Of a DNA stretch of 64,000 bases, positions 1 to 64,000 are shown piece after piece. Origin of the DNA: Hydrogenophilales bacterium 16-64-40 (GTDB lineage: Bacteria > Pseudomonadota > Gammaproteobacteria > Burkholderiales > Thiobacillaceae); the NCBI GenBank assembly GCA_002256995.1, contig NCGX01000003.1:1-64000 (forward strand). Reading direction: 5' to 3'. Each line of letters begins with the position of its first letter. Position 1 is the first letter of the stretch. The notes under the pieces are model-generated. The model ran no database searches and was not told where the DNA came from. It was given only the letters and a program-made list of their open reading frames with translations. A program made the translations under genes and the position numbers.

Positions 1-1
1 C

Positions 2-1192
2 TTATTCTTCGATCTTGGCCACGACGCCTGCACCGACGGTGCGGCCGCCTTCGCGGATGGCGAAACGCAGGCCTTCGTCCATGGCGATCGGCTGAATCAG
101 CGACACCTTGATGCTGACGTTGTCGCCAGGCATCACCATCTCGGTCCCTGCCGGCAACTCAATGCTGCCAGTGACGTCGGTGGTACGGAAGTAGAACTGC
201 GGACGGTAACCATTGAAGAAGGGCGTATGGCGGCCACCTTCGTCTTTGGACAGTACGTAAATCTCGGCGGAAAACTTGGTGTGCGGCTTGATGGAGCCGG
301 GCTTGGCCAGAACCTGCCCGCGCTGGACTTCTTCACGCTTGGTGCCGCGCAGGAGGACGCCGACGTTGTCGCCCGCCTGACCCTGGTCGAGCAGCTTCCT
401 GAACATCTCGACGCCGGTACAGGTGGTCTTGACGGTGGGGACGATGCCGACGATCTCGATTTCCTCGCCAACCTTGACGACGCCGCGCTCGACACGACCG
501 GTGACGACGGTGCCGCGGCCGGAGATGGAGAAGACGTCTTCGACCGGCATCAGGAAGGGACGGTCAACCGCGCGCTCAGGCTCGGGGATGTAGGAGTCGA
601 GGGCTTCCGCCAGCTTGAGGATGCTGGGCTCGCCGATGTCGCTCTGGTCACCTTCGAGGGCCTTGAGGGCGGAACCGATGATGATGGGGGTGTCGTCGCC
701 GGGAAAGTCGTACTTGCTGAGCAGTTCGCGAATTTCCATTTCGACGAGCTCGAGCAGTTCGGCGTCGTCGACCATGTCGGCCTTGTTCATATAGACGATG
801 ATGTACGGCACGCCAACCTGACGCGCAAGCAGGATGTGCTCGCGGGTCTGCGGCATGGGGCCGTCAGCAGAGGACACGACCAGGATGGCGCCGTCCATCT
901 GGGCAGCACCGGTAATCATGTTCTTGATGTAGTCGGCGTGCCCCGGGCAGTCGACGTGAGCGTAGTGACGCTTGGCGGTCTCGTACTCGACGTGCGCGGT
1001 GTTGATGGTGATGCCGCGCGCCTTCTCTTCGGGCGAGCTGTCAATCTCGTCGTATTTCTTGGCCGCACCGCCAAATTTCTTCGACAAAATGGTGGTGATC
1101 GCCGCGGTCAAGGTGGTCTTGCCGTGGTCAACGTGACCAATGGTGCCAACGTTTACGTGCGGTTTGGTCCGCTGGAATTTTTCCTTAGCCAT
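2..1192 (-). CDS. tuf: Elongation factor Tu
   Basis: A 396-residue EF-Tu, the GTPase that brings aminoacyl-tRNA to the ribosome. The start is placed at MAKEKF, position 1192; the open frame extends further upstream only because it reads through tRNA-Thr. The G1 motif [10 protein letters not shown], the DCPGH G3 motif and the NKAD G4 motif are all visible, and the protein ends normally in VVAKIEE. It follows the tRNA-Tyr/Gly/Thr cluster on the same strand, a classical betaproteobacterial tRNA-tufB arrangement, and is probably cotranscribed with those tRNAs. The gene is complete, with its stop codon at the very edge of the window. Confidence 0.98.
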
Positions 1193-1209
1193 TTCAAGTA
1201 CCCTAAAAC

Positions 1210-1284
<75 letters not shown>

Positions 1285-1313
1285 GAATGGTTTTGACATA
1301 CAGCACGTCAAAA

Positions 1314-2567
1314 CTAAAAAAACATTAAACCCTTACAAACTGGAGCGGGAGAAGGGAATCGAACCCTCGTCATAAGTTTGGAAAACTTCTGCTCTACCAT
1401 TGAGCTACACCCGCTTCGCCCTGCTCGAAAACTGCAAAATTCTGGTGGTGGGGGAAGGATTCGAACCTTCGAAGGCAGAGCCGTCAGATTTACAGTCTGA
1501 TCCCTTTGACCGCTCGGGAACCCCACCCAAACGACGGCGCGCATCTTGCCCGCCTCCTTGGCGCCCTGCTCGCCCTTGCAGGCGACGAAGTCGTCAAAGG
1601 CAATGGTCTGTGCGCGAATGAACCCCCGCTCGAAGTCGGTATGGATCACCCCTGCCGCCTGCGGCGCGGTATCGCCCTTGTGGATGGTCCACGCCCGCAC
1701 TTCCTTCACCCCGGCGGTGAAATAGGTCTGCAGGCCTAGTAAATCGTAGGCAGCACGAACCAGCCGGTTGAGCCCCGGCTCGTCCCAGCCGAGCTCTTTT
1801 AGGTACTCCATGCGGTCTTCCGGCGACAGTTCCTGTAACTCCGCCTCAAGCGCCGCGCACACCGGCACCACCGGCGCCCCTTCCTTTTCAGCAAAGGCAC
1901 GCAAGGCGTCGAGCATGAGGTTGTCGTGAAAACCGTCTTCGCTGACGTTGGCGACATACAGCGTCGGCTTCACCGTCAGCAGGCACAGCGGCTTGATCGC
2001 GGCGAGCCCCCCCGCATCGAGTCCGGCCGCGCGCGCAGGGCGGCCCTCGTTCAGGGCAGCCAGCACCGGTTTCAAGGCCTCCGCGATAACTTTCGCGTCC
2101 TTGTCGCCCCCACGCGCAGCTTTTTCATACCGTGTCAACGCTTTCTCAGCGCTCGCCAAGTCAGCGAGCGCCAACTCGGTGGCGATGGTCTCGACGTCCG
2201 ACAGCGGATCGATCTTGCCTGCGACATGGATTACGTTTTCGTCATGAAAACAGCGCACCACGTGACAGATCGCGTCGGTTTCGCGGATGTTGGCCAGAAA
2301 CTGGTTGCCGAGCCCCTCGCCCTTGGACGCGCCCGCAACCAGGCCGGCAATGTCAACGAACTCGACGATCGCCGGCACTACGCGCTGCGGCTTGATGATC
2401 TCGGCCAGTTGCGCCAGACGCGGATCTGGCACCTCGACGATGCCGGTATTCGGCTCGATGGTGCAGAACGGATAGTTTTCTGCCGCGATGCCCGCTTGGG
2501 TCAGCGCATTGAACAGGGTGGATTTTCCGACGTTGGGCAGGCCAACGATGCCGCATTTGAGACTCAT
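1314..2567 (-). CDS. ychF: YchF/OLA1-family ATPase with aberrant C-terminus
   Basis: An Obg-related, ribosome-associated P-loop NTPase. The start [17 protein letters not shown] at 2567 overlaps the pth stop as ATGA. Residues 1-344 match the family, with the G1 motif GLPNVGKST and the TGS region up to KEAGKMRA. The usual last ~19 residues, which complete the TGS fold, are absent. From about position 1535 the frame instead enters tRNA-Tyr (mature 5' end at 1527), continues through tRNA-Gly and stops only at 1314, giving a 417-residue product rather than the usual ~363. The tail is tRNA sequence read as protein and is unlikely to be functional. Either a deletion fused ychF to the tRNA cluster or the assembly is wrong here. 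The family identity is certain; the natural 3' end is not. Confidence 0.85.
1341..1414 (-). tRNA. tRNA-Gly (UCC anticodon)
   Basis: A 74-nt cloverleaf with encoded CCA. The anticodon loop TTTCCAA gives TCC. The acceptor strands GCGGGTG and CTCCCGC leave one U-U mismatch at pair 6:67, and pair 27:43 of the anticodon stem is G-A. All other stems pair. It lies inside the run-on ychF reading frame. Confidence 0.93.
1443..1527 (-). tRNA. tRNA-Tyr (GUA anticodon)
   Basis: An 85-nt class II tRNA with a long variable arm, acceptor stem GGTGGGG/CCCCACC, discriminator A and encoded CCA. The anticodon loop CTGTAAA gives GTA. Its 5' end follows the last recognisable ychF codon by only about 8 nt, which leaves no room for a separate ychF terminator or a tRNA promoter between them. 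Confidence 0.97.
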
Positions 2568-3160
2568 GGTTTTTCCTGGGATTTGGAGGGGGCTGATTTG
2601 GTGTTGGCACGCTGGATGGCCGCATTCCACTCGCCTTTTTCGATCAGTGGCCACACATCGAGCGCACGCTCAATGGCGCCGTCGATGTCGGTCTGCTCCT
2701 CGCGGCGCGGCGGTTTAAGGACGTAGTTGACGACTTCGTTGCGGTCGCCCGGATGCCCGATGCCGATGCGCAGCCGCCAGTAGTCCTGAGTGCCAAGATG
2801 CGCGGTGATGTCCTTCAGGCCATTGTGGCCGCCCATGCCGCCGCCGAACTTGAGACGCAACTGGCCCGGCGGAATGTCGAGTTCGTCGTGCACCACCAGA
2901 ATCTCGTCCGGCGCGATACGGTGAAAGCGCGCAAGCGCAGCGACCGCCTGGCCGGAACGGTTCATGAAGGTCTGCGGCAGCAGCATCCACGCCGACCCGG
3001 GGCCACGACCCACGATGCCGTGAAAGCGCGACTCCAGCGCCAGCGGCACCTCGCGCGCTTGCGCGAGGCGCGCGCAAAACCAAAACCCGGCATTGTGCCG
3101 GGTTTCTTCGTAGTCGCGCCCCGGGTTACCGAGGCCGACAATCAGGCGGGGGACCGTCAT
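2564..3160 (-). CDS. pth: Peptidyl-tRNA hydrolase
   Basis: A 198-residue Pth, which releases the peptide from prematurely dissociated peptidyl-tRNA. The start [14 protein letters not shown] is at 3160; an upstream TTG in frame is less plausible. Visible family motifs are GLGNPG with the following TRHNAGF (the catalytic His follows the Arg), the FMNRSG segment and GGHNGLKDI. It lies 37 nt downstream of rplY and its TGA overlaps the ychF ATG by 4 nt, so the rplY-pth-ychF order is a typical translation-linked operon. Confidence 0.97.
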
Positions 3161-3197
3161 GACGACTCGCAACGCAGCCAAGCGGCTGCGTCAAGAC

Positions 3198-3818
3198 TCA
3201 GGCTGCGGGTGCAGCAGGCGCTTCGGGCGCCACTTCGTCTGACTTCATGCCCTTGGGCAGCGTGACTGTCGCCACTGCGGGGTTCTCGTGCTGAATGTGC
3301 GCAACGAGTTCCACGCCCTCGGGCAGGGTGAGGTCGTTCGCATGAACGGATTGGCCGATTTCCAGCGCACCCATGTCCACGGCGATGAACTCGGGCAAAT
3401 TGCCCGGCAGGCAGGTCACATCGAGCTCAGTCACCACATGGCTGACCTTGCCGCCACCGGTCTTGACGCCGGGCGCAGTCTCCTCGTTCAGGAAGTGCAG
3501 CGGCACCTTGACGTGAATCTTGTGCGTTTTGTCGACGCGCTGGAAGTCGATGTGCAGCACTTGCTGCTTGAAGGGGTGCCATTGCGTGTCACGCAGCAGC
3601 ACGGACTCCTTGGCGCCATCGATATTCAGCGTCAGCACGGAGGCGTGGAACGACTCCTTGCGCAGCGCGTGGTACAGCGTGTTGTGCTCCAGCTCGATCT
3701 GCACCGGGGCAGCGGTGCCGCCATAGACGATGCCGGGGACCTTGCCCGCGTGACGCAGACGGCGGCTCGCACCCGTACCTTGCAATTCACGCTTGGCGGC
3801 AATGACTTCTATTTCCAT
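3198..3818 (-). CDS. rplY: 50S ribosomal protein L25/general stress protein Ctc
   Basis: A 206-residue long-form L25 (CTC type), binding 5S rRNA in the large subunit. The N-terminal L25 domain (about residues 1-95, including [10 protein letters not shown]) is followed by the beta-rich TL5/CTC C-terminal domain and an Ala/Pro-rich tail. It lies directly downstream of prs, the usual betaproteobacterial order. Length and start ([11 protein letters not shown]) match the family. Confidence 0.97.
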
Positions 3819-3874
3819 AGTATTTCTCCAATAATCTACTCAATGATGCATGCCCAGACGGAACATGCATGAAA

Positions 3875-3892
3875 GCCCCCGCGACCAGGGGC
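3875..3892 (-). terminator. Weak hairpin between prs and rplY
   Basis: A GCCCC/GGGGC stem with an 8-nt loop is followed on the minus strand by TTT. It lies in the 86-nt gap between prs and rplY. It is short and may be a partial terminator or attenuator, or merely chance in GC-rich DNA. Confidence 0.3.
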
Positions 3893-3904
3893 ATTCGGCC
3901 AGCT

Positions 3905-4855
3905 CTACTCGATGAAAAGCGAGCTGACGGAATCTTCATTGCTGATGCGGCGGATGGTTTCCGCCAGCAGTTCAGCCACCGACAATTGCCGGATTTTTGT
4001 ACAGGCGCGCGCATCGTCACGCAGCGGAATGGTGTCGGTCACCACCAGCTCGTCGAGCGCGGAATTCGTCACGCGTTCGGCAGCGCTGCCGGACAGCACG
4101 GCGTGGGTGCAATACGCCATCACCTTCCTGGCGCCATGTTCCTTCAGTGCGTTGGCCGCTTCGCACAGCGTGTTGGCGGTGTCGACCATGTCGTCCATGA
4201 TGATGCAGGTGCGATCCTTGACGTCGCCGATGATGTGCATCACCTTCGCCACATTCGGCTTCGGGCGGCGCTTGTCGATGATTGCCAGATCGCACTCGAG
4301 GCGCTTGGCAATCGCCCGCGCCCGCACCACGCCCCCGACGTCGGGCGACACCACCACCAGGTTCGGGTGGTCACGCTTCCAGATGTCGCCCAGCAGGATC
4401 GGGCTGGAATAGATGTTGTCGACCGGAATGTCGAAAAAGCCCTGAATCTGGTCGGAGTGCAGGTCCATCGTCAACACCCGGTCGACCCCCACGCCCTGCA
4501 GCATGTTGGCCACCACCTTGGCGGTGATCGCCACCCGCGCGGAGCGGGTGCGCCGGTCCTGGCGCGCGTAGCCGTAATACGGGATGGCGGCGGTGATGCG
4601 GCCGGCCGAGGCACGCTTCAGCGCGTCCACCATCACCATTACTTCCATCAGGGTGTCGTTGGTCGGCTGGCAGGTCGACTGCAGGACGAACACGTCCTTG
4701 CCCCGAACGTTCTCTAGAAGCTCGACCATCACTTCGCCATCGGAAAAGCGCGACACGGTGGCGCGGCCGAGGTGGATATTGAGGTGGCGCACCACATCGC
4801 TGGCAAGACGCGGGTTGGCATTCCCGGTAAACACCATCAGGTTGTCTATGGACAC
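3905..4855 (-). CDS. prs: Ribose-phosphate pyrophosphokinase
   Basis: A 316-residue PRPP synthetase, converting ribose 5-phosphate and ATP to PRPP for nucleotide, His and Trp synthesis. Visible are the N-terminal [12 protein letters not shown] segment, the ATP-binding [11 protein letters not shown] region and the PRPP loop in [13 protein letters not shown]. Length is standard. It follows tRNA-Gln and a terminator hairpin, so it probably has its own promoter in the short gap upstream. Confidence 0.98.
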
Positions 4856-4896
4856 ACGAGTCTCCGGCGATAGAGCTGGACCGACACAACAACAAA

Positions 4897-4919
4897 AACA
4901 GCCGCCACCGGCGGCTGTT
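4897..4919 (-). terminator. Rho-independent terminator after tRNA-Gln
   Basis: A perfect 10-bp stem (AACAGCCGCC paired with GGCGGCTGTT) with a 3-nt loop is followed on the minus strand by TTTGTTGTTG. It lies 9 nt beyond the tRNA-Gln 3' end and before prs, so it should end the lolB-ispE-tRNA-Gln transcript. Confidence 0.8.
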
Positions 4920-4927
4920 CGCTTAAC

Positions 4928-5002
4928 TGGCTGGGGAGGTAGGGATCGAACCTACGAATGTCGGAATCAAAATCCGATGCCTTACCACTTGGCGACTCCC
5001 CA
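4928..5002 (-). tRNA. tRNA-Gln (UUG anticodon)
   Basis: A 75-nt cloverleaf with acceptor TGGGGAG/CTCCCCA, discriminator G and encoded CCA. The anticodon loop TTTTGAT gives TTG. It lies 7 nt after the ispE stop codon on the same strand. Confidence 0.97.
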
Positions 5003-5009
5003 CTAGGGA

Positions 5010-5846
5010 CTACTCGGCGCAGCAGTCGAACAGCGGATGCCTGTCGAGACCCTGCGCCACAAAACCCTGCATCGCTTCGGGCAAGCAGCGCAGCACCTCG
5101 TGCGCCGCTTCTTCCGTTGCAAACGATGCAAACACGCAGGCACCCGAACCGGTCATCCGTGCCTCGCCGAATTGCGCCAGCCATTCGAGATGGCGGGCGA
5201 CTTCAGGATAGCGACTGACGACCACGGGCTGCAGGTCGTTACAACCCATGCCTGCGGAAAAGCGCGCTATTTTGAGGGGTGGCGAGTTGCGTGTCAATTC
5301 CGGCGCAGCAAAAATTGCAGCAGTCGGCACCTGAACCGGTGGCGTCAGCACCACATACCACGCTGGCGGCGCGCTCACCGGACGCAGGATTTCGCCCACC
5401 CCCTCGGCAAACGCGGTCTGGCCGAATATGAAGACCGGCACGTCGGCACCCAGTTGCAAGGCCAGTTGCTGCAGGGCGGCGCGCGACAGATTGACCTGCC
5501 ACAGACGGTTCAGCGCCAGCAGCACGGTGGCCGCATCCGAGCTGCCGCCGCCGAGACCGCCGCCCATCGGCAACACCTTGTCGAGCCGGATGCTCACCCC
5601 GGCGCCGTGCGGGGCATGCGCCTGCAGCAGACGCGCGGCGCGCACGGTCAGGTCGTGATCTTCCGGCACCCCGGGCAGTTCGCCTTCACGCACCACCCGG
5701 CCATCGTCGCGCAGGGTCAGGTGCACGGTGTCGGCGCGGTCGATCAGGCGGAACACGCTCTGCAGCAGGTGATAGCCGTCATCACGCCGGCCGACGACGT
5801 GCAGGAACAGGTTGAGCTTGGCAGGGGCCGGATAGGTGTGGATCAT
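5010..5846 (-). CDS. ispE: 4-diphosphocytidyl-2-C-methyl-D-erythritol kinase
   Basis: A 278-residue GHMP kinase of the MEP isoprenoid pathway. It starts at MIHTYPAPAKLNLFLHVVGR with the catalytic Lys in the PAKLNL motif, and the ATP-binding loop is PMGGGLGGGSSDAA. The C-terminal MTGSGACVF motif is present. The ATG overlaps the lolB stop as ATGA, so translation is probably coupled. The longer open frame upstream is the shadow of lolB. Confidence 0.97.
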   Translation of the reverse strand: MIHTYPAPAKLNLFLHVVGRRDDGYHLLQSVFRLIDRADTVHLTLRDDGRVVREGELPGVPEDHDLTVRAARLLQAHAPHGAGVSIRLDKVLPMGGGLGGGSSDAATVLLALNRLWQVNLSRAALQQLALQLGADVPVFIFGQTAFAEGVGEILRPVSAPPAWYVVLTPPVQVPTAAIFAAPELTRNSPPLKIARFSAGMGCNDLQPVVVSRYPEVARHLEWLAQFGEARMTGSGACVFASFATEEAAHEVLRCLPEAMQGFVAQGLDRHPLFDCCAE

Positions 5847-6397
5847 TCGGCCTGCCAGCTGTCCGCCACCAGGCGGATTTGCAGCCCTTCGCGCGCCACC
5901 GCGAGCCTGCGCGGACGCCCATCGGCGGCGTACTGCAGGTAATCGATCACCCAGCCGTGCTGATTGAGTTGCGCGAGACGTCCAGCGTCGTCGCGCGTGG
6001 CTTCGAAAGGGCTGTCCGGATCGGGGCGCGCCTGCACCCACCACGCCAGGCCCGCCACCGGCAGGGTATAGCCGAGCGCCTCGCGCGTCAGGGATTCGGC
6101 ATCGGGCGCACGCCGCGTGGGCTGGTTCGGCACCTCGAGCGCAACCCCGTCGGCATCGCGCACGATGCGCGCCACCCCCTGCCCCAGCGGCGAGGTCAGC
6201 AACACCTCGTCCGTTTCGACGCTGTGCTGCCAGTGGATCTGGCCCGACAGGCTCTCCTCGCCCGCCTGGACGCCGATGCGCCCCTGCAGCGTCCAGTTGG
6301 CGGACAGCGGCGGGACGGCCTCGGCCGGCAGGGGGGGCGACATCGTCGCGCAACCGGCCGTCAGTGCCAGCAGCAAAACCGCAGTCAGGCGCCCCAT
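5843..6397 (-). CDS. lolB: Outer membrane lipoprotein receptor LolB
   Basis: A 184-residue predicted lipoprotein. The signal peptide MGRLTAVLLLALTAGC ends in the lipobox LTAGC, and the family region NWTLQGRIGVQAGEES follows. LolB accepts lipoproteins from LolA and inserts them into the outer membrane. The lolB-ispE-prs order is widely conserved in proteobacteria, which supports the call. The start at 6397 overlaps the stop of the upstream TPR gene as TGATG. Confidence 0.93.
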   Translation of the reverse strand: MGRLTAVLLLALTAGCATMSPPLPAEAVPPLSANWTLQGRIGVQAGEESLSGQIHWQHSVETDEVLLTSPLGQGVARIVRDADGVALEVPNQPTRRAPDAESLTREALGYTLPVAGLAWWVQARPDPDSPFEATRDDAGRLAQLNQHGWVIDYLQYAADGRPRRLAVAREGLQIRLVADSWQAE

Positions 6398-8166
6398 CAA
6401 GGTGTCAGCCGACGCAGCGTTTCCAGCAGGACTTCGTTCTGCGGATGGGCTTGCAGGCTGGTCTGCCACAGTTTCCCGGCCTCCTCGCGCAACCCGCGCG
6501 CCCACAGCACCTCGCCCAGATGCGCCGCGATTTCGGGGTCGGGACGCGTCTTGTAGGCGCGCTCCAGGTATTCCTGCGCGCGCGCCAGATTGCCCGCCCG
6601 GTATTGCGCCCAGCCCACGCTATCGAGAATGAAGGGGTCTTCCGGTGCCAGCGCCAGCGCCTTGTCGAGCAGGACGACCGCCTCGGCCAGACGGTCGGTG
6701 CGGTCGGCCAGCGTGTAGCCCAGCGCGTTGTAGGCCTGGGCATCGTCGGGGCGCAGCACGATCACGCGGCGCAGGTCGGCTTCCAGCATATCGAGCTTGT
6801 CGAGCTTTTCCGCCACCATGGCACGGTCGTACAGCAAGTCTGCCGAATCGGGAAAGCGTTTGAGCCCCGCCGACAGCACCTCGACAGCCTCCGCGTGTTT
6901 CTTGTTGTCGCGCAGCAGTTCGGCCTGCGCCTGGACCAGTCGCACGTTTTGCGCGTCGTTCTCGCCGTGCGTGAACGCCAGCAGGGTGCGCGCCTCGTCC
7001 AGCCGGCCCTCGCGCGCCAGCAGCGCCGCCTGACGCGCACGGGCCGGCACCAGATAATTGCCGGTCGTGACCTCGACATAATGGGCGGCCGCCACCTCGG
7101 GCTGCTTCATTTGTTCGGCCACCTGGCCCAGGTAGTAATGCACCATGTCGGGGTCGCGCGGGTTGTATTCCAGGGTCTGGGTCAACAAATCGCGCGCCAC
7201 CTCGACATCGCCCATTTGCAGAGACAACAGGCCGGCGGCAAAGCTGACTTCGGCATTGCGCGGAAATTCACCCGTCAGGCGGGTGAATTCGGCGCGCGCC
7301 TCGGTGAACTGGTTGGCATTGACCAAGGCGCGCGCATAGGCCAGCCGCACGTCGCGCGCACCGGGGTGGCGCACCAGAAAATCGCGCATGAACGCCAGCG
7401 CATCAGGGCCGGACGTTTTCGCCAGCATCTGTGCGCGCAGCAGCGCGGCCGGCTCCCAGCCGGGACGCTGCTCGTCGGCCTGCTGCAAAGCGGCGAACGC
7501 CTCCTCGGAACGCCCGGCACTGGCCGCCGCCTGGGCGACCGCAAAGCGCGCTTCCGGCAAGGTGGGGTGGTCGGCGGCCAGGCGCTCGACCAGCTCCTGC
7601 GCCGCCCGGGTGTCGCGCATCTTGCCCATCAGGGCCGACAGGTGCAGAAAGCTGTTGGCGGTGTCTTCCTGCAACAGGATGCGCAGAATGGGTTCGGCCT
7701 CGTCGAGCCTGCCCTCGTTCAGCAACAGCGCCGCCAGCGTCTGCTGCGCGCGCTCCGAAGTCGGCTCGGCCGCCGCCCACAGGCGCGCAGACTCGAGTGC
7801 GCCTGCCTGATCGCGCGCAAACATCGAGACCTCGACGGCACGGCGGGCAATGCGCGGATCCTGCGTCTGCCGCGCCAGGTCTAGATAAGTCGCCTGGGCC
7901 ACGCCCATCTCGCCGCGCTGGCCCGCCACTTCGGCCACCAGAAACTTGAACAGGATGTCGGGGGTGAGCGGCTGTTTGGGCAGGGCGGCCTCGGCCTCGG
8001 CTAGGGCCAGGGCTTCGGCTTCGGCGTCAAGGTCGGCGGCCGCTACGGCGGGCTGCTGCGCTTGCGTTTCCACCGCCACAGGCTGCGACGCCTTGACGCC
8101 GGGCTGGCTGCACGCCGCCGCGAATAGCAGCGCTGCGTAGAGAGGAAGGGGTTTGAGGTGTGCCAT
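6397..8166 (-). CDS. TPR-repeat lipoprotein
   Basis: A 589-residue protein with a lipoprotein signal (MAHLKPLPLYAALLFAAACS, lipobox AAAC), then a Gln/Ala/Glu-rich linker to about residue 60, then tandem tetratricopeptide repeats to the C-terminus. Repeats near DAQAYNALGYTLADR and DPFILDSVGWAQYRAGN are clear. It probably acts as a periplasmic or outer-membrane scaffold. It is translationally coupled to lolB, so a role in envelope assembly is a reasonable inference, but the specific function is unknown. Confidence 0.85.
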   Translation of the reverse strand: MAHLKPLPLYAALLFAAACSQPGVKASQPVAVETQAQQPAVAAADLDAEAEALALAEAEAALPKQPLTPDILFKFLVAEVAGQRGEMGVAQATYLDLARQTQDPRIARRAVEVSMFARDQAGALESARLWAAAEPTSERAQQTLAALLLNEGRLDEAEPILRILLQEDTANSFLHLSALMGKMRDTRAAQELVERLAADHPTLPEARFAVAQAAASAGRSEEAFAALQQADEQRPGWEPAALLRAQMLAKTSGPDALAFMRDFLVRHPGARDVRLAYARALVNANQFTEARAEFTRLTGEFPRNAEVSFAAGLLSLQMGDVEVARDLLTQTLEYNPRDPDMVHYYLGQVAEQMKQPEVAAAHYVEVTTGNYLVPARARQAALLAREGRLDEARTLLAFTHGENDAQNVRLVQAQAELLRDNKKHAEAVEVLSAGLKRFPDSADLLYDRAMVAEKLDKLDMLEADLRRVIVLRPDDAQAYNALGYTLADRTDRLAEAVVLLDKALALAPEDPFILDSVGWAQYRAGNLARAQEYLERAYKTRPDPEIAAHLGEVLWARGLREEAGKLWQTSLQAHPQNEVLLETLRRLTP

Positions 8167-8247
8167 GTTATGCCTTGTTGGTGGAGATGCCTGCCACGAT
8201 TCTAAGCGTTCGAGGCCTGCCTGCAAGCAAGGTTCACCCCTGAGCCA

Positions 8248-9471
8248 TTATTGCGAGCGCAGCGCCTCGATGGGATCGAGCCCGGCGGCACGGCGCGCCG
8301 GATAAAAACCGAAAAACACGCCGATGAGGAAGGACACGCCGACTGCCATCAGCACCGAAGCCGGCGTCACCGCGACCGGCAGACCGGCCAGCCGCTCGAC
8401 CAGCCAGGCGCCGCCGATGCCGAGCGCAAGCCCGATGGCGCAGCCGATCAGCGACAGCGTCAGCGCCTCGATCAGGAACTGCCACAGCACGTCGCGGCGG
8501 CGCGCGCCGATCGCCATGCGGATGCCGATTTCGCGGGTGCGCTCGGTCACCGACACCAGCATGATGTTCATGATGCCGATCCCGCCCACCACCAGCGAGA
8601 TGGCCGCGATGGCGCCGAGCAGCAGGCTCATGACGCGGGTAGTCGACGCCGCAGTTTCGGCGATCGCTGTCAGGTTGCGCACGGTGAAGTCGTCTTCCTG
8701 CCCGACGCCGATGCGATGGCGGTTGCGCAGCACCTCGTTGATGGCGGACTCGGCCGCGTCCATGGTTTTTTCCGAAGTCGCCTGCGCCATGATGAAGCGG
8801 GCGCGGTTGCGCAGACTGCTGCTGAAAATCTTCTGCTGCGCGCTGGAAATCGGCACGACCAACAGGTCATCCTGATCGCGCCCGTCCAGGCTCTGGCCCT
8901 TGGCTGCCAAAACCCCGATCACCTCGAACGGGGCCTGGCGGATGCGGATGATCTTGCCGATGGGATCCTCGTCGCCGAACAGTTCGCGCGCCACCACCTG
9001 GCCGATCACCGCGACCCGCGCGCCGCTGCGCACGTCGGCCTCGCTGAAGAAGCCGCCCGACGCCATCGGCCAGTTGCGCACGATGGCGTAGTCCGGCGTG
9101 CTGCCGAAAACCGACGTGCTCCAGTTGAGGCCGGCGTAGATCAGCTGGGCGCTGCCGGGCGACATCGGCGCCGCCGCCACGATATCCGGCAAATCACGGA
9201 TGGCGTCGGCGTCGGCAAAAGTGAGCGAGGGCGCGCTGCCCATCGCCACCCGCGCACCGCCGCTGGTGGTGGCGCCCGACATGACGATGAAGAGATTGCT
9301 GCCCATCGACTCGATCGCGCCGCGCACCATGGCCTGCGCGCCCTGGCCGATCGCCAGCATGAGGATCACTGCCGCCACCCCGATCATCATGCCGAGCATG
9401 GTGAGAAAGCTGCGCATGCGGTGGGTGGTGAGCGCGTGCCACGCGGTCTCGAACAGGCTGGCGATGATCAT
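8248..9471 (-). CDS. MacB-like ABC transporter permease
   Basis: A 407-residue permease of the FtsX/MacB family: an N-terminal membrane segment (about 20-45), a large periplasmic MacB_PCD domain, and three C-terminal membrane segments (about 275-400) with GGIGIMNIMLVSVTERTREIGIRMA. Unlike E. coli MacB, the ATPase is on a separate protein encoded just upstream with a 4-nt overlap. With the membrane-fusion and TolC proteins upstream it should form a tripartite exporter. The substrate (macrolide, peptide or lipid) cannot be read from sequence. Confidence 0.93.
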   Translation of the reverse strand: MIIASLFETAWHALTTHRMRSFLTMLGMMIGVAAVILMLAIGQGAQAMVRGAIESMGSNLFIVMSGATTSGGARVAMGSAPSLTFADADAIRDLPDIVAAAPMSPGSAQLIYAGLNWSTSVFGSTPDYAIVRNWPMASGGFFSEADVRSGARVAVIGQVVARELFGDEDPIGKIIRIRQAPFEVIGVLAAKGQSLDGRDQDDLLVVPISSAQQKIFSSSLRNRARFIMAQATSEKTMDAAESAINEVLRNRHRIGVGQEDDFTVRNLTAIAETAASTTRVMSLLLGAIAAISLVVGGIGIMNIMLVSVTERTREIGIRMAIGARRRDVLWQFLIEALTLSLIGCAIGLALGIGGAWLVERLAGLPVAVTPASVLMAVGVSFLIGVFFGFYPARRAAGLDPIEALRSQ

Positions 9472-10181
9472 GCCGCGGCCGCCTCGATGGCCACGTCTTC
9501 CACCACGCGGCCGTCCTGGAAGCGGATGCGCCGCCGCGCATAGGCGGCGATGTCGGCTTCGTGGGTGACCAGCACCAGGGTGATGCCTTCTTCGCGGTTG
9601 AGCTGGCTGAAGAAGCCCATCACCTGACGGCTGGTCTCGCTGTCGAGGTTGCCGGTCGGCTCGTCGGCGAAAATGATGCGCGGCCGCGTGGCCAGCGCGC
9701 GCGCAATCGCCACCCGCTGCTGCTGGCCGCCCGACAGCTGCAGCGGCGTGTGGTGCGAGCGCTCGCCCAGGCCGACCCGGTCGAGCGTCGCCTGCGCCTG
9801 CCGCCGCCGCGCCTCGCGCCCCATGCCGGCATACATCAGCGGCAGCGCGACGTTGTCGAGCGCGGTCAGCTTGGGCAGCAGGTTGAAGCCCTGAAAAACG
9901 AAGCCGATCTCGCGGTTGCGCAGCGCCGCCAGCTGATCCGACGTCATCCGGCTGACGTCCTTGCCGTCGAGGTGATAGCTGCCGCGGGTGGGGCGGTCGA
10001 GGCAGCCGAGCAGGTTCATGAAGGTGCTCTTGCCCGAGCCCGACGCGCCCATGATGGCGACGAACTCGCCCGCGGCAATGCTGAGGCTCACCCCGCGCAG
10101 CGCCTGGAACACGCCGGCGCCGGTCGGGTAGTCCTTCTCGATATCCACCACCTCGATCAGCGGCTTGCCGGATTCCGCCAT
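9468..10181 (-). CDS. MacB/LolD-type ABC transporter ATPase
   Basis: A 237-residue ATP-binding subunit. Walker [10 protein letters not shown], signature LSGGQQQR, Walker [13 protein letters not shown] and the switch His in LVTHEAD are all visible. It energises the adjacent permease, with which it overlaps as ATGA. Its own start overlaps the stop of the membrane-fusion gene as TGATG. MacB and LolD ATPases are hard to separate by sequence; context favours MacB. Confidence 0.95.
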
Positions 10182-11308
10182 CAGAACAGGCGCCCGCGCG
10201 GCATGCTGCCGTTGTCCTTTTTCGCCGCCAGGTCGGCCAGGATCACCGCATCGCCCCGCTTCAGTTCGCCCGAAACGATCTCGGTGTAGGCCTTGTCGCT
10301 GATCCCGGTTCTGACCGCCACCCGCACCGGTTGGCCGTCTGCGCCCAGCACGTGGACCGCCGCGCCGCGCGGCGTGCTGCCGCGCTCTGCGGCCGGATCG
10401 ACCGGCGGGCGGAAGCGCAGCGCCGCCGTCGGCACCCGCAGCACGTCAGCGCGTGTTTCGACTTCCACCCGCAGATTGGCGGTCATCCCCGGCATCAGCG
10501 CCAGGTCGGGGTTGGCGACATCGACCACCACGTTGTAGGTGACCACGTTCTGTTCGGTCCGGGCATTCAGCCGCACCTGCCGCACTGCACCGCTGTATTG
10601 GGCGTCGGGAAACGCATCGACCAGAAACTTCACCGGCTGGCCCACCTTGACCTGCCCGATGTCGGCTTCCGACACCGTGGAATCGATCTGCATCCGGGTC
10701 AGGTCCTTGCCGATCTGGAACAAGGTCGGCGTCTGGAAGCTCGCCGCCACGGTCTGGCCGACGTCGACCTGACGGTTGATCACGGTGCCGTCGACCGGCG
10801 ATCGGATCACCGTGAAGCCCAGATTGGTCTGGTCGCGCGTCACCTGCGCGCGCGCCACCCGCACCTGCGCCATCGCCTGCTCGCGCGCGGCCAGCGCCTG
10901 GTCGAGTTCCTGGCGCGACACGTACTCCTGCCCGAACAGCGTCCGCATCCGCGCGGCGTTGGCCTCGGCCAGCCTCAGCTGCGCCTGCGCGTTGGCCAGG
11001 TTGGCGCTGCTCTGCGCCAGCGCCGCCTGGAACAGTGCGGGGTCGAGCTCGGCCAGCACCTGCCCGGCCTTCACTTGCTGGTTGAAGTCCGCCTCGATGC
11101 GCCGCACCGTGCCCGACACCTGGGTGCCGACGTTGACCAGGACGACGGGGTTGAGCGTGCCGTTGGCCGACACCTGCGCGCTGATGTCGCCGCGGTCCAC
11201 CGTCGCGGTCCGGTATTGCGCTTCGGCCGGCTTGCCCTGGCTGCTCCACCACCACCCCGCTGCGGCGATCACGATGACCAGCAGCACCCACATTCCTGTT
11301 TTTTTCAT
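10181..11308 (-). CDS. MacA-like periplasmic adaptor (membrane fusion protein)
   Basis: A 375-residue RND/ABC-type adaptor. It has one N-terminal membrane anchor (MKKTGMWVLLVIVIAAAGWW), a lipoyl-like half-motif (ISAQVSANGTLNPV), a coiled-coil hairpin (about 85-150, AQAQLRLAEANAARMR), a second half-motif (SPVDGTVINRQVDVGQ) and beta-barrel domains. It bridges the inner-membrane MacB-like complex to the TolC homologue. The start at 11308 overlaps the TolC-gene stop as ATGA. Confidence 0.93.
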   Translation of the reverse strand: MKKTGMWVLLVIVIAAAGWWWSSQGKPAEAQYRTATVDRGDISAQVSANGTLNPVVLVNVGTQVSGTVRRIEADFNQQVKAGQVLAELDPALFQAALAQSSANLANAQAQLRLAEANAARMRTLFGQEYVSRQELDQALAAREQAMAQVRVARAQVTRDQTNLGFTVIRSPVDGTVINRQVDVGQTVAASFQTPTLFQIGKDLTRMQIDSTVSEADIGQVKVGQPVKFLVDAFPDAQYSGAVRQVRLNARTEQNVVTYNVVVDVANPDLALMPGMTANLRVEVETRADVLRVPTAALRFRPPVDPAAERGSTPRGAAVHVLGADGQPVRVAVRTGISDKAYTEIVSGELKRGDAVILADLAAKKDNGSMPRGRLF

Positions 11309-12687
11309 TGCACGGTTTCCTGTTGCACGCGTTCCATCCAGTCCCAGCTCAGTTCGCCCATGGCCTGCGCCAGCTCGGCCCGCGCCACCCGCAGGCCGAG
11401 CCGGGTCTGCAGTTGGCCTTGGCGCGCCTGCGCCAGGTTGGCCTGCGCGGAGAGCACGTCGAGCAGAATGCCGAGCCCGGCCTGATAGCGGCCGAGCGCC
11501 AGTTTTTCGGCGGCAGCGGCACTTTCCACCAGATCGGCGCTGCGGCTGTCCGCCTCGGTCTCGCTGCGCAGGCGGTAAAAAGTGCGCCACACCTCCAGCG
11601 CCACTTGGTTGCCGACGCGGTCGCGCTCGGCCGCCGCCAGTTCGGCCTGGGTCTCTGCGGCGGCAATCTGATAGGCGCTGCGGTAACCGGTGAACAGCGG
11701 GATCGTCAGATTGACCCCTAGGCTGGAGCTGGTAGCGGCCAGCGTACCGCTATCCTGCCGGCGCGCATCGAAAAAAGCCGACAGGCGTGGCTTCCCTTCG
11801 GATTCGGCGCTGCGCACGCCGGCCTCGCGCGCGGCCAGCGTGGCCTCGGCGGCGCGCAATTCCGGCCGGCGGGTACGCGCGGCCTCGATCAACGCCTCCA
11901 CCGCACGGCCCAGGTCGAGCGTCTGGCTGAAGGCGGCCTCGTCGTCCTGCAGCGTCCAGGCAGTCTGGCTGACATCCCCCATCAGGGCGGCCAGCTCGCC
12001 GCGCAGCCGCGCGGCTTCGCCTTCGGCGCGAATGCGCTCGATCTGGCGCTGGGTATGCACGGTCTTTGCCTGCAGGCGGTCCAGCGGGATGGCGGTGCCC
12101 ACCTCCACCCGTGCCGTAGCGGCTTTCAGCGCTTCCAGCGCGGACGCCTCGGTTTCACGGGCGGTGGTGACAGCGCCCTGTGCCGTCAGCAGGTTGAAAT
12201 AGGCGGTGACGGTTTGCAGATACAGCAGGCGCACGCTCGCGTCGTGGCTGGCGCGCGCGGCGGCCAGCAGCGCCTCTGCGGCATCGCTTCGCGCGGCGCG
12301 CCCGCCAAAATCAAACAGCAGATACTGCGCATCCAGCCCGAATTGCCAGGCGCTGCGGTCGTCCGCCAGCGCATCGTCGCCATTGCGCGCCAGACGGCCG
12401 CTGAGCGAAATGTCGGGCAGGTACGCGCTTTGCGCCTGCCCGAGCTCGGCGGCGCGCAGCCGCGCCGTGAGCCAGGCGCTGCGGGTGGCGGGATTGGCGC
12501 ACAGCGCACGCTCGACCGCGCGCGCCAGCGTGAGCGTGCCGGCAACGGCCGTCGAATCGCAGGCGGTTGCGGGGCGCAGCTCGGCTGCCAGCGACGGCAG
12601 CGTGCGCCCCAGCACCCTGAAGGGATCCGCGGCCGAAGCCGCGCCGCTGAACAGCATCACCAGCAGCAAAGAAAGTCGTAGATTCAA
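11305..12687 (-). CDS. TolC-family outer membrane efflux protein
   Basis: A 460-residue outer membrane factor with a signal peptide (MNLRLSLLLVMLFSGAASA) and the two internally repeated OEP domains, each of long helices joined by beta segments (for example ADDRSAWQFGLDAQYLLFDFGG and LAATSSSLGVNLTIPLFTGY). It is the first gene of a four-gene overlapping efflux operon (TolC, MacA-like, ATPase, permease). The promoter should lie in the 139-nt gap shared with mutM. Confidence 0.94.
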   Translation of the reverse strand: MNLRLSLLLVMLFSGAASAADPFRVLGRTLPSLAAELRPATACDSTAVAGTLTLARAVERALCANPATRSAWLTARLRAAELGQAQSAYLPDISLSGRLARNGDDALADDRSAWQFGLDAQYLLFDFGGRAARSDAAEALLAAARASHDASVRLLYLQTVTAYFNLLTAQGAVTTARETEASALEALKAATARVEVGTAIPLDRLQAKTVHTQRQIERIRAEGEAARLRGELAALMGDVSQTAWTLQDDEAAFSQTLDLGRAVEALIEAARTRRPELRAAEATLAAREAGVRSAESEGKPRLSAFFDARRQDSGTLAATSSSLGVNLTIPLFTGYRSAYQIAAAETQAELAAAERDRVGNQVALEVWRTFYRLRSETEADSRSADLVESAAAAEKLALGRYQAGLGILLDVLSAQANLAQARQGQLQTRLGLRVARAELAQAMGELSWDWMERVQQETVQ

Positions 12688-12780
12688 AATTGGATTGGGA
12701 AGGCTTCAGGGATTGAAGTGCGGTATATAGAATCGCAGTGTATTGGTTCGGTTCCCGCTTGCGCGCGCAAAATAGTGCCA

Positions 12781-12798
12781 GGCGCCAAGCGTGGCGCC
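12781..12798. repeat. Perfect hairpin upstream of mutM
   Basis: GGCGCCA and TGGCGCC, 7 bp each with a 4-nt loop, lie 28 nt before the mutM start in the divergent tolC/mutM gap. No T-run follows, so it is not a classical terminator. It may lie in the mutM leader; no function is evident. Confidence 0.4.
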
Positions 12799-12826
12799 GA
12801 TTTCTCCCTTGATCGAAGCCCGCCCC

Positions 12827-13639
12827 ATGCCCGAATTACCCGAAGTCGAAACCACCCGCCTGGGCCTGTTGCCGCGCCTGCAGGGCCGCGCGCTCAGGCG
12901 CATTGTGGTACGCAACCCGCGCCTGCGCTGGCCGGTGCCGGACGATCTGGAGGCCCGGCTGGCGGGGCTGACGCTCAATTCGCTCGCCCGGCGCGGAAAA
13001 TACCTGCTGTTCGATTTCGGCCCCGTCACCCAGATCGTGCATCTGGGCATGTCGGGCAGCCTGCGCTTTGCCGCGCCCGGCGAGCCGGCCGCCCTGCACG
13101 ACCATGTCGACTGGCTGTTCGACGACGGCACCACGCTCAGGCTGCGTGACCCGCGCCGTTTCGGCGCGGTGCTGTGGACCGATGACGTGGCACGGCATCC
13201 GCTGCTGGCGCACCTGGGGCCGGAGCCGCTGACGCCGGCGTTCGATGCGGCCACCCTCCATGCGCAGTGCCAGCGCCGCAGCGCCGCGATCAAGCAGGTC
13301 ATCATGGATGCGCAGGTGGTCGTCGGCGTCGGCAACATCTATGCGTCCGAGTCGCTGTTCCATGCCGGCATCCGCCCCACCACTGCCGCGCGCCGCCTCA
13401 GCCGCCCGGCCTGCGCGCGGCTGGCGGCGGCGATCAAACAGGTGCTGACGGCGGCGATTGCCGCCGGCGGCAGTTCGCTGCGCGACTACGTCGCGAGCGA
13501 CGGCGAACTGGGCTACTTCCAGCTGCAAACGCGGGTGTACGACCGCGCCGGCCTGCCCTGCAAGACCTGCGCCACGCCGGTCCGCCGCATCGTGCAAGGG
13601 CAGCGCGCCAGTTTTTACTGCCCGACCTGCCAACGCTGA
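12827..13639 (+). CDS. mutM: Formamidopyrimidine-DNA glycosylase
   Basis: A 270-residue Fpg/MutM, a base-excision glycosylase/AP lyase for 8-oxoguanine. After Met removal the N-terminus is PELPEVET, with the Schiff-base Pro and catalytic Glu. The conserved Lys lies in RRGKYL, the helix-two-turn-helix region includes QVVVGVGNIYASE, and the C-terminal zinc finger CKTC...CPTC is intact. The start at 12827 is fixed by the obligate MPELPE; longer in-frame ATGs are spurious. Confidence 0.98.
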   Translation: MPELPEVETTRLGLLPRLQGRALRRIVVRNPRLRWPVPDDLEARLAGLTLNSLARRGKYLLFDFGPVTQIVHLGMSGSLRFAAPGEPAALHDHVDWLFDDGTTLRLRDPRRFGAVLWTDDVARHPLLAHLGPEPLTPAFDAATLHAQCQRRSAAIKQVIMDAQVVVGVGNIYASESLFHAGIRPTTAARRLSRPACARLAAAIKQVLTAAIAAGGSSLRDYVASDGELGYFQLQTRVYDRAGLPCKTCATPVRRIVQGQRASFYCPTCQR

Positions 13640-13702
13640 GGCAGTCCTGCCACCGAATCAAGTTTGTCATTAAGATGCCGTTAAATTACAGCGATTTATC
13701 TG

Positions 13703-15679
13703 ATGGATAGCCCCATGAAACCCACAACCCTGGTTGACGAATTCGAGCATTACAGTGCCTGGCGCGACGCCGTGTTCGTGCGCGTCGCGGCGCTGCGCGA
13801 CTGGCTCAACACGCAGGAACTGGGCGACGCCGAATCCGAGATGCGGCTGAACCAACTGCTGGGGCGGCTTCAGGAAGACACGCTGAACGTGGCCTTTGTC
13901 GCCGAGTTTTCGCGCGGCAAGTCCGAACTGATCAACGCGATTTTCTTCTCGGATTACCGCCAGCGCGTGCTGCCATCGTCCGCCGGGCGCACCACCATGT
14001 GCCCCACCGAGCTGTATTACACCCCCACCCGGCACCCCTCGCTGCGCCTGTTGCCAATCGACACCAAAACCCGCGAGGGCAGCATTGCCGACTTCAAGCG
14101 CGATCCTGGCGCCTGGACCGAATTCCCGCTCAATCTCGATTCGGCCGAGGAGATGAGTGCCATCCTGATGCGGCTGGCCGACACCATGCCGGTCGACGCG
14201 GCCACCGCCGAAACCTACGGCCTGATCAACCGCGATGACGAGGAAACCGCGCGCAGCCTGGAACGTGATGGCTGCATCACCATTCCACGCTGGCGCCATG
14301 CGCTGATCAACTTTCCGCATCCGCTGCTAAAGCAGGGACTGGTCATCCTCGACACGCCGGGCCTGAACGCCATCGGCACCGAGCCCGAACTGACGCTCAA
14401 CATGCTGCCCAGCGCGCACGCCGTGCTGTTCCTGCTGTCCGCCGACACCGGCGTCACCAAGTCGGACATCGAAATCTGGCGTCAATACATCGCCCCGGTG
14501 CAGGGGGCCAGCCGGGCGCGGCTGGTGGTACTGAACAAGATCGACGGCCTCTGGGACGAACTCAAGACAGGCGCTGAAATCGACGCCGAAATCGCCAAGC
14601 AGGTCGCCGGCAGCGCAGCCTTGCTCGACCTGCCCGCCAGCCAGGTCTACCCGGTGTCGGCGCAGAAGGCGCTGGTCGCCAAGGTGAAGAACGATCCCGC
14701 CCTGCTGGCGAGGAGCCGCCTGCCGGAACTGGAAGCCGCGCTGACCCAGGAACTGATTCCCTGCAAGCAGGCGCTGGTCAGCGAATCGGCCCAGGCCAGC
14801 GTGGAGGACGTGGTCATCAACACCACCGAATTGCTGGAAACCCGGCTCGCCACCCTTCAGGATCAGGTCGACGAACTCGAAGGGCTGCGCGGCAAGAACC
14901 GCGACGTCATCCAGCACCTGATGGTCAAGGCCAACGAGGACAAGCAGCAGTTCGAGCGCGGCCTGCAGCAGTTCAACGCGCTGCGCAATGTGTTCGCCTC
15001 ACAGGTCGACACGCTGCGGCGGCATCTCGGCATGCAGGCGCTGCGCGGCGAGGTGCAGCAGACCCGGCAGGCGATGGAAAAAAGCCATTTCAGCATGGGC
15101 CTGCGCGAGGCGATGGGGCGGTTCTTTGGCCAAGTGGATGGCAACCTGAAGGCTTCAGCGGAATCGGTCCAGGAAATCCGCGCCATGATGACGGCGATGT
15201 ACCAGAAATTCAGCGACGAGCATGGGCTGGCTGCGGTCAACCCGCCGGATCACAGCCTGCGCAAATACCGCAAGGAAATGGCGCGGCTGGAGCGCATTTT
15301 CGACGAGCGCTTCAACACGGTTTTCAAGATGCTGACCGTGGGCCAGCACCAACTGACCGCGCGCTTTTTCGAGACGCTGGCCAGCAAGGTGGTGCAGGTG
15401 TTCGAACTCGCCAACAGCGAAACCGAAGCCTGGCTGAAGGCGCTGATCTCGCCGATGGAAACCCAGGTTCGCGAACACAAGATCCAGCTCAAGCGCCGCC
15501 TGGAAAGCGTCAGCCGCATCCATGCCGCGACCGAAACGCTGGATGACCGTATCGCCGAACTCGAGGCGTCAATCGGAACCGCGAGCGATCAACTGGACCA
15601 GCTGGCGCGAATCAACGCGCGCATCGTCGATGCCCTGTCGGATGACCTGACCGAGGCGCGACTGGCCAAAACGGCCTGA
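13703..15679 (+). CDS. Dynamin-family GTPase (bacterial dynamin-like protein)
   Basis: A 658-residue protein (or 654 if the ATG at 13715 is used; neither has a strong ribosome binding site). The GTPase domain (about 55-330) carries the P-loop AEFSRGKSELIN, G3 VILDTPGLN and G4 VVLNKIDG. The first P-loop glycine is replaced by Ala. After it come long amphipathic/coiled-coil helices (about 370-450 and 590-650) as in the stalk of bacterial dynamin-like proteins. Such proteins remodel or protect membranes; this one has no dedicated partner beside it. It converges on the ferredoxin gene with one base between the stop codons. Confidence 0.85.
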   Translation: MDSPMKPTTLVDEFEHYSAWRDAVFVRVAALRDWLNTQELGDAESEMRLNQLLGRLQEDTLNVAFVAEFSRGKSELINAIFFSDYRQRVLPSSAGRTTMCPTELYYTPTRHPSLRLLPIDTKTREGSIADFKRDPGAWTEFPLNLDSAEEMSAILMRLADTMPVDAATAETYGLINRDDEETARSLERDGCITIPRWRHALINFPHPLLKQGLVILDTPGLNAIGTEPELTLNMLPSAHAVLFLLSADTGVTKSDIEIWRQYIAPVQGASRARLVVLNKIDGLWDELKTGAEIDAEIAKQVAGSAALLDLPASQVYPVSAQKALVAKVKNDPALLARSRLPELEAALTQELIPCKQALVSESAQASVEDVVINTTELLETRLATLQDQVDELEGLRGKNRDVIQHLMVKANEDKQQFERGLQQFNALRNVFASQVDTLRRHLGMQALRGEVQQTRQAMEKSHFSMGLREAMGRFFGQVDGNLKASAESVQEIRAMMTAMYQKFSDEHGLAAVNPPDHSLRKYRKEMARLERIFDERFNTVFKMLTVGQHQLTARFFETLASKVVQVFELANSETEAWLKALISPMETQVREHKIQLKRRLESVSRIHAATETLDDRIAELEASIGTASDQLDQLARINARIVDALSDDLTEARLAKTA

Positions 15680-15680
15680 A

Positions 15681-17005
<1,325 letters not shown>

Positions 17006-17016
<11 letters not shown>

Positions 17017-18313
17017 GGCCTGTCCCCACCACCACGGTCACCAGCTGGTCGGGGTCGATGCGGCGGGCAAACGCCTGCTTCACCGCCGCCACATCGACCG
17101 CATCGACCTGCTGGACCCACGTGTCCAGATAGTCGAGCGGCAAGTTGTAGAAGCCGATCACCGACAGGTAATCGAGGATTTTGCGGTTGCTGTCGATGCG
17201 CAAGGGGAATCCGCCGGTGAGATTGGATTTGGCCTGGGTGAGCTCGGCCTCGGAGGGGCCATCGGCAATGAACTGCCGCAGCGTTGCCTGCGCCACTTTC
17301 AAGGCGTCGTCGGTCTGCTCCAGCTTGGTCTGCAGCCCCAACTGGAACGGCCCGGCCTCACTCATCGGCTGAAAATAGCTGTAGGCGCTGTAGGCATAGC
17401 CGCGCTTGTCGCGCACCTCCTTCAACAGCCGCGAGTCGAAGCCGCCGCCGCCCAGCACGTAATTGCCGACGAACAGCGGGAAGTAATCGGGGTCGTTGCG
17501 CGCCATGCCTACCGCGCCCATCAGCACGTGGCTTTGCGTGGAGGGATGGGCGATGCGCTTGTCGGATACCGCTGCCGGCGCAGGCTGCGGCAGCGCGGGC
17601 AGCGCCGGCGCCTGCGACAGACCGGCCGTCAGACGAACCGCGATGGCTTCGGCCTCGGCGCGCGTGACGTCACCCATCAGTGAAATCACCACGTTGGGCA
17701 CGCTGTAGTGCGTGCGGTAAAACGCCTGCAGGTCGCTGCGCGTCAGCCGTTCGAGGGCAGCGGGCTCGCCCGCCGTATCGTGCGCATAAGGATGCGCGCC
17801 ATACAGCGCGCGGTAAAACGCCTTGCTGGCGACGGTGCCCGGATCGGCCTCGGCTTCGCGGATCGACGCGATCAGGCGCTGTTTTTCGCGCTTGACCACC
17901 GCCTGCGGAAAATCGGGCCGCTGCAGCACCTGCGCGAGGAGTTCGAGCGCCTTCTCCCTTTCGCTGGCCGACGACAGGGTGCGCAGCGTCACACCGGCGC
18001 GGTCGCGATCGAGGTGCCCCGACAGCACCGCGCCCACATCGGCCAGGCGATGAGCGATCGCGGTGTCGGAGAGGCCGCCTGCGCCCTGATCGAGCAGTCC
18101 GTGGGTCAGCTGGGCGAGGCCCGCCTTGCCGGCGGGATCGCGGGCGCTGCCGGCGGGGAAATCGACCGCGACATCAAGCATCGGCAGTTCATGGCTTTCG
18201 ACAAAGAGCACCCGCGCGCCCTGCGGCGTTTGCCAGTGCTGGATGGTGAGCGCGGCCTGCGCCGACAGCGGCAGGGCCAGCAACAGGACAACAAGGAAGG
18301 GCTTGATCAACAT
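17006..18313 (-). CDS. M16-family (pitrilysin-like) protein lacking the zinc motif
   Basis: A 435-residue exported M16 peptidase homologue with a signal peptide (MLIKPFLVVLLLALPLSAQA). The catalytic HxxEH is absent: the matching position reads LAQLTHGLLDQ. The substrate-binding C-terminal part (ALYGAHPYAH, NVVISLMGDV, GGGGFDSRLLKEVRDKRGYAYS) is kept. This is the usual non-catalytic partner of a paired zinc peptidase, and the active partner is the gene just upstream. It probably forms a heterodimeric periplasmic peptidase. Confidence 0.9.
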
Positions 18314-18362
18314 GGTTTTGACTGCCGGGAATTGAATGGACAGGACTCTAATTGAGGGCGCA

Positions 18363-19721
18363 TTAATGAGCATGGCGCACTCCCGGCACGTTGGCGCGAG
18401 CAGGCTGCGCGTCCAGCGGTTGCGGATCGAGCTCGGCCACGCTGAGCCAGTCATCCTGCAGCCATTGCCGCGCGGCGGCCTGCACCTCGGCGGCCGTCAC
18501 CGCGCGCAGCTTGTCGACCCGGCCGGCCAACGCCGCAGGCGGCAGCCCGGCGATCACGTAATCGCCCAGCTGCATGGCCTGATAAAACAGCGAGTCGCGC
18601 TGATAAACGTCGGCCGCGATGACCTGCGCCTTGACCCGTGCCAGCTCCGCCTCGCTGATGCCTTCTCGCTGAACCCGTTCGAGTTCCTTGCGAATGGCTT
18701 TTTCCAGTGCGGCCACCGATTTGCCCTTCGCCGGCGTCGCATCGATCATGAACATGCCCGGACCGCGCGCGATGGCGTCATAGCCCGCGCTCGCGTTGAC
18801 CGCGATCTGCTGGGTCTTGACCAGCGATGTCTGCAGCCGCGCCGAGTCATTGCCGGACAGCACGCCGGCCAGAATCTGCAACGCGTAAGGCGTGGTGTCC
18901 TGCTCCCAGTCCTTGAGGATGGGGGCATGCCAGACCATCAGCAGATAGGGCAGCTGCGCCGGCGCCTTCACCACGATGCGCTTCACACCGACCTGCGCGG
19001 GCTCGGCCTGCGGCTTGCGTTCGGGCAAGGCACGCGCCGGCAGCACACCAAAATACTGTTTAGCCAGTGCAATCACCTCGTCGGCCTTGACGTCGCCTGC
19101 CACCACCAAGGTGGCGTTGTTGGGCCCATACCAACTCGCATACCAGTCGCGCGCATCCTGCGCGGTCATGTTCTGCAGATCATCCATCCAACCGATGATG
19201 GGGCGACGGTAAGGGTGTGCCTGGTAGGCCGTCGCCATCAGGCGTTCGTACAGCACCGATTGCGGCTGGTCGTCGGTGCGCAGCCGGCGCTCTTCCATCA
19301 CCACCTGGATTTCCTTGGCGAACAGCGCGTCGCTGATGACGAGGTTGGCCATGCGGTCGGCCTCCAGCTCCATTGACAGGGCCAGCCGGTCTTTCTGCAT
19401 CTGCTGGAAATACGCCGTGTAATCGCGGCTGGTGAACGCATTCTCGCGCCCGCCGGCGGCGGCAATGCGTTTCGAAAACTCGCCCGGCGGCACGTTCTTC
19501 GTGCCCTTGAACATCATGTGCTCGAGCACGTGCGCAACGCCAGTGGTGCCGTTGAACTCGTCCATCGAGCCGGCGCGGTACCACACCTGCGACACCATCA
19601 CCGGCGCGCGGCGATCCTCGTGCACGATCACCCGCATCCCGTTGTCCAACGTGACGTCCGTCACCGCTGCCTGTGCGCTGCCCAGCAGCAGCGCCAACCC
19701 GATTGCCCATAGACTGCGCAT
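18363..19721 (-). CDS. M16-family zinc metallopeptidase (pitrilysin-like)
   Basis: A 452-residue exported peptidase. The start at 19721 (MRSLWAIGLALLLGSAQA signal peptide) is preceded by AGAGGTG 8 nt upstream; the further-upstream in-frame ATG is not used. The zinc motif HVLEH (in GVAHVLEHMMFKGT) with the downstream Glu region is intact. It is the catalytic member of the M16 pair. The substrate is unknown. Confidence 0.93.
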   Translation of the reverse strand: MRSLWAIGLALLLGSAQAAVTDVTLDNGMRVIVHEDRRAPVMVSQVWYRAGSMDEFNGTTGVAHVLEHMMFKGTKNVPPGEFSKRIAAAGGRENAFTSRDYTAYFQQMQKDRLALSMELEADRMANLVISDALFAKEIQVVMEERRLRTDDQPQSVLYERLMATAYQAHPYRRPIIGWMDDLQNMTAQDARDWYASWYGPNNATLVVAGDVKADEVIALAKQYFGVLPARALPERKPQAEPAQVGVKRIVVKAPAQLPYLLMVWHAPILKDWEQDTTPYALQILAGVLSGNDSARLQTSLVKTQQIAVNASAGYDAIARGPGMFMIDATPAKGKSVAALEKAIRKELERVQREGISEAELARVKAQVIAADVYQRDSLFYQAMQLGDYVIAGLPPAALAGRVDKLRAVTAAEVQAAARQWLQDDWLSVAELDPQPLDAQPARANVPGVRHAH

Positions 19722-19915
19722 GGAATTCACCTCTGATTGCATGAGTTTGAGTGTCCCAGGAAACCGCAGTCTGATGGGCGCATTCCGACGAATACCATTG
19801 AAAATGAAAAAACAGTCTGCATACGAAAATCCTTAAGCGTGTGAGCGATCATCTGCGGTTTTCAGGGTGATAAGATACAGCGTCCGTCAAACAGTTGTGC
19901 TGACTGCCTCAATCC

Positions 19916-20962
19916 GTGTTTAGTTTCTTCAAGTCCAAGCCCGCTCCCGAACCCGAAGCGCCCAAGCCCGAACAGCCGGCGGTGCAGCCCGCGCCGAGTC
20001 CTGCACCGCTCGAGCCGGCCGCTGCCGAGGCGCGCCCGGGCTGGGCGCAACGCCTGAAGCAGGGCCTCGCCAAAACCCGCGACCGCCTAGGCGGCCAGCT
20101 GTCCGGCCTGTTCGGCGTCGGCCGCAAGATTGACGCCGAGCTGTTCGATGAGCTCGAAACCATCCTCATCACGGCAGATGTCGGCGTCGACGCCACCCAG
20201 TCGCTGCTCGACGCCCTGCAGAAAAAAGTGCGGCGAGAGAATCTGACCGAGGCGTCCGAGCTGCAGGCCGCGTTGAAGGAAGCGCTGGTCGATCTTCTGA
20301 AACCGCTCGAAGCGCCGCTCGACGTCACCCCGCACAAGCCCTTCATCCTGATGCTGGCCGGCGTCAACGGCGCCGGCAAGACCACCACCATCGGCAAGCT
20401 CGCCAAGCTCTATCAGTCGCAAGGCCTGTCGGTGCTGCTGGCCGCCGGCGACACCTTCCGCGCCGCGGCGCGCGAGCAGCTTCAGGTCTGGGGCGAGCGC
20501 AACAACGTCACCGTCATCAGCCAGGAAAAGGGCGACTCCGCCGCGGTGATCTTCGACGCCATCCAGGCCGCGCGGGCGCGGGGCATCGACGTGGTGCTGG
20601 CCGACACCGCCGGCCGTCTGCCGACCCAACTGCACCTGATGGAAGAGATCAGGAAGGTCAAGCGGGTGATCGAAAAAGCCGCCCCCGGCGCGCCGCACGA
20701 AGTGCTGCTGGTGCTCGACGCCAACACCGGACAGAACGCCGTGACCCAGGTCAAGGCATTCGACGACGCGCTCGGCGTGACCGGCCTGGTGCTGACCAAG
20801 CTCGACGGCACCGCCAAGGGCGGCGCGATTGCCGCCATCGCCCAGGCCCGCGCGCACCCGGCGCGGCCGATCCCGGTGCGCTACATCGGCGTGGGCGAAA
20901 CCGTCGATGATCTGCGGCCCTTCGACGCCCGCGAATTCGTCGAGGCCATTTTCCCTGCTTAA
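19916..20962 (+). CDS. ftsY: Signal recognition particle receptor FtsY
   Basis: A 348-residue SRP GTPase with a GTG start at 19916 ([18 protein letters not shown]). It has a short Pro/Glu/Ala-rich acidic N-terminal segment, the four-helix N domain (about 45-135) and the G domain with [21 protein letters not shown] and [10 protein letters not shown]. It docks ribosome-SRP complexes at the inner membrane. It heads the ftsY-ftsE-ftsX-rpoH block, the standard proteobacterial order. Confidence 0.97.
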
Positions 20963-20975
20963 AGCAGCTCAGCGC

Positions 20976-21638
20976 ATGATCCAATTCAGCCAGGTCACCA
21001 AGCGCTATCCAGGCGGACACGAAGCCCTGTCCGGGGTCAATCTCGCCATCGAAAAAGGCGAACTGGTTTTCCTGACCGGCCATTCCGGCGCCGGCAAGAG
21101 CACCCTCTTGAAGCTCATCGCCGCCATCGAGCGCCCCACCAGCGGCATGGTGTCGGTCAGCGGCCAGAACGTCGGGCGCCTGCCGCAGCGTGCCATCCCC
21201 TATCTGCGCCGCAACATCGGCCTGATCTTCCAGGACCACAAACTGCTGTTCGACCGCAATGTGATCGAAAACGTGGTGCTGCCGCTCGACATCGCCGGGC
21301 TCGACCGCCGCGAGTCGCTGAAGCGCGCACGCGCCGTGATCGACAAGGTCGGCCTGCTCAAGCGCGAAAAGGCCAACCCCGTCAGCCTCTCCGGCGGCGA
21401 ACAGCAGCGCTTGTGCATCGCCCGCGCACTGGTGAGCCGCCCCGCCCTCCTGCTGGCCGACGAGCCCACCGGCAACCTCGACGCCGGCTACGCCGCCGAC
21501 ATCATGACCATGTTCCGCGACTTCCATCAGGTCGGCACCACCCTGGTGATCGCTACCCACGACGACCGCGCCATCACGGTACTGGGCGGCCGTACACTGC
21601 AGCTGGACCACGGCAAGATTGGCGAGGCGGCCGCATGA
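20976..21638 (+). CDS. ftsE: Cell division ATP-binding protein FtsE
   Basis: A 220-residue ABC ATPase with Walker [10 protein letters not shown], signature LSGGEQQRL and Walker [13 protein letters not shown]. With FtsX it controls periplasmic peptidoglycan hydrolases at the septum. It starts at [14 protein letters not shown], 13 nt after ftsY, and overlaps ftsX as ATGA. Confidence 0.97.
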
Positions 21639-22543
21639 TCGGCTGGCTGCGGCATCAGAAACATGCGCTCGCGGCCGCATTGCGCCGCTTGGGCGCGCAT
21701 CCGGTCGCCACCCTGCTCACCGCGCTGGCGATGGGCGTGGCGATCAGCCTGCCAGGCGGGCTCTATCTGGGGCTCGGTCACCTCGACCGACTGGCGGGCG
21801 ACCTGCCCGCACAGCCTGAAATCAGCATCTTCCTCGATGCCGAGGCGTCGAACGCGCAGAAACAGGCCATCGCCGTCCGCCTCAAGCAGCCCGACATCGC
21901 CGAGGCCCGCTACGTCCCCAAGGACGTCGCGCTGGCAGCGCTGAGCGAGGCGCAGGACCTGACCGACATCACCGCCGGCCTGACACAGAACCCGCTGCCG
22001 GATGCCTGGGTGGCCCGGCCGCACACGGCCTCGCGCGAGGAACTGGCGCGGATCGCGGCCGAGTTGGGCAAGCTGCAGGGGGTGGCGGAAACCCACCTCG
22101 ACAGCCAGTGGGCCGAGCGCCTGCAGGCCGCGCTCGCCATCGGGCGCACCGGCGTCTGGCTGCTGGCCGGGCTGTTCGCCATCGCGCTCGTCGCCATCTC
22201 GGGCAACGCCATCCGCGCGCAGGTGCTGGCGCGACGCGATGAAATCCTGGTCAGCCGGCTGATCGGCGCCACCGACCGCTACATCCGCCGCCCCTTCCTC
22301 TATGTGGGCGCCCTGCAGGGCCTGCTGGGCGGACTCGCGGCAGGCGGGGTTCTGGCCGTTGTCGGGACGCTATTGCGCGCACCGGTCGAACACCTGGCCG
22401 GCCTGTACGGGTCGGTCTTTCATCTGCTGCCGCCGAGCGCGATCGAGATTGTCGCCGTGCTCGGCCTCACCACTCTGTTTGGCTGGCTCGGCGCCTGGCT
22501 CTCAGTGACGCGGGCGCTGCATCAGGTCGAAGCTGCGCGCTGA
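21635..22543 (+). CDS. ftsX: Cell division protein FtsX
   Basis: A 302-residue four-helix membrane protein: an N-terminal segment (LLTALAMGVAISLPGGLYLGL), a periplasmic loop (about 55-165) and three C-terminal segments. It is the partner of FtsE in the divisome. The ATG at 21635 overlaps the ftsE stop. Confidence 0.96.
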   Translation: MIGWLRHQKHALAAALRRLGAHPVATLLTALAMGVAISLPGGLYLGLGHLDRLAGDLPAQPEISIFLDAEASNAQKQAIAVRLKQPDIAEARYVPKDVALAALSEAQDLTDITAGLTQNPLPDAWVARPHTASREELARIAAELGKLQGVAETHLDSQWAERLQAALAIGRTGVWLLAGLFAIALVAISGNAIRAQVLARRDEILVSRLIGATDRYIRRPFLYVGALQGLLGGLAAGGVLAVVGTLLRAPVEHLAGLYGSVFHLLPPSAIEIVAVLGLTTLFGWLGAWLSVTRALHQVEAAR

Positions 22544-22572
22544 TTGCCATTTTCGCGGAACCCTGAACGGCC

Positions 22573-22599
22573 TTAGCACTCTCAGAATGCGAGTGCTAA
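22573..22599 (+). promoter_or_regulatory. CIRCE operator (HrcA binding site) upstream of rpoH
   Basis: A perfect CIRCE inverted repeat: TTAGCACTC, 9-nt spacer, GAGTGCTAA. It lies 27 nt before the rpoH start codon. CIRCE is the operator of the heat-shock repressor HrcA. No mismatch occurs in either arm, so chance occurrence is very unlikely. Confidence 0.95.
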
Positions 22600-22602
22600 A
22601 AT
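22573..22602 (+). promoter_or_regulatory. Probable sigma-70 promoter of rpoH overlapped by CIRCE
   Basis: A TTAGCA hexamer at 22573-22578 and TAAAAT at 22597-22602 are separated by 18 nt and resemble -35 and -10 elements (4/6 and 5/6 matches). If real, HrcA bound to CIRCE would block both elements and the leader would be about 18 nt. This is inferred from matches only. Confidence 0.45.
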
Positions 22603-22626
22603 GCCAACAAAGGAGTTTTTACACGT

Positions 22627-23472
<846 letters not shown>

Positions 23473-23484
23473 GCTGCGCCGCGC

Positions 23485-23525
23485 CCCAATGAAAACGCCC
23501 CGCAATGCGGGGCGTTTTCATTGGG
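23485..23525. terminator. Bidirectional terminator between rpoH and the ccoS-side operon
   Basis: A perfect 20-bp inverted repeat around a single central base: CCCAATGAAAACGCCCCGCA and its complement. The GC core is flanked by an A-run on the left and a T-run on the right, so it can end transcription from rpoH (plus) and from the converging oxidase-maturation operon (minus). Confidence 0.9.
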
Positions 23526-23536
23526 CTGCAGCCGAT

Positions 23537-23644
23537 TCAGAAGAAAGAGGCAATCAGGACCGACAGGACGCTGATCCAGGCCCAGATGATCAATGCGGTC
23601 ACCACCACCATGGGGAAACCCTGAAAAGTGAAAAGCTGTTTCAT
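23537..23644 (-). CDS. Small single-span membrane protein (35 aa)
   Basis: A 35-codon frame starting at 23644 (MKQLFTFQGFPMVVV) and ending in a hydrophobic stretch with Trp residues (IIWAWISVLSVLIASFF). A GGAG lies 9 nt before the ATG. It sits 34 nt downstream of ccoS on the same strand and ends just before the shared terminator, so it is the last gene of the ccoG-fixH-ccoS transcript. One membrane helix covers most of it. I do not recognise the family; a small oxidase subunit or assembly peptide is the natural guess. Its size, position and start signal support a real gene. Confidence 0.65.
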   Translation of the reverse strand: MKQLFTFQGFPMVVVTALIIWAWISVLSVLIASFF

Positions 23645-23678
23645 CGTGCGCGCTCCATAAAAGTTGATTGATTTTAGT

Positions 23679-23888
23679 TTACTTGTGCCCGTTTGGGTAC
23701 CTGTTCCCGGCGGGGTTTTCGTCTTGGCGGCTCGGGCGGCGGGTCGGCAACAGCGGGTCGTCGTCGTCCATCAGGATGCGCTCGGCCGGGCCTTCCAGGT
23801 CGTCGAACTGGCCGCTCTTGATCGACCAGAACACGCCGACGACGATCAGCAGCACAAAGATGCCGGACAGCAAGAACAAAAACCCCAT
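23679..23888 (-). CDS. ccoS: cbb3-type oxidase maturation protein CcoS
   Basis: A 69-residue small membrane protein with one N-terminal helix (MGFLFLLSGIFVLLIVVGVFW) followed by the CcoS signature WSIKSGQFDDLEGPAERIL and a basic, Pro-rich tail. CcoS is needed for cofactor insertion into cbb3 oxidase. It starts 8 nt after fixH. The ccoI gene that usually sits between fixH and ccoS is absent here. Confidence 0.93.
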   Translation of the reverse strand: MGFLFLLSGIFVLLIVVGVFWSIKSGQFDDLEGPAERILMDDDDPLLPTRRPSRQDENPAGNRYPNGHK

Positions 23889-23896
23889 GATGCCGC

Positions 23897-24673
23897 TCAC
23901 GGCGCGGCCAGCTCCTGTATGAGCTGATAGCGCATCTCGCGGTCGCGTAGCAGGCGCAGCTCGGCCAGCCAGCGCCCACCGGCGGGCACGTGCAGCACCC
24001 CGCCATAGGTGCCGGCATCGACGGCGGCGAGCGGCAATACGAGCGCAGCCTCCACCGCCCCAGGGCGCTGCAGGCGCAGCTCGGCCTCGATGCGATCGAC
24101 GGGCAGGCCGGTGCGATCCCTGACGCGAACCTGGATCGCGCGCGCCGGCTCGCCGCTGTCGAGGCCATCGACTTCGACCTGCCAGCCGAGCTCGGACTCG
24201 CGCTGCGCCTGAGACAATTCGGACGAGACCGCTTTGGCTGCCGCCTGCCCGTGTGTCACCACCCCGGAAAAGCCGCTGTAGACCGCACCGCCGTCGCTGC
24301 CCAGCCACCAGCGCGCCAGCGGTTCGGGCAGACCCTTGGTGGCGAGGTAAAGCAGGCTGCCGTTGACCACAACGAGGCCCAGGAAAAACGCCGTCAGGAG
24401 CTTGGGCACCCAATGCATGCGGCCGGCACTGCCCCGGCGGAACTGGCTCACCGCAAACAGCACCAGCCCCGCCGCAAGAAACACCGAGATGTGTATGGCA
24501 ACCACGTCCAACCCCGGCCAGCGCCCGACAATGAGCGCGAAATACACGAGCAGCGGGATCAGTCCCGCCAGCAGTGCGCGCAGGATCGGGGGCAGGCCGC
24601 GAATGACGCCTCCGATTGCATAAAGCACAAACACGGCCGCCAGGCCGCCAAGCAGGGAGGTCATCGTCGTCAT
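23897..24673 (-). CDS. FixH/CcoH-like protein with extended membrane N-terminus
   Basis: A 258-residue protein. Residues 1-115 form about four membrane segments (MTSLLGGLAAVFVLYAIGGV, then helices near 35, 60 and 95). From about 150 onward is a periplasmic FixH-like domain (GTYGGVLHVPAGGRWLAELRLLRD). Typical FixH/CcoH is ~150-170 residues with one helix, so the extra three helices are unusual. Position between ccoG (ATGA overlap) and ccoS supports a role in cbb3 assembly. Confidence 0.75.
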   Translation of the reverse strand: MTTMTSLLGGLAAVFVLYAIGGVIRGLPPILRALLAGLIPLLVYFALIVGRWPGLDVVAIHISVFLAAGLVLFAVSQFRRGSAGRMHWVPKLLTAFFLGLVVVNGSLLYLATKGLPEPLARWWLGSDGGAVYSGFSGVVTHGQAAAKAVSSELSQAQRESELGWQVEVDGLDSGEPARAIQVRVRDRTGLPVDRIEAELRLQRPGAVEAALVLPLAAVDAGTYGGVLHVPAGGRWLAELRLLRDREMRYQLIQELAAP

Positions 24674-26106
24674 GGTCGTTTTCCGGGGGCGTCGAAACGG
24701 ACGTATTCGGCCGTGGCTTCAGCGGGTTTGCCCTGCGGCGTGATGACCAGCTCGAAGCGCTGGGTTGGCGCCGCCACCGCCAGAGGCAGCCGCACGCTCG
24801 CCTGCACCAGTGCGCTGTGGCCGGGCTTGATGGTGATTTCGCTGAAATTGCCGAGATCGAGCGCCTCGGCCGGGATGCCGCGCGCGCTGATATCATAGGT
24901 CTGCGCCTGCGCTGCCTTGTTGGTGATGCGGATCTGGTAGCGGTTGCGGATGTCGCCGTTCGACAGCATGACGTAGAGCGGCTGACGGATCTGGTTGACG
25001 GTGTGATTGAAGTTGCCGCGCGTGGCCACGCTGTAGACCAGGTAGGCACTCATCAGGACCAGTGCCATCCCGTAACCGATGGTTTTCAGCCGCTTCCACT
25101 TCAGCGTCGGCGCTGCCGGCGTCGGCGAGGCCAGATTCTTTTCCGAGTCGTAGCGGATCAGGCCGCGCGGAAAATTGAACGAATCCATGATGGTGTTGCA
25201 GGCGTCGATGCACAGCCCGCACGAGATGCACTTGTATTGCAGGCCGTCGCGGATATCGATGCCGACCGGGCAGACCTGCACGCACAGGCCGCAGTCGACG
25301 CAGTCGCCGAGGCCTTTTTCGCGGCGCTCGGCCAAGGTGCGCTGGCCGGCGCGCGCGGCGGCCCGGCCGTGTGCGGCTTCGCCACGTCGGACATCATAGT
25401 GCACGGCCAGTGTTTCGGGCTCGTACATCACGCTCTGGAAGCGGCCGTACGGGCAGACATAGGTGCAGATCTGCTCGCGCATCAGGCCCGCAGCGACGTA
25501 GGTCGACAGCGTGAGGATACCGACCGTGATGTAGGCGGCGGGCGCGGCCTGGCCGGTGAAGAAGTCCAGCAATAGCTGCGGCGCGTAGGCGAAATAGAAA
25601 ACGAAGGTCAGGCCCGTCCACAACGACGCCAGCATCCACAGGGCATGGGTGCCGCCGACCTTGAGGACCTTTTCGCGATCCCAGGGCTGACGGTAGAGGC
25701 GCACCCGGGCCGGACGCTCGCCCTGGACCTTGTATTCGATCCAGATGAAGAAGTCGGTCCACAGGGTCTGGAAGCAGAAGTAGCCGCAGAAAGCCCGCCC
25801 GACCAGCCCGGTGACGAAGAACAGCAGAATGGCGGCGATGAACAGCAAAAGCGCCAGCCAGATGACATCCTGCGGGTAGACCGTCAGCCCGAAGATCAGG
25901 AAGCGGCGGCCGGGGAGGTCGAACAAAACCGCCTGCGCCGGGGCGTCCAGGCGCGACCATGGCAGCCACGGCAGCAGAAAGTAAATCGCATAGGCCAACA
26001 CCAGCACCGAGGTCTTGAAACGCCGAAACTTCCCCTTCACCGAGCGGGTGAAGATGGGAATGCGTTTCTGATAAAGCCCGAGCTGGTCTTCTAGACCTGT
26101 TTGCAT
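24670..26106 (-). CDS. ccoG: cbb3 oxidase maturation protein CcoG (FixG/RdxA)
   Basis: A 478-residue membrane-bound ferredoxin-like protein. It has about five membrane helices, an FCGYFCFQTLWTD segment and two 4Fe-4S motifs (CVDCGLCVQVCPVGID and CISCGLCIDAC), followed by an Ig-like C-terminal periplasmic domain. CcoG has been linked to copper reduction during cbb3 assembly. The start at 26106 is chosen because MQTGLEDQLGLYQKRIPI aligns with the family N-terminus. Confidence 0.95.
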   Translation of the reverse strand: MQTGLEDQLGLYQKRIPIFTRSVKGKFRRFKTSVLVLAYAIYFLLPWLPWSRLDAPAQAVLFDLPGRRFLIFGLTVYPQDVIWLALLLFIAAILLFFVTGLVGRAFCGYFCFQTLWTDFFIWIEYKVQGERPARVRLYRQPWDREKVLKVGGTHALWMLASLWTGLTFVFYFAYAPQLLLDFFTGQAAPAAYITVGILTLSTYVAAGLMREQICTYVCPYGRFQSVMYEPETLAVHYDVRRGEAAHGRAAARAGQRTLAERREKGLGDCVDCGLCVQVCPVGIDIRDGLQYKCISCGLCIDACNTIMDSFNFPRGLIRYDSEKNLASPTPAAPTLKWKRLKTIGYGMALVLMSAYLVYSVATRGNFNHTVNQIRQPLYVMLSNGDIRNRYQIRITNKAAQAQTYDISARGIPAEALDLGNFSEITIKPGHSALVQASVRLPLAVAAPTQRFELVITPQGKPAEATAEYVRFDAPGKRP

Positions 26107-26138
26107 GGTGTGACCGGTTGAGTGGGTAGTAAGCAAAA

Positions 26139-26156
26139 GCCCCCGTTCACGGGGGC
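26139..26156 (-). terminator. Terminator of the ccoNOQP operon
   Basis: A perfect 7-bp GCCCCCG/CGGGGGC stem with a 4-nt loop is followed on the minus strand by TTTTGCTT. It lies 30 nt after the ccoP stop codon and 33 nt before the ccoG start. Confidence 0.85.
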
Positions 26157-26185
26157 CTGGATCATCGTGTCAGCCAGTGACCCTG

Positions 26186-27106
26186 CTACTGCCCGCCACC
26201 CAGTTCATGAACATAGACCGCCAGAACCTTGATTTGTTCAGGCGACAGGCGTCCGGACCACGCAGGCATCACGCCCTTGTTGAGACCGTTGTTGATGACG
26301 CTGCGAATCGCTGCAACCTTGCCCTCGGCCGTGCCGGCTGCCGGCACGTCGGCCCATAGCCAGATGTTGTCGGTCAGGTTGGGCGCGCCGATGTCCTGGC
26401 GTCCCGTTGCACCCGCGGTGTGACAGTAAAAGCAGGCTGCTGTTTCGCTATGGAACAGCATGTCGCCGGCCCCCGCCTTGGCGGCGTCGTGCTCGATGCC
26501 CGACAGGCTGGCCACGTAGTTCGCCAGCTGGTCGATCTGCTCGCCATTCAGCACTTCGCCGAAGGCCGGCATGTAGCCACGGCGGCCGCCCATCAGGGTT
26601 TCATGAACCTTCTCGTAGGAACCGCCATACAGCCAGTCGTCATCGGTCAGGTTGGGGAAGAAGCCAACCACGCCCTGGCCGCCGGCCTGGTGGCAGGCCG
26701 CGCAGTTTTCTGCAAAGAGCGACCTGCCCGCAGAAAGAATGAAGCCGCTCATTTCCGGGTCTTTGGCAATCTGCTCGTAGCTCATCGCCTGGATCTTGTC
26801 GAAGTAGGGCTTTTGCGCGACCGCGGCCTGGTTCATGTCAGCCACGAGCAGCGCACGGGTGTTCCAGCTGTGGGTCTTCGTTTCGCCCGCGCTGTTGACG
26901 TAGGTGATGTTCGAGACGCCGCCGATCCAGCCCTTGCCAAGCGGCCATGAGGGGTAGATGGTCCAGTAGATGAGGGAGAAGATCACCGTGGCGTAAAACG
27001 TGTAGACCCACCACACCGGCAGCGGATTGTTGTATTCCTGCAGGTCGCCGTCCCAGGCGTGGCCTGTGGTTTGAACCGTTTGAGATTGTAGTTTTTGCTC
27101 GCTCAT
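26186..27106 (-). CDS. ccoP: cbb3-type cytochrome c oxidase subunit III (diheme CcoP)
   Basis: A 306-residue membrane-anchored diheme cytochrome c. One helix near residues 30-50 (PVWWVYTFYATVIFSLIYW) is followed by two heme c sites: C135-x2-C138-H139 (CAACH) and C225-x2-C228-H229 (CFYCH). It passes electrons to CcoO/CcoN. The start overlaps the ccoQ stop as ATGA. Confidence 0.97.
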   Translation of the reverse strand: MSEQKLQSQTVQTTGHAWDGDLQEYNNPLPVWWVYTFYATVIFSLIYWTIYPSWPLGKGWIGGVSNITYVNSAGETKTHSWNTRALLVADMNQAAVAQKPYFDKIQAMSYEQIAKDPEMSGFILSAGRSLFAENCAACHQAGGQGVVGFFPNLTDDDWLYGGSYEKVHETLMGGRRGYMPAFGEVLNGEQIDQLANYVASLSGIEHDAAKAGAGDMLFHSETAACFYCHTAGATGRQDIGAPNLTDNIWLWADVPAAGTAEGKVAAIRSVINNGLNKGVMPAWSGRLSPEQIKVLAVYVHELGGGQ

Positions 27107-27300
27107 TGCTTGTCCTTCGTGCCGTCTTGATCGCCTGGCTGGTCATCGAAAAACGGGATGTCGCGGTAAGACTCCAGTTTCACGCTGCGCTTCTTGCTAC
27201 CGTAGACGTAGATCACGATGCCGATAAAGGTGACGAAAAAAATGATCAACGCCAGGGGTTTGGTGTTTTCAGGTCTGGAAAACCACATCAACCATTCCAT
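27103..27300 (-). CDS. ccoQ: cbb3-type oxidase subunit IV (CcoQ)
   Basis: A 65-residue single-helix protein (MEWLMWFSRPENTKPLALII start, helix to about residue 35) with a polar C-terminus. Size, topology and location between ccoO and ccoP identify it. AGGAA precedes the ATG at 27300. CcoQ stabilises the complex. Confidence 0.9.
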   Translation of the reverse strand: MEWLMWFSRPENTKPLALIIFFVTFIGIVIYVYGSKKRSVKLESYRDIPFFDDQPGDQDGTKDKQ

Positions 27301-27322
27301 TTCCTGCCCCCTGCCGTGACGC

Positions 27323-28069
27323 TTAGCGGAACTCGACGAACGCGTCGTCGGTGTACTTGCTGAAATCGACCATGGTGCCCAGCATCTGCAGATAGGCCAC
27401 CAGCGCATCCATTTCGGAAATGCCGGTGCGGTCGCCATCGTAGTTGCCGAAGTTGGCCTGCTCGACCAGGTTCTTCTGCGCATCGGGAATGTGCAGTTGG
27501 CTGGCCACGGTCTCGCCGAACTTGGTCACGTTGGCGTCGTACTCGGCCTGCGACAGCGAATACGGCACGCCAACCTTGCGCAACGCCTTCATGCGGTTGG
27601 TGATATCGGAGATATCCAGGGGCGTCGACAGCAGCCACGGGTAGTTCGGCATCACCGACTCGGGCACCATCGAACGTGGCGCCACCAGGTGCTGTACGTG
27701 CCACTCGTTGGAATACTTGCCGCCGACACGCGCCAGGTCGGGACCGGTGCGCTTGGAGCCCCACTGGAAGGGGTGGTCGTACTGCGACTCCGCCGCCAGC
27801 GAGTAATGGCCGTAGCGCAGCTTTTCGTCGCGGAACGGGCGAATCATCTGCGAGTGACAGGTATAGCAGCCCTCACGCTGATAGATGTCGCGGCCGCGCT
27901 GTTCAAGCGGGGTGTAGGGGCGCACGCCCTCGACCTTTTCGATGGTCTCGTCGATAAAGAACAGCGGCGCGATTTCCACCAGGCCGCCGACGCTAATCGC
28001 CAGCATGGTCAACACGGACATCAGGCCGATGTTGGTTTCAATCCATTCGTGTTTGAAGTTGAAGTTCAT
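27323..28069 (-). CDS. ccoO: cbb3-type oxidase monoheme subunit II (CcoO)
   Basis: A 248-residue protein with an N-terminal membrane anchor (about 15-38) and one heme c site C68-YT-C71-H72 in [13 protein letters not shown], followed by [28 protein letters not shown], here given by its ends RYGHYSLA and SKRTGPDL. It mediates electron flow to CcoN. It lies 17 nt after ccoN. Confidence 0.97.
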
Positions 28070-28086
28070 TTTTAATCGTCCCTGAA

Positions 28087-29541
28087 TCAGGCATGTGCCA
28101 TCTTGGCGGCCATCTTGGCATCCAGCGCGGCGCTTTCGCGCTTGCCCTGGCGGATGGTCATGAACATGTTGTACGTCATCAGCACCGTGCCGGTGAGGAA
28201 GAACATGCCGCCGATGGCACGCATCGCATAGAAGGGCATCATCGCCACGACGGATTCGACAAACGAGTACTGCAGGTTGCCGAACTCGTCAAACGAGCGC
28301 CACATCAGGCCCTGGGTGATGCCGGAAATCCACATCGCAACGATGTACAGCACGATGCCGATGGTGGCGAGCCAGAAGTGCGCTTCAACCAGCCTGTTGC
28401 TATAGATCTTGGTGTCCCACAGCTTGGGCATCATGTGATACAGCGAGCCGAAGGAGATCATCGCGACCCAGCCCAGCGCGCCGGAGTGCACATGGCCTAC
28501 GGTCCAGTCGGTGTAGTGGCTCAAGGCGTTGACTTCCTTCAGCGACATCATCGGGCCTTCGAAAGTCGACATGCCGTAGAACGACAGCGCGACGATCATG
28601 AAGCGCATCACCGGGTCGGTGCGCAGTTTGTCCCAGGCGCCCGACAGGGTCATGATGCCGTTGATCATGCCGCCCCACGAGGGCATCAGCAGCAGGATCG
28701 AGAAGGCAGCTGCCAGCCCGGATGTCCAGTCGGGCAGCGCGGTCCAGTGCAGGTGGTGCGCGCCCACCCACATGTACATGAAGCTCAGCGCCCAGAAGTG
28801 GACGATCGACAGGCGGTACGAGTAGATCGGGCGGCCGGCCTGCTTCGGCACGAAGTAATACATCATGCCGAGGAAGGCGGCGGTGAGGAAGAAACCCACT
28901 GCATTGTGGCCATACCACCACTGCGTCATCGCATCCTGGGTGCCGGCGAACAGGCTGTACGACTTCATCGAGAACAGGTCGATCGGCATTGCCAGGTTGT
29001 TAAAGGTATGCAGCAGCGCAGTCGCCAGGATGAAGGCGAGATAAAACCAGTTGGCCACATAAATATGCGGCTGCTTGCGACGCATGATGGTGCCGACGAA
29101 CAGGATCAGGTAGGTCACCCACACGACCTCGATCAGAATGTCGATCGGCCACTCCATCTCGGCATATTCGCGCGCCTGAGTGTAGCCCAGCACGTAGCTG
29201 ATGTCGGCCAGCACGATGATCGCCATCCAGCCCCAGAAGGTGAAGCTGGCCATGCCGTCCGAAATCAGGCGGGTCTGGCAGGTACGCTGCACAACATAGT
29301 AGGAGGTGGCAAACAGCGCCGAGCCGCCGAAGCCGAAGATCACCGAAGTGGTGTGGACCGGGCGAAAGCGGCCGAACGAGAAATACGGACTGTCAAAGTT
29401 CAGAAAGGGCCAAGCCAGTTCGGAGGCGATGTAGACCCCGACGAACATGCCGATAACCGCCCAGACGAGCGACATGACGGCAAATTTCTTAACGATATCA
29501 AAGTTGTACTGCTCTGCACCGGAATATGTTGTGACCGCCAT
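28087..29541 (-). CDS. ccoN: cbb3-type oxidase catalytic subunit I (CcoN)
   Basis: A 484-residue heme-copper oxidase core with about 12 membrane helices. Metal-ligand regions are visible, such as the [12 protein letters not shown] copper/His segment and [12 protein letters not shown]. It reduces O2 to water at high affinity and pumps protons. It is the first gene of ccoNOQP. The 121 nt upstream include a TATAAT-like box at 29620-29625 on the minus strand and a 10-bp palindrome AGCATATGCT (29591-29600). I saw no TTGAT-N4-ATCAA FNR box there. Confidence 0.98.
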
Positions 29542-29650
29542 CGACCGCTCCTGTTGTACCCGAAATAGCGCTTATTGCCGCGCTTTAAACAGCATATGCT
29601 TATATTAAAAAACTGCGGGATTATAGGGCAGCCCGCCCCCGCACTGCAAG

Positions 29651-29689
29651 CTGAAAACCCGGTCAGGATACTGCCAACAGGGTTTTCAG
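29651..29689 (-). repeat. Inverted repeat spanning the sco stop codon
   Basis: Perfect 10-bp arms CTGAAAACCC and GGGTTTTCAG are separated by 19 nt, with the sco stop between them. It could fold in the sco mRNA 3' end as a weak terminator or stabiliser upstream of the ccoN promoter region. Confidence 0.4.
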
Positions 29690-30256
29690 GTCTTGTGCGA
29701 TGGCATCCGGGCTGTTGCCATAAGGCATGAGAAGCCGCAAATGTCCTTGCGGATCATAAATATAGGTTCCGGCGCTGTGGTCGACCAAATAATCGTCCAC
29801 GCCTTTCACTGAAGTCTTTTGATAGACCACTTTGTATTCCTTTGCCAACTGCTTCAGCGTCTCTTCATCCGTGTACATCCCTAGAAAGCCCGGATTGAAG
29901 GCCGGCACGAACTGCGCCAAGAGATCGGGGGTGTCGCGCTGCGGATCCACCGTCACGAAAATCACCTGCACCCGCTCGGCCTGCGGCCCCAGCTGCTGCA
30001 ACGCGAGCGAAAAATCCGCAAGCGTGGTGGGGCAGACGTCGGGACAATGGATGTAGCCAAAAAAGACGGCTACCACTTTCCCTTTGAAATCCGCCAGGGT
30101 GCGCACCTGGCCATTGTGGTCAGTCAGCGTGAAATCCCGTGCGAAGGCAGCGCCGGTGATGTCGGTCGCTAGAAACGACGGGGGCTGCGGGGACGGTTGG
30201 CAGCCCGCCAGAGTGAATGCGGCGATCGCGCCGATTGTGAGGAGCCAGTTCTTCAT
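29663..30256 (-). CDS. SCO1/SenC-family copper chaperone (lipoprotein)
   Basis: A 197-residue thioredoxin-fold protein with a lipoprotein signal (MKNWLLTIGAIAAFTLAGC). Copper ligands are C71 and C75 (CPDVC) and H160 (VDHSAGTYIYD). It delivers copper or reduces thiols for the CuA site of oxidase subunit II. It is coupled to the Rrf2 gene upstream (ATGA overlap) and lies between the two oxidase clusters. Confidence 0.95.
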   Translation of the reverse strand: MKNWLLTIGAIAAFTLAGCQPSPQPPSFLATDITGAAFARDFTLTDHNGQVRTLADFKGKVVAVFFGYIHCPDVCPTTLADFSLALQQLGPQAERVQVIFVTVDPQRDTPDLLAQFVPAFNPGFLGMYTDEETLKQLAKEYKVVYQKTSVKGVDDYLVDHSAGTYIYDPQGHLRLLMPYGNSPDAIAQDLKTLLAVS

Positions 30257-30717
30257 GTCTTGACCTGCTCGAAGAGCATCCCGGGAACATCGGCCAGGCG
30301 GTATTTGCCCGACTCGACCGCCTTTGCCAGTTTTTCCAACGTGGTGTCCTGCAGCATGTCGATGATCTTTTTCTTCACCGGCACCCAGCGGAAATGCAGC
30401 GGGCAGGCGGTTTCGTCGCTGCATTTCTTCAAGCCCAGCAAACAGCTCTCGGTGAACGCCGGACCTTCGGTCAGCAGCAGGATCTGCATCAGCGTGATCT
30501 TGTTGCCCTCCTCGCGCAGGCAGAACCCGCCCAGGCGGCCGCGGAAGGAAAACAGCAGGTTTCCCTTGGCCAGCCCCTGCAGAATTTTGGCGAGGTACGG
30601 CGCGGGAACACCCAGTTGCGTGGCGATATCCTTGTTCAGCACGGGCGTCGCGCTCGACTGGGTGGCCATGTAGATCAGCGCCTGCACGGCATATTGACTG
30701 GTTCGGGAGAGGATCAT
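30253..30717 (-). CDS. Rrf2-family transcriptional regulator
   Basis: A 154-residue winged-helix regulator. The start is MILSRTSQYAVQAL at 30717; an ATG ten codons upstream is possible but family length favours this one. The HTH covers about 28-50 (NKDIATQLGVPAPYLAKIL). Three cysteines, C92-x6-C99-x5-C105, match the pattern of Fe-S-sensing members such as IscR and NsrR, with slightly different spacing. Coupling to sco and proximity to two oxidase operons suggest a redox, NO or Fe-S-responsive regulator of respiration. Which signal it senses is not known. Confidence 0.92.
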   Translation of the reverse strand: MILSRTSQYAVQALIYMATQSSATPVLNKDIATQLGVPAPYLAKILQGLAKGNLLFSFRGRLGGFCLREEGNKITLMQILLLTEGPAFTESCLLGLKKCSDETACPLHFRWVPVKKKIIDMLQDTTLEKLAKAVESGKYRLADVPGMLFEQVKT

Positions 30718-30746
30718 CTCGTGTCCCTGCAAATGAAGTGGGCACA

Positions 30747-30771
30747 ATATAAAACAATCCTGTCCGAATAT
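30747..30771 (-). promoter_or_regulatory. Candidate Rrf2 operator/promoter region
   Basis: An AT-rich partial dyad 30 nt before the rrf2 start: ATAT, then ACA-N4-TGT as the core, then ATAT on the far side. Arms differ by one base in length. Rrf2 regulators commonly bind such A/T-flanked dyads in their own promoter. Inference only. Confidence 0.3.
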
Positions 30772-30800
30772 CTAGTTATGCGCTCATTTCCCCATAAAAA

Positions 30801-31697
30801 TCAAATGGGTATTGGATAGTAGTGGTCCACTAGTATCACGGCGAACAGCAAACTCAAATACCAGATGGAATAGCGGAAGGTTTCCTTCGCCAAGGCGTCG
30901 CTGTATTCGCGGTACAGCCGCCAGCCATACTGGATGAAACGCGCACCCAGCAGGACGGCGCCCGCCAGATAGATCCAGCCGCCCATGCCCGTACCGACCG
31001 GCAGTATGGTCACGGCAAACAGCAGCAGCGTGTAGAGCAGCACATGCAGGCGGGTGTAAGCCTCGCCGTGGGTTACCGGCAGCATCGGCAGCCCGGCCAG
31101 GGCGTACTCCTCGCGCCGATAGAGCGCCAGCGCCCAGAAGTGCGGCGGGGTCCAGGCAAAGATGATGAGGAACAGCAACAGCGCATCGTGATGGATTTCG
31201 CCAGTAGCCGCAACCCAACCGAGCACCGGCGGCATCGCGCCGGAGGCACCGCCGATGACGATGTTTTGGGGCGTGGCTGGCTTCAGCACCGCCGTATAGA
31301 TCACGGCATAACCCACAAAGGTGGCCAGGGTGAGCCACATGGTGAGCGGGTTGACAAAGGCATACAGCAAATAGAGCCCCATGCCGCCGACCACCCCGGA
31401 AAACACCAGCGTCTGCGTGTTGGTCAACTCGCCGCGCGGCAGCGGGCGCGCGCGCGTACGCGCCATCACGGCATCGATCTTCTGCTCGATCAGGCAATTG
31501 AACGCCGCCGCCGCCCCGGCCACCAGCGCAATTCCCAGTGTGCCGGCCCACAGCACGTTCCAGGCCGGCCAACCGGGCACGGCGAGAAACATGCCGATGA
31601 CCGCGGTGAATACGATCAGGCTGACCACCCGCAGCTTGCACAGCGCCAGGAACTGCTGGCAACGGCAGGCCGCCCCCTGAAACATCAAGGATTCCAT
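30801..31697 (-). CDS. ctaB: Protoheme IX farnesyltransferase (heme O synthase)
   Basis: A 298-residue UbiA-type prenyltransferase with about nine membrane helices. Prenyl-diphosphate binding motifs [21 protein letters not shown] (cut here to [19 protein letters not shown]) and the second Asp-rich loop around [16 protein letters not shown] are present. It converts heme B to heme O for aa3-type oxidase. The start at 31697 has AGGAG 6 nt upstream; an alternative ATG at 31703 overlaps the ctaA stop as ATGA. Confidence 0.96.
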
Positions 31698-31699
31698 GT

Positions 31700-32686
31700 T
31701 CATCTCCTGCGCACCCGGTAGTTCAGCCACACCAGACTCGCCAGCAACAGCGCCGCCCCGCCGTTATGGGCCACCGCCAGCGCCAGCGGCAGGCTCAGCA
31801 GTACGTTGCCGATTCCCAGCGCGACCTGCAGCGCAAGCAGCCCGCCTACGATCGCCCCCAAGCCGGCATACCCCGGCGTACGCAACAGCCGCAACACCAG
31901 CCAGCCCAGATATACCGTGACGATCAGGGCCATGACCCGATGCACCCAGTGGATTGCGGTCAGCGCGGCCATTGGCAGCAAGTCTCCGGCGGCGGTCTCG
32001 CCGAGTTCGCGATGCAGCGTGAAGCTGTGTTCGAAATCCATCGGCGGCATCCACACGCTCTGGCACAGCGGGAAGTCGGTACAGGCCAGCGCCGCATAGT
32101 TGCTGCTCACCCAGCCACCCAGCGCGATTTGCGCGATGACAAGCGCCAGTCCAAGGGTTGCACTGGCGCGCAGATGGTCAACCCGAGCGAAATAGACATG
32201 ATTGGTCCGGCCGCCTTCGCGCAGCCACAGCCAGAGCAACAGGGACAAGGTGGCCATGCCGCCCAGCAGGTGCGAGGTGACCACCAGGGGTTTGAGCAAT
32301 TGGGTGACCGTCCACATCCCCAGCAGCGCCTGAAACACGATCAAGCCCAGCAGCAGCACAGGCAAGCCGGGACCGCCGGCCGTTTCGCGGCGCCCGCGCC
32401 AACCCAGCACGGCAATCCCCAGCACCAGCAGCCCCAGCGTCCCAGCCGCGTAACGATGCACCATTTCCTTCCACGCCTTGGCATGCGACACCGGGCCCTC
32501 GGGACGTTCGGCGAGTTCGGCGTTGATGGCCTCAGCGGCGTGATGCGGGGTCAGCTTGCCATAGCAGCCGGGCCAGTCGGGACAGCCCAGGCCCGCATCG
32601 GACAAACGAACATAGGCACCCAGGCTCACCACGCCCAGCGTGAGCATCAATGCCATCAGAATCAGGTTTCGATACAGGGTCATCAT
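31700..32686 (-). CDS. ctaA: Heme A synthase (COX15/CtaA)
   Basis: A 328-residue membrane protein with eight predicted helices and duplicated four-helix halves. The N-terminal [21 protein letters not shown] and internal [19 protein letters not shown] motifs are characteristic. It oxidises heme O to heme A. The start overlaps the preceding gene as TGATG. Confidence 0.96.
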
Positions 32687-33249
32687 CAGCCGATCTGGGA
32701 AGCCTTGAGCAGCAGCTTGATGTCTTTCATCATGCGCTTGGGATCCGGGTCGGCGGGAAAACGCAGCATCAGGTTGCCGAGCGGGTCGATCAGATAGATG
32801 TGCCGGGCCGGGTCTCCCGCTGCAGGAAACTGCCCGACAAAAGCGGGATTCGTCGGCCGCCACATGTGCAGACCAGGATAATCCAGCAACAAAGCCGGAG
32901 CGACCTCGTCGCCATCGGTCAGCACCCATAGCCGCTCGATCCGTGACTGTTCCTTGCCCTGCGTGATCGGTATCTGGCGCATCAGGTACAACTGCCGTTC
33001 ACAGCCAGCATCGCAGCTTGCCGGGCCGACGTGCACCATCAGCCACTTCCCCTGCAGCGACGTCAGGTCAAGCGGCGTGCCATCGTACGTCGCGCCGGCC
33101 GTCTGCTGCAGGGGCGTCACCTTGAGCAAGTCGCCGTAATTGGTGTGCCCGGCCGGTCGCCAGCCGAAAAAAGCCAAATACGCCGCCGCCACCGGCACCA
33201 CGAACACGCCGATCAACATCAGAAATTTGCTACGAGGGGTCAATTGCAT
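32686..33249 (-). CDS. SCO-like thioredoxin-fold membrane protein
   Basis: A 187-residue protein with an N-terminal anchor (MLIGVFVVPVAAAYLAFFG) and a thioredoxin-like periplasmic domain. A CxxxC motif (CDAGC) stands at the SCO position, but the conserved downstream His is not clearly placed: RHIYLIDPLG has His only four residues before the DP. It occurs between SURF1 and ctaA, so it is likely an oxidase assembly factor. It may act as a thiol reductase or copper carrier. Confidence 0.8.
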   Translation of the reverse strand: MQLTPRSKFLMLIGVFVVPVAAAYLAFFGWRPAGHTNYGDLLKVTPLQQTAGATYDGTPLDLTSLQGKWLMVHVGPASCDAGCERQLYLMRQIPITQGKEQSRIERLWVLTDGDEVAPALLLDYPGLHMWRPTNPAFVGQFPAAGDPARHIYLIDPLGNLMLRFPADPDPKRMMKDIKLLLKASQIG

Positions 33250-33266
33250 GGGTCTAGATTATCAAT

Positions 33267-34016
33267 TCAAGGCTTGGAGTTCTCGTCGCCGCCACGGCAA
33301 CGCTTGGTGTTCATTATCAGCCACAACACTGCGAGTGTCGCCGCCAAACTGTACCACTGGAAGGCATAGCCGACATGGGTGCTGGCCCCGCTATCGGGCC
33401 GTGCCCAGTCCCGGTGTAAATTGTCGGCCTGGCTGCTGGTCTGCAGCAACAAGACCGGTTGCAGATTCAGGCCAGTGATCGCCGCATAGCGCGAAAAATC
33501 AAGATTTTGCCAGACGCGTCCCTGCGGCGTGGTCGACGCCAACTCGAGGTAGCGCGTATGCGGATCGACCGCCAGGCCTTCCAGCCGCACCACGCCTGCC
33601 GGCGTCGGCGGCATCGGCACCTGATCGCGCGTGCGTCCGGCCGCCACCCAGCCACGATTGACCAGGATGGCGAACGGGCTCCCACTGACCCGTAGCGGCG
33701 TCAGCACGTGATAGCCCGCCACGCCGTCCAGCACCCGGTTGTCGAGCAGGATGGAATACGCGTCGTCGAATACCCCTTCGACCGCCAACTTGCGGTACAG
33801 CACACTGTCGCGATCGAGCAGCGCGCTGCCAACCTGGATGGGGGCATCGCGCTCGGCTGCATCGTAATGCGCCTGCAGGGCACGCTTGGTTTCCGCGCGC
33901 TCAATTTGCCAGTTGCCAAGCCACAGCGTCAGCACAAAGAAAAACAGCGCCGCCAGCGTGGGCCACAGGGTGGGGGAAAACGCCCACCGACCGACACGCA
34001 ACTTCAGCAAGTGCAT
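33267..34016 (-). CDS. SURF1-family oxidase assembly protein
   Basis: A 249-residue protein with two membrane helices, one N-terminal (TLAALFFFVLTLWLGNWQIERAE region) and one C-terminal (HVGYAFQWYSLAATLAVLWL), with the SURF1 domain between them. SURF1 aids heme A insertion into subunit I. The start at 34016 (MHLLKLRVGRW) is 48 nt from the divergent DUF2909 gene; no strong ribosome binding site is visible. Confidence 0.93.
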   Translation of the reverse strand: MHLLKLRVGRWAFSPTLWPTLAALFFFVLTLWLGNWQIERAETKRALQAHYDAAERDAPIQVGSALLDRDSVLYRKLAVEGVFDDAYSILLDNRVLDGVAGYHVLTPLRVSGSPFAILVNRGWVAAGRTRDQVPMPPTPAGVVRLEGLAVDPHTRYLELASTTPQGRVWQNLDFSRYAAITGLNLQPVLLLQTSSQADNLHRDWARPDSGASTHVGYAFQWYSLAATLAVLWLIMNTKRCRGGDENSKP

Positions 34017-34064
34017 GCGCTCAACAATCCGGTTAGACTGAAATTTTGCCGGGAGACCCTTTTC

Positions 34065-34265
34065 ATGCGCATTGCTGCCCTGGTTTTTATCTTTTTCATC
34101 CTGGCCAGTCTCGCCAGCGCTCTTTACTATCTTATCAAGGACAAGGGGCAATCCGACCGCGTCGTCAAAATGCTGACTGTGCGCGTCGCGCTGTCCCTTG
34201 CCCTGTTTGTCCTGCTGATGGGCGGCTATTACTTCGGCTTTATCCCGCAAAACGGTCTGCGCTGA
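34065..34265 (+). CDS. DUF2909 twin-transmembrane protein
   Basis: A 66-residue protein with two hydrophobic helices (IAALVFIFFILASLASALYYL and the LSLALFVLLMGGYYFG segment) joined by a short polar loop DKGQSD. The preceding GGGAGA is a good ribosome binding site. This family is regularly found divergent from surf1 and next to coxC in betaproteobacteria, so an oxidase-related role is likely but unproved. Confidence 0.88.
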   Translation: MRIAALVFIFFILASLASALYYLIKDKGQSDRVVKMLTVRVALSLALFVLLMGGYYFGFIPQNGLR

Positions 34266-34279
34266 GACCCTCGACAACC

Positions 34280-34318
34280 CGCAACAAAAAGCCGCGCAAA
34301 ACGCGGCTTTTTGTTGCG
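34280..34318. terminator. Bidirectional terminator between DUF2909 gene and ctaE
   Basis: A perfect 17-bp stem (CGCAACAAAAAGCCGCG and its complement) with a 5-nt loop contains an A5 and a T5 run on the two sides of a GC core, so it should work on both strands. Confidence 0.9.
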
Positions 34319-34356
34319 CGGCGCCGCATTTCTGCGGACGCCGGTTTGGCGGAATG

Positions 34357-35223
34357 CTAGATCAGCCAGTAAACCACGATAAACAACAGCACCCACACCA
34401 CGTCGACAAAGTGCCAGTACCACGACACCGCCTCGAAGGCGAAATGATTCTCTGCGGTGAAGTGTCCCGCGATCGAGCGCAGCAGCATCACGATTAGCAT
34501 GATGGTCCCAACCATCACGTGGAAACCGTGAAAACCGGTCAGCATGAAAAAGGTGGAACCGTAAACCCCAGCACCCAGCGTCAGGCCCATTTCCGTATAG
34601 GCGTGGATGTATTCATATACCTGAAATCCCATAAAGACCACGCCCAGGGTTACCGTCATTGCGAGGCCGAGAATCAGCTGTGTACGGTTGTTTTTTTTCA
34701 ACCCCCAGTGCGCCCAGGTGATCGTCACACCCGAACTCAGCAGCAGCAGCGTGTTCAGGGCGGGAATCCCCCAGGCCCCCATCGGCGTGAACTCGAATCC
34801 GTCCTGCGTCAGACCCGGCCCGGCGGTCGGCCAGGTGGCCTGGAAGCCCTCCCACAGCAAGCTGCCCGTTTCGGCGTCTGCCAACCAGGGCACCGACAGC
34901 ACCCGCGTATAAAACAACGCGCCAAAGAAGGCGGCAAAGAACATCACCTCGGAAAAGATGAACCAACTCATCGACCAGCGGAACGAGGAATCAACCTGCT
35001 TGTTGTAACGCCCCGCCTCGCTGGTACGGATCACATCGCCAAACCAGCCGAACATCATATAGAACAGGATCGCCAGCCCGGTCAGAAGCACCCAGCCGCC
35101 CTTGTCGATCTCGTTCATGGTCATGGTGCCGCCCACCGCCATCAACAGCAGCGCCACCGAGCCGATGATCGGCCAGAGCGAAGGTTGTGGCAGATAATAC
35201 TTATCGGTTTGTGCCAGGCTCAT
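34357..35223 (-). CDS. ctaE: Cytochrome c oxidase subunit III
   Basis: A 288-residue membrane protein with seven helices. Typical segments are RWSMSWFIFSEVMFFAAFFG, GFHGFHVMVGT and AVSWYWHFVDVVWVLLF. It belongs to the aa3/caa3 core and is encoded last in the cta operon. Confidence 0.97.
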   Translation of the reverse strand: MSLAQTDKYYLPQPSLWPIIGSVALLLMAVGGTMTMNEIDKGGWVLLTGLAILFYMMFGWFGDVIRTSEAGRYNKQVDSSFRWSMSWFIFSEVMFFAAFFGALFYTRVLSVPWLADAETGSLLWEGFQATWPTAGPGLTQDGFEFTPMGAWGIPALNTLLLLSSGVTITWAHWGLKKNNRTQLILGLAMTVTLGVVFMGFQVYEYIHAYTEMGLTLGAGVYGSTFFMLTGFHGFHVMVGTIMLIVMLLRSIAGHFTAENHFAFEAVSWYWHFVDVVWVLLFIVVYWLI

Positions 35224-35254
35224 CTCATCCCCTCTTTCTTGTTTGTTAGATCGT

Positions 35255-35452
35255 TCACTTCACGAACTGCAATGCCAGATACACCAGAAACAACATCGTG
35301 ATCACGAACACCGCGCCACCAATCAGGCCTGCGATGACGATCTGCGCCGGCGTCAGGCTTTGCGCGTCGGCGTCATAGTCCCGCCGCTTGCGCACACCAA
35401 AGAAACTCCAGAACACCGCCAAAGCGGCTTTGAGATGTCCGCTTTTAGCCAC
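35255..35452 (-). CDS. DUF2970 small membrane protein
   Basis: A 65-residue protein using a GTG start at 35452 (reads MAKSGHLKAALAVFWSFFGV). It has a polar N-terminal half with RKRRDYDADAQSLTP and one C-terminal helix (IVIAGLIGGAVFVITMLFLV). GGGA lies upstream of the GTG, and the gene overlaps ctaG by 8 nt. Members of this family sit between ctaG and ctaE in many betaproteobacteria. Function unknown. Confidence 0.82.
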   Translation of the reverse strand: MAKSGHLKAALAVFWSFFGVRKRRDYDADAQSLTPAQIVIAGLIGGAVFVITMLFLVYLALQFVK

Positions 35453-35999
35453 GCGGCAATCCCTTTTGCGAACCTGACGCCTGGCCCTTCGCCGCAGCAT
35501 CGAAGAAGGTATAGGACAGCGTCACGGTATGCACATCACGATCCATCGCCGGATCCAGCACGAACAGCACCGGCATGCGGCGCGACTCGCCCGCGGCCAG
35601 GGTCTGCGGCGTAAAGCAGAAGCACTCTATCTTGTTGAAGAATGCTGCTGCGCGGGCCGGGCCATAACTCGGCACCGCAAGCCCCACGATGGCGTGGTCG
35701 CTGGTGTTGGTCACCTCGTATTCCACCTGCACCAACTGACCCGGATGCGCCTTGAGGCTGCGCTGCATCGGCTTGAACCGCCACGGCAGCGCCTCGTTGA
35801 TGCTGGCATCGAACTCCAGCGTCACCCAGCGGCTGGTGTCGACCTGGGTGTTTTTCGCCAAGCTTTGCTCAGCCCCGGAATTGATCCCGGTGACCTCGCA
35901 AATTTTGTAATAAAACGGCACCAGGGCGAATCCGAACCCGAACATGCCCAACGTCACCACAATGAACTTGGTCAGCGTTTTGGCATTGCCCACGGCCAT
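35445..35999 (-). CDS. ctaG: Cytochrome c oxidase assembly protein CtaG (Cox11)
   Basis: A 184-residue Cox11 homologue: one N-terminal helix (FIVVTLGMFGFGFALVPFYY) and a periplasmic Ig-like copper-binding domain with the CFCF motif (NKIECFCFTPQ). It inserts CuB into subunit I. Start and length match the family. Confidence 0.96.
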   Translation of the reverse strand: MAVGNAKTLTKFIVVTLGMFGFGFALVPFYYKICEVTGINSGAEQSLAKNTQVDTSRWVTLEFDASINEALPWRFKPMQRSLKAHPGQLVQVEYEVTNTSDHAIVGLAVPSYGPARAAAFFNKIECFCFTPQTLAAGESRRMPVLFVLDPAMDRDVHTVTLSYTFFDAAAKGQASGSQKGLPRG

Positions 36000-36002
36000 G
36001 AT

Positions 36003-36101
36003 TTATTTAAGCCCGGAGTACAAGGTGAACACGAACAGGCCGAGCGCAAACGCCGCCAGGATGATCGCCGTGCGGTATTTGCCCTTGCGCTTCTCTGTCA
36101 T
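36003..36101 (-). CDS. Small oxidase-assembly-type membrane protein (32 aa)
   Basis: A 32-codon frame: MTEKRKGKYRTAIILAAFAL then a hydrophobic GLFVFTLYSGLK end. A basic N-terminus precedes a single helix. It lies 17 nt after ctaD and 3 nt before ctaG on the same strand, and GGTGGAT precedes the ATG. Betaproteobacterial cta operons usually carry such a 'cytochrome oxidase small assembly protein' here, so it is very likely a real gene. Confidence 0.8.
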   Translation of the reverse strand: MTEKRKGKYRTAIILAAFALGLFVFTLYSGLK

Positions 36102-36118
36102 ATCCACCAATCCCTCGC

Positions 36119-37696
36119 TCACTTCACCACCGGCGCGGTTTCAAAGGTGTGGTACGGCGCGGGCGACGGCAGCGTCCACTCCAGTCCTTCGGCACCTTCC
36201 CAGACGCGGCTGCTTGCCTTTTCCCCACCCTTGACCGTCTTCAGCACGACCGCCAGGAAGAGCAATTGCGAGAAGCCAAAGATGAACGCGCCCACCGTGG
36301 CAATCTGGTTGAATTCGGTGAACTGCAGCGCATAGTCGGGGATACGGCGCGGCATGCCGGCCAAGCCGAGGAAGTGCATCGGGAAGAAGACGAGGTTCAT
36401 GCCGATGACCGACAGCCAGAAGTGCCACTTGCCCAGCGTCTCGTTGTACATGTTGCCGGTCCACTTCGGCAGCCAGTAGTAGATGCCGGCGAAAATGGAG
36501 AACAGCGCGCCGGACACCAGCACGTAGTGGAAGTGCGCCACCACGTAATAGGTGTCGTGCAGTTGGATGTCGACCGGGGCGATCGCCAGCACCAGGCCGG
36601 AGAAGCCGCCGATGGTGAACAGGCAGACGAAGGCTATGGCGAACAGCATCGGTGTCTCGAAGGTCAACGAGCCCTTCCACATCGTGGCCACCCAGTTGAA
36701 CACCTTCACCCCGGTCGGCACCGCGATCAGCATGGTCGAGAACATGAAGAACAGCTGCGCCGCAGCCGGCATGCCGACGGTAAACATGTGGTGCGCCCAC
36801 ACGATGAAGGACAGGATCGCGATGGATGCCGTCGCATACACCATCGACGCATAGCCGAACAGGGGCTTGCGGGCGAAAGTCGGAATGATCTGGGAGACGA
36901 TGCCGAACGCCGGCAGGATCAGGATGTAGACCTCGGGGTGGGCGAAGAACCAGAAGATGTGCTGGAACATCACCGGGTCGCCGCCGCCAGCCGCGTTGAA
37001 GAAGTGCGTACCGAAGTTGCGGTCGGTGAGCAGCATGGTCACCGCACCTGCCAGCACCGGCATGGTAGCGATCAGCAGATAGGCAGTGATCAGCCAGGTC
37101 CAGCAGAACAGCGGCATCTTCATCAGCGTGAGGCCGGGCGCGCGCATGTTGAGGATGGTGGTGGCGATATTGATCGAGCCCATGATGGACGACAGGCCCA
37201 TGATGTGGACCGCCAGAATCGTCAGGTCATAGGAAATGCCGCCCTGGATGAACAGCGGCGGATACATCGTCCAGCCGCCCGCCACAGCGCCGCCAGGCAA
37301 CAAAAAGGATGCCATCAGCATGAGGCCTGCCACCGGCAGCATCCAGAATGCCCAGTTGTTCATGCGCGGGAACGCCATGTCGGGTGCGCCCAGCATCAGC
37401 GGCACCTGCCAGTTCGCGAACCCGGAGAAGGCCGGCATGATCGCGCCGAAAATCATGATCAGCCCGTGCATGGTGGTGAGCTGGTTGAAGAAATCCGGGT
37501 TGGTGAGCTGCATGCCGGGCTGGAACAGCTCGGCGCGGATCAACAGCGCCATGGTGCCCGCCGAAAACAGCATGATGAGTGCGAACCACAGGTACATCGT
37601 GCCGATGTCCTTGTGGTTGGTGGTGGTCAGCCAGCGCATGATCCCAGTGGGATGGCCGTGACTGTGGTCGTCGTGTGCGTGTGCAGCATCAGACAT
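36119..37696 (-). CDS. ctaD: Cytochrome c oxidase subunit I (aa3/caa3 type)
   Basis: A 525-residue catalytic subunit with 12 helices. Heme and CuB ligand regions are visible: [18 protein letters not shown] (heme a His), [17 protein letters not shown] (CuB His with the YxxHP cross-link region), [10 protein letters not shown] and [15 protein letters not shown] His-rich N-terminus ([10 protein letters not shown]) is present. It reduces O2 and pumps protons. Confidence 0.98.
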
Positions 37697-37720
37697 CGTG
37701 TGCTCTCCTCTTGATATTGT

Positions 37721-38875
37721 TTACTGCGCAGCGGGTGCGGCGGCTTCAGTAGCGGCACCACCCCGTGCGGCGGCGATCTCGGCAGGCTGAGCCAGATCCC
37801 CCATCTTGTTATTCCACGCGTTGCGCTGGTAGGTCACCACTGCGGCGACATCGGCGTCGGACAGCATGCCGGCAAACGCCGCCATGGCGGTGCCCGGCAC
37901 GCCGTTCAGCACCAGAGCGATGTGGTCTTCAATCGGCCCGTTGGCCACCTTTGACCCACTGATCGCCGGGAACACGCCGGCCATCCCCATGCCGTCGGCC
38001 TGGTGGCAGGCCGCGCAGTTGGCCTGATAGACCTGCTCGCCCCGCGCCATCAGGTCGGCGATCTCAAACGTTTTGGTGTTGTCCCCAGCCGCGCTCTGGG
38101 CTGCGCCCTTCTTCTTGGCCAGCCAGGCAGCGTAGTCCTCTTCCGAGACGACCTCGACCACGATCGGCATGAAGCCGTGGTCTTTGCCGCACAGCTCGAC
38201 ACACTGACCGCGATAGGTGCCGATCCTGTCGGCCTTGAACCAGCTGTCGCGGATGAATCCGGGAATCGCGTCTTGCTTGGCGCCGAGTGCGGGCACCCAC
38301 CAGGAATGCAGCACGTCGTTGGCGGTAATCAACAGGCGCACCCGCTTGCCAACCGGCACCACCATCGGCTCGTCGACCTCGAGCAGATAATGCTCGCCCT
38401 TCTCCGCCGCGCCGTAGATCTGCTCGCGCGGCGTCGACAGCATGCTGTAGAAGCTGATGTCGTCGTTGAGGTAGTCGTATCCCCACTTCCACTGGTAGCC
38501 GGTGATCTTGATCGTCATGTCCGGGTTGGTTGTGTCCTTCATGTCGATCACCACCTTGGCCGCCGGGTAGGCCATGCCCATCAGGATCACGAACGGGATC
38601 ACCGTCCAGATCACTTCGACGGTGGTGTTTTCATGGAAGTGAGCGGCCTTGTGGCCCACCGATTTGCGATGCTTCAGCAGCGAATAGAACATCGCGCCGA
38701 AGACCACAATGAAAATACCCAGACATACCAGCATGATGAGGTTGTGCAGTTCGAACACATCCTGTGCCACCTGGCTTGCCGGTATCTGCAGGTTGTATGC
38801 ATAGTCTGCCAGCGTCGACTGGCTGGTCGCCAGCGCTGCCCCCATCATTCCTACACGTTGCCACTTGCCTATCAT
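37721..38875 (-). CDS. ctaC: Cytochrome c oxidase subunit II with fused cytochrome c (caa3 type)
   Basis: A 384-residue subunit II. Two membrane helices (about 40-62 and 85-108) are followed by the CuA cupredoxin domain with H190, C225, E227, C229, H233 and M236. A C-terminal class I cytochrome c domain follows with C287-x2-C290-H291 (CAACH). The fusion marks a caa3-type enzyme that carries its own electron entry heme. The start at 38875 (MIGKWQRVGMM) precedes a signal-like segment; upstream in-frame sequence is low-complexity. Confidence 0.96.
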   Translation of the reverse strand: MIGKWQRVGMMGAALATSQSTLADYAYNLQIPASQVAQDVFELHNLIMLVCLGIFIVVFGAMFYSLLKHRKSVGHKAAHFHENTTVEVIWTVIPFVILMGMAYPAAKVVIDMKDTTNPDMTIKITGYQWKWGYDYLNDDISFYSMLSTPREQIYGAAEKGEHYLLEVDEPMVVPVGKRVRLLITANDVLHSWWVPALGAKQDAIPGFIRDSWFKADRIGTYRGQCVELCGKDHGFMPIVVEVVSEEDYAAWLAKKKGAAQSAAGDNTKTFEIADLMARGEQVYQANCAACHQADGMGMAGVFPAISGSKVANGPIEDHIALVLNGVPGTAMAAFAGMLSDADVAAVVTYQRNAWNNKMGDLAQPAEIAAARGGAATEAAAPAAQ

Positions 38876-38938
38876 CGCGTCCCCCCGTCCTCTCGTCCCC
38901 ATTATTGGTGTCGTTGCGGCGTGTGTTGCGGTTAACCC

Positions 38939-38978
38939 TGCAACCTGCTGCGCTTCGTTATTCGTGCAACCTGCTGCG
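38939..38978. repeat. Short direct repeat after the DUF2244 gene end
   Basis: TGCAACCTGCTGCG occurs at 38939-38952 and again at 38965-38978, a 26-bp period. The second copy encodes the last residues of the DUF2244 protein and the first copy lies beyond its stop codon, so the 3' end of that gene appears partly duplicated. Confidence 0.6.
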
Positions 38979-39443
38979 TAAGGTGGCGGCCAGTTGCAAC
39001 CGCGCCTCGTCATTCAGATACTGCCCAACTTCTGTTGCATGGCCATGCGAACACAGGCTGAGACGGCAATTCCTGCCCGGCGTCCTGCATTTGCACTCCA
39101 CACGCGCCCACCGGCGATTCAGTTCCCGACGCCCTCCCCGCTTACCGCAATGCCAATCCAGCACCACGACGTCGCCTTCGATCACTAGGGACTCGTAATC
39201 GTCCTTACGGCTGCGCAGGGCGCTGAACGCCCAAGCCAGCAAGCCAACTTCCAGGCCGGCAAAGGGCAGGGCCGGCCAGTAACCCAACCACGCAAAACCG
39301 CCCGCCATCGCAAAACACAGTGCCGCCAGGCTCCAGAACACGAGCCGTTCCTGAAGGCGGGTCAACGAATGGTTGGGGCGGGATTGGAATACAAACGCGC
39401 CTGCTGACTCCCCCACACAATGTTGCGTATTCACCTGTCCCAT
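38958..39443 (-). CDS. DUF2244 membrane protein
   Basis: A 161-residue protein. Two adjacent hydrophobic helices (FWSLAALCFAMAGGFAWLGY and a following LPFAGLEVGLLAWAFSAL segment) are followed by a soluble domain with SRKDDYESLVIEGDVVVLDW, the DUF2244 hallmark. The start at 39443 (MGQVNTQHCV) has no clear ribosome binding site. It is the first gene before ctaC in the same direction, which is common for this family. Function unknown. Confidence 0.82.
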   Translation of the reverse strand: MGQVNTQHCVGESAGAFVFQSRPNHSLTRLQERLVFWSLAALCFAMAGGFAWLGYWPALPFAGLEVGLLAWAFSALRSRKDDYESLVIEGDVVVLDWHCGKRGGRRELNRRWARVECKCRTPGRNCRLSLCSHGHATEVGQYLNDEARLQLAATLRSRLHE

Positions 39444-39586
39444 AAGAGGAATCAAGGAAACCGAGTGCGGCAATATGTCGCGGACAATAGCAGACGCCAC
39501 ACGCCAGAACAAGCAGTACGATTGTATTAACTTATTGATTTATTTATTAAATATCGTTATTACAGATTATTCTAAAATTCTAATCT
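39444..39586. promoter_or_regulatory. AT-rich intergenic region upstream of the cta operon
   Basis: This 143-nt gap contains about 80 nt of unusually AT-rich DNA (about 39515-39595) in a GC-rich genome. It precedes DUF2244-ctaC-ctaD and follows bioD. It probably holds the cta promoter and UP element, but I cannot assign a convincing -35/-10 pair. Confidence 0.4.
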
Positions 39587-40252
39587 TCAAGGCAGCGTAA
39601 GCCATTTCGGCGCATCGGCCGCGAAGATTTCCGGGTCAAGATGCGGCTGCACCCCGAGGCACGGGCCAGGCAGACGTGCGTGCAGCGCGGCCACATTCTC
39701 GGCCTGACATGCCATCGCCGGGTCGACGTGGTTACCCACCCAACCGGCCCACGGCAACTGCCGGTGCGCAATCGATTCCGCCGTCAACAGCGCATGGTTG
39801 AGACAGCCAAGGCGCAACCCCACCACCAGCACGACGGGCAGGCCCAGACGCTGAGCCAGGTCCGCCATGTCGTCGCGTTCATTCAAGGGCACCCGCCAAC
39901 CGCCCGCGCCTTCGACCACCACTACGTCGGCGGTGGCGGCGAGCCGCAAGTAGGCTGCGGCGATGACATCCAGCTCGATCCGCACGCCCGCCAGTTGCGC
40001 GCCGATATGGGGCGCGACCGGCGCGGCAAAGGCGTAGGGGTTGACGTCACGCAGGTCGACCGCCGCGTTGGTTGCCAGCATTAGCGCCGCCACGTCTTCG
40101 TTCAACTCGCCCGGCGCATGGCCCGCCGCCACCGGCTTCATCGCCGCCACCCGCAGGCCCTGCGCACGCAACGCATGGATCAGCGCCACCGCCACCCGCG
40201 TCTTGCCGACGCCGGTATCGGTGCCGGTGACGAACAGCCCACGTGCGCTCAT
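39587..40252 (-). CDS. bioD: Dethiobiotin synthetase
   Basis: A 221-residue P-loop enzyme that closes the ureido ring of dethiobiotin. Motifs: GTDTGVGKT (P-loop), AAMKPVAAG and VVEGAGGWRVPL. The start at 40252 overlaps the bioC stop as ATGA. It is the last gene of the operon. Confidence 0.97.
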   Translation of the reverse strand: MSARGLFVTGTDTGVGKTRVAVALIHALRAQGLRVAAMKPVAAGHAPGELNEDVAALMLATNAAVDLRDVNPYAFAAPVAPHIGAQLAGVRIELDVIAAAYLRLAATADVVVVEGAGGWRVPLNERDDMADLAQRLGLPVVLVVGLRLGCLNHALLTAESIAHRQLPWAGWVGNHVDPAMACQAENVAALHARLPGPCLGVQPHLDPEIFAADAPKWLTLP

Positions 40253-41202
40253 GCCAGGCCCAACTTGCGGCGGCGCTCGCCGATGTTGAACTGGATCACC
40301 TGGCGGCCGTCTTCGCGCTGCGTCTTGTCGCCCACCCAAGCATGGCCGTAGATCACCTCGAACGTCGCCGGCAGGCGGCCCTCCAGGCGATGCGTTTCAT
40401 AGGCCTTTTCCAGCCGCGCCCACGCCGTTTTGCCAAGCAGGCCGCGCCGCCGCGCCGCCGCCGCGTTGTGGGCGCCGATGCCCTTGAGGTCGCGCATCAG
40501 CGACTTGAGATCGGTGTAGGTGAGCGTCAGCATTTCCATTTCCATCACCGGGCTGGCAAAGCCGGCGTTAACCAGCATGTCGCCGATGTCGTGCAGATCA
40601 GTGAAGCGATTGACGTGCGGCGCGTCGTCGACGGCGGCGAAGGCGGTGCGCAATTCCTTCAGCGTGTCGGGGCCGAAGGTGGCGAACATCAGCAGCCCGC
40701 CGGGCGCCAGCACGCGATACAAGCCCTTCAGCGTGGCCTCGAGATCCTGAGCCCACTGCAGTGCCAGGCTGGACCACACGAGGTTCACGCTGTTGGACGC
40801 CAGCGGCAGCCGCTCCATGTCGGCGCACAGCCAAAGGGGCATGACCGAGGACCGGGAAGAAAGCTTCGTCAGGGCGCGCTGAGCCCAGCCCGGCTGCGGC
40901 AGGCGCGCGCGCGCCGCCGCCAGCATGGCCGGCGCAACATCGAGCGCGCAGAAGCCGGCCTCGGCGTAGCGTGTATGCAAGTGCGCCAGGCCGTAGCCGG
41001 TGCCGCAGCCGACATCGAGCACACGCTCCGGCTGCAGCGTCATGAAATCAAGCCGTTCCAGCAGGCGATCGCACACCACGCGCTGCAGCACAGCGTGGGC
41101 ATCGTAGCTGGCCGCGGCCTGGTCGAACGCACGCCGGATTTCCGCCAGTTCGAGCGCTTCCGGCGCGTCGGAATGGGCGGGCGGCACCTGCGACTCAGTC
41201 AT
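40249..41202 (-). CDS. bioC: Malonyl-[acyl-carrier protein] O-methyltransferase BioC
   Basis: A 317-residue SAM methyltransferase that starts biotin pimelate synthesis by methylating malonyl-ACP. The RRAFDQAAASYDAHAVLQ N-terminal signature and VLDVGCGTGYG motif I are clear. The start at 41202 overlaps bioH by 8 nt. Confidence 0.95.
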   Translation of the reverse strand: MTESQVPPAHSDAPEALELAEIRRAFDQAAASYDAHAVLQRVVCDRLLERLDFMTLQPERVLDVGCGTGYGLAHLHTRYAEAGFCALDVAPAMLAAARARLPQPGWAQRALTKLSSRSSVMPLWLCADMERLPLASNSVNLVWSSLALQWAQDLEATLKGLYRVLAPGGLLMFATFGPDTLKELRTAFAAVDDAPHVNRFTDLHDIGDMLVNAGFASPVMEMEMLTLTYTDLKSLMRDLKGIGAHNAAAARRRGLLGKTAWARLEKAYETHRLEGRLPATFEVIYGHAWVGDKTQREDGRQVIQFNIGERRRKLGLA

Positions 41203-41941
41203 GGGCAAAGCGGACGATGGCTGCCGCGACCTCGGTAGGATGCGACAGATGCGGCGCATGCGCCGCCCGCGCCAGTTGGACATGCCGGGCCGCAGGCAAG
41301 GCGTCGGCCAGCCACGCGCCGGCGGCTGCAGGCGTCAGCGTGTCGAGTGCGCCGTGCAGCACCAGGGTCGGCTGCGCCAGTTGCGGCAGTTGCTCGCGCA
41401 AGTCGGTCTCACGCAAAATCGACAAGCCGCCCAGCAGGGCGTCGGAACTCGCCTGCGGCAAGGCCTGCAGGCTCTGGCGCAATTGCTGCAGCAGGGTTTT
41501 CTGGTCCGACACCCCGCGCGTCTGCAGGCTCAAAAAACGCAACAGCGTCGCCTGCGGATCGGCCAGCAGCGCGGTGCCGAAGTCCTGCAGGTCGTCCGCC
41601 GCCATGCCCCGCGCCCAGTCCTCTGCGGCGACGAAGCGAGGCGTCGACGACAGCAGCACCAGGCGCGCAATCTTGCGGGGATGGTCGAGCGCGGCGCGCA
41701 TCGCCACCTGTCCGCCGAGCGACCAGCCGAGCAGGAGGACGTTGTCCGGCAGCTGCTGCGCCAGATCGTCCGCCCAGCTTTGCAGGGTATTCACCGCCAG
41801 CGCAGCACGTCCACCATGACCCGGCAGGTTGAGCGCGCGCACCTCGAAATCAATGGCCAGCAAGTCGACCAGCGCATCGAACACGCGGGCGTTCATGCCC
41901 CAGCCGTGCAACAGGGCGAGGACCGGTTTAGTCGAGCGCAT
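41195..41941 (-). CDS. bioH: Pimeloyl-ACP methyl ester carboxylesterase BioH
   Basis: A 248-residue alpha/beta hydrolase with oxyanion region LLHGWGMNARVF, nucleophile elbow GWSLGG, and a catalytic His near AAHAPHLSHP. It removes the methyl group added by BioC to give pimeloyl-ACP. It overlaps bioF by 14 nt. Confidence 0.95.
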   Translation of the reverse strand: MRSTKPVLALLHGWGMNARVFDALVDLLAIDFEVRALNLPGHGGRAALAVNTLQSWADDLAQQLPDNVLLLGWSLGGQVAMRAALDHPRKIARLVLLSSTPRFVAAEDWARGMAADDLQDFGTALLADPQATLLRFLSLQTRGVSDQKTLLQQLRQSLQALPQASSDALLGGLSILRETDLREQLPQLAQPTLVLHGALDTLTPAAAGAWLADALPAARHVQLARAAHAPHLSHPTEVAAAIVRFAHD

Positions 41942-43088
41942 GCAGGGCCTGGATCAGTTGCGCGACATCGTCGGCGCTGTGTGCGGCCGACAGCGTGATG
42001 CGCAGGCGCGCCGTATTCGCCGACACCGTCGGTGTGCGGATGGCAGGCACCAGCAGGTCGCGCTGCAGCAGGGCCAGCGACAGTGCCACTGCATCGGCGT
42101 TGGCGCCGATCAGCAGCGGCTGGATCGGCGTGTCGGACGCCATCAGCGTGCCGCGCTTGAGGCCGGCCAGGCCCGCGCGCAATTGCACGATCAGGCGCTG
42201 CAGCTGCGCGCGTCGCGTGCCGCCGGCCTCGATCTGTCGCAGGCTTTCCAGCAGGCAGGCCGCCAACAGCGGCGGCGAGGCGGTGGTGTAGATGTAGGGC
42301 CGCGCCTTCTGGATCAGCCAGTCGATCACGCTTGCATGTGCGGCCACTGCCGCGCCCGCCACGCCGGCCGCCTTGCCGAGCGTGGCCAGATAGATCACGC
42401 GATCGCTGGCGCGGGCGCGCTCGGTCAGACCGCCCCGGCCGTCGTTCAGCACGCCGAAACCATGCGCGTCGTCGAGATAGAGCCAGGCGTCGTAGCGTTC
42501 GGCCAGGTCGAGCAACGCGTCGACCGGCGCGACGTCGCCGTCCATGCTGAACACCAGATCCGAAGCAATGAGCTTGCCCAGCGCCGCGCTGGCCGCCAGT
42601 TGGCCCTCGAGCTGCGCCAGGTCGTTGTGGCGATAGCGGGTGAAACTCGCACCGGAAAGCTGCGCGGCATCGACCAGGGAGGCGTGGTTCAACTTATCGG
42701 CGAAGACTTCGCCCTTCTTCGCCAGCAGCGTGGTGAGGACGCCAAGGTTGGCCATATAGCCGCTGGAAAAAAGCAGCGCGGCGGGCTTGCCGACGAAGCG
42801 CGCGAACGCCGCTTCGAAATCGTCGTGGAAACGATGATGGCCGGTGATGAGATGCGCCGCGCCGGCGCCGACGCCGCATTGGTCGAGCGCCGCGTGCGCG
42901 GCGTCCCGCAGCGCCGGATCGGCGGCGAGGCCGAGGTAGTCGTTGCTGCAGAAGGAAATGACGCGCTGACCGTCGATCGTCGCGTGCGCGCCCTGCGCGC
43001 CGTCGAGGATGCGGCGGTGGCGCTCGAGATGATCGTCCTTCAGCGCCGCCAGCCCCTGCTGCAGGCGGGTCAGCGCGGCAAAAGTCAC
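41928..43088 (-). CDS. bioF: 8-amino-7-oxononanoate synthase
   Basis: A 386-residue PLP enzyme condensing pimeloyl-ACP and alanine. The GTG start at 43088 overlaps the bioB stop as GTGA, and the resulting length matches E. coli BioF. Motifs include [21 protein letters not shown] and the region [11 protein letters not shown] containing the PLP Lys. Confidence 0.96.
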
Positions 43089-44038
43089 AATGCAGTCAGG
43101 CCCAGGCTGTCGAACAGGCGCTGGTCGCGCTCCCATTCCGGGTTGCCGGTAGTGAGCAGCTTTTCGCCGTAAAAGATTGAGTTGGCGCCGGCGAGGAAGC
43201 ACAGCGCCTGCACCGCGTCGCTCATCTGCTGGCGGCCAGCCGACAGGCGCACGAAGCTCTTCGGCATGCTGATTCGCGCCACCGCGATGGTGCGCACGAA
43301 TTCCAGCGGATCGAGCGCCTCAGTGTTGGCCAGCGGCGTGCCTTCCACCTGCACCAACAGGTTGATCGGCACCGACTCGGGTTGCGGATCGAGCGACGCC
43401 AGCTGCGCGATCAGGCCGGCGCGCTGGGTGAGCGATTCGCCCATGCCGACGATGCCGCCGCAGCAGACGTGCAGGTCGGCGTGGCGCACGCGCTCCAGGG
43501 TGTCGAGGCGATCCTGGTACTGGCGGGTGGTGATGATGTCGCCGTAGAACTCGGGGGCGGTGTCGAGGTTGTGGTTGTAGTAGTCGAGCCCGGCCTCTTT
43601 CAGCTGTTCGGCCTGACCGTCCTTCAGCATGCCCAGTGTGGCGCAGGTCTCCAGACCCAGCGCCTTGACCTCGCGCACCATGTCGAGTACGGGATCGAGG
43701 TCGCGCTGCTTGGGGCCGCGCCAGGCGGCGCCCATGCAGAAGCGCGAGGCGCCGGCGGCCTTGGCGGCACGGGCGGCAACCAGCACGTCATCCAGATTGA
43801 GCAGGCCCTGGTTTTCCACGCCGGCGTCGTAGCGCGCCGACTGCGGGCAATAGCCGCAATCCTCCGAGCAGCCGCCGGTCTTGATCGACAGCAGGGTGGA
43901 TAGCTGCACGCGGTTGGGGTCGAAGTTCGCGCGATGCACGGTTTGCGCCTGATACATCAGGTCGGCAAAGGGCAAGGCAAACAGGGCCTCGATCTCGGCC
44001 ATGGAAAGCTTGCTGGCGGGTTGCGTCATGTCATTCAT
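43085..44038 (-). CDS. bioB: Biotin synthase
   Basis: A 317-residue radical SAM enzyme converting dethiobiotin to biotin. The SAM cluster is C57-x3-C61-x2-C64 (CSEDCGYC), and the second-cluster Cys in RFCMGAAWR and [14 protein letters not shown] are visible. GAGGTGG lies 6 nt before the ATG at 44038, inside the preceding gene, and the two genes overlap by 8 nt. Confidence 0.98.
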
Positions 44039-44489
44039 TAATTGCCACCTCGATGGTCATGTCCTGCCACGGTTCGCGCGCGGCCTTGTAAATATCAAAC
44101 AGCGCCCACGGCACGATAATCAGTACCGCCAGCCCCAGGACCAGCATCAGCCCCTGCCAGCCGTCGAGCAGTCCGTAGATCGCCGGGCCGATCACCATCA
44201 GGCTGCCCATCACGCCATAAAAGCGGTAGCCTGCCCACTTGTTGAAATGCACCGTGCGCGGGTTGGGGTGGTGGGCGATTCCCGCATAAACGAAAATCGA
44301 CGCGCCCAGCCACAGCATGACCGGCGGCAGCGACAGCACAAAAGGCAGGAAGCCGATTTCCTGGCTGGCCAGCAGTTTGCCCAGCAGCAACGCGGTCAGC
44401 GAAATCGACAATGCCACGACCGTAATGATGTTGAACAGTTGTGCGGCAAAGCGGGAGGATGAGGCGGAAATGACGCGTTTTGCTTTCAT
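44031..44489 (-). CDS. Membrane protein of unknown function upstream of bioB
   Basis: A 152-residue protein with about four hydrophobic helices ([77 protein letters not shown]). The start at 44489 follows GAAAGC. It heads the bio operon and overlaps bioB, so it may be coregulated, but I recognise no biotin transporter motif (it is not BioY-like in sequence that I can see). Function unknown. Confidence 0.8.
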
Positions 44490-44543
44490 GGCCCAGATTT
44501 TCGGGGGCGGCGGCGCCCCTGTCAAATTAAGGCGGGCATCCAA

Positions 44544-45242
44544 TTGAACATTAGGTCAATTTTTAAGCGGACATTCCCCTTCACCTGCCTGCTGTGCGGG
44601 GCGACATCGGGAACCGGCCAGCTGTGTTCGGCCTGCCTGGCCGACCTGCCCTGGCACAGCCAGCCGCAATGCCCGCAATGCGCCATCCCCACGCCCGACG
44701 GCCAGGTGTGCGGCGCCTGCCTCAAGCATTCGCCCGCGTTCGACCGCACCCGCGCCGCGCTGGCCTATGCGTTTCCGCTCGACCGCCTGATCCCGCGCCT
44801 GAAATATAACGGCCAGCTCGCCATCGCGCCGGCACTGGGCGACTGTCTTGCGGACGCCGTGGCGTCCGATCCCGGCCCGGACTGCCTGATCCCCATGCCG
44901 CTGCATGCGCGACGCATCCGCGAGCGGGGCTTCAATCACGCCACCGAGATCGCACGCGAGGTGGCGAAGCGGCTCAGTATTCCGCTGGACGCCGACAGCT
45001 GCCAGCGGACCCGCGACACCCCGCCGCAAATGGGCCTGAAACACGATGCGCGGCGACGCAATGTGCGCGGCGCATTCACGTGTTCAGGCGATGTTCGGGG
45101 CCGACGCATCGCCCTGATCGACGACGTGATGACGACAGGGACCAGTCTCGATGAGCTGGCCGCGACGCTGAAGCAAGCCGGCGCGCTGGAGGTGAGTTGC
45201 TGGGTGGTGGCGCGGACGCTGCCGCCAGGCGACGCCGCCTGA
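44544..45242 (+). CDS. comF: ComF-family amidophosphoribosyltransferase-like protein
   Basis: A 232-residue ComF. The N-terminal zinc ribbon has four CxxC pairs (CLLC, CSAC, CPQC, CGAC), followed by a type I phosphoribosyltransferase domain with the PRPP loop RIALIDDVMTTGTSL and IRERGFNHATEIA. ComF aids single-strand DNA uptake or processing in competence. The start appears to be TTG at 44544; no upstream ATG is in frame. It diverges from the membrane gene with a 54-nt gap. Confidence 0.9.
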   Translation: MNIRSIFKRTFPFTCLLCGATSGTGQLCSACLADLPWHSQPQCPQCAIPTPDGQVCGACLKHSPAFDRTRAALAYAFPLDRLIPRLKYNGQLAIAPALGDCLADAVASDPGPDCLIPMPLHARRIRERGFNHATEIAREVAKRLSIPLDADSCQRTRDTPPQMGLKHDARRRNVRGAFTCSGDVRGRRIALIDDVMTTGTSLDELAATLKQAGALEVSCWVVARTLPPGDAA

Positions 45243-45379
45243 AGCTGTGGTGGCACTATTGGCTGAAGAGGCCCGCCCCGCCCCGATGCCGTGGGGATTG
45301 CGCCGGGGCGATAATCGCGGCGAGGGCGCCGCGCCTACAACTGGGTGGAAGGCCGCGAACCAATGTCGGGCGGACGCGC

Positions 45380-46507
45380 TCAGCCGTAGATCTCTTCCAC
45401 CGCAAAAATCCGCCGGTGTTCGCGCATGGCGTAGCGGTCGGTCATGCCGGCGATGTAATCGGACACTGCGCGCGCGCCCTCCAGCGATTCGTGCGCCTGG
45501 TGCTCGGGCGGCAATAGGCGGGCATCGCCGATGAACGCGGTGTAGAGATCGGTGATGATGCGCCCCGCCTTGCTGCTCATGCGCGCCACCTTGAAGTGGC
45601 GGTACAGGTGATGCATCAGGAAGCGCTTGAGTTCGCGGTGCTCGTCGAGTAGCGCGGGGCTGAAGGCCGCCAGCGGCGGCGCGGCGCGCACCTCGTCCAG
45701 GGTCTGCACGCCGCTGTTCTCGATGTTGATCCGCGTGGTGTTCACCAGATCGAGGACCAGCGTGTTGATGATGCGGCGCACGGTTTCGGTGACCACGCGG
45801 CGACCGGTCAGCGCCGGGTATTTGGCGCGCACCTCATTCAGGTGGCGGGCAAAGATCGTCACTTCGCTCAGCTGTTCCAGCGTGATCAGGCCGGAGCGCA
45901 GGCCGTCGTCGACGTCGTGGTTGTTGTAGGCGATTTCGTCGGCCAGGTTGGCGATCTGCGCTTCCAGCGAAGGCTGCTGCTTGTTCAGAAAACGCTCGCC
46001 GATGCCGCCCAGCTTTTCGGCATTGAGGAGCGAGCAATGCTTGAGAATGCCCTCGCGCGCCTCGAAGGTGAGATTGAGTCCATCGAATTCGGCGTAGCGC
46101 TCTTCCAGCAGATCGACCACGCGCAGCGACTGCAGGTTGTGTTCGAAGCCGCCGTGTTCGCGCATGCAGGCGTTCAGCGCATCCTGCCCGGCATGGCCGA
46201 ACGGGGTGTGGCCGAGGTCGTGCGCCAGCGCCACCGCTTCCACCAGGTCTTCGTTCAGATTCAGCAGGCGGGCGATGGTGCGGGCGATCTGCGCCACTTC
46301 GAGGCTGTGGGTGAGCCGGGTGCGAAACAGGTCGCCCTCGTGGTTCACGAACACCTGGGTCTTGTATTCCAGCCGCCGGAACGCGGCGGAATGGATGATG
46401 CGGTCGCGGTCGCGCTGGAACTCGGAGCGCGGCGCGGCAGACGCCTCGGGGTGGTGCCGCCCACGGGTCTGGGCAGAGTGCGCGGCGTAGGGCGCAAGCG
46501 AATCCAT
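45380..46507 (-). CDS. dgt: dGTP triphosphohydrolase-like protein (HD domain)
   Basis: A 375-residue HD-superfamily protein of the deoxyguanosinetriphosphate triphosphohydrolase-like class. HD motifs: [29 protein letters not shown] and the distal Asp in [16 protein letters not shown]. It hydrolyses dNTPs to nucleosides and triphosphate. It lies 10 nt after aroB, a common proteobacterial pair. Confidence 0.93.
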
Positions 46508-46517
46508 CGATGCTCCT

Positions 46518-47597
46518 TCAGTGTGGCGCGGTCAGCACGCCGGTCAGCACATCGGCCGGCACGTCGCCAGTGATCACTGCCTCGCCCAGCTTTTTCAGCA
46601 GCACGAAGCGCATTTTTCCGCCTTCGACCTTCTTGTCGTGGCCCATGTATTCGAGATACGTATCGACGCCCAGGTCCGGCGCCACGTCCGGCAGCCCGGC
46701 GGCGCGGATCAGCGCGCGGGTGCGCGCCACGTCCGCCTCGGAAATCCAGCCCATGCGCTGCGAGGTCTGCGCCGCCATCACCATGCCGGCCGCCACCGCC
46801 TCGCCGTGCAGCCAGTTGCCGTAGCCCATGCCGGTCTCGATCGCGTGGCCGAAGGTGTGGCCCAGGTTGAGGATGGCGCGGATCCCGCCTTCGCGCTCGT
46901 CCTGCCCCACCACCTGCGCCTTGATCTCGCACGAGCGGTGAATCGCATGGGTGATCGCCGCCGGGTCGAGCGCACGCAGCTTGTCCATGTTGGCTTCCAG
47001 CCAGGCGAGGAATTCCACGTCCCAGATCAGGCCGTACTTGATCACCTCGGCCAGCCCCGCCGACAGTTCGCGGGCAGGCAGCGTCTTCAGCGTGTCGGTG
47101 TCGGCCAGCACCAGCTTCGGCTGGTAGAACGCGCCGATCATGTTCTTGCCGAGCGGATGGTTGATCCCGGTCTTGCCGCCCACAGACGAATCGACCTGCG
47201 ACAAGAGCGTGGTGGGAATCTGGATGAAGGGCACGCCGCGCTGGTAGCTCGCCGCCGCAAACCCGGTCATGTCGCCGATCACCCCGCCGCCCAGGGCGAT
47301 CAGGGTGGTCTTGCGCTCGGCGCGCTGGGTCAGCAGCGCATCGAAAATCAGGTTCAGCGTTTCCCAGTTCTTGTAGGCCTCGCCATCGGGCAATATCACG
47401 TGCGTGGCCGCCACCCCGCCGGACGCCAGCGTTGCCGTCAGCCGCGCCAAATAGAGCGGCGCCACCGTGGTGTTGGTCACCACCATCACGCGCTTTTGCG
47501 CCAGATGCGGCAGGATCAGTTCGGCCTGGTTCAACAGCCCGGCGCCGATATGGATGGGGTAGGAGCGGTCGCCAAGGTCGACGGTGAGGGTTTGCAT
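46518..47597 (-). CDS. aroB: 3-dehydroquinate synthase
   Basis: A 359-residue enzyme of the shikimate pathway. NAD-binding [14 protein letters not shown], active-site [19 protein letters not shown] and zinc ligands in [12 protein letters not shown] are intact. It is upstream of the dgt-like gene on the same strand; its promoter should lie in the 207-nt divergent gap to the glycosyltransferase. Confidence 0.98.
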
Positions 47598-47804
47598 GGA
47601 AAAGCCGGGGAAGAGTAAACGTATCGGCCGATTGTAACCAAAGCCGCTGGGGTAATGCGCTACATTCGGCCCCGGGCGGGCCGCCCACGCGCCGGGCCGC
47701 CGCTTTGCATCCCGGCCGACTCAACCCATAATCCGTTCATGGACACGACCGGCCGGCCTGAACGGGCGGACCCAAACGGGCAAGCAATCGGACAGAACAC
47801 ACCC

Positions 47805-48773
47805 ATGGACAACTTTGACCCCGCACTGATTTCCGTCGTCATGCCCTGCCACAACGCCGCGCCGTATGTGGACGAAGCGATTGAGAGCGTGCTCGGGCAA
47901 AGCTACCCCCAGATCGAACTCATCGTGGTGGACGACGGCTCGACCGACGGCTCCACCGACATCCTGCAACGGCTGGCGGCCGACCACCCCGAGCGCATCA
48001 AGCTGGTCTACCAGACCCGCAGCGGCCCCTTTGTCGCGCGCAACGCGGCGCTCGCCCACGCCAACGGCAACTTCATCGCCTTTCTTGACGCCGACGACGC
48101 CTGGCATCCCGACGCGCTCCGTCTGCTGCACGACGCGCTTGAGGCCGAGAACGCCGACATCGCCTATTGTGGCTGGCAGGACATCGGCGAGGCCGCCACC
48201 GACCCGACCCCGAAAGCCCTGCCCCTTCTCGACGCCGGTGAGGCGGCCAGCCATTTTCTCGAACACGGCCCGTGGCCGATCAACAGCGTGCTGATCCGCC
48301 GCCCTCTCATCGACGAACTGCGCGGGTTTTCCGAGCGCAGCCCCACCGCCATGGACTACGACCTGTGGCTGCGGATGCTCGCGCGCCAGCCCCGGCTCAC
48401 GCGGGTTCCGGAGGTGCTGGCGTTTCACCGCAGCCACCCCCACGGCAACCCCCGTATCCCGCGCTGGCGGCAGGTGTTCGACGCCGTCGCCGTGCGCCGC
48501 GATTTCGCCCGCCATCATCCCGCGGTCGTTACCCGCATCCCCCCCGCTCGCCTCAACGAACTGATCTACGACCCCCTGCTGCACGAAGCCTATCGCTGCC
48601 ACTGGCGCAACGACACCGAGTCCGCCCGCCGCCTGTTCCGCCGCGCCTTCCGCAAGGCCGACTGGAAAGCCGGCGACCTCAAGCACCTCGTCGCCAGCCT
48701 GCTCCCCGCCCCGCTCTATCGCAACCTCGTCGACACCGTCACCCGCCGCCGCAGCGCCCGGATCGGCGGCTAA
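47805..48773 (+). CDS. Family 2 glycosyltransferase
   Basis: A 322-residue GT-A glycosyltransferase. The start is placed at 47805 (MDNFDPALISVVMPCHNAAP); an in-frame ATG at 47739 would add 22 residues of low conservation. Visible: VVDDGSTDGSTD (nucleotide-sugar Asp), FLDADDAWHPDAL (DxD) and AMDYDLWLRM. It is soluble and probably inner-membrane associated. No other polysaccharide gene is adjacent, so donor and acceptor are unknown. Confidence 0.9.
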   Translation: MDNFDPALISVVMPCHNAAPYVDEAIESVLGQSYPQIELIVVDDGSTDGSTDILQRLAADHPERIKLVYQTRSGPFVARNAALAHANGNFIAFLDADDAWHPDALRLLHDALEAENADIAYCGWQDIGEAATDPTPKALPLLDAGEAASHFLEHGPWPINSVLIRRPLIDELRGFSERSPTAMDYDLWLRMLARQPRLTRVPEVLAFHRSHPHGNPRIPRWRQVFDAVAVRRDFARHHPAVVTRIPPARLNELIYDPLLHEAYRCHWRNDTESARRLFRRAFRKADWKAGDLKHLVASLLPAPLYRNLVDTVTRRRSARIGG

Positions 48774-48806
48774 GCGCGGCACTAACGGCCGCGGCTTGAA
48801 TCGCGC

Positions 48807-50765
48807 CTAGGCGCTCATCCTCTCCAGCGCCTCGATCTGCTCCGACAACTCCATCCACTTGCCCTCCTCGCGCGCCAGTTCCGCGTCGACGTGCTGCAAC
48901 TGCGCGCCGGTTTCGGTAATCGCCTCGACCGACAGCGTCCCGGCCAGGCGCGCTTCAAGCGCTGCCTTTTCCGCATGAAGCGCCGCCATGCGCTTGTCGA
49001 GCTTTTCCAGTGACTGCCTGAGTGGTTTCAGTTTGCCACTCGGCGCCGCACGCTTCTCAGCCGCGGCCGCCGGCGCCGGCTTGGGCAACTCGGCGGCCTT
49101 GCCAGCCTCCTTCAGGCTTTCGCGCAGGCGCTTGCCCTCATCCAACAGATAGCGCTGGTAGTCGTCCAGGTCGCCGTCGAACGGCTCGACGCCGCCGCGT
49201 GTGACCAGCCAGAATTCGTCGCAGACGGATCGCAGCAGGGCGCGGTCGTGGCTGACCAGCATAACGGTGCCCTCGAATTCATTCAGTGCCATCGCCAGCG
49301 CCTCGCGCGTGGCCAGATCCAGGTGGTTGGTCGGTTCGTCGAGCAGCAGCAGATTGGGACGCTGCCACACGATCATGCACAGCACCAGGCGCGCCTTCTC
49401 GCCGCCGCTCATGGTACCGACCGCCTGCTTGACCATGTCGCCGTTGAAGTTGAAGGTGCCAAGAAAGGTGCGCAGATCCTGCTCGCGGCTGCTGAACTGG
49501 CCGGCGCCGCCGTTGGCGAGGGTGTCGCGGGCGAGGCGGATCATGTGTTCCAGCGGGGTGTCGGCGGGGCGCAGCACGTCGAGCTCCTGCTGCGCGAAGT
49601 AGCCGATGTTGAGGCCGCGGCCCTCGATCACTTCGCCTGCGACCACCGGCAGGGTGCGCGCGACCGTCTTCACCAGCGTCGATTTGCCCTGGCCGTTGGC
49701 GCCGAGGATGCCGATGCGCTGTCCGGCAAACACCGATTTGCTGACGTGCTGCACGATCACCGTCGATGGCGTGCCGGGCGGCGAACCGGCAGGCGGCGGG
49801 TAGCCGAAGCTGGCGTCGTCGATCGACAGCATCGGGTTGGGCAGGTTGAGCGGCTCCTTGAATTCGAAGGTGAATTCCGCATTCGCCAGCATCGGCGCCA
49901 GGCGCTCCATCCGATCGAGCGCCTTGACCCGGCTTTGCGCCTGCTTGGCCTTGCTGGCCTTGGCCTTGAAGCGGTTGATGAACTCCTGCAGATGGGCGAT
50001 CTTGTCCTGCTGTTTGGAAAACGCCGCCTGCTGCAGTGCCATCTGCTCGGCGCGCATGTCCTCGAAGGTGCTGTAGTTGCCGCCGTAGCGGGTGAGCTGG
50101 CCGTTTTCGATGTGGATCGTGACATTGGTCACCGCATCGAGAAACTCGCGGTCGTGGCTGATCACCAGCATGGTGCCCGGATATTTCTTGAGCCAAGCCT
50201 CCAGCCACACCAGCGCGTCCAGGTCCAAGTGGTTGGTCGGTTCGTCGAGCAGCAGCAGCTCCGACGGGCACATCAGCGCGCGCGCCAGCTGCAGCCGCAT
50301 GCGCCAGCCGCCGGAAAAGCTGTTGACCGGCTGGTTCAGCTCGCGCACCTGGAATCCCAGCCCGAGAATCAGCGACTGCGCGCGCGACTGCGCGTCGTGC
50401 GCGCCGGCGTCGTGCAGCGCCATATAGGCGTGCGCCATGCGTTCGCCGTCGTCGCTTTCCTCAGCGGCGGTCACCTCGGCCTGCGCCGCAGCCAGTTGGG
50501 TGTCGCCGGCGATGACGAAATCGGTCGCGGACTCGGCCGTTTCCGGCATGTCCTGCGCCACCTGCGCCATGCGCCACTGCGAAGGGATGGAAAAGTCGCC
50601 TTTATCCTCGTGCAGGGTGCCGTTCAGGAGCGCGAACAGGCTCGACTTGCCAGCGCCGTTTCGCCCCACCAGGCCGACCCTTTCACCGGGGTTGATCGAT
50701 ACCGACGCGTTGTCGAGCAGGACCTTGGCACTACGCCGCAGGCTGAGATTCTTGAGGATAATCAT
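48807..50765 (-). CDS. ABC-F family ATPase (YheS/Uup type)
   Basis: A 652-residue protein with two ABC domains: Walker A GRNGAGKSS and GANGQGKST, signatures FSGGWRMRLQLAR and MSGGEKARLVL, and Walker B LLLLDEPTNHLD twice. Between them is the P-site tRNA interaction motif linker, and a C-terminal coiled coil lies at about 575-650. It acts on ribosomes, not in transport. The start MIILKNLSLRR at 50765 fits the family. Of the ABC-F subgroups it most resembles YheS. Confidence 0.93.
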   Translation of the reverse strand: MIILKNLSLRRSAKVLLDNASVSINPGERVGLVGRNGAGKSSLFALLNGTLHEDKGDFSIPSQWRMAQVAQDMPETAESATDFVIAGDTQLAAAQAEVTAAEESDDGERMAHAYMALHDAGAHDAQSRAQSLILGLGFQVRELNQPVNSFSGGWRMRLQLARALMCPSELLLLDEPTNHLDLDALVWLEAWLKKYPGTMLVISHDREFLDAVTNVTIHIENGQLTRYGGNYSTFEDMRAEQMALQQAAFSKQQDKIAHLQEFINRFKAKASKAKQAQSRVKALDRMERLAPMLANAEFTFEFKEPLNLPNPMLSIDDASFGYPPPAGSPPGTPSTVIVQHVSKSVFAGQRIGILGANGQGKSTLVKTVARTLPVVAGEVIEGRGLNIGYFAQQELDVLRPADTPLEHMIRLARDTLANGGAGQFSSREQDLRTFLGTFNFNGDMVKQAVGTMSGGEKARLVLCMIVWQRPNLLLLDEPTNHLDLATREALAMALNEFEGTVMLVSHDRALLRSVCDEFWLVTRGGVEPFDGDLDDYQRYLLDEGKRLRESLKEAGKAAELPKPAPAAAAEKRAAPSGKLKPLRQSLEKLDKRMAALHAEKAALEARLAGTLSVEAITETGAQLQHVDAELAREEGKWMELSEQIEALERMSA

Positions 50766-50848
50766 GCAAAAGATGCAGCGCACAGGACACGCGCCGCCAA
50801 AACCGAAAGCAGGATTCTACCCTGTCGGTCAAGTTCGCCCGCCCGTGA

Positions 50849-50872
50849 TGTCGGCCGTTTGCCGCTTCGACA
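50849..50872 (+). promoter_or_regulatory. Candidate enhancer site for a sigma-54 activator
   Basis: An inverted repeat TGTCG-N14-CGACA about 120-140 nt upstream of the -24/-12 promoter. Bacterial enhancer-binding proteins commonly bind such dyads at this distance. Only 5-bp arms, so tentative. Confidence 0.35.
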
Positions 50873-50877
50873 CAGGT

Positions 50878-50893
50878 TGACGGCTTTCCGTCA
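50878..50893. repeat. Small hairpin in the ABC-F/small-gene intergenic region
   Basis: TGACGG-CTTT-CCGTCA, a perfect 6-bp stem with a 4-nt loop. It lies about 110 nt upstream of the ABC-F start codon and upstream of the sigma-54 promoter. No T-run; it may belong to an operator or the ABC-F leader. Confidence 0.35.
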
Positions 50894-50988
50894 GCCCGCG
50901 CAGCCGCCCCAATCGGGCCGCTCAAGCCATCTGTGACAACCCATTGTTTTGTTGATTTATTTTTTCCGTCGCGCGCTTATCGCCCGAT

Positions 50989-51004
50989 TGGCACAGGCTT
51001 TGCA
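50989..51004 (+). promoter_or_regulatory. Sigma-54 (RpoN) -24/-12 promoter
   Basis: TGGCAC-AGGCT-TTGCA, which matches the sigma-54 consensus TGGCAC-N5-TTGC at every conserved position and spacing. Transcription should start about 12 nt after the GC, near 51015, giving a ~28-nt leader with AGGAG (51032-51036) before the ATG at 51043. Orientation and spacing fit the tandem small genes exactly. Confidence 0.85.
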
Positions 51005-51042
51005 GGTATTCAGGCATTACCCCCCTTATCCAGGAGCGCATC

Positions 51043-51195
51043 ATGAAACTACAATTCGGCCAAAGCCAACTGGTTCTCGAACTCAGCGCCTCGCCTTTCG
51101 CCTGGTTTCACGGCCAGACCGAGCGCATGAGCCTCACCAGCCTGTCGCTGCTGTTCGTGCAGCTTTCCCTGTTTGCCCGCCAGCCTGCACTCTGA
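51043..51195 (+). CDS. Small protein A of a tandem paralogous pair (50 aa)
   Basis: A 50-residue protein starting MKLQFGQSQLVLELSASPF and ending FARQPAL, with AGGAG 7 nt before the ATG. It has no signal peptide or long membrane helix; residues 7-45 look like alternating beta strands. It is clearly related to the next protein: LELSASPFAWF aligns with LSLSSSPLGFF, and ERMSLTSLSLLFVQLSLF with YRMSMFSLTLLFIEFRVL. The stop overlaps the start of the next gene as TGATG. A perfect sigma-54 promoter precedes it. I do not recognise the family and assign no function. Confidence 0.8.
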   Translation: MKLQFGQSQLVLELSASPFAWFHGQTERMSLTSLSLLFVQLSLFARQPAL

Positions 51196-51350
51196 TGCAA
51201 GTCGGTCGAGCAACCAGCGTGAGCCTCAGCCTGTCTAGCTCGCCGCTGGGATTTTTCAGCGGCAGTACTTACCGCATGTCGATGTTCAGCCTGACGCTGC
51301 TGTTCATCGAATTCCGGGTGCTGCGGCGGAGCACGCCTTACTACACCTGA
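51195..51350 (+). CDS. Small protein B of a tandem paralogous pair (51 aa)
   Basis: A 51-residue protein (MQVGRATSVSLSLSSSPLGF start, RRSTPYYT end). It is homologous to the preceding protein over about 35 residues, with SP, FF/WF, RMS and LLF conserved in both. It overlaps that gene by one base and is presumably translationally coupled. It converges with the sensor kinase, leaving 10 nt between stops. A duplicated pair with conserved core positions suggests selection on the protein, perhaps as a heterodimer. Function unknown. Confidence 0.78.
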   Translation: MQVGRATSVSLSLSSSPLGFFSGSTYRMSMFSLTLLFIEFRVLRRSTPYYT

Positions 51351-51360
51351 GCCGAACCGC

Positions 51361-52695
51361 TTAGCGGGGAATTTCAAGCACGGCCTCCAGGCCGCCTGTC
51401 GCACGGTTCCGGAGCTCCACTTTCCAGCCATTTGTTTCCGCCAGCTGGCGCACGATCGCCAGCCCCAGCCCGGTGCCTCCCGTGGCCTGCGAGCGCGAGC
51501 TCTCCAGCCGGTAAAACGGCCTGAACACCTTTTTCAGCTGATCGTCAGGAATCCCGGCGCCAGCGTCGCGCACGATCACCTGCGCCAACGTGTCCGAACA
51601 CACCAAAGTCAGCTCGACCGCCGTACCGCCACCGTAACGCTGCGCATTCTGGATCAGGTTGGACACGATCCGCCGCACCGCCAGCCGACCCGCCTCGACC
51701 GTGCACGGCGCCGCGCCCGGCCATGCCAGGCCCGCATCGGCCGCCACCTCTTCCAGCAAATCCGCCAGATCGAAGCGCACTTTCGCCTCGGCCTGGGTGG
51801 TGCGTGCCAGCGCCAGATAACCGGTAATCAGCTTGTTCATGTCGGCCAGATCGGCCACTGCGCGGTTAATCCGCGCGTCGTTGGCGTTGGCGCGGTCAAT
51901 CCGTGCGTCATTGGCGTTGGCGCGGTCGCTGCGCGCCGGATTGGACGTGTCGCGCAGCATTTCCAGATTGAGCTGCAGACGCGTCATCGGCGTGCGCAGG
52001 TCGTGCGAGATCCCCGCCAGCAAGGTGGTGCGGTTGTCCAGCAGTTCGCGCACCTCCGCCGCCATGGTGTTGAAACGGCGGGCGAGTTCGGCGAGCTCGG
52101 CGGGGCCGGTTTCCGGCAAGGGCTCGGGCAACTCGCCCGCGCCGACCTGGCTGGCCGCCCGGGCCGCGCGCGCCAGCGGAACGGTGATGCGGCGCACCAG
52201 AAACAGGGCGGTCAGCAAACTGAGAAACGCGCCGACCCCAACCACTGCGATCGCGGCCAGCGGCGGCTTGACGGCATAACGGTCGGGGAAGAAGCCGACC
52301 CGCAGGTCGTGCCCGCCCACCGGGATATCCAGCCACGCCGCCGTTTTATTCGGCACCCCGCGCAATACGACCGTCTCCCCCACGCGGCGGCTCAGCGCGG
52401 CCTCGATCTGGGTGCGGAAAGCAAACTGCGGCGCGTCCGCGATGGCCCCGACGTCAAGGGTGGTCAGGCGCAGGCCGTGACGGCGCGCCAGCTCTTGTTC
52501 GAACGCCGCCCGCGTCTCGGGCGGCAGCTCCACCCAGGTTTGCGCCGACAGCACGACCAGGCCGGCCAGATCGTCGGCCGAGCGCTCCGCCACCGGCACG
52601 ATCAGGGTACGGTACACCACCCAGAACGCCGCCGCCTGGAACACGATGAAGGCCAGCGCCAGCGTCAACGCGGTGCGGGCGAACAGCGAGCGCAT
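51361..52695 (-). CDS. EnvZ-like sensor histidine kinase
   Basis: A 444-residue membrane kinase: TM1 about 8-30, a periplasmic sensor to about 145, TM2 about 146-168, HAMP about 169-222, HisKA with the phosphorylated H231 (LLAGISHDLRTPMTRLQL), and a C-terminal HATPase with NLIQNAQRYGG (N box), DAGAGIP (G1) and GGTGLGLAIV (G2). Compared with EnvZ, the hairpin after H231 carries an extra ~20 residues made of two copies of DRANANDARI (257-276). It lies 6 nt after its OmpR-like partner. The stimulus is unknown. Confidence 0.95.
   Translation of the reverse strand: MRSLFARTALTLALAFIVFQAAAFWVVYRTLIVPVAERSADDLAGLVVLSAQTWVELPPETRAAFEQELARRHGLRLTTLDVGAIADAPQFAFRTQIEAALSRRVGETVVLRGVPNKTAAWLDIPVGGHDLRVGFFPDRYAVKPPLAAIAVVGVGAFLSLLTALFLVRRITVPLARAARAASQVGAGELPEPLPETGPAELAELARRFNTMAAEVRELLDNRTTLLAGISHDLRTPMTRLQLNLEMLRDTSNPARSDRANANDARIDRANANDARINRAVADLADMNKLITGYLALARTTQAEAKVRFDLADLLEEVAADAGLAWPGAAPCTVEAGRLAVRRIVSNLIQNAQRYGGGTAVELTLVCSDTLAQVIVRDAGAGIPDDQLKKVFRPFYRLESSRSQATGGTGLGLAIVRQLAETNGWKVELRNRATGGLEAVLEIPR
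51868..51927. repeat. 30-bp tandem repeat inside the sensor kinase gene
   Basis: Two adjacent 30-bp units (51868-51897 and 51898-51927) differ at two third-codon positions only. They encode the decapeptide DRANANDARI twice. Being a multiple of three, the copy number could vary without breaking the frame. Confidence 0.92.
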
Positions 52696-52701
52696 GCCGG
52701 C

Positions 52702-53415
52702 TTAGCCTTTTCCCTGCGGCACGAACAGATAACCCTGCCCGCGCTGGGTTCGGATGTAGGCCGGATTGGCCGGATCGTCCTCGATTTTCTTGCGTAGGCG
52801 ATTCACCCGCACGTCGATGCTGCGGTCGAACGGGTCGCGCTCGAAACCGCGCAGCTGGTCCATCAGCCAGTCGCGCGACAGCGCGCGGTTGGCGTGAGTG
52901 ACGAAAATTTCCAGCAGCTCGTATTCGCCGCTGGTCAGCGTGATTTCGGCGCCGTCGCGGCTGAGCGTGCGGGCGTCCAGGTTGGCGCTGAACGGGCCGA
53001 ACTGCACCCGCCGCGCGGTTTCGGCCGCCGCCGGCGCGGCTGCCCCGCCGTGTCGCCGCATCACCGCGCGGATGCGCGCCAGCAGCTCGCGCGGGTTGAA
53101 GGGTTTGGGCAGGTAATCGTCGGCGCCGACTTCGAGGCCGATGATGCGGTCGATATCCTCGCCCTTGGCCGACAGCATGATGATGGGCGGAAATCCAGGC
53201 TGCGCACGCAGCCGACGCGCCACCGACAGGCCATCCTCGCCCGGCATCATCCAGTCGAGCACCAAGAGGTCGGGCAGCCGGGCGGCGAGCAGGCGATCGA
53301 GCGAGGCCGCGTCTTCCGCGGTCTCGACCGTGTAGCCATGGCCCGTCAGGTATTCGGCCACCAGTTCGCGAATGCCGGGGTCGTCGTCGGTTACGTAAAT
53401 CACGTCTTTTTCCAT
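52702..53415 (-). CDS. OmpR-like response regulator
   Basis: A 237-residue regulator. Receiver domain: acidic pocket DDD at 10-12, phospho-acceptor D54 (LVLDWMMPGEDG), and the KPFNPRELLARIRAV segment nearly identical to OmpR. The C-terminal winged helix (about 140-235) includes LTSGEYELLEIF and RSIDVRVNRLRKKIE. It is cotranscribed with the kinase. GTTACA direct repeats upstream suggest autoregulation. Confidence 0.96.
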   Translation of the reverse strand: MEKDVIYVTDDDPGIRELVAEYLTGHGYTVETAEDAASLDRLLAARLPDLLVLDWMMPGEDGLSVARRLRAQPGFPPIIMLSAKGEDIDRIIGLEVGADDYLPKPFNPRELLARIRAVMRRHGGAAAPAAAETARRVQFGPFSANLDARTLSRDGAEITLTSGEYELLEIFVTHANRALSRDWLMDQLRGFERDPFDRSIDVRVNRLRKKIEDDPANPAYIRTQRGQGYLFVPQGKG

Positions 53416-53458
53416 CCGGCAACTATATCAGCGGTAAGCGGGGGCCATTCCCCTCCCC

Positions 53459-53474
53459 GTTACACACTGTTACA
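53459..53474. promoter_or_regulatory. Candidate OmpR-family binding site (tandem GTTACA)
   Basis: GTTACA at 53459-53464 and again at 53469-53474, a 10-bp direct repeat, the usual half-site spacing for OmpR/PhoB-type regulators. It lies 44 nt upstream of the response regulator start and about 95 nt upstream of the divergent exported-protein genes, so one site could serve both. Inferred. Confidence 0.45.
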
Positions 53475-53568
53475 AAATCGCCCTTGCGTGAAACAGTGCA
53501 CTAACTTATCTCAACCAGACTGCGAAGCATGGAAGCGAAGCAACGCAACCACAGAAATGGAGCCCACG

Positions 53569-53859
53569 ATGAACACACGACAACTTTGGATTTTCGGACT
53601 GACCGCACTGGGACTGGCCCTGGTCGCCCCGGTTCAGGCCGCTCCGGACGGGATGGACGGCGCGTTCATCGTGGCCCAGCGTGACCGTGGCGACGAGGTT
53701 CGCCCGGGCCCGCGCGATGCCCGTAGGGACGAACGCCGAGCCACCAAGCGTGAAGCTGAGGCCGAGGAGCCGCGAGGCTACGGTTACGGCTACGAACGTC
53801 GCCAGCAGAAGCAACAGCAGCGAAGTGAAGATGATAGCCGTGCCCGCGACCGTCGCTGA
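53569..53859 (+). CDS. Exported basic low-complexity protein
   Basis: A 96-residue protein with a clear signal peptide (MNTRQLWIFGLTALGLALVAPVQA) and a mature part rich in Arg, Asp, Glu and Gln, with a GYGYGYERRQQKQQQR stretch. No domain recognised. GGAG precedes the ATG. It starts a three-gene run of exported proteins divergent from the OmpR-like gene, so it may be controlled by that system. Confidence 0.75.
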   Translation: MNTRQLWIFGLTALGLALVAPVQAAPDGMDGAFIVAQRDRGDEVRPGPRDARRDERRATKREAEAEEPRGYGYGYERRQQKQQQRSEDDSRARDRR

Positions 53860-53893
53860 ACCCGATTGATTTGATGCAACAAGGAGAGTAACG

Positions 53894-54478
53894 ATGAAAT
53901 CACGCACCCTCAACATCGCCCTGATTGCCGCACTGCTGGCCGCCAGCGGCGCAGCGCAGGCGGGCCCCGGCCGTGGCAACAGCGACGGTTTCACCGCCCG
54001 CGCCAAGGTTCTGGCCAGCACGCCGGTCTTTGAGACGATCAACGAGCCGCGCCGCGAGTGCTGGACCGAAACTGTCGGCTACGAGACCCAGGGCTACCGG
54101 GAGAGCAACAACACAGGCGGCGCGATTCTCGGCGCCATCGCCGGCGGCCTGGTCGGTTCCACCGTCGGCAAGGGCAACGGCCGGGTTGCCGCCGCCGCGG
54201 TGGGCGCCGCCACCGGCGCCGTGGTGGGCGACCGCTGGAACAATGGCGGCACCCGTTATGAGTCGCGCCCGCAGCAGGTGGAACGCTGCCGTACCCATGA
54301 TGACTATCGCCAGGTGAGCAACGGCTATGACGTGCGCTATCGCTTCCAGGGTCACGAATACAGCACCCGCCTGCCCTACGATCCAGGCAAATGGTTGACC
54401 CTGAATGTGAGCTTTTCCGTGGCCGATGATCAGCGCAACGAGCGCTGGAACAGCAGCCGCAACAAGTGGAACGATTGA
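53894..54478 (+). CDS. Glycine-zipper 2TM-domain surface protein
   Basis: A 194-residue exported protein: signal peptide MKSRTLNIALIAALLAASGAAQA, then a region with Cys and WTETVGYETQG, then a glycine-zipper hairpin (GGAILGAIAGGLVGSTVGKG and AAVGAATGAVVGD; about 75-115), then a C-terminal beta domain (YDVRYRFQGHEYSTRLPYDP). The architecture resembles Rickettsia 17-kDa antigen/SlyB-type outer membrane proteins. It lies 34 nt after the preceding gene with AAGGAGAG before the ATG. Confidence 0.85.
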   Translation: MKSRTLNIALIAALLAASGAAQAGPGRGNSDGFTARAKVLASTPVFETINEPRRECWTETVGYETQGYRESNNTGGAILGAIAGGLVGSTVGKGNGRVAAAAVGAATGAVVGDRWNNGGTRYESRPQQVERCRTHDDYRQVSNGYDVRYRFQGHEYSTRLPYDPGKWLTLNVSFSVADDQRNERWNSSRNKWND

Positions 54479-54529
54479 CGCTCAGCCGGGCGCAAGCATT
54501 CCAGACCTGAACCTGAAAGGAGAAACGCC

Positions 54530-54928
54530 ATGTTACGTACCCTTCTGATTGCAACCGCTTTGGTGGCCGCATCCGGCACCGCCATCGCCCGCGACGACTA
54601 TGGCCACGGCCGCGTGGTCTCGGTCGAACCGAACTTCACCATCTCGTTCGGGACCCGCCACCATGACGGTTTTCGCGTGCTGTATGAGTCCGGCGGCGCC
54701 CGTTACTGGACGCATAGCCCGTACCATCCCGGCCATGTCATCGTGCTGCCGCCGCCGCACCGGGTGACACATGTTCGGCATTACCGCGATTACGGCTACC
54801 GGGATTACGGCTACCGGGATTACGGACACGGGTGGGATGACCGCCGCGACTGGAAAGACCGGCACGACGGCCGGCGCGATGATCGACGTGAGCATCACAG
54901 CGACCGTCGCGACCACCGCCGCGACTAG
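54530..54928 (+). CDS. Exported His/Arg/Asp-rich protein with RDYGY repeats
   Basis: A 132-residue protein with a signal peptide (MLRTLLIATALVAASGTAIA), a central region with aromatic and His residues (YWTHSPYHPGHVIVLPPPHR), three YRDYG repeats and a highly charged C-terminal tail of Arg, Asp and His (DRREHHSDRRDHRRD). The His-rich tail could bind metal, but that is speculative. AAAGGAG precedes the ATG. Last gene of the exported-protein run. Confidence 0.78.
   Translation: MLRTLLIATALVAASGTAIARDDYGHGRVVSVEPNFTISFGTRHHDGFRVLYESGGARYWTHSPYHPGHVIVLPPPHRVTHVRHYRDYGYRDYGYRDYGHGWDDRRDWKDRHDGRRDDRREHHSDRRDHRRD
54782..54826. repeat. 15-bp tandem repeat, three copies
   Basis: TACCGSGATTACGGM repeats at 54782, 54797 and 54812 encode YRDYG three times in the His/Arg-rich exported protein. 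Confidence 0.9.
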
Positions 54929-54935
54929 GCAGCTT

Positions 54936-54959
54936 TGGGCCCAAGTTTTCCTGGGCCCA
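54936..54959. terminator. Hairpin after the exported-protein genes
   Basis: TGGGCCCA twice, separated by 8 nt; each copy is self-complementary, so the pair forms an 8-bp stem. It lies 7 nt beyond the last exported-protein gene and 27 nt from the converging reductase gene. No long T-run, so termination strength is uncertain. Confidence 0.55.
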
Positions 54960-54986
54960 TGGATTATTTAAACGATCCCAGGGCGA

Positions 54987-55733
54987 TTATTCGTGATGCA
55001 CGACAAACGCGACTTCAGTGGTGAAGTTGCCGATGCCGCGATGGTTGGTCAGCGTCCAGCCTAAGTCCTTGAGGTGATGCGTCAGCTCACGCGTCATCGC
55101 CGGGTTACCGCAGATCATCACGCGATCCTGTTCGGGATCGGGCGCGGGCAGGCCAAGACGCTGGGACAGCAAGCCGGAACGGAACAGGTCGCCGCCGCGC
55201 TCGGGGGTGGAAAAAGCCTCTCGCGTCACCGTCGGCACGTAATACAGCTGGGCGTTGTCCAGCGCCTCGATTTCGTCGCGGTAGGCCAGCTCGGCCACCG
55301 TGCGCACCGAATGCACCAGCACCACATTCTCAAAACGCGCATAGAGTCTGGCGTCGCGGATCAGGCTCATGAACGGTGCCAGCCCGGTGCCGGTGGCCAG
55401 CAGATACAGCGTGCGTCCAGGCAACACATGATTGAGCGTGAGCGAGCCGGTGGCCTTGCTGTTGACCCACACGTTGTCGCCGGGGCGGATATGGACCAGC
55501 TGGCTGGTCAGCGGGCCGTCCGGCACGTGGATGCTGAGAAATTCCAGATGATCGCGGTCGGCGGTGGAGACGATTGAATACGCGCGCGCCACCAGCTTGC
55601 CCTCGCGCTTCAAGCCGATGGTGACGAATTCGCCGTTCTCGAAGGCAAAATCCTGCGGCCGGCTGAGCGTGAAGCTGAAGGTCTTGTCCGACCACGGCCG
55701 CACCGATTGCACTGTTTGTTCGCTGTAAGGCAT
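54987..55733 (-). CDS. fpr: Ferredoxin/flavodoxin-NADP(+) reductase
   Basis: A 248-residue FAD enzyme moving electrons between NADPH and ferredoxin or flavodoxin. FAD motif RAYSIVS, NADP-binding GTGLAPFMSLIRD and CGNPAMTREL are visible, and the C-terminus FTTEVAFVVHHE resembles the bacterial class. The start at 55733 has GGAG 6 nt upstream; another ATG lies four codons earlier. It is 88 nt downstream of rtcB. Confidence 0.94.
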   Translation of the reverse strand: MPYSEQTVQSVRPWSDKTFSFTLSRPQDFAFENGEFVTIGLKREGKLVARAYSIVSTADRDHLEFLSIHVPDGPLTSQLVHIRPGDNVWVNSKATGSLTLNHVLPGRTLYLLATGTGLAPFMSLIRDARLYARFENVVLVHSVRTVAELAYRDEIEALDNAQLYYVPTVTREAFSTPERGGDLFRSGLLSQRLGLPAPDPEQDRVMICGNPAMTRELTHHLKDLGWTLTNHRGIGNFTTEVAFVVHHE

Positions 55734-55821
55734 GGGGCACTCCATTTTCCATTGGCGGCTGCTGCGCCGCATTCGGTCAATTTGACGCCGCAAACAAGCC
55801 ACAGTTCCAACGGGGCACCGT

Positions 55822-57252
55822 TCAGCCCTTGATGCAGACCAGCGGCTTCAGCTTGGCCACCTTGCGCGCCAACCCGGCACGGTCGGCCGCTTCCACCACC
55901 GCGCTGACGTCCTTGTAGGCGCCGGGCGCTTCTTCCGCCACCCCCCGCAGCGAGGGGCTGCGGATCAGGATGCCCTGGCTGGCGAGTTCGTCCACCAACG
56001 CCCGGCCGTGCCACTGGCGGGTGGCCTGATGGCGGCTCATGGAACGTCCGGCACCGTGGCAGGCGGAGCTGAAGGCGCGCGACGTGCCTTCCTCGGTGCC
56101 GACGAGGATGTAGGACGCGGTGCCCATGCTGCCGCCGATCAGCACCGGCTGGCCGATATCGCGCAACTCGCCGGGCAGGCTCGGATGACCCGGACCGAAG
56201 GCACGCGTCGCGCCCTTGCGGTGCACATACAGGCGGCGCGTCTGACCGTCCACCGTATGCCATTCCTCCTTGCAGGTGTTGTGCGAGACGTCGTAGATCA
56301 GGCTGAGATGCGTGCCCGGCACAATGTCTGCGAACACCTTGCGGGCGAGGTGGGTGATGACCTGGCGGTTGGCCAGGGCGCAATTGACCGCTGCGCGCAT
56401 GGCGCCGAGGTAGGCCTGGCCGACAGGCGAGTGGATGGGGGCGCAGGCGAGCTCGCGGTCGGGCAGCTCGATGCCGTAACCCGGCGCGGCGATCACCATT
56501 TCCTTAAGGAATTCGGTGCCGATCTGGTGCCCCAATCCGCGCGATCCGCAATGGATGCTGACCACCACCTCGTCCTGGCGCAGGCGGAAGCGGTCGGCCG
56601 CTTTCGTGTCGTAGATTTCGACAATTTCCTGCAGTTCGAGGTAATGGTTGCCGGAGCCGAGGGTGCCGATCTCGTCGCGCTGGCGGCGCTTGGCGTGCTC
56701 GGACACCCGGTTCGGCTCGGCGCCGGCCATGCAGCCATGCTCCTCGATGCGGTCGAGGTCGGCCTCGCTGCCGTAGCCGTGCTCGACCGCCCAGCGCGCG
56801 CCGCCGCGCAGCATCGCGTCCATCTCGTCGGCGTCGAGGCGCAACAGGCCGGTGCTGCCGACGCCGGCCGGAATATGGGTGAACAGGCGGTCGGCCAGCC
56901 GCTGCTTGAGCGGCGCGATGTCGGCGGCCTTGAGTCCGGTATGCAGGGTGCGCACGCCGCAGGAGATGTCGAACCCCACCCCGCCGGCCGACACCACGCC
57001 GCCGGCGTCGGCATCGAACGCCGCCACCCCGCCGATCGGGAAGCCGTAGCCCCAGTGTGCGTCGGGCATGGCATAGGCGGCCTGGACGATGCCCGGCAGC
57101 GTGGCGACATTGGTGATCTGCTCGAACACCTTGTCGTCCATTTCGCTGATCAATGCCTGGTCGGCATAGATCATCGCCGGCACACGCATTTTCCCGAACG
57201 GCGCGATGCGCCATTCGACATCCGACACCTGCTTGAGCTGGGTTAGATTCAT
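55822..57252 (-). CDS. rtcB: RNA-splicing ligase RtcB (archease-associated form)
   Basis: A 476-residue tRNA/RNA ligase joining 2',3'-cyclic phosphate or 3'-phosphate and 5'-OH ends with GTP. Mn-binding D95 and C98 (GGVGFDISCGVRTLH), HCGSRGLGH and the guanylylated His H399 (ACHGAGRSMSR) are all present. At this length it is closer to archaeal RtcB than to the ~408-residue E. coli type. It lies one base after the archease gene, its activator. No RtcR regulator gene is adjacent. Confidence 0.97.
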   Translation of the reverse strand: MNLTQLKQVSDVEWRIAPFGKMRVPAMIYADQALISEMDDKVFEQITNVATLPGIVQAAYAMPDAHWGYGFPIGGVAAFDADAGGVVSAGGVGFDISCGVRTLHTGLKAADIAPLKQRLADRLFTHIPAGVGSTGLLRLDADEMDAMLRGGARWAVEHGYGSEADLDRIEEHGCMAGAEPNRVSEHAKRRQRDEIGTLGSGNHYLELQEIVEIYDTKAADRFRLRQDEVVVSIHCGSRGLGHQIGTEFLKEMVIAAPGYGIELPDRELACAPIHSPVGQAYLGAMRAAVNCALANRQVITHLARKVFADIVPGTHLSLIYDVSHNTCKEEWHTVDGQTRRLYVHRKGATRAFGPGHPSLPGELRDIGQPVLIGGSMGTASYILVGTEEGTSRAFSSACHGAGRSMSRHQATRQWHGRALVDELASQGILIRSPSLRGVAEEAPGAYKDVSAVVEAADRAGLARKVAKLKPLVCIKG

Positions 57253-57253
57253 T

Positions 57254-57700
57254 TCACACGTCCACCACGCACTGGGCGTGCCACTGCCCGGATTCGTCCC
57301 TCACCACTTTCAGTTCAGTGTAGGTGGCGCCCTTGATTTCGACGGCCGGCTGGTGCTTCTCGATGTCCAACGACTCACCCCACGCAATGGCATGCAGATG
57401 ATGCCCGTCGAGGCCGACTTCGAAGCGACTGAACAGCATGTTGCGCGCCGCCATCTCGAGGATCAGTGCGTTGAGCCAGTCGACCAGCAGCAACTCGTCG
57501 TCCGGCGCCTCGCAGTCGATATCGACTGCCATCGCCGGCGCCACACTGGCCGGATCCGTCACCACGGCGGTCATCGCCAATGCCGCCTGCTCGAAAGCGG
57601 CCGCCAGGGTGGGGCCGACGCCGCGCACCCCCATGTCGGCCTGGTGCGGAAAATGCGCCCAGTGCACCCCATCCAAGGCGGGTTCGCCTGTCTGGTTCAT
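57254..57700 (-). CDS. Archease
   Basis: A 148-residue archease, which activates RtcB and allows multiple turnover. The N-terminal [13 protein letters not shown] and the metal-binding acidic residues with [16 protein letters not shown] are characteristic. The start at 57700 ([11 protein letters not shown]) is chosen over upstream sequence that overlaps the lipoprotein gene. Confidence 0.93.
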
Positions 57701-57731
57701 GGCCGATGCGCGCCTGTCCGGCAACACCGGC

Positions 57732-58148
57732 TCAGTCGGTGATGTCCTCCAGAAGGTCCACCACCACACGGGTACGCGTATTCATGATCACCACATCGGT
57801 GCCGATGACGACGCGCACATACTCCGGCGGCAGTCGCGAAAGGCGTTGATCCAGCGCATAAGGGAGGTAGCGCAATTGGGCGTCCTCGTGAATCGGCTGG
57901 TTGAGCCTTACCCGCCAGGCATGGCCGGGCGGAAGCCGGCCCTTCTTGACCTGGCCAGGCGGAAGTTTCATGTAGCGCGGCGCGTAATACTCATGAATCA
58001 GGCGACGGTCATGATCGGTAAACACCACCCTCACCGCGTAGTGCGGGTCGCGCACCGCGACCTCGCCATAACGCGGGCCGGTCTCGCAGCCGATCAGGGC
58101 CGGTGCCAGCGCGGTGGCCAGCAGCACAACAAGCAATCTGGATTTCAT
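57732..58148 (-). CDS. Lipoprotein of unknown function
   Basis: A 138-residue predicted lipoprotein: [21 protein letters not shown] signal with lipobox LIGC. The mature region has [19 protein letters not shown] and LPPGHAWRV, then a C-terminal [20 protein letters not shown] segment resembling short periplasmic RcnB-like proteins. AAGGGA precedes the ATG. It lies upstream of archease on the same strand; a functional link is not evident. Confidence 0.75.
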
Positions 58149-58275
58149 GAACGTATCCCTTTGAAAATCGATGAACACACCTTTTCAAGGATAGACCCAA
58201 GCGCATTGAACTGCCCGCGCATTGCCGATAAAAATCGGGGGATTCGCCGGGAGGGTCGCCGAATGGCAGCCGGAC

Positions 58276-59505
58276 TTACAGGCTATCGGCTGCTGGCCGA
58301 TCACGCCACGCCGCCACGGCGGCCGCCCGCGCCTGGAAGATGGCCTCCCGGATGCGTGCCGGATCGGCACTGCGAGCCACGACAGCGGCATTGATGGCCT
58401 GCGCGGCCTGCAGTGCTTGCCGCAAATAGTCGGGGGCAGGAAAAGCTTTGTCCACATAGCCCGGCCGGCCGCGAAAATCGCACTCGCAGGCCTGCAGGAA
58501 TTCCTCGAAGCGATCGGGCCTGCGGAAGGCATCGACCCGTTCCAGCAGTTCGACGAGCGTGCCGGGACGCAGTTCCAGCGCGCGATGCACCTGGCCGTGC
58601 TCGCGCGCCACCGCGACGGCGAGGTCGCGACAATCGGCGGGCACGCGGACGCGTTCGCAAAGTACACGTACGAGTTCGGCGCTTTTGACTTCATGGTCGT
58701 GGTGTCGGGGCCACTGCTCGGGCGGGGTGACCCCCTTGCCGAGGTCGTGGGTCAATGCCGCGAAACGTACCGGCAGGCTGAAGCCCTGCCGCGCGGCCCA
58801 GTCGACCACCAGCATGACGTGGACACCGGTGTCGATTTCCGGATGATGCTCGGGCGGCTGCGGCACGCCGAACAGGCGGTCGATTTCGGGAAACAGCCGG
58901 GCCAGCGCGCCGCAGTCGCGCAACACCTGGAACATGCGCGAGGGCTGCGCGTCCATCAGGCCGCGCGCGACTTCCTGCCATACCCGCTCGGGCACCAGCG
59001 CGTCGACCTCGCCGTTGTCCACCATCTGCCGCATCAGCGCGAGGGTTTCCGGCGCCACGACAAAGTCGGTGAAGCGGGCGGCGAAGCGGGCCACTCTTAA
59101 AATCCGAACGGGATCTTCGGCGAACGCCGCGCTGACATGGCGGAAGGTTCTTGCCGCCAGGTCGCGCTGGCCGCCATGGGGGTCGATCAGCGCGCCGGTC
59201 TCATCCTCGGCCATCGCGTTGATGGTGAGGTCGCGCCGCAGCAGGTCCTCTTCCAGCGTGACTTCCGGCGCGGCGTACACCTTGAATCCCTTGTAGCCGT
59301 GACCAGACTTGCGCTCGGTGCGCGCCAGCGCATATTCCTCGTGGGTTTGCGGGTGCAGGAAAACCGGGAAATCCTTGCCCACCGGCTGAAACCCCAGCGC
59401 CAGCATCTCCTCCGGCGTGGCGCCGACGACGACGTGGTCGCGATCGGCCACCGGCAAACCCAGCAAGCGGTCCCGCACCGCGCCGCCAACGATGTAGATT
59501 TTCAT
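58276..59505 (-). CDS. cca: Multifunctional CCA-adding enzyme
   Basis: A 409-residue class II tRNA nucleotidyltransferase with a C-terminal HD domain. N-terminal [17 protein letters not shown] (catalytic Asps), [13 protein letters not shown] and [16 protein letters not shown] are visible, as is the HD pattern ALTHDLGKG. It repairs and builds tRNA 3' ends. All tRNAs in this window already encode CCA, so repair is the likely role. Confidence 0.97.
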
Positions 59506-59520
59506 GACAGCGCGGTGGCG

Positions 59521-60558
59521 CTAGCGATGGGCGCCTTCGCGGTAACCCTCGTAGCGCGCGCGGGGCGTGCCGGCACGCAGGTATTCCGGCGCGACGGCTT
59601 CGAGTGCGGCCGGCTGAAAATCCAGCACCGACGGCCAGCCGCCAGCGCAGACGTTGTCCGTGCTCATGGCGTAGTAATTGTCGCGCGTCATCAGCTTGCT
59701 GCCGGGCTTGAACTCAAGCGCCCAAGCCTGGAAATACGACATCCATTTGCCCAAGGGAATAATGCTGCGCGTCTTGCCGGTGACTTCGCCCACGTAACGC
59801 ACCAGCTCCTGCAGGGTGTAGGCCTTGGGGCCGCACAGCTCGTAGGTCTGGCCGTAGGTCGCGGGGTTGTCGAGGCTGTCGACGAAGGCACGCGCGACGT
59901 CCTCGACGTGCACCGGGGCAAACCGCGCCCCTGCGTTCGCCAGCGGCAGCACCGGGAAAACCTTCAATAGGCGGGCGAACATCGACAGGAAGGAATCGCC
60001 GCGGCCGAAAATCACCGAGGGGCGGAAGATCGTGACGTCGAGGCCGTAGCCATGGACGAACTTGGGGCCGTTGAGGTACCAGTTCTCGTGCTCGACATGG
60101 TGCATCCCGGCCTCGCGCACCAGGGCTTCGGCAATCCCCTTTGAACGCTGGTAGGCCGAGCGCGAATTCGGGTTGGCGCCGAGCGCGCTCATGTGCAGCA
60201 GGCGGTTCACCCCCGCTTCGCCGCAGGCGTGGATGACCTTGCGCGGCAGTTCGACGTGGACTCTCTGGAAGTCGCCGCGGCGGGCACTCGGCAGGTCGGC
60301 ACGGCCGATCGTCCTTTCGTGCAGGATGCCGACCAGGTTGATGACGGCATCCATGCCACGGAAGTGGCGGATAAGGTCCTGCTGGTCGTGCACGTCAGCC
60401 TCGATCACCTCCACCGTGGGCAGCAGGATCAGTTCCTTGGCCATTTCGCGGCGGTGGGAGAGCACGCGCACCTGGAGGCCGCGCGCGGCAAGCTGGCTGA
60501 CGAGATGGGTGCCGACAAAGCCGGACCCGCCGAGGATGCAGATGCGTTCAATCTTCAT
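59521..60558 (-). CDS. NDUFA9-like NAD(P)-binding protein (atypical SDR)
   Basis: A 345-residue Rossmann-fold protein with GGSGFVGTHLVSQLA dinucleotide motif and short-chain dehydrogenase/epimerase features (VINLVGILHE, YQRSKGIAEALV). It resembles the complex I-associated NDUFA9 group. It lies 15 nt before cca and after slt. It probably binds NADPH; a reaction is not known. Confidence 0.88.
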   Translation of the reverse strand: MKIERICILGGSGFVGTHLVSQLAARGLQVRVLSHRREMAKELILLPTVEVIEADVHDQQDLIRHFRGMDAVINLVGILHERTIGRADLPSARRGDFQRVHVELPRKVIHACGEAGVNRLLHMSALGANPNSRSAYQRSKGIAEALVREAGMHHVEHENWYLNGPKFVHGYGLDVTIFRPSVIFGRGDSFLSMFARLLKVFPVLPLANAGARFAPVHVEDVARAFVDSLDNPATYGQTYELCGPKAYTLQELVRYVGEVTGKTRSIIPLGKWMSYFQAWALEFKPGSKLMTRDNYYAMSTDNVCAGGWPSVLDFQPAALEAVAPEYLRAGTPRARYEGYREGAHR

Positions 60559-60645
60559 GGTGGAATACGTTTCAGAATATTAGGCGCTGCTGATTTTAAT
60601 CGAGTTCCGCCGAGGCGTCCGCACCGAGTGTTCCAACAACGGGGT

Positions 60646-62544
60646 TTAGCGCGGGGGCACCGTGCCCAGCCGATCCGTCAGCAGCACCGACGGCTGGCCG
60701 AAACGCGCCGCGTAATAGATGGCGTTGCTCATCACCTTCTTGACGTAATCGCGTGTTTCAGCGAACGGAATCGACTCGATGTAGACCGCCGCTTCCATCG
60801 GCCGGATGTCGCGCCAGCGCTGCGCCCGCCCGGGCCCGGCATTGTAGGCGGCAGTGGCGAGCACCGCCGAACCGTCCAGGCTGGTTTGAACGTGCTTCAG
60901 ATAATACGCGCCGAACTGGATGTTTTTGGCCGGATCCTGCATCTCGCGCGGGTGGAAACCCTTGATGCCGAGCCGCTGCGCGATCCAGCTGGCCGTGGCC
61001 GGCATGATCTGCATGAGCCCGGATGCACCGACGCCGGAGCGCGCCACGTTGACGAAGCGGCTTTCCTGCCGCATCAGGCCAAACATCCAGGCTTCGTCGA
61101 GCGCGTGTTCGCGCGCGGCCTTTTGCGCCAGCTCACGGTAAGGCGCCAGAAAACGCAATTCGAAATCGTGCAGTTCGCGGGTGCGCTCGGCGGTGTTGAT
61201 GGCGCGGTCGTACCATTCCATGCGCCGCGCCAGCTCCGCGGCCGCCAGCAACTGGGCATCTGAAAACGCGCGGATCGTCCAGTTCCATTCCTGGTTGGCG
61301 TCGCCGCGCAAGCCGAGTTCATACAAGGTCTGCGCGCGCGCAATCCCGGGCTGGCGTGCAATCGCCGCGACGTCATCGCCGCCTGTCTTGATGTTGATAA
61401 CAGGCGCCTGCATCACCGCACCGAGCTCTTCCTGTGCCAATTGGCCGTAGTAATGATGCTCGCGCGCCAGCGCGAGAAACAGCGGACTCGACGCCGCACG
61501 CTGGCCGTTGGCCTGCAAGGCGCGTGCGCGCCAGTAGCGCCAGGCCGGCTGTTCACGGACCGCGTCGCTCATGCTCTCGATCACCCGCTGCACGGTCTGC
61601 CAGTCGCCTGCACGCAGTGCGGCGCGCACCCACCATTCGCGCTGGAAATCGTTGGTCAGCGCCCCCCCCGCCCGCTGAAACCAAGGCAAGGCAACCGGCT
61701 CATGGCGCCGCGCCGCCCAGGTGGCGAGACGCGCCCAAGCCGTGCCCAGCTCTTCCGGGTTGAACTGCGCCGCGCGCTTCTGCATCGCCTGCTCGGCCTG
61801 CGCTGTGCCGCGTTTGGCCAACTGGTCGAGCGCATAGAGCGCGATTTCGCGGTGACTGCGCTGACCCGGATCAAGGCTGTCCGCGCTGAGCAAACGCGCC
61901 GGATCGCGGCTGGCCTGCTCGAGCAGGGGGGCGGGGGGGCGCTGCGCGGCGGGCAAAGCATTGGCCACGGCCCGGGCGACGCCAAGGTTGCCCGCTTCCA
62001 GTGCCAGCCGCAGGCGCCGCCAAACGTCCTCCTCGCTGATCAATCCAGCCTCGATCAGCTGGGCAAACAAAGGCGCACAGGCCGACGGCAAGTCGCGTCC
62101 GGTGAACCACATGGCCACCGCCTCGCGCTGACGGCTGCGGTCACCCCGTGCCCATTCCGCACGATAGGCATAACACTGATGGGCCGCATCGGGCTTGGCC
62201 AGACGCGGGTACTCCGCCAGATAGGCGGGCCAGGCTTCACGTGTGCCGAGCGACTTCAGCCAGTCGGCGCGCAGGGCTTCGGCCACGCGGCTGCCGGGAT
62301 AGCGCGCCAGGAAATCGGCAATCCGGGCATCCCCGACGCCGCTCGTCAATGCCAGACGCCAGTATTCGACATAGGGTGACAGCACATGGTCGTCCGGAAC
62401 ATTGCGCGCAGCGCGTTCCAGGTCAGCCAGCTTGCGCGCAGCAAATGCCTGCTGCGCCTGAAGCACGGCGTCGTCGCCCGGTGCTGCCCACACGGGCGTC
62501 ACCGGCAACATCGCCAACAGGAAAAAACCGATTATTCGAAACAT
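60646..62544 (-). CDS. slt: Soluble lytic murein transglycosylase
   Basis: A 632-residue exported enzyme. Signal peptide MFRIIGFFLLAMLPVTPVWA, a long alpha-superhelical U/L domain (about 25-455) and a C-terminal SLT domain with catalytic Glu in GLMRQESRFV, followed by GASGLMQIMPATASWIA and AAYNAGPGRA. It cleaves peptidoglycan glycans to 1,6-anhydromuropeptides in the periplasm. Confidence 0.95.
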   Translation of the reverse strand: MFRIIGFFLLAMLPVTPVWAAPGDDAVLQAQQAFAARKLADLERAARNVPDDHVLSPYVEYWRLALTSGVGDARIADFLARYPGSRVAEALRADWLKSLGTREAWPAYLAEYPRLAKPDAAHQCYAYRAEWARGDRSRQREAVAMWFTGRDLPSACAPLFAQLIEAGLISEEDVWRRLRLALEAGNLGVARAVANALPAAQRPPAPLLEQASRDPARLLSADSLDPGQRSHREIALYALDQLAKRGTAQAEQAMQKRAAQFNPEELGTAWARLATWAARRHEPVALPWFQRAGGALTNDFQREWWVRAALRAGDWQTVQRVIESMSDAVREQPAWRYWRARALQANGQRAASSPLFLALAREHHYYGQLAQEELGAVMQAPVINIKTGGDDVAAIARQPGIARAQTLYELGLRGDANQEWNWTIRAFSDAQLLAAAELARRMEWYDRAINTAERTRELHDFELRFLAPYRELAQKAAREHALDEAWMFGLMRQESRFVNVARSGVGASGLMQIMPATASWIAQRLGIKGFHPREMQDPAKNIQFGAYYLKHVQTSLDGSAVLATAAYNAGPGRAQRWRDIRPMEAAVYIESIPFAETRDYVKKVMSNAIYYAARFGQPSVLLTDRLGTVPPR

Positions 62545-62637
62545 GATACGAGGGTAACATGCGGCAACGGCGTGTCGCCTGGGCGAAATCCACCCGGCCT
62601 CAGCCAGTTCATTTCCTCACGTCGAGCACCGTGTAAG

Positions 62638-62647
62638 CACTATAGTG
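62638..62647. promoter_or_regulatory. Palindrome with TATAGT box before DUF2892 gene
   Basis: CACTATAGTG, a 10-bp palindrome, contains TATAGT, a -10-like hexamer (5/6). It lies about 32 nt before the DUF2892 start. No good -35 is seen, so this is only a candidate. Confidence 0.3.
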
Positions 62648-62678
62648 GATCCTTCTTCCACGATTCGAGGGGCTCTCC

Positions 62679-62870
62679 ATGACCGCCAACGTCGGCACCA
62701 TTGACCGCGCCATCCGCATCCTTGCAGGCATCGCCCTCATCGCCTGGGTGGCTTTTTTCAATGGTCCGGTATGGGCCTGGATCGGCGTGCTGCCGCTCGC
62801 CACCGGGCTGTTCAAGTTCTGCCCTGCTTACAGTCTGCTCGGTATCAACAGCTGCGGCATGAAGGCGTAA
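62679..62870 (+). CDS. DUF2892 (YgaP-type transmembrane) protein
   Basis: A 63-residue protein with MTANVGTIDRAIRILAGI then two hydrophobic segments (ALIAWVAFFNGPVWAWIGV and PLATGLFKFCPAYSLLGIN). The GTIDR start and CPxYSLLGINTC-like end (CPAYSLLGINSC) are the DUF2892 hallmarks; two conserved Cys remain. In other proteins this domain is fused to rhodanese; here it stands alone. Function unknown, perhaps sulfur-related. Confidence 0.88.
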   Translation: MTANVGTIDRAIRILAGIALIAWVAFFNGPVWAWIGVLPLATGLFKFCPAYSLLGINSCGMKA

Positions 62871-62873
62871 ATA

Positions 62874-64000
62874 TCAGGCGAGGAACAGCTTGTAGGCGGG
62901 ATTGCGGGATTCGTCCCAATACCGGTAGCCCAGCCCGTCCAGAAAGGTCTGGAAGCTGGGCTTTTCTTTTTCCGGCACCTGAACACCGACCAGGATGCGG
63001 CCATAGTCCGCACCGTGGTTGCGGTAGTGGAACAGACTGATGTTCCAGCCGTGGCTCATGCTTTCCAGGAACTGCATCAGGGCGCCGGGACGCTCGGGGA
63101 ATTCGAAGCGGTACAGCACCTCGTTGACCGCCTCCGGCGCACGCCCACCAACCAGATGGCGAATGTGCAGTTTGGCCATCTCGTTGTCGGTGAGGTCAAG
63201 CGCTTCCAGCCCGTGACGCTTCAACAACTCGACCACGCGCGCGCCCTCGCCCGCGCCCGGCACCGACAGGCCGACGAACACGCGCGCCACCTTAGGGTCG
63301 GAATAGCGGTAGTTGAATTCGGTGATATTCCGCGCCCCCAGTAAACCGCAGAAAGTCTTGAAGCTGCCCGGCGTTTCGGGAATGGTCACCGCCAGCACGG
63401 CTTCCCGCTTCTCGCCAAGCTCGGCGCGCTCGGCGATGTGACGCAGGCGGTCGAAGTTCATGTTGGCGCCGGAGGCCACCGCGACCAGCGTCTTGCCCTT
63501 CAGTTTGTCGCCTGCGATCGCGGCCTTCATCCCGGCGATCGACAGCGCACCGGCCGGTTCCAGGATCGAACGGGTGTCCTCGAACACGTCCTTGATCGCC
63601 GCGCAAATCGCGTCATTGTTGACGCGGATGATTTCGTCGACATACAGCTGCGCCAGCCGGAAGGTTTCCTTGCCGACCGTTTTGACCGCCACGCCGTCGG
63701 CAAATATGCCCACGCGCGGCAGGGTGATGCGCTTGCCCTTGCACAGCGAGCGCGCCATGGCGTCCGCATCCTCGGGCTCGACGCCGATGATTTTGATTTC
63801 CGGACGCAGCCGCTTGATATAGGCCGCCATGCCGGCAATCAGCCCGCCGCCGCCAACTGGGATGTAGACCGAATGAATCGGGCCAGGATGCTGACGCAGC
63901 AATTCCATCGCCACAGTGCCCTGGCCGGCGATGACGTCGGGATCGTCGTAGGGATGGACGAAGGTCGCCTTCGCTTCCTTGGCGAGCGTGGTCGCGTGGA
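62874..64000 (-). CDS. ilvA: Biosynthetic threonine ammonia-lyase (3' part only)
   Basis: The 3' ~375 codons of threonine dehydratase; the 5' part lies beyond the window, including the PLP-Lys site. The end of the catalytic domain is seen (YIPVGGGGLIAGMAAYIKRL start, GEKREAVL boundary), and then two C-terminal ACT-like regulatory domains (about LAVTIPETPGSFKTFCGLLG and FEFPERPGALMQFLESM). The two-domain tail marks the isoleucine-feedback-regulated biosynthetic type. It deaminates threonine to 2-oxobutanoate in isoleucine synthesis. Confidence 0.95.
   Translation of the reverse strand, partial: HATTLAKEAKATFVHPYDDPDVIAGQGTVAMELLRQHPGPIHSVYIPVGGGGLIAGMAAYIKRLRPEIKIIGVEPEDADAMARSLCKGKRITLPRVGIFADGVAVKTVGKETFRLAQLYVDEIIRVNNDAICAAIKDVFEDTRSILEPAGALSIAGMKAAIAGDKLKGKTLVAVASGANMNFDRLRHIAERAELGEKREAVLAVTIPETPGSFKTFCGLLGARNITEFNYRYSDPKVARVFVGLSVPGAGEGARVVELLKRHGLEALDLTDNEMAKLHIRHLVGGRAPEAVNEVLYRFEFPERPGALMQFLESMSHGWNISLFHYRNHGADYGRILVGVQVPEKEKPSFQTFLDGLGYRYWDESRNPAYKLFLA

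What the first reader, a model, noticed from the sequence alone, without database searches (positions are those of the whole stretch)
50989..51350. Sigma-54-driven operon of two tandem, homologous ~50-residue proteins
Two adjacent short genes (51043-51195, 51195-51350) encode proteins that align over about 35 residues: SP, an aromatic pair, RMS and LLF are kept in both. They overlap as TGATG, the first has a good AGGAG, and they follow a perfect -24/-12 promoter. I recognise no family. A duplicated, activator-dependent mini-operon of this size is a strong candidate for an undescribed small-protein system, possibly a heteromeric pair.
Basis: partly seen in the sequence, partly recalled or inferred. 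Interest (0 to 1): 0.8.

Follow-up and report, generated by a model that had tools for sequence, protein, structure and literature searches.

The report
Twin small proteins under sigma-54 control
Thiobacillus bacteria and some distant relatives carry a previously unnamed family of tiny proteins, doubled in Thiobacillus, whose gene is preceded by the same specialised, activator-controlled type of promoter; the family looks real and old, but what it does is still unknown.

Summary
Two overlapping genes, A (51043-51195) and B (51195-51350), follow a perfect -24/-12 site (50989-51003). A and B are paralogues (profile comparison 98%, E 1e-13) under purifying selection (median dN/dS 0.12 and 0.21, n=46). 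Genes A+B are in 48 of 56 genomes of the genus and in two more genera. Single-copy relatives occur in another genus of the family (2 genomes) and in three other families of the order (10 genomes). All 63 loci inspected have a sigma-54-type site 41-58 nt before the gene, strict or one base off. Upstream, Thiobacillus has a conserved dyad (TGACGGNTTTCCGTCA) about 111 nt before the promoter, matched more loosely in five further lineages but not in the f50 loci, and IHF-like sites. Searches of Pfam, PHROGs, NCBIfam, PADLOC, PDB sequences, phages and plasmids gave no relative. AlphaFold gives A five amphipathic strands (pLDDT 88), which suggests a dimer. All 40 tested carriers have the EPS/PEP-CTERM activator PrsR, but the canonical PrsR box is absent upstream of A+B here, so the activator is unproven. 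Best reading: a new enhancer-controlled family of small beta adaptor proteins, target unknown. The A-B complex was not confirmed (fused model pLDDT 44).

The parts
50849..50872 (.). upstream inverted repeat TGTCGGCC...CTTCGACA, candidate second activator site
   Evidence: partly conserved in the alignment of 46 upstream regions; TGTCG or CGACA near this place in many but not all g1 loci
50878..50894 (.). conserved dyad TGACGGCTTTCCGTCAG, candidate enhancer site of the sigma-54 activator
   Evidence: 17-mer ending in CGTCAN found 110-113 nt from the -24 GG in 42 of 46 genus loci; only exact TGACGGN4CCGTCA in the genome, though with one mismatch allowed the reversed control pattern has more hits than the pattern itself; matrix matches in g28, g36, g31, G395 and G144
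50937..50949 (-). IHF-like site (CAACCCATTGTTT, one mismatch to YAANNNNTTGATW; consensus recalled) followed by an AT tract
   Evidence: 28 of 46 genus loci with at most 1 mismatch, 1.2 expected from shuffles; conserved CA/TTGTTTT columns
50989..51003 (+). -24/-12 (sigma-54) promoter TGGCACAGGCTTTGC
   Evidence: strict match in 45 of 46 genus loci at 50-54 nt before the ATG
51032..51036 (+). Shine-Dalgarno AGGAG of gene A
   Evidence: sequence; GGAG columns conserved
51043..51195 (+). gene A, 50 aa, predicted five-stranded beta protein
51195..51350 (+). gene B, 51 aa, paralogue of A, overlaps A by one base (TGATG)
51361..52695 (-). EnvZ-like sensor kinase, convergent neighbour adjacent in 45 of 51 A+B loci
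52702..53415 (-). OmpR-like response regulator, next to the kinase
48807..50783 (-). ABC-F ATPase, divergent neighbour; its start bounds the control region

Best explanation
A and B are members of an undescribed family of about 50-residue, probably cytoplasmic, all-beta proteins made only when an enhancer-binding protein (EBP) switches on sigma-54 RNA polymerase. Shown here from sequence: the family, its conservation, the promoter, the conserved upstream dyad and the IHF-like sites. Inferred: an EBP binds the dyad near -110, IHF bends the DNA, the EBP opens the promoter, and the bicistronic message gives coupled synthesis of A and B. Each chain is predicted as a five-stranded sheet with one oily face, so it most likely dimerises (A-B in Thiobacillus, homodimer where there is one copy) and acts by binding a partner through the conserved F-x-G-x-T-x-R hairpin, as a small regulatory adaptor or inhibitor rather than an enzyme. 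The likeliest setting is the surface/exopolysaccharide response of genomes that carry PrsK-PrsR, with PrsR or a PrsR-like EBP as activator.
For: Family and conservation. Promoter: 45 of 46 genus loci strict, 1 off by one base; g36 2 of 2 strict; g28 3 of 3 off by one; of 12 distant loci 9 strict, 2 off by one at the first base, and L054 with TGGTAT. Upstream dyad: a matrix made from the genus only reaches shuffle p < 0.05 in 9 of 17 other loci, 7 of them at 101-113 nt from the promoter. IHF-like sites: 28 of 46 (1.2 expected) and 7 of 8 in f50 (0.9 expected). Structure: pLDDT 88, five strands, alternating oily residues over 48 sequences, F22 and T26 in 48 of 48, R28 in 45, E/Q40 in 48. PrsR over its curated cut-off in all 38 carriers known when one search was made; G071 and G090, counted there as non-carriers, proved to be carriers, making 40 of 40. 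In the 8 genomes without PrsR over cut-off no member was found. A GlrR-like and a VpsR-like EBP of this genome (labels by eye) do not follow the carriers. In G063 and G062 the operon lies about 8.5 kb from prsR.
Against: The canonical PrsR box (TGTCGRNNTWTTTTACA, 68-107 nt before -24) is not upstream of the window's A+B (best score -0.3 against 25.0 at L182). 13 of the 61 genomes have PrsR and no detected family member. The genus-derived dyad matrix found nothing in the 8 f50 loci, and 6 of 30 other sigma-54 sites of this genome also reach p < 0.05, some beside nif-like genes. No IHF-like site with at most 1 mismatch in g36 (0 of 2) or in the 4 f29/f35/g31 loci. The A-B fused model failed (pLDDT 43.8); no fold match is significant. 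No target is known.
Confidence: 0.4

Rival explanations
1. A+B are connector proteins of the neighbouring EnvZ/OmpR-like two-component system: sigma-54 input produces A and B, which bind and bias the sensor kinase.
For: The kinase is convergent and adjacent in 45 of 51 A+B loci; 2 of the 6 misses are contigs that end within 300 bases. The single-copy relatives of g31 lie beside a 44-45% identical kinase.
Against: Four A+B loci with enough flank (L007, L011, L013, L051) have no such kinase beside them. In f29, f35 and f50 none was found in the stretches searched. The order glyQ-gene-kinase in g28, g36 and g31 may simply be inherited.
Confidence: 0.2
2. A+B are canonical members of the PrsR regulon, made with PEP-CTERM proteins for floc or biofilm formation.
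For: Tested carriers all have PrsR; the half-site TGTCGR is shared by many loci; in f50 three loci have TGTCGA-N8-ACA at 81-83 nt from the promoter, within the geometry of PrsR boxes. A PEP-CTERM gene of G137 has the promoter TGGCACAGGCATTGC, identical to that of many A+B loci.
Against: No full PrsR box upstream of A+B here, and low scores in nearly all g1 loci; TGTCG is also common at other sigma-54 sites; A and B have no PEP-CTERM match.
Confidence: 0.25
3. The transcript acts as an RNA or leader; the reading frames are incidental.
For: The transcript would be short and the intergenic region is large.
Against: dN/dS 0.12 and 0.21, third-position diversity highest; no Rfam match; the next gene is convergent, so there is nothing downstream to attenuate.
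Confidence: 0.02
4. The pair is a toxin-antitoxin or anti-phage module, or a phage remnant.
For: Two short overlapping genes; the nearest predicted viral folds are tiny phage beta proteins, E 0.04 or worse.
Against: Mostly kept at one syntenic place (ABC-F beside it in 45 of 46 genus loci); no PADLOC, PHROGs, phage, plasmid or viral-contig relative; A and B are homologous to each other and single copies exist alone.
Confidence: 0.03

Closest known systems
PrsR/PEP-CTERM-box sigma-54 promoters (Haft 2006, PMC1569441, passages read; Aquincola pepA, PMC9850573, passages read)
   Same: Enhancer-dependent -24/-12 promoter with a 17-nt upstream site starting TGTCGR in many loci; PrsR present in all 40 tested carriers.
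   Different: Right half of the site differs (CGTCAR against TTTTACA), distance about 111 against mostly about 80 nt, and the products have no PEP-CTERM domain.
Other sigma-54-controlled small proteins such as PspG (recalled)
   Same: Short protein made on demand by an EBP and sigma-54.
   Different: No sequence relation in Pfam or NCBIfam; here two paralogous soluble-looking beta proteins in one operon.
CsrA/RsmA
   Same: About 50-60 residues, five beta strands, dimer (CsrA facts recalled).
   Different: Profile-profile comparison with three CsrA/RsmA sequences gives 0.4% probability.
RseB N-terminal part (best PDB fold match)
   Same: Beta sheet; TM 0.66 over about 42 columns.
   Different: E 0.34, so not significant; RseB is periplasmic (recalled) and much larger.

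Membership tests
sigma-54 (enhancer-dependent) transcription units | -24 GG / -12 GC promoter at the right spacing | tested here: met
sigma-54 (enhancer-dependent) transcription units | upstream activator site | tested here: inconclusive
   conserved dyad: sequence evidence only, no binding shown
sigma-54 (enhancer-dependent) transcription units | loss of transcript without RpoN or EBP | not testable with these tools
   needs mutants
PrsR/PEP-CTERM-box regulon | 17-nt box TGTCGRNNTWTTTTACA about 80 nt before -24 | tested here: not met
   best -0.3 in the window's locus; 25.0 at L182
PrsR/PEP-CTERM-box regulon | PrsR in the same genome | tested here: met
   40 of 40 carriers tested; own genome included
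PEP-CTERM proteins | C-terminal PEP-CTERM domain | tested here: not met
   no NCBIfam match at E <= 10 for A or B; no PEP motif in the sequences
CsrA/RsmA | profile similarity to CsrA | tested here: not met
toxin-antitoxin or anti-phage systems | match to a defence-system model | tested here: not met
   0 families for 48 members
toxin-antitoxin or anti-phage systems | toxicity of one product rescued by the other | not testable with these tools
   bench test
leader peptide operons | regulated gene downstream in the same direction | tested here: not met
   next gene is convergent

The most novel reading that the evidence does not exclude
A homodimeric beta adaptor, switched on by its own sigma-54 enhancer, was duplicated in the Thiobacillus branch into an obligate A-B heterodimer that links an EBP-sensed signal to the neighbouring EnvZ/OmpR-like system: a new class of connector protein.
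Probability: 0.12. Interest if true: 0.78.

Novelty: new variant of a known kind. Interest (0 to 1): 0.62.

Why it matters
Small proteins are easily missed in annotation, and this one comes with a predicted switch, so both its condition of expression and its partner are directly testable in named species (the family was found in Thiobacillus denitrificans and T. thioparus records). The single-copy and doubled forms also offer a natural case of a protein pair arising by tandem duplication, and the dyad near -110 may be the target site of an unassigned activator.

Tried and rejected
Phages and plasmids by tblastn of A: no match; B was not searched there. PDB sequences: one hit at E 0.53, ignored. 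Pfam over 48 members: one member, YkpC, E 0.051, ignored. Class-wide search of 369 genomes: 2 genomes, the own one and G606; G606 was rejected (stop inside, no clear frame). G215 (read) was not found again with the better profile; G363 and G392 were rejected on reading (no promoter seen). Of the 34 genomes with E <= 1, four of the order (G042, G046, G050, G057) have only matches above E 0.5 and are taken as chance.

CsrA was considered because of strand number and length; rejected. GlrR-like and VpsR-like EBPs (named by eye) were considered as activator; at E <= 1e-150 the first was missed in 4 of 12 carriers and found in 4 of 8 genomes without PrsR, the second was missed in 9 of 12 carriers. 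That threshold is strict and two of those carriers (G064, G136) are incomplete. The other EBPs (11 strong PF00158 matches in all) were not profiled. The A-B fused model failed. Two of 53 A+B carriers (G004, G030) were not fetched and are not in the locus counts. Non-carriers were tested with A alone, which missed the diverged copies of G071 and G090, so absences there are soft.

Paper searches: (PMC open-licence library). I saw only listings, apart from passages of PMC9850573 and PMC1569441; no listing showed this family, and that is all I can say about print.

Full report
OBSERVATION. A and B are homologous: alignment score 89 against at most 28 for the other 120 short ORFs of the window and at most 47 for 2000 shuffles, and profile comparison 98.1%, E 1e-13.

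FAMILY. A search with A gave 34 of 60 relatives at E <= 1, four of them by chance matches only, and 53 of 117 family genomes at E <= 0.01: 48 of 56 of the own genus (g1), 3 of genus g28 and 2 of g36. A scan of named genome contigs gave 50 loci, labelled Thiobacillus or only by a higher group (one MAG is labelled Rhizobium), among them T. denitrificans RG and T. thioparus DSM 505. I inspected 51 of the 53 carriers (46 of g1, 3 of g28, 2 of g36); B follows A in all 51. In 42 of 51 the stop of A overlaps the start of B by one base. An A+B profile over 399 genomes of the order (Burkholderiales in GTDB, recalled) gave 15 with E <= 0.001; a profile widened with the new members gave 18 with E <= 0.01. 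After reading, and with G215, G363 and G392 dropped, these are 4 of the own genus, 8 of f50, 1 each of f29 and f35, and 2 of g31 in the own family. The f50, f29, f35 and g31 members appear as single genes. In 369 genomes of the class only the own genome held up. No convincing Pfam, PHROGs, NCBIfam or PADLOC family, no solved relative.

SELECTION. In 46 genus loci the median pairwise dN/dS is 0.12 for A (1034 of 1035 pairs usable) and 0.21 for B (1021 of 1035); third positions vary most. The frames are coding.

CONTROL REGION. A strict TGGCAYN5TTGC lies 50-54 nt before A in 45 of 46 genus loci; the other differs at the first base. g36: 2 of 2 strict; g28: 3 of 3 differ at the first base. Of 12 distant loci 9 are strict, 2 differ at the first base, and L054 has TGGTAT. 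So all 63 loci have the site or a one-base variant, at 41-58 nt. Alignment of 46 upstream regions shows a conserved dyad and an IHF-like element. A 17-mer ending in CGTCAN was found at 110-113 nt in 42 of 46; a matrix from these, applied elsewhere, reached shuffle p < 0.05 in 3 of 3 g28, 2 of 2 g36, the f35 and f29 loci and 2 of 2 g31 loci (the g31 ones at 189 and 218 nt), but in 0 of 8 f50 loci; among 30 other sigma-54 sites of this genome 6 reached p < 0.05, some of them beside genes that look like nif genes. IHF-like sites with at most one mismatch: 28 of 46 g1 (1.2 expected), 2 of 5 g28/g36 (0.4), 7 of 8 f50 (0.9), 0 of 4 others (0.2). The dyad is the only exact TGACGGN4CCGTCA of the genome, but with one mismatch the reversed control is commoner than the pattern, so conservation and not rarity is the argument.

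ACTIVATOR. PrsR (TIGR02915) passes its cut-off in 53 of 61 hand-picked genomes, including all 38 carriers known then; G071 and G090, then taken as non-carriers, proved to carry a diverged copy. So 40 of 40 carriers have PrsR, and of 21 non-carriers 13 have it and 8 do not. The genomes are related, some are incomplete, and absence of the family was mostly tested with A alone, so this is suggestive only. In G063 and G062 the operon is about 8.5 kb from prsR. From 68 stretches around PEP-CTERM genes of six genomes I collected 20 box-like sites with a promoter-like site behind them, by a search pattern that itself asks for TGTC or TTTACA; 18 of the 20 (L209 and L219 dropped) form the matrix TGTCGRNNTWTTTTACA. 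That a 17-nt motif ending TTTACA precedes such promoters by about 63 nt is in PMC1569441 (passages read); RpoN dependence of a PEP-CTERM gene is in PMC9850573 (passages read). The full box is absent upstream of A+B here; only the half TGTCGR and, in three f50 loci, TGTCGA-N8-ACA at 81-83 nt are shared. The activator remains unproven.

STRUCTURE. AlphaFold on A with 48 rows: mean pLDDT 88.1, pTM 0.58, strands 2-5, 8-14, 19-25, 29-36, 39-46. Oily and polar residues largely alternate along the strands; F22 and T26 are invariant in 48 of 48, G24 in 44, R28 and S33 in 45, E or Q at 40 in 48. One oily face on a 50-residue sheet suggests dimerisation (inference). Fold searches gave nothing significant. 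A and B read as one chain in L032 gave pLDDT 43.8, so it says nothing on the complex.

NEIGHBOURS. The convergent EnvZ-like kinase is adjacent in 45 of 51 A+B loci; 2 misses are contig ends and 4 are true. It is also beside the gene in 2 of 2 g31 loci. The ABC-F gene is adjacent in 45 of 46 g1 loci. In g28 and g36 glyQ lies 240-300 nt upstream instead, and in 9 g1 loci glyQ lies 2.3-4.0 kb upstream; glyQ is also beside the gene in g31 and G395. So the place is old and inherited.

READING. A new, conserved, apparently enhancer-controlled family of small beta proteins, doubled in Thiobacillus and two sister genera. That it works as a dimeric adaptor in a PrsR-type surface response is inference; a connector role for the adjacent kinase is the main rival.

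Noticed in passing
L182 (G000:C60, sigma-54 site at 94683): A PrsR box (TGTCGAATTAATTTACA, 82 nt before the -24 GG, score 25.0) precedes a reading frame for a 79-residue protein that looks membrane-bound, in the same genome; a likely PrsR target without PEP-CTERM.
   Followed up: no
window, about 51859-51937: The EnvZ-like kinase gene has a short in-frame tandem repeat (RANANDARI units) in its coding sequence.
   Followed up: no
L147, L148, L149 (f50 genomes): In these f50 loci the single-copy member lies between a gene that looks like glycerate kinase and a small divergent gene (MDASSIKYGGCYSNGIYG and the like) that also looks conserved.
   Followed up: no
L187-L254 (stretches around PEP-CTERM genes): Eighteen sites of the form TGTCGRNNTWTTTTACA lie 68-107 nt before -24/-12-like sites, giving an explicit matrix for the PrsR box in these genomes.
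   Followed up: partly
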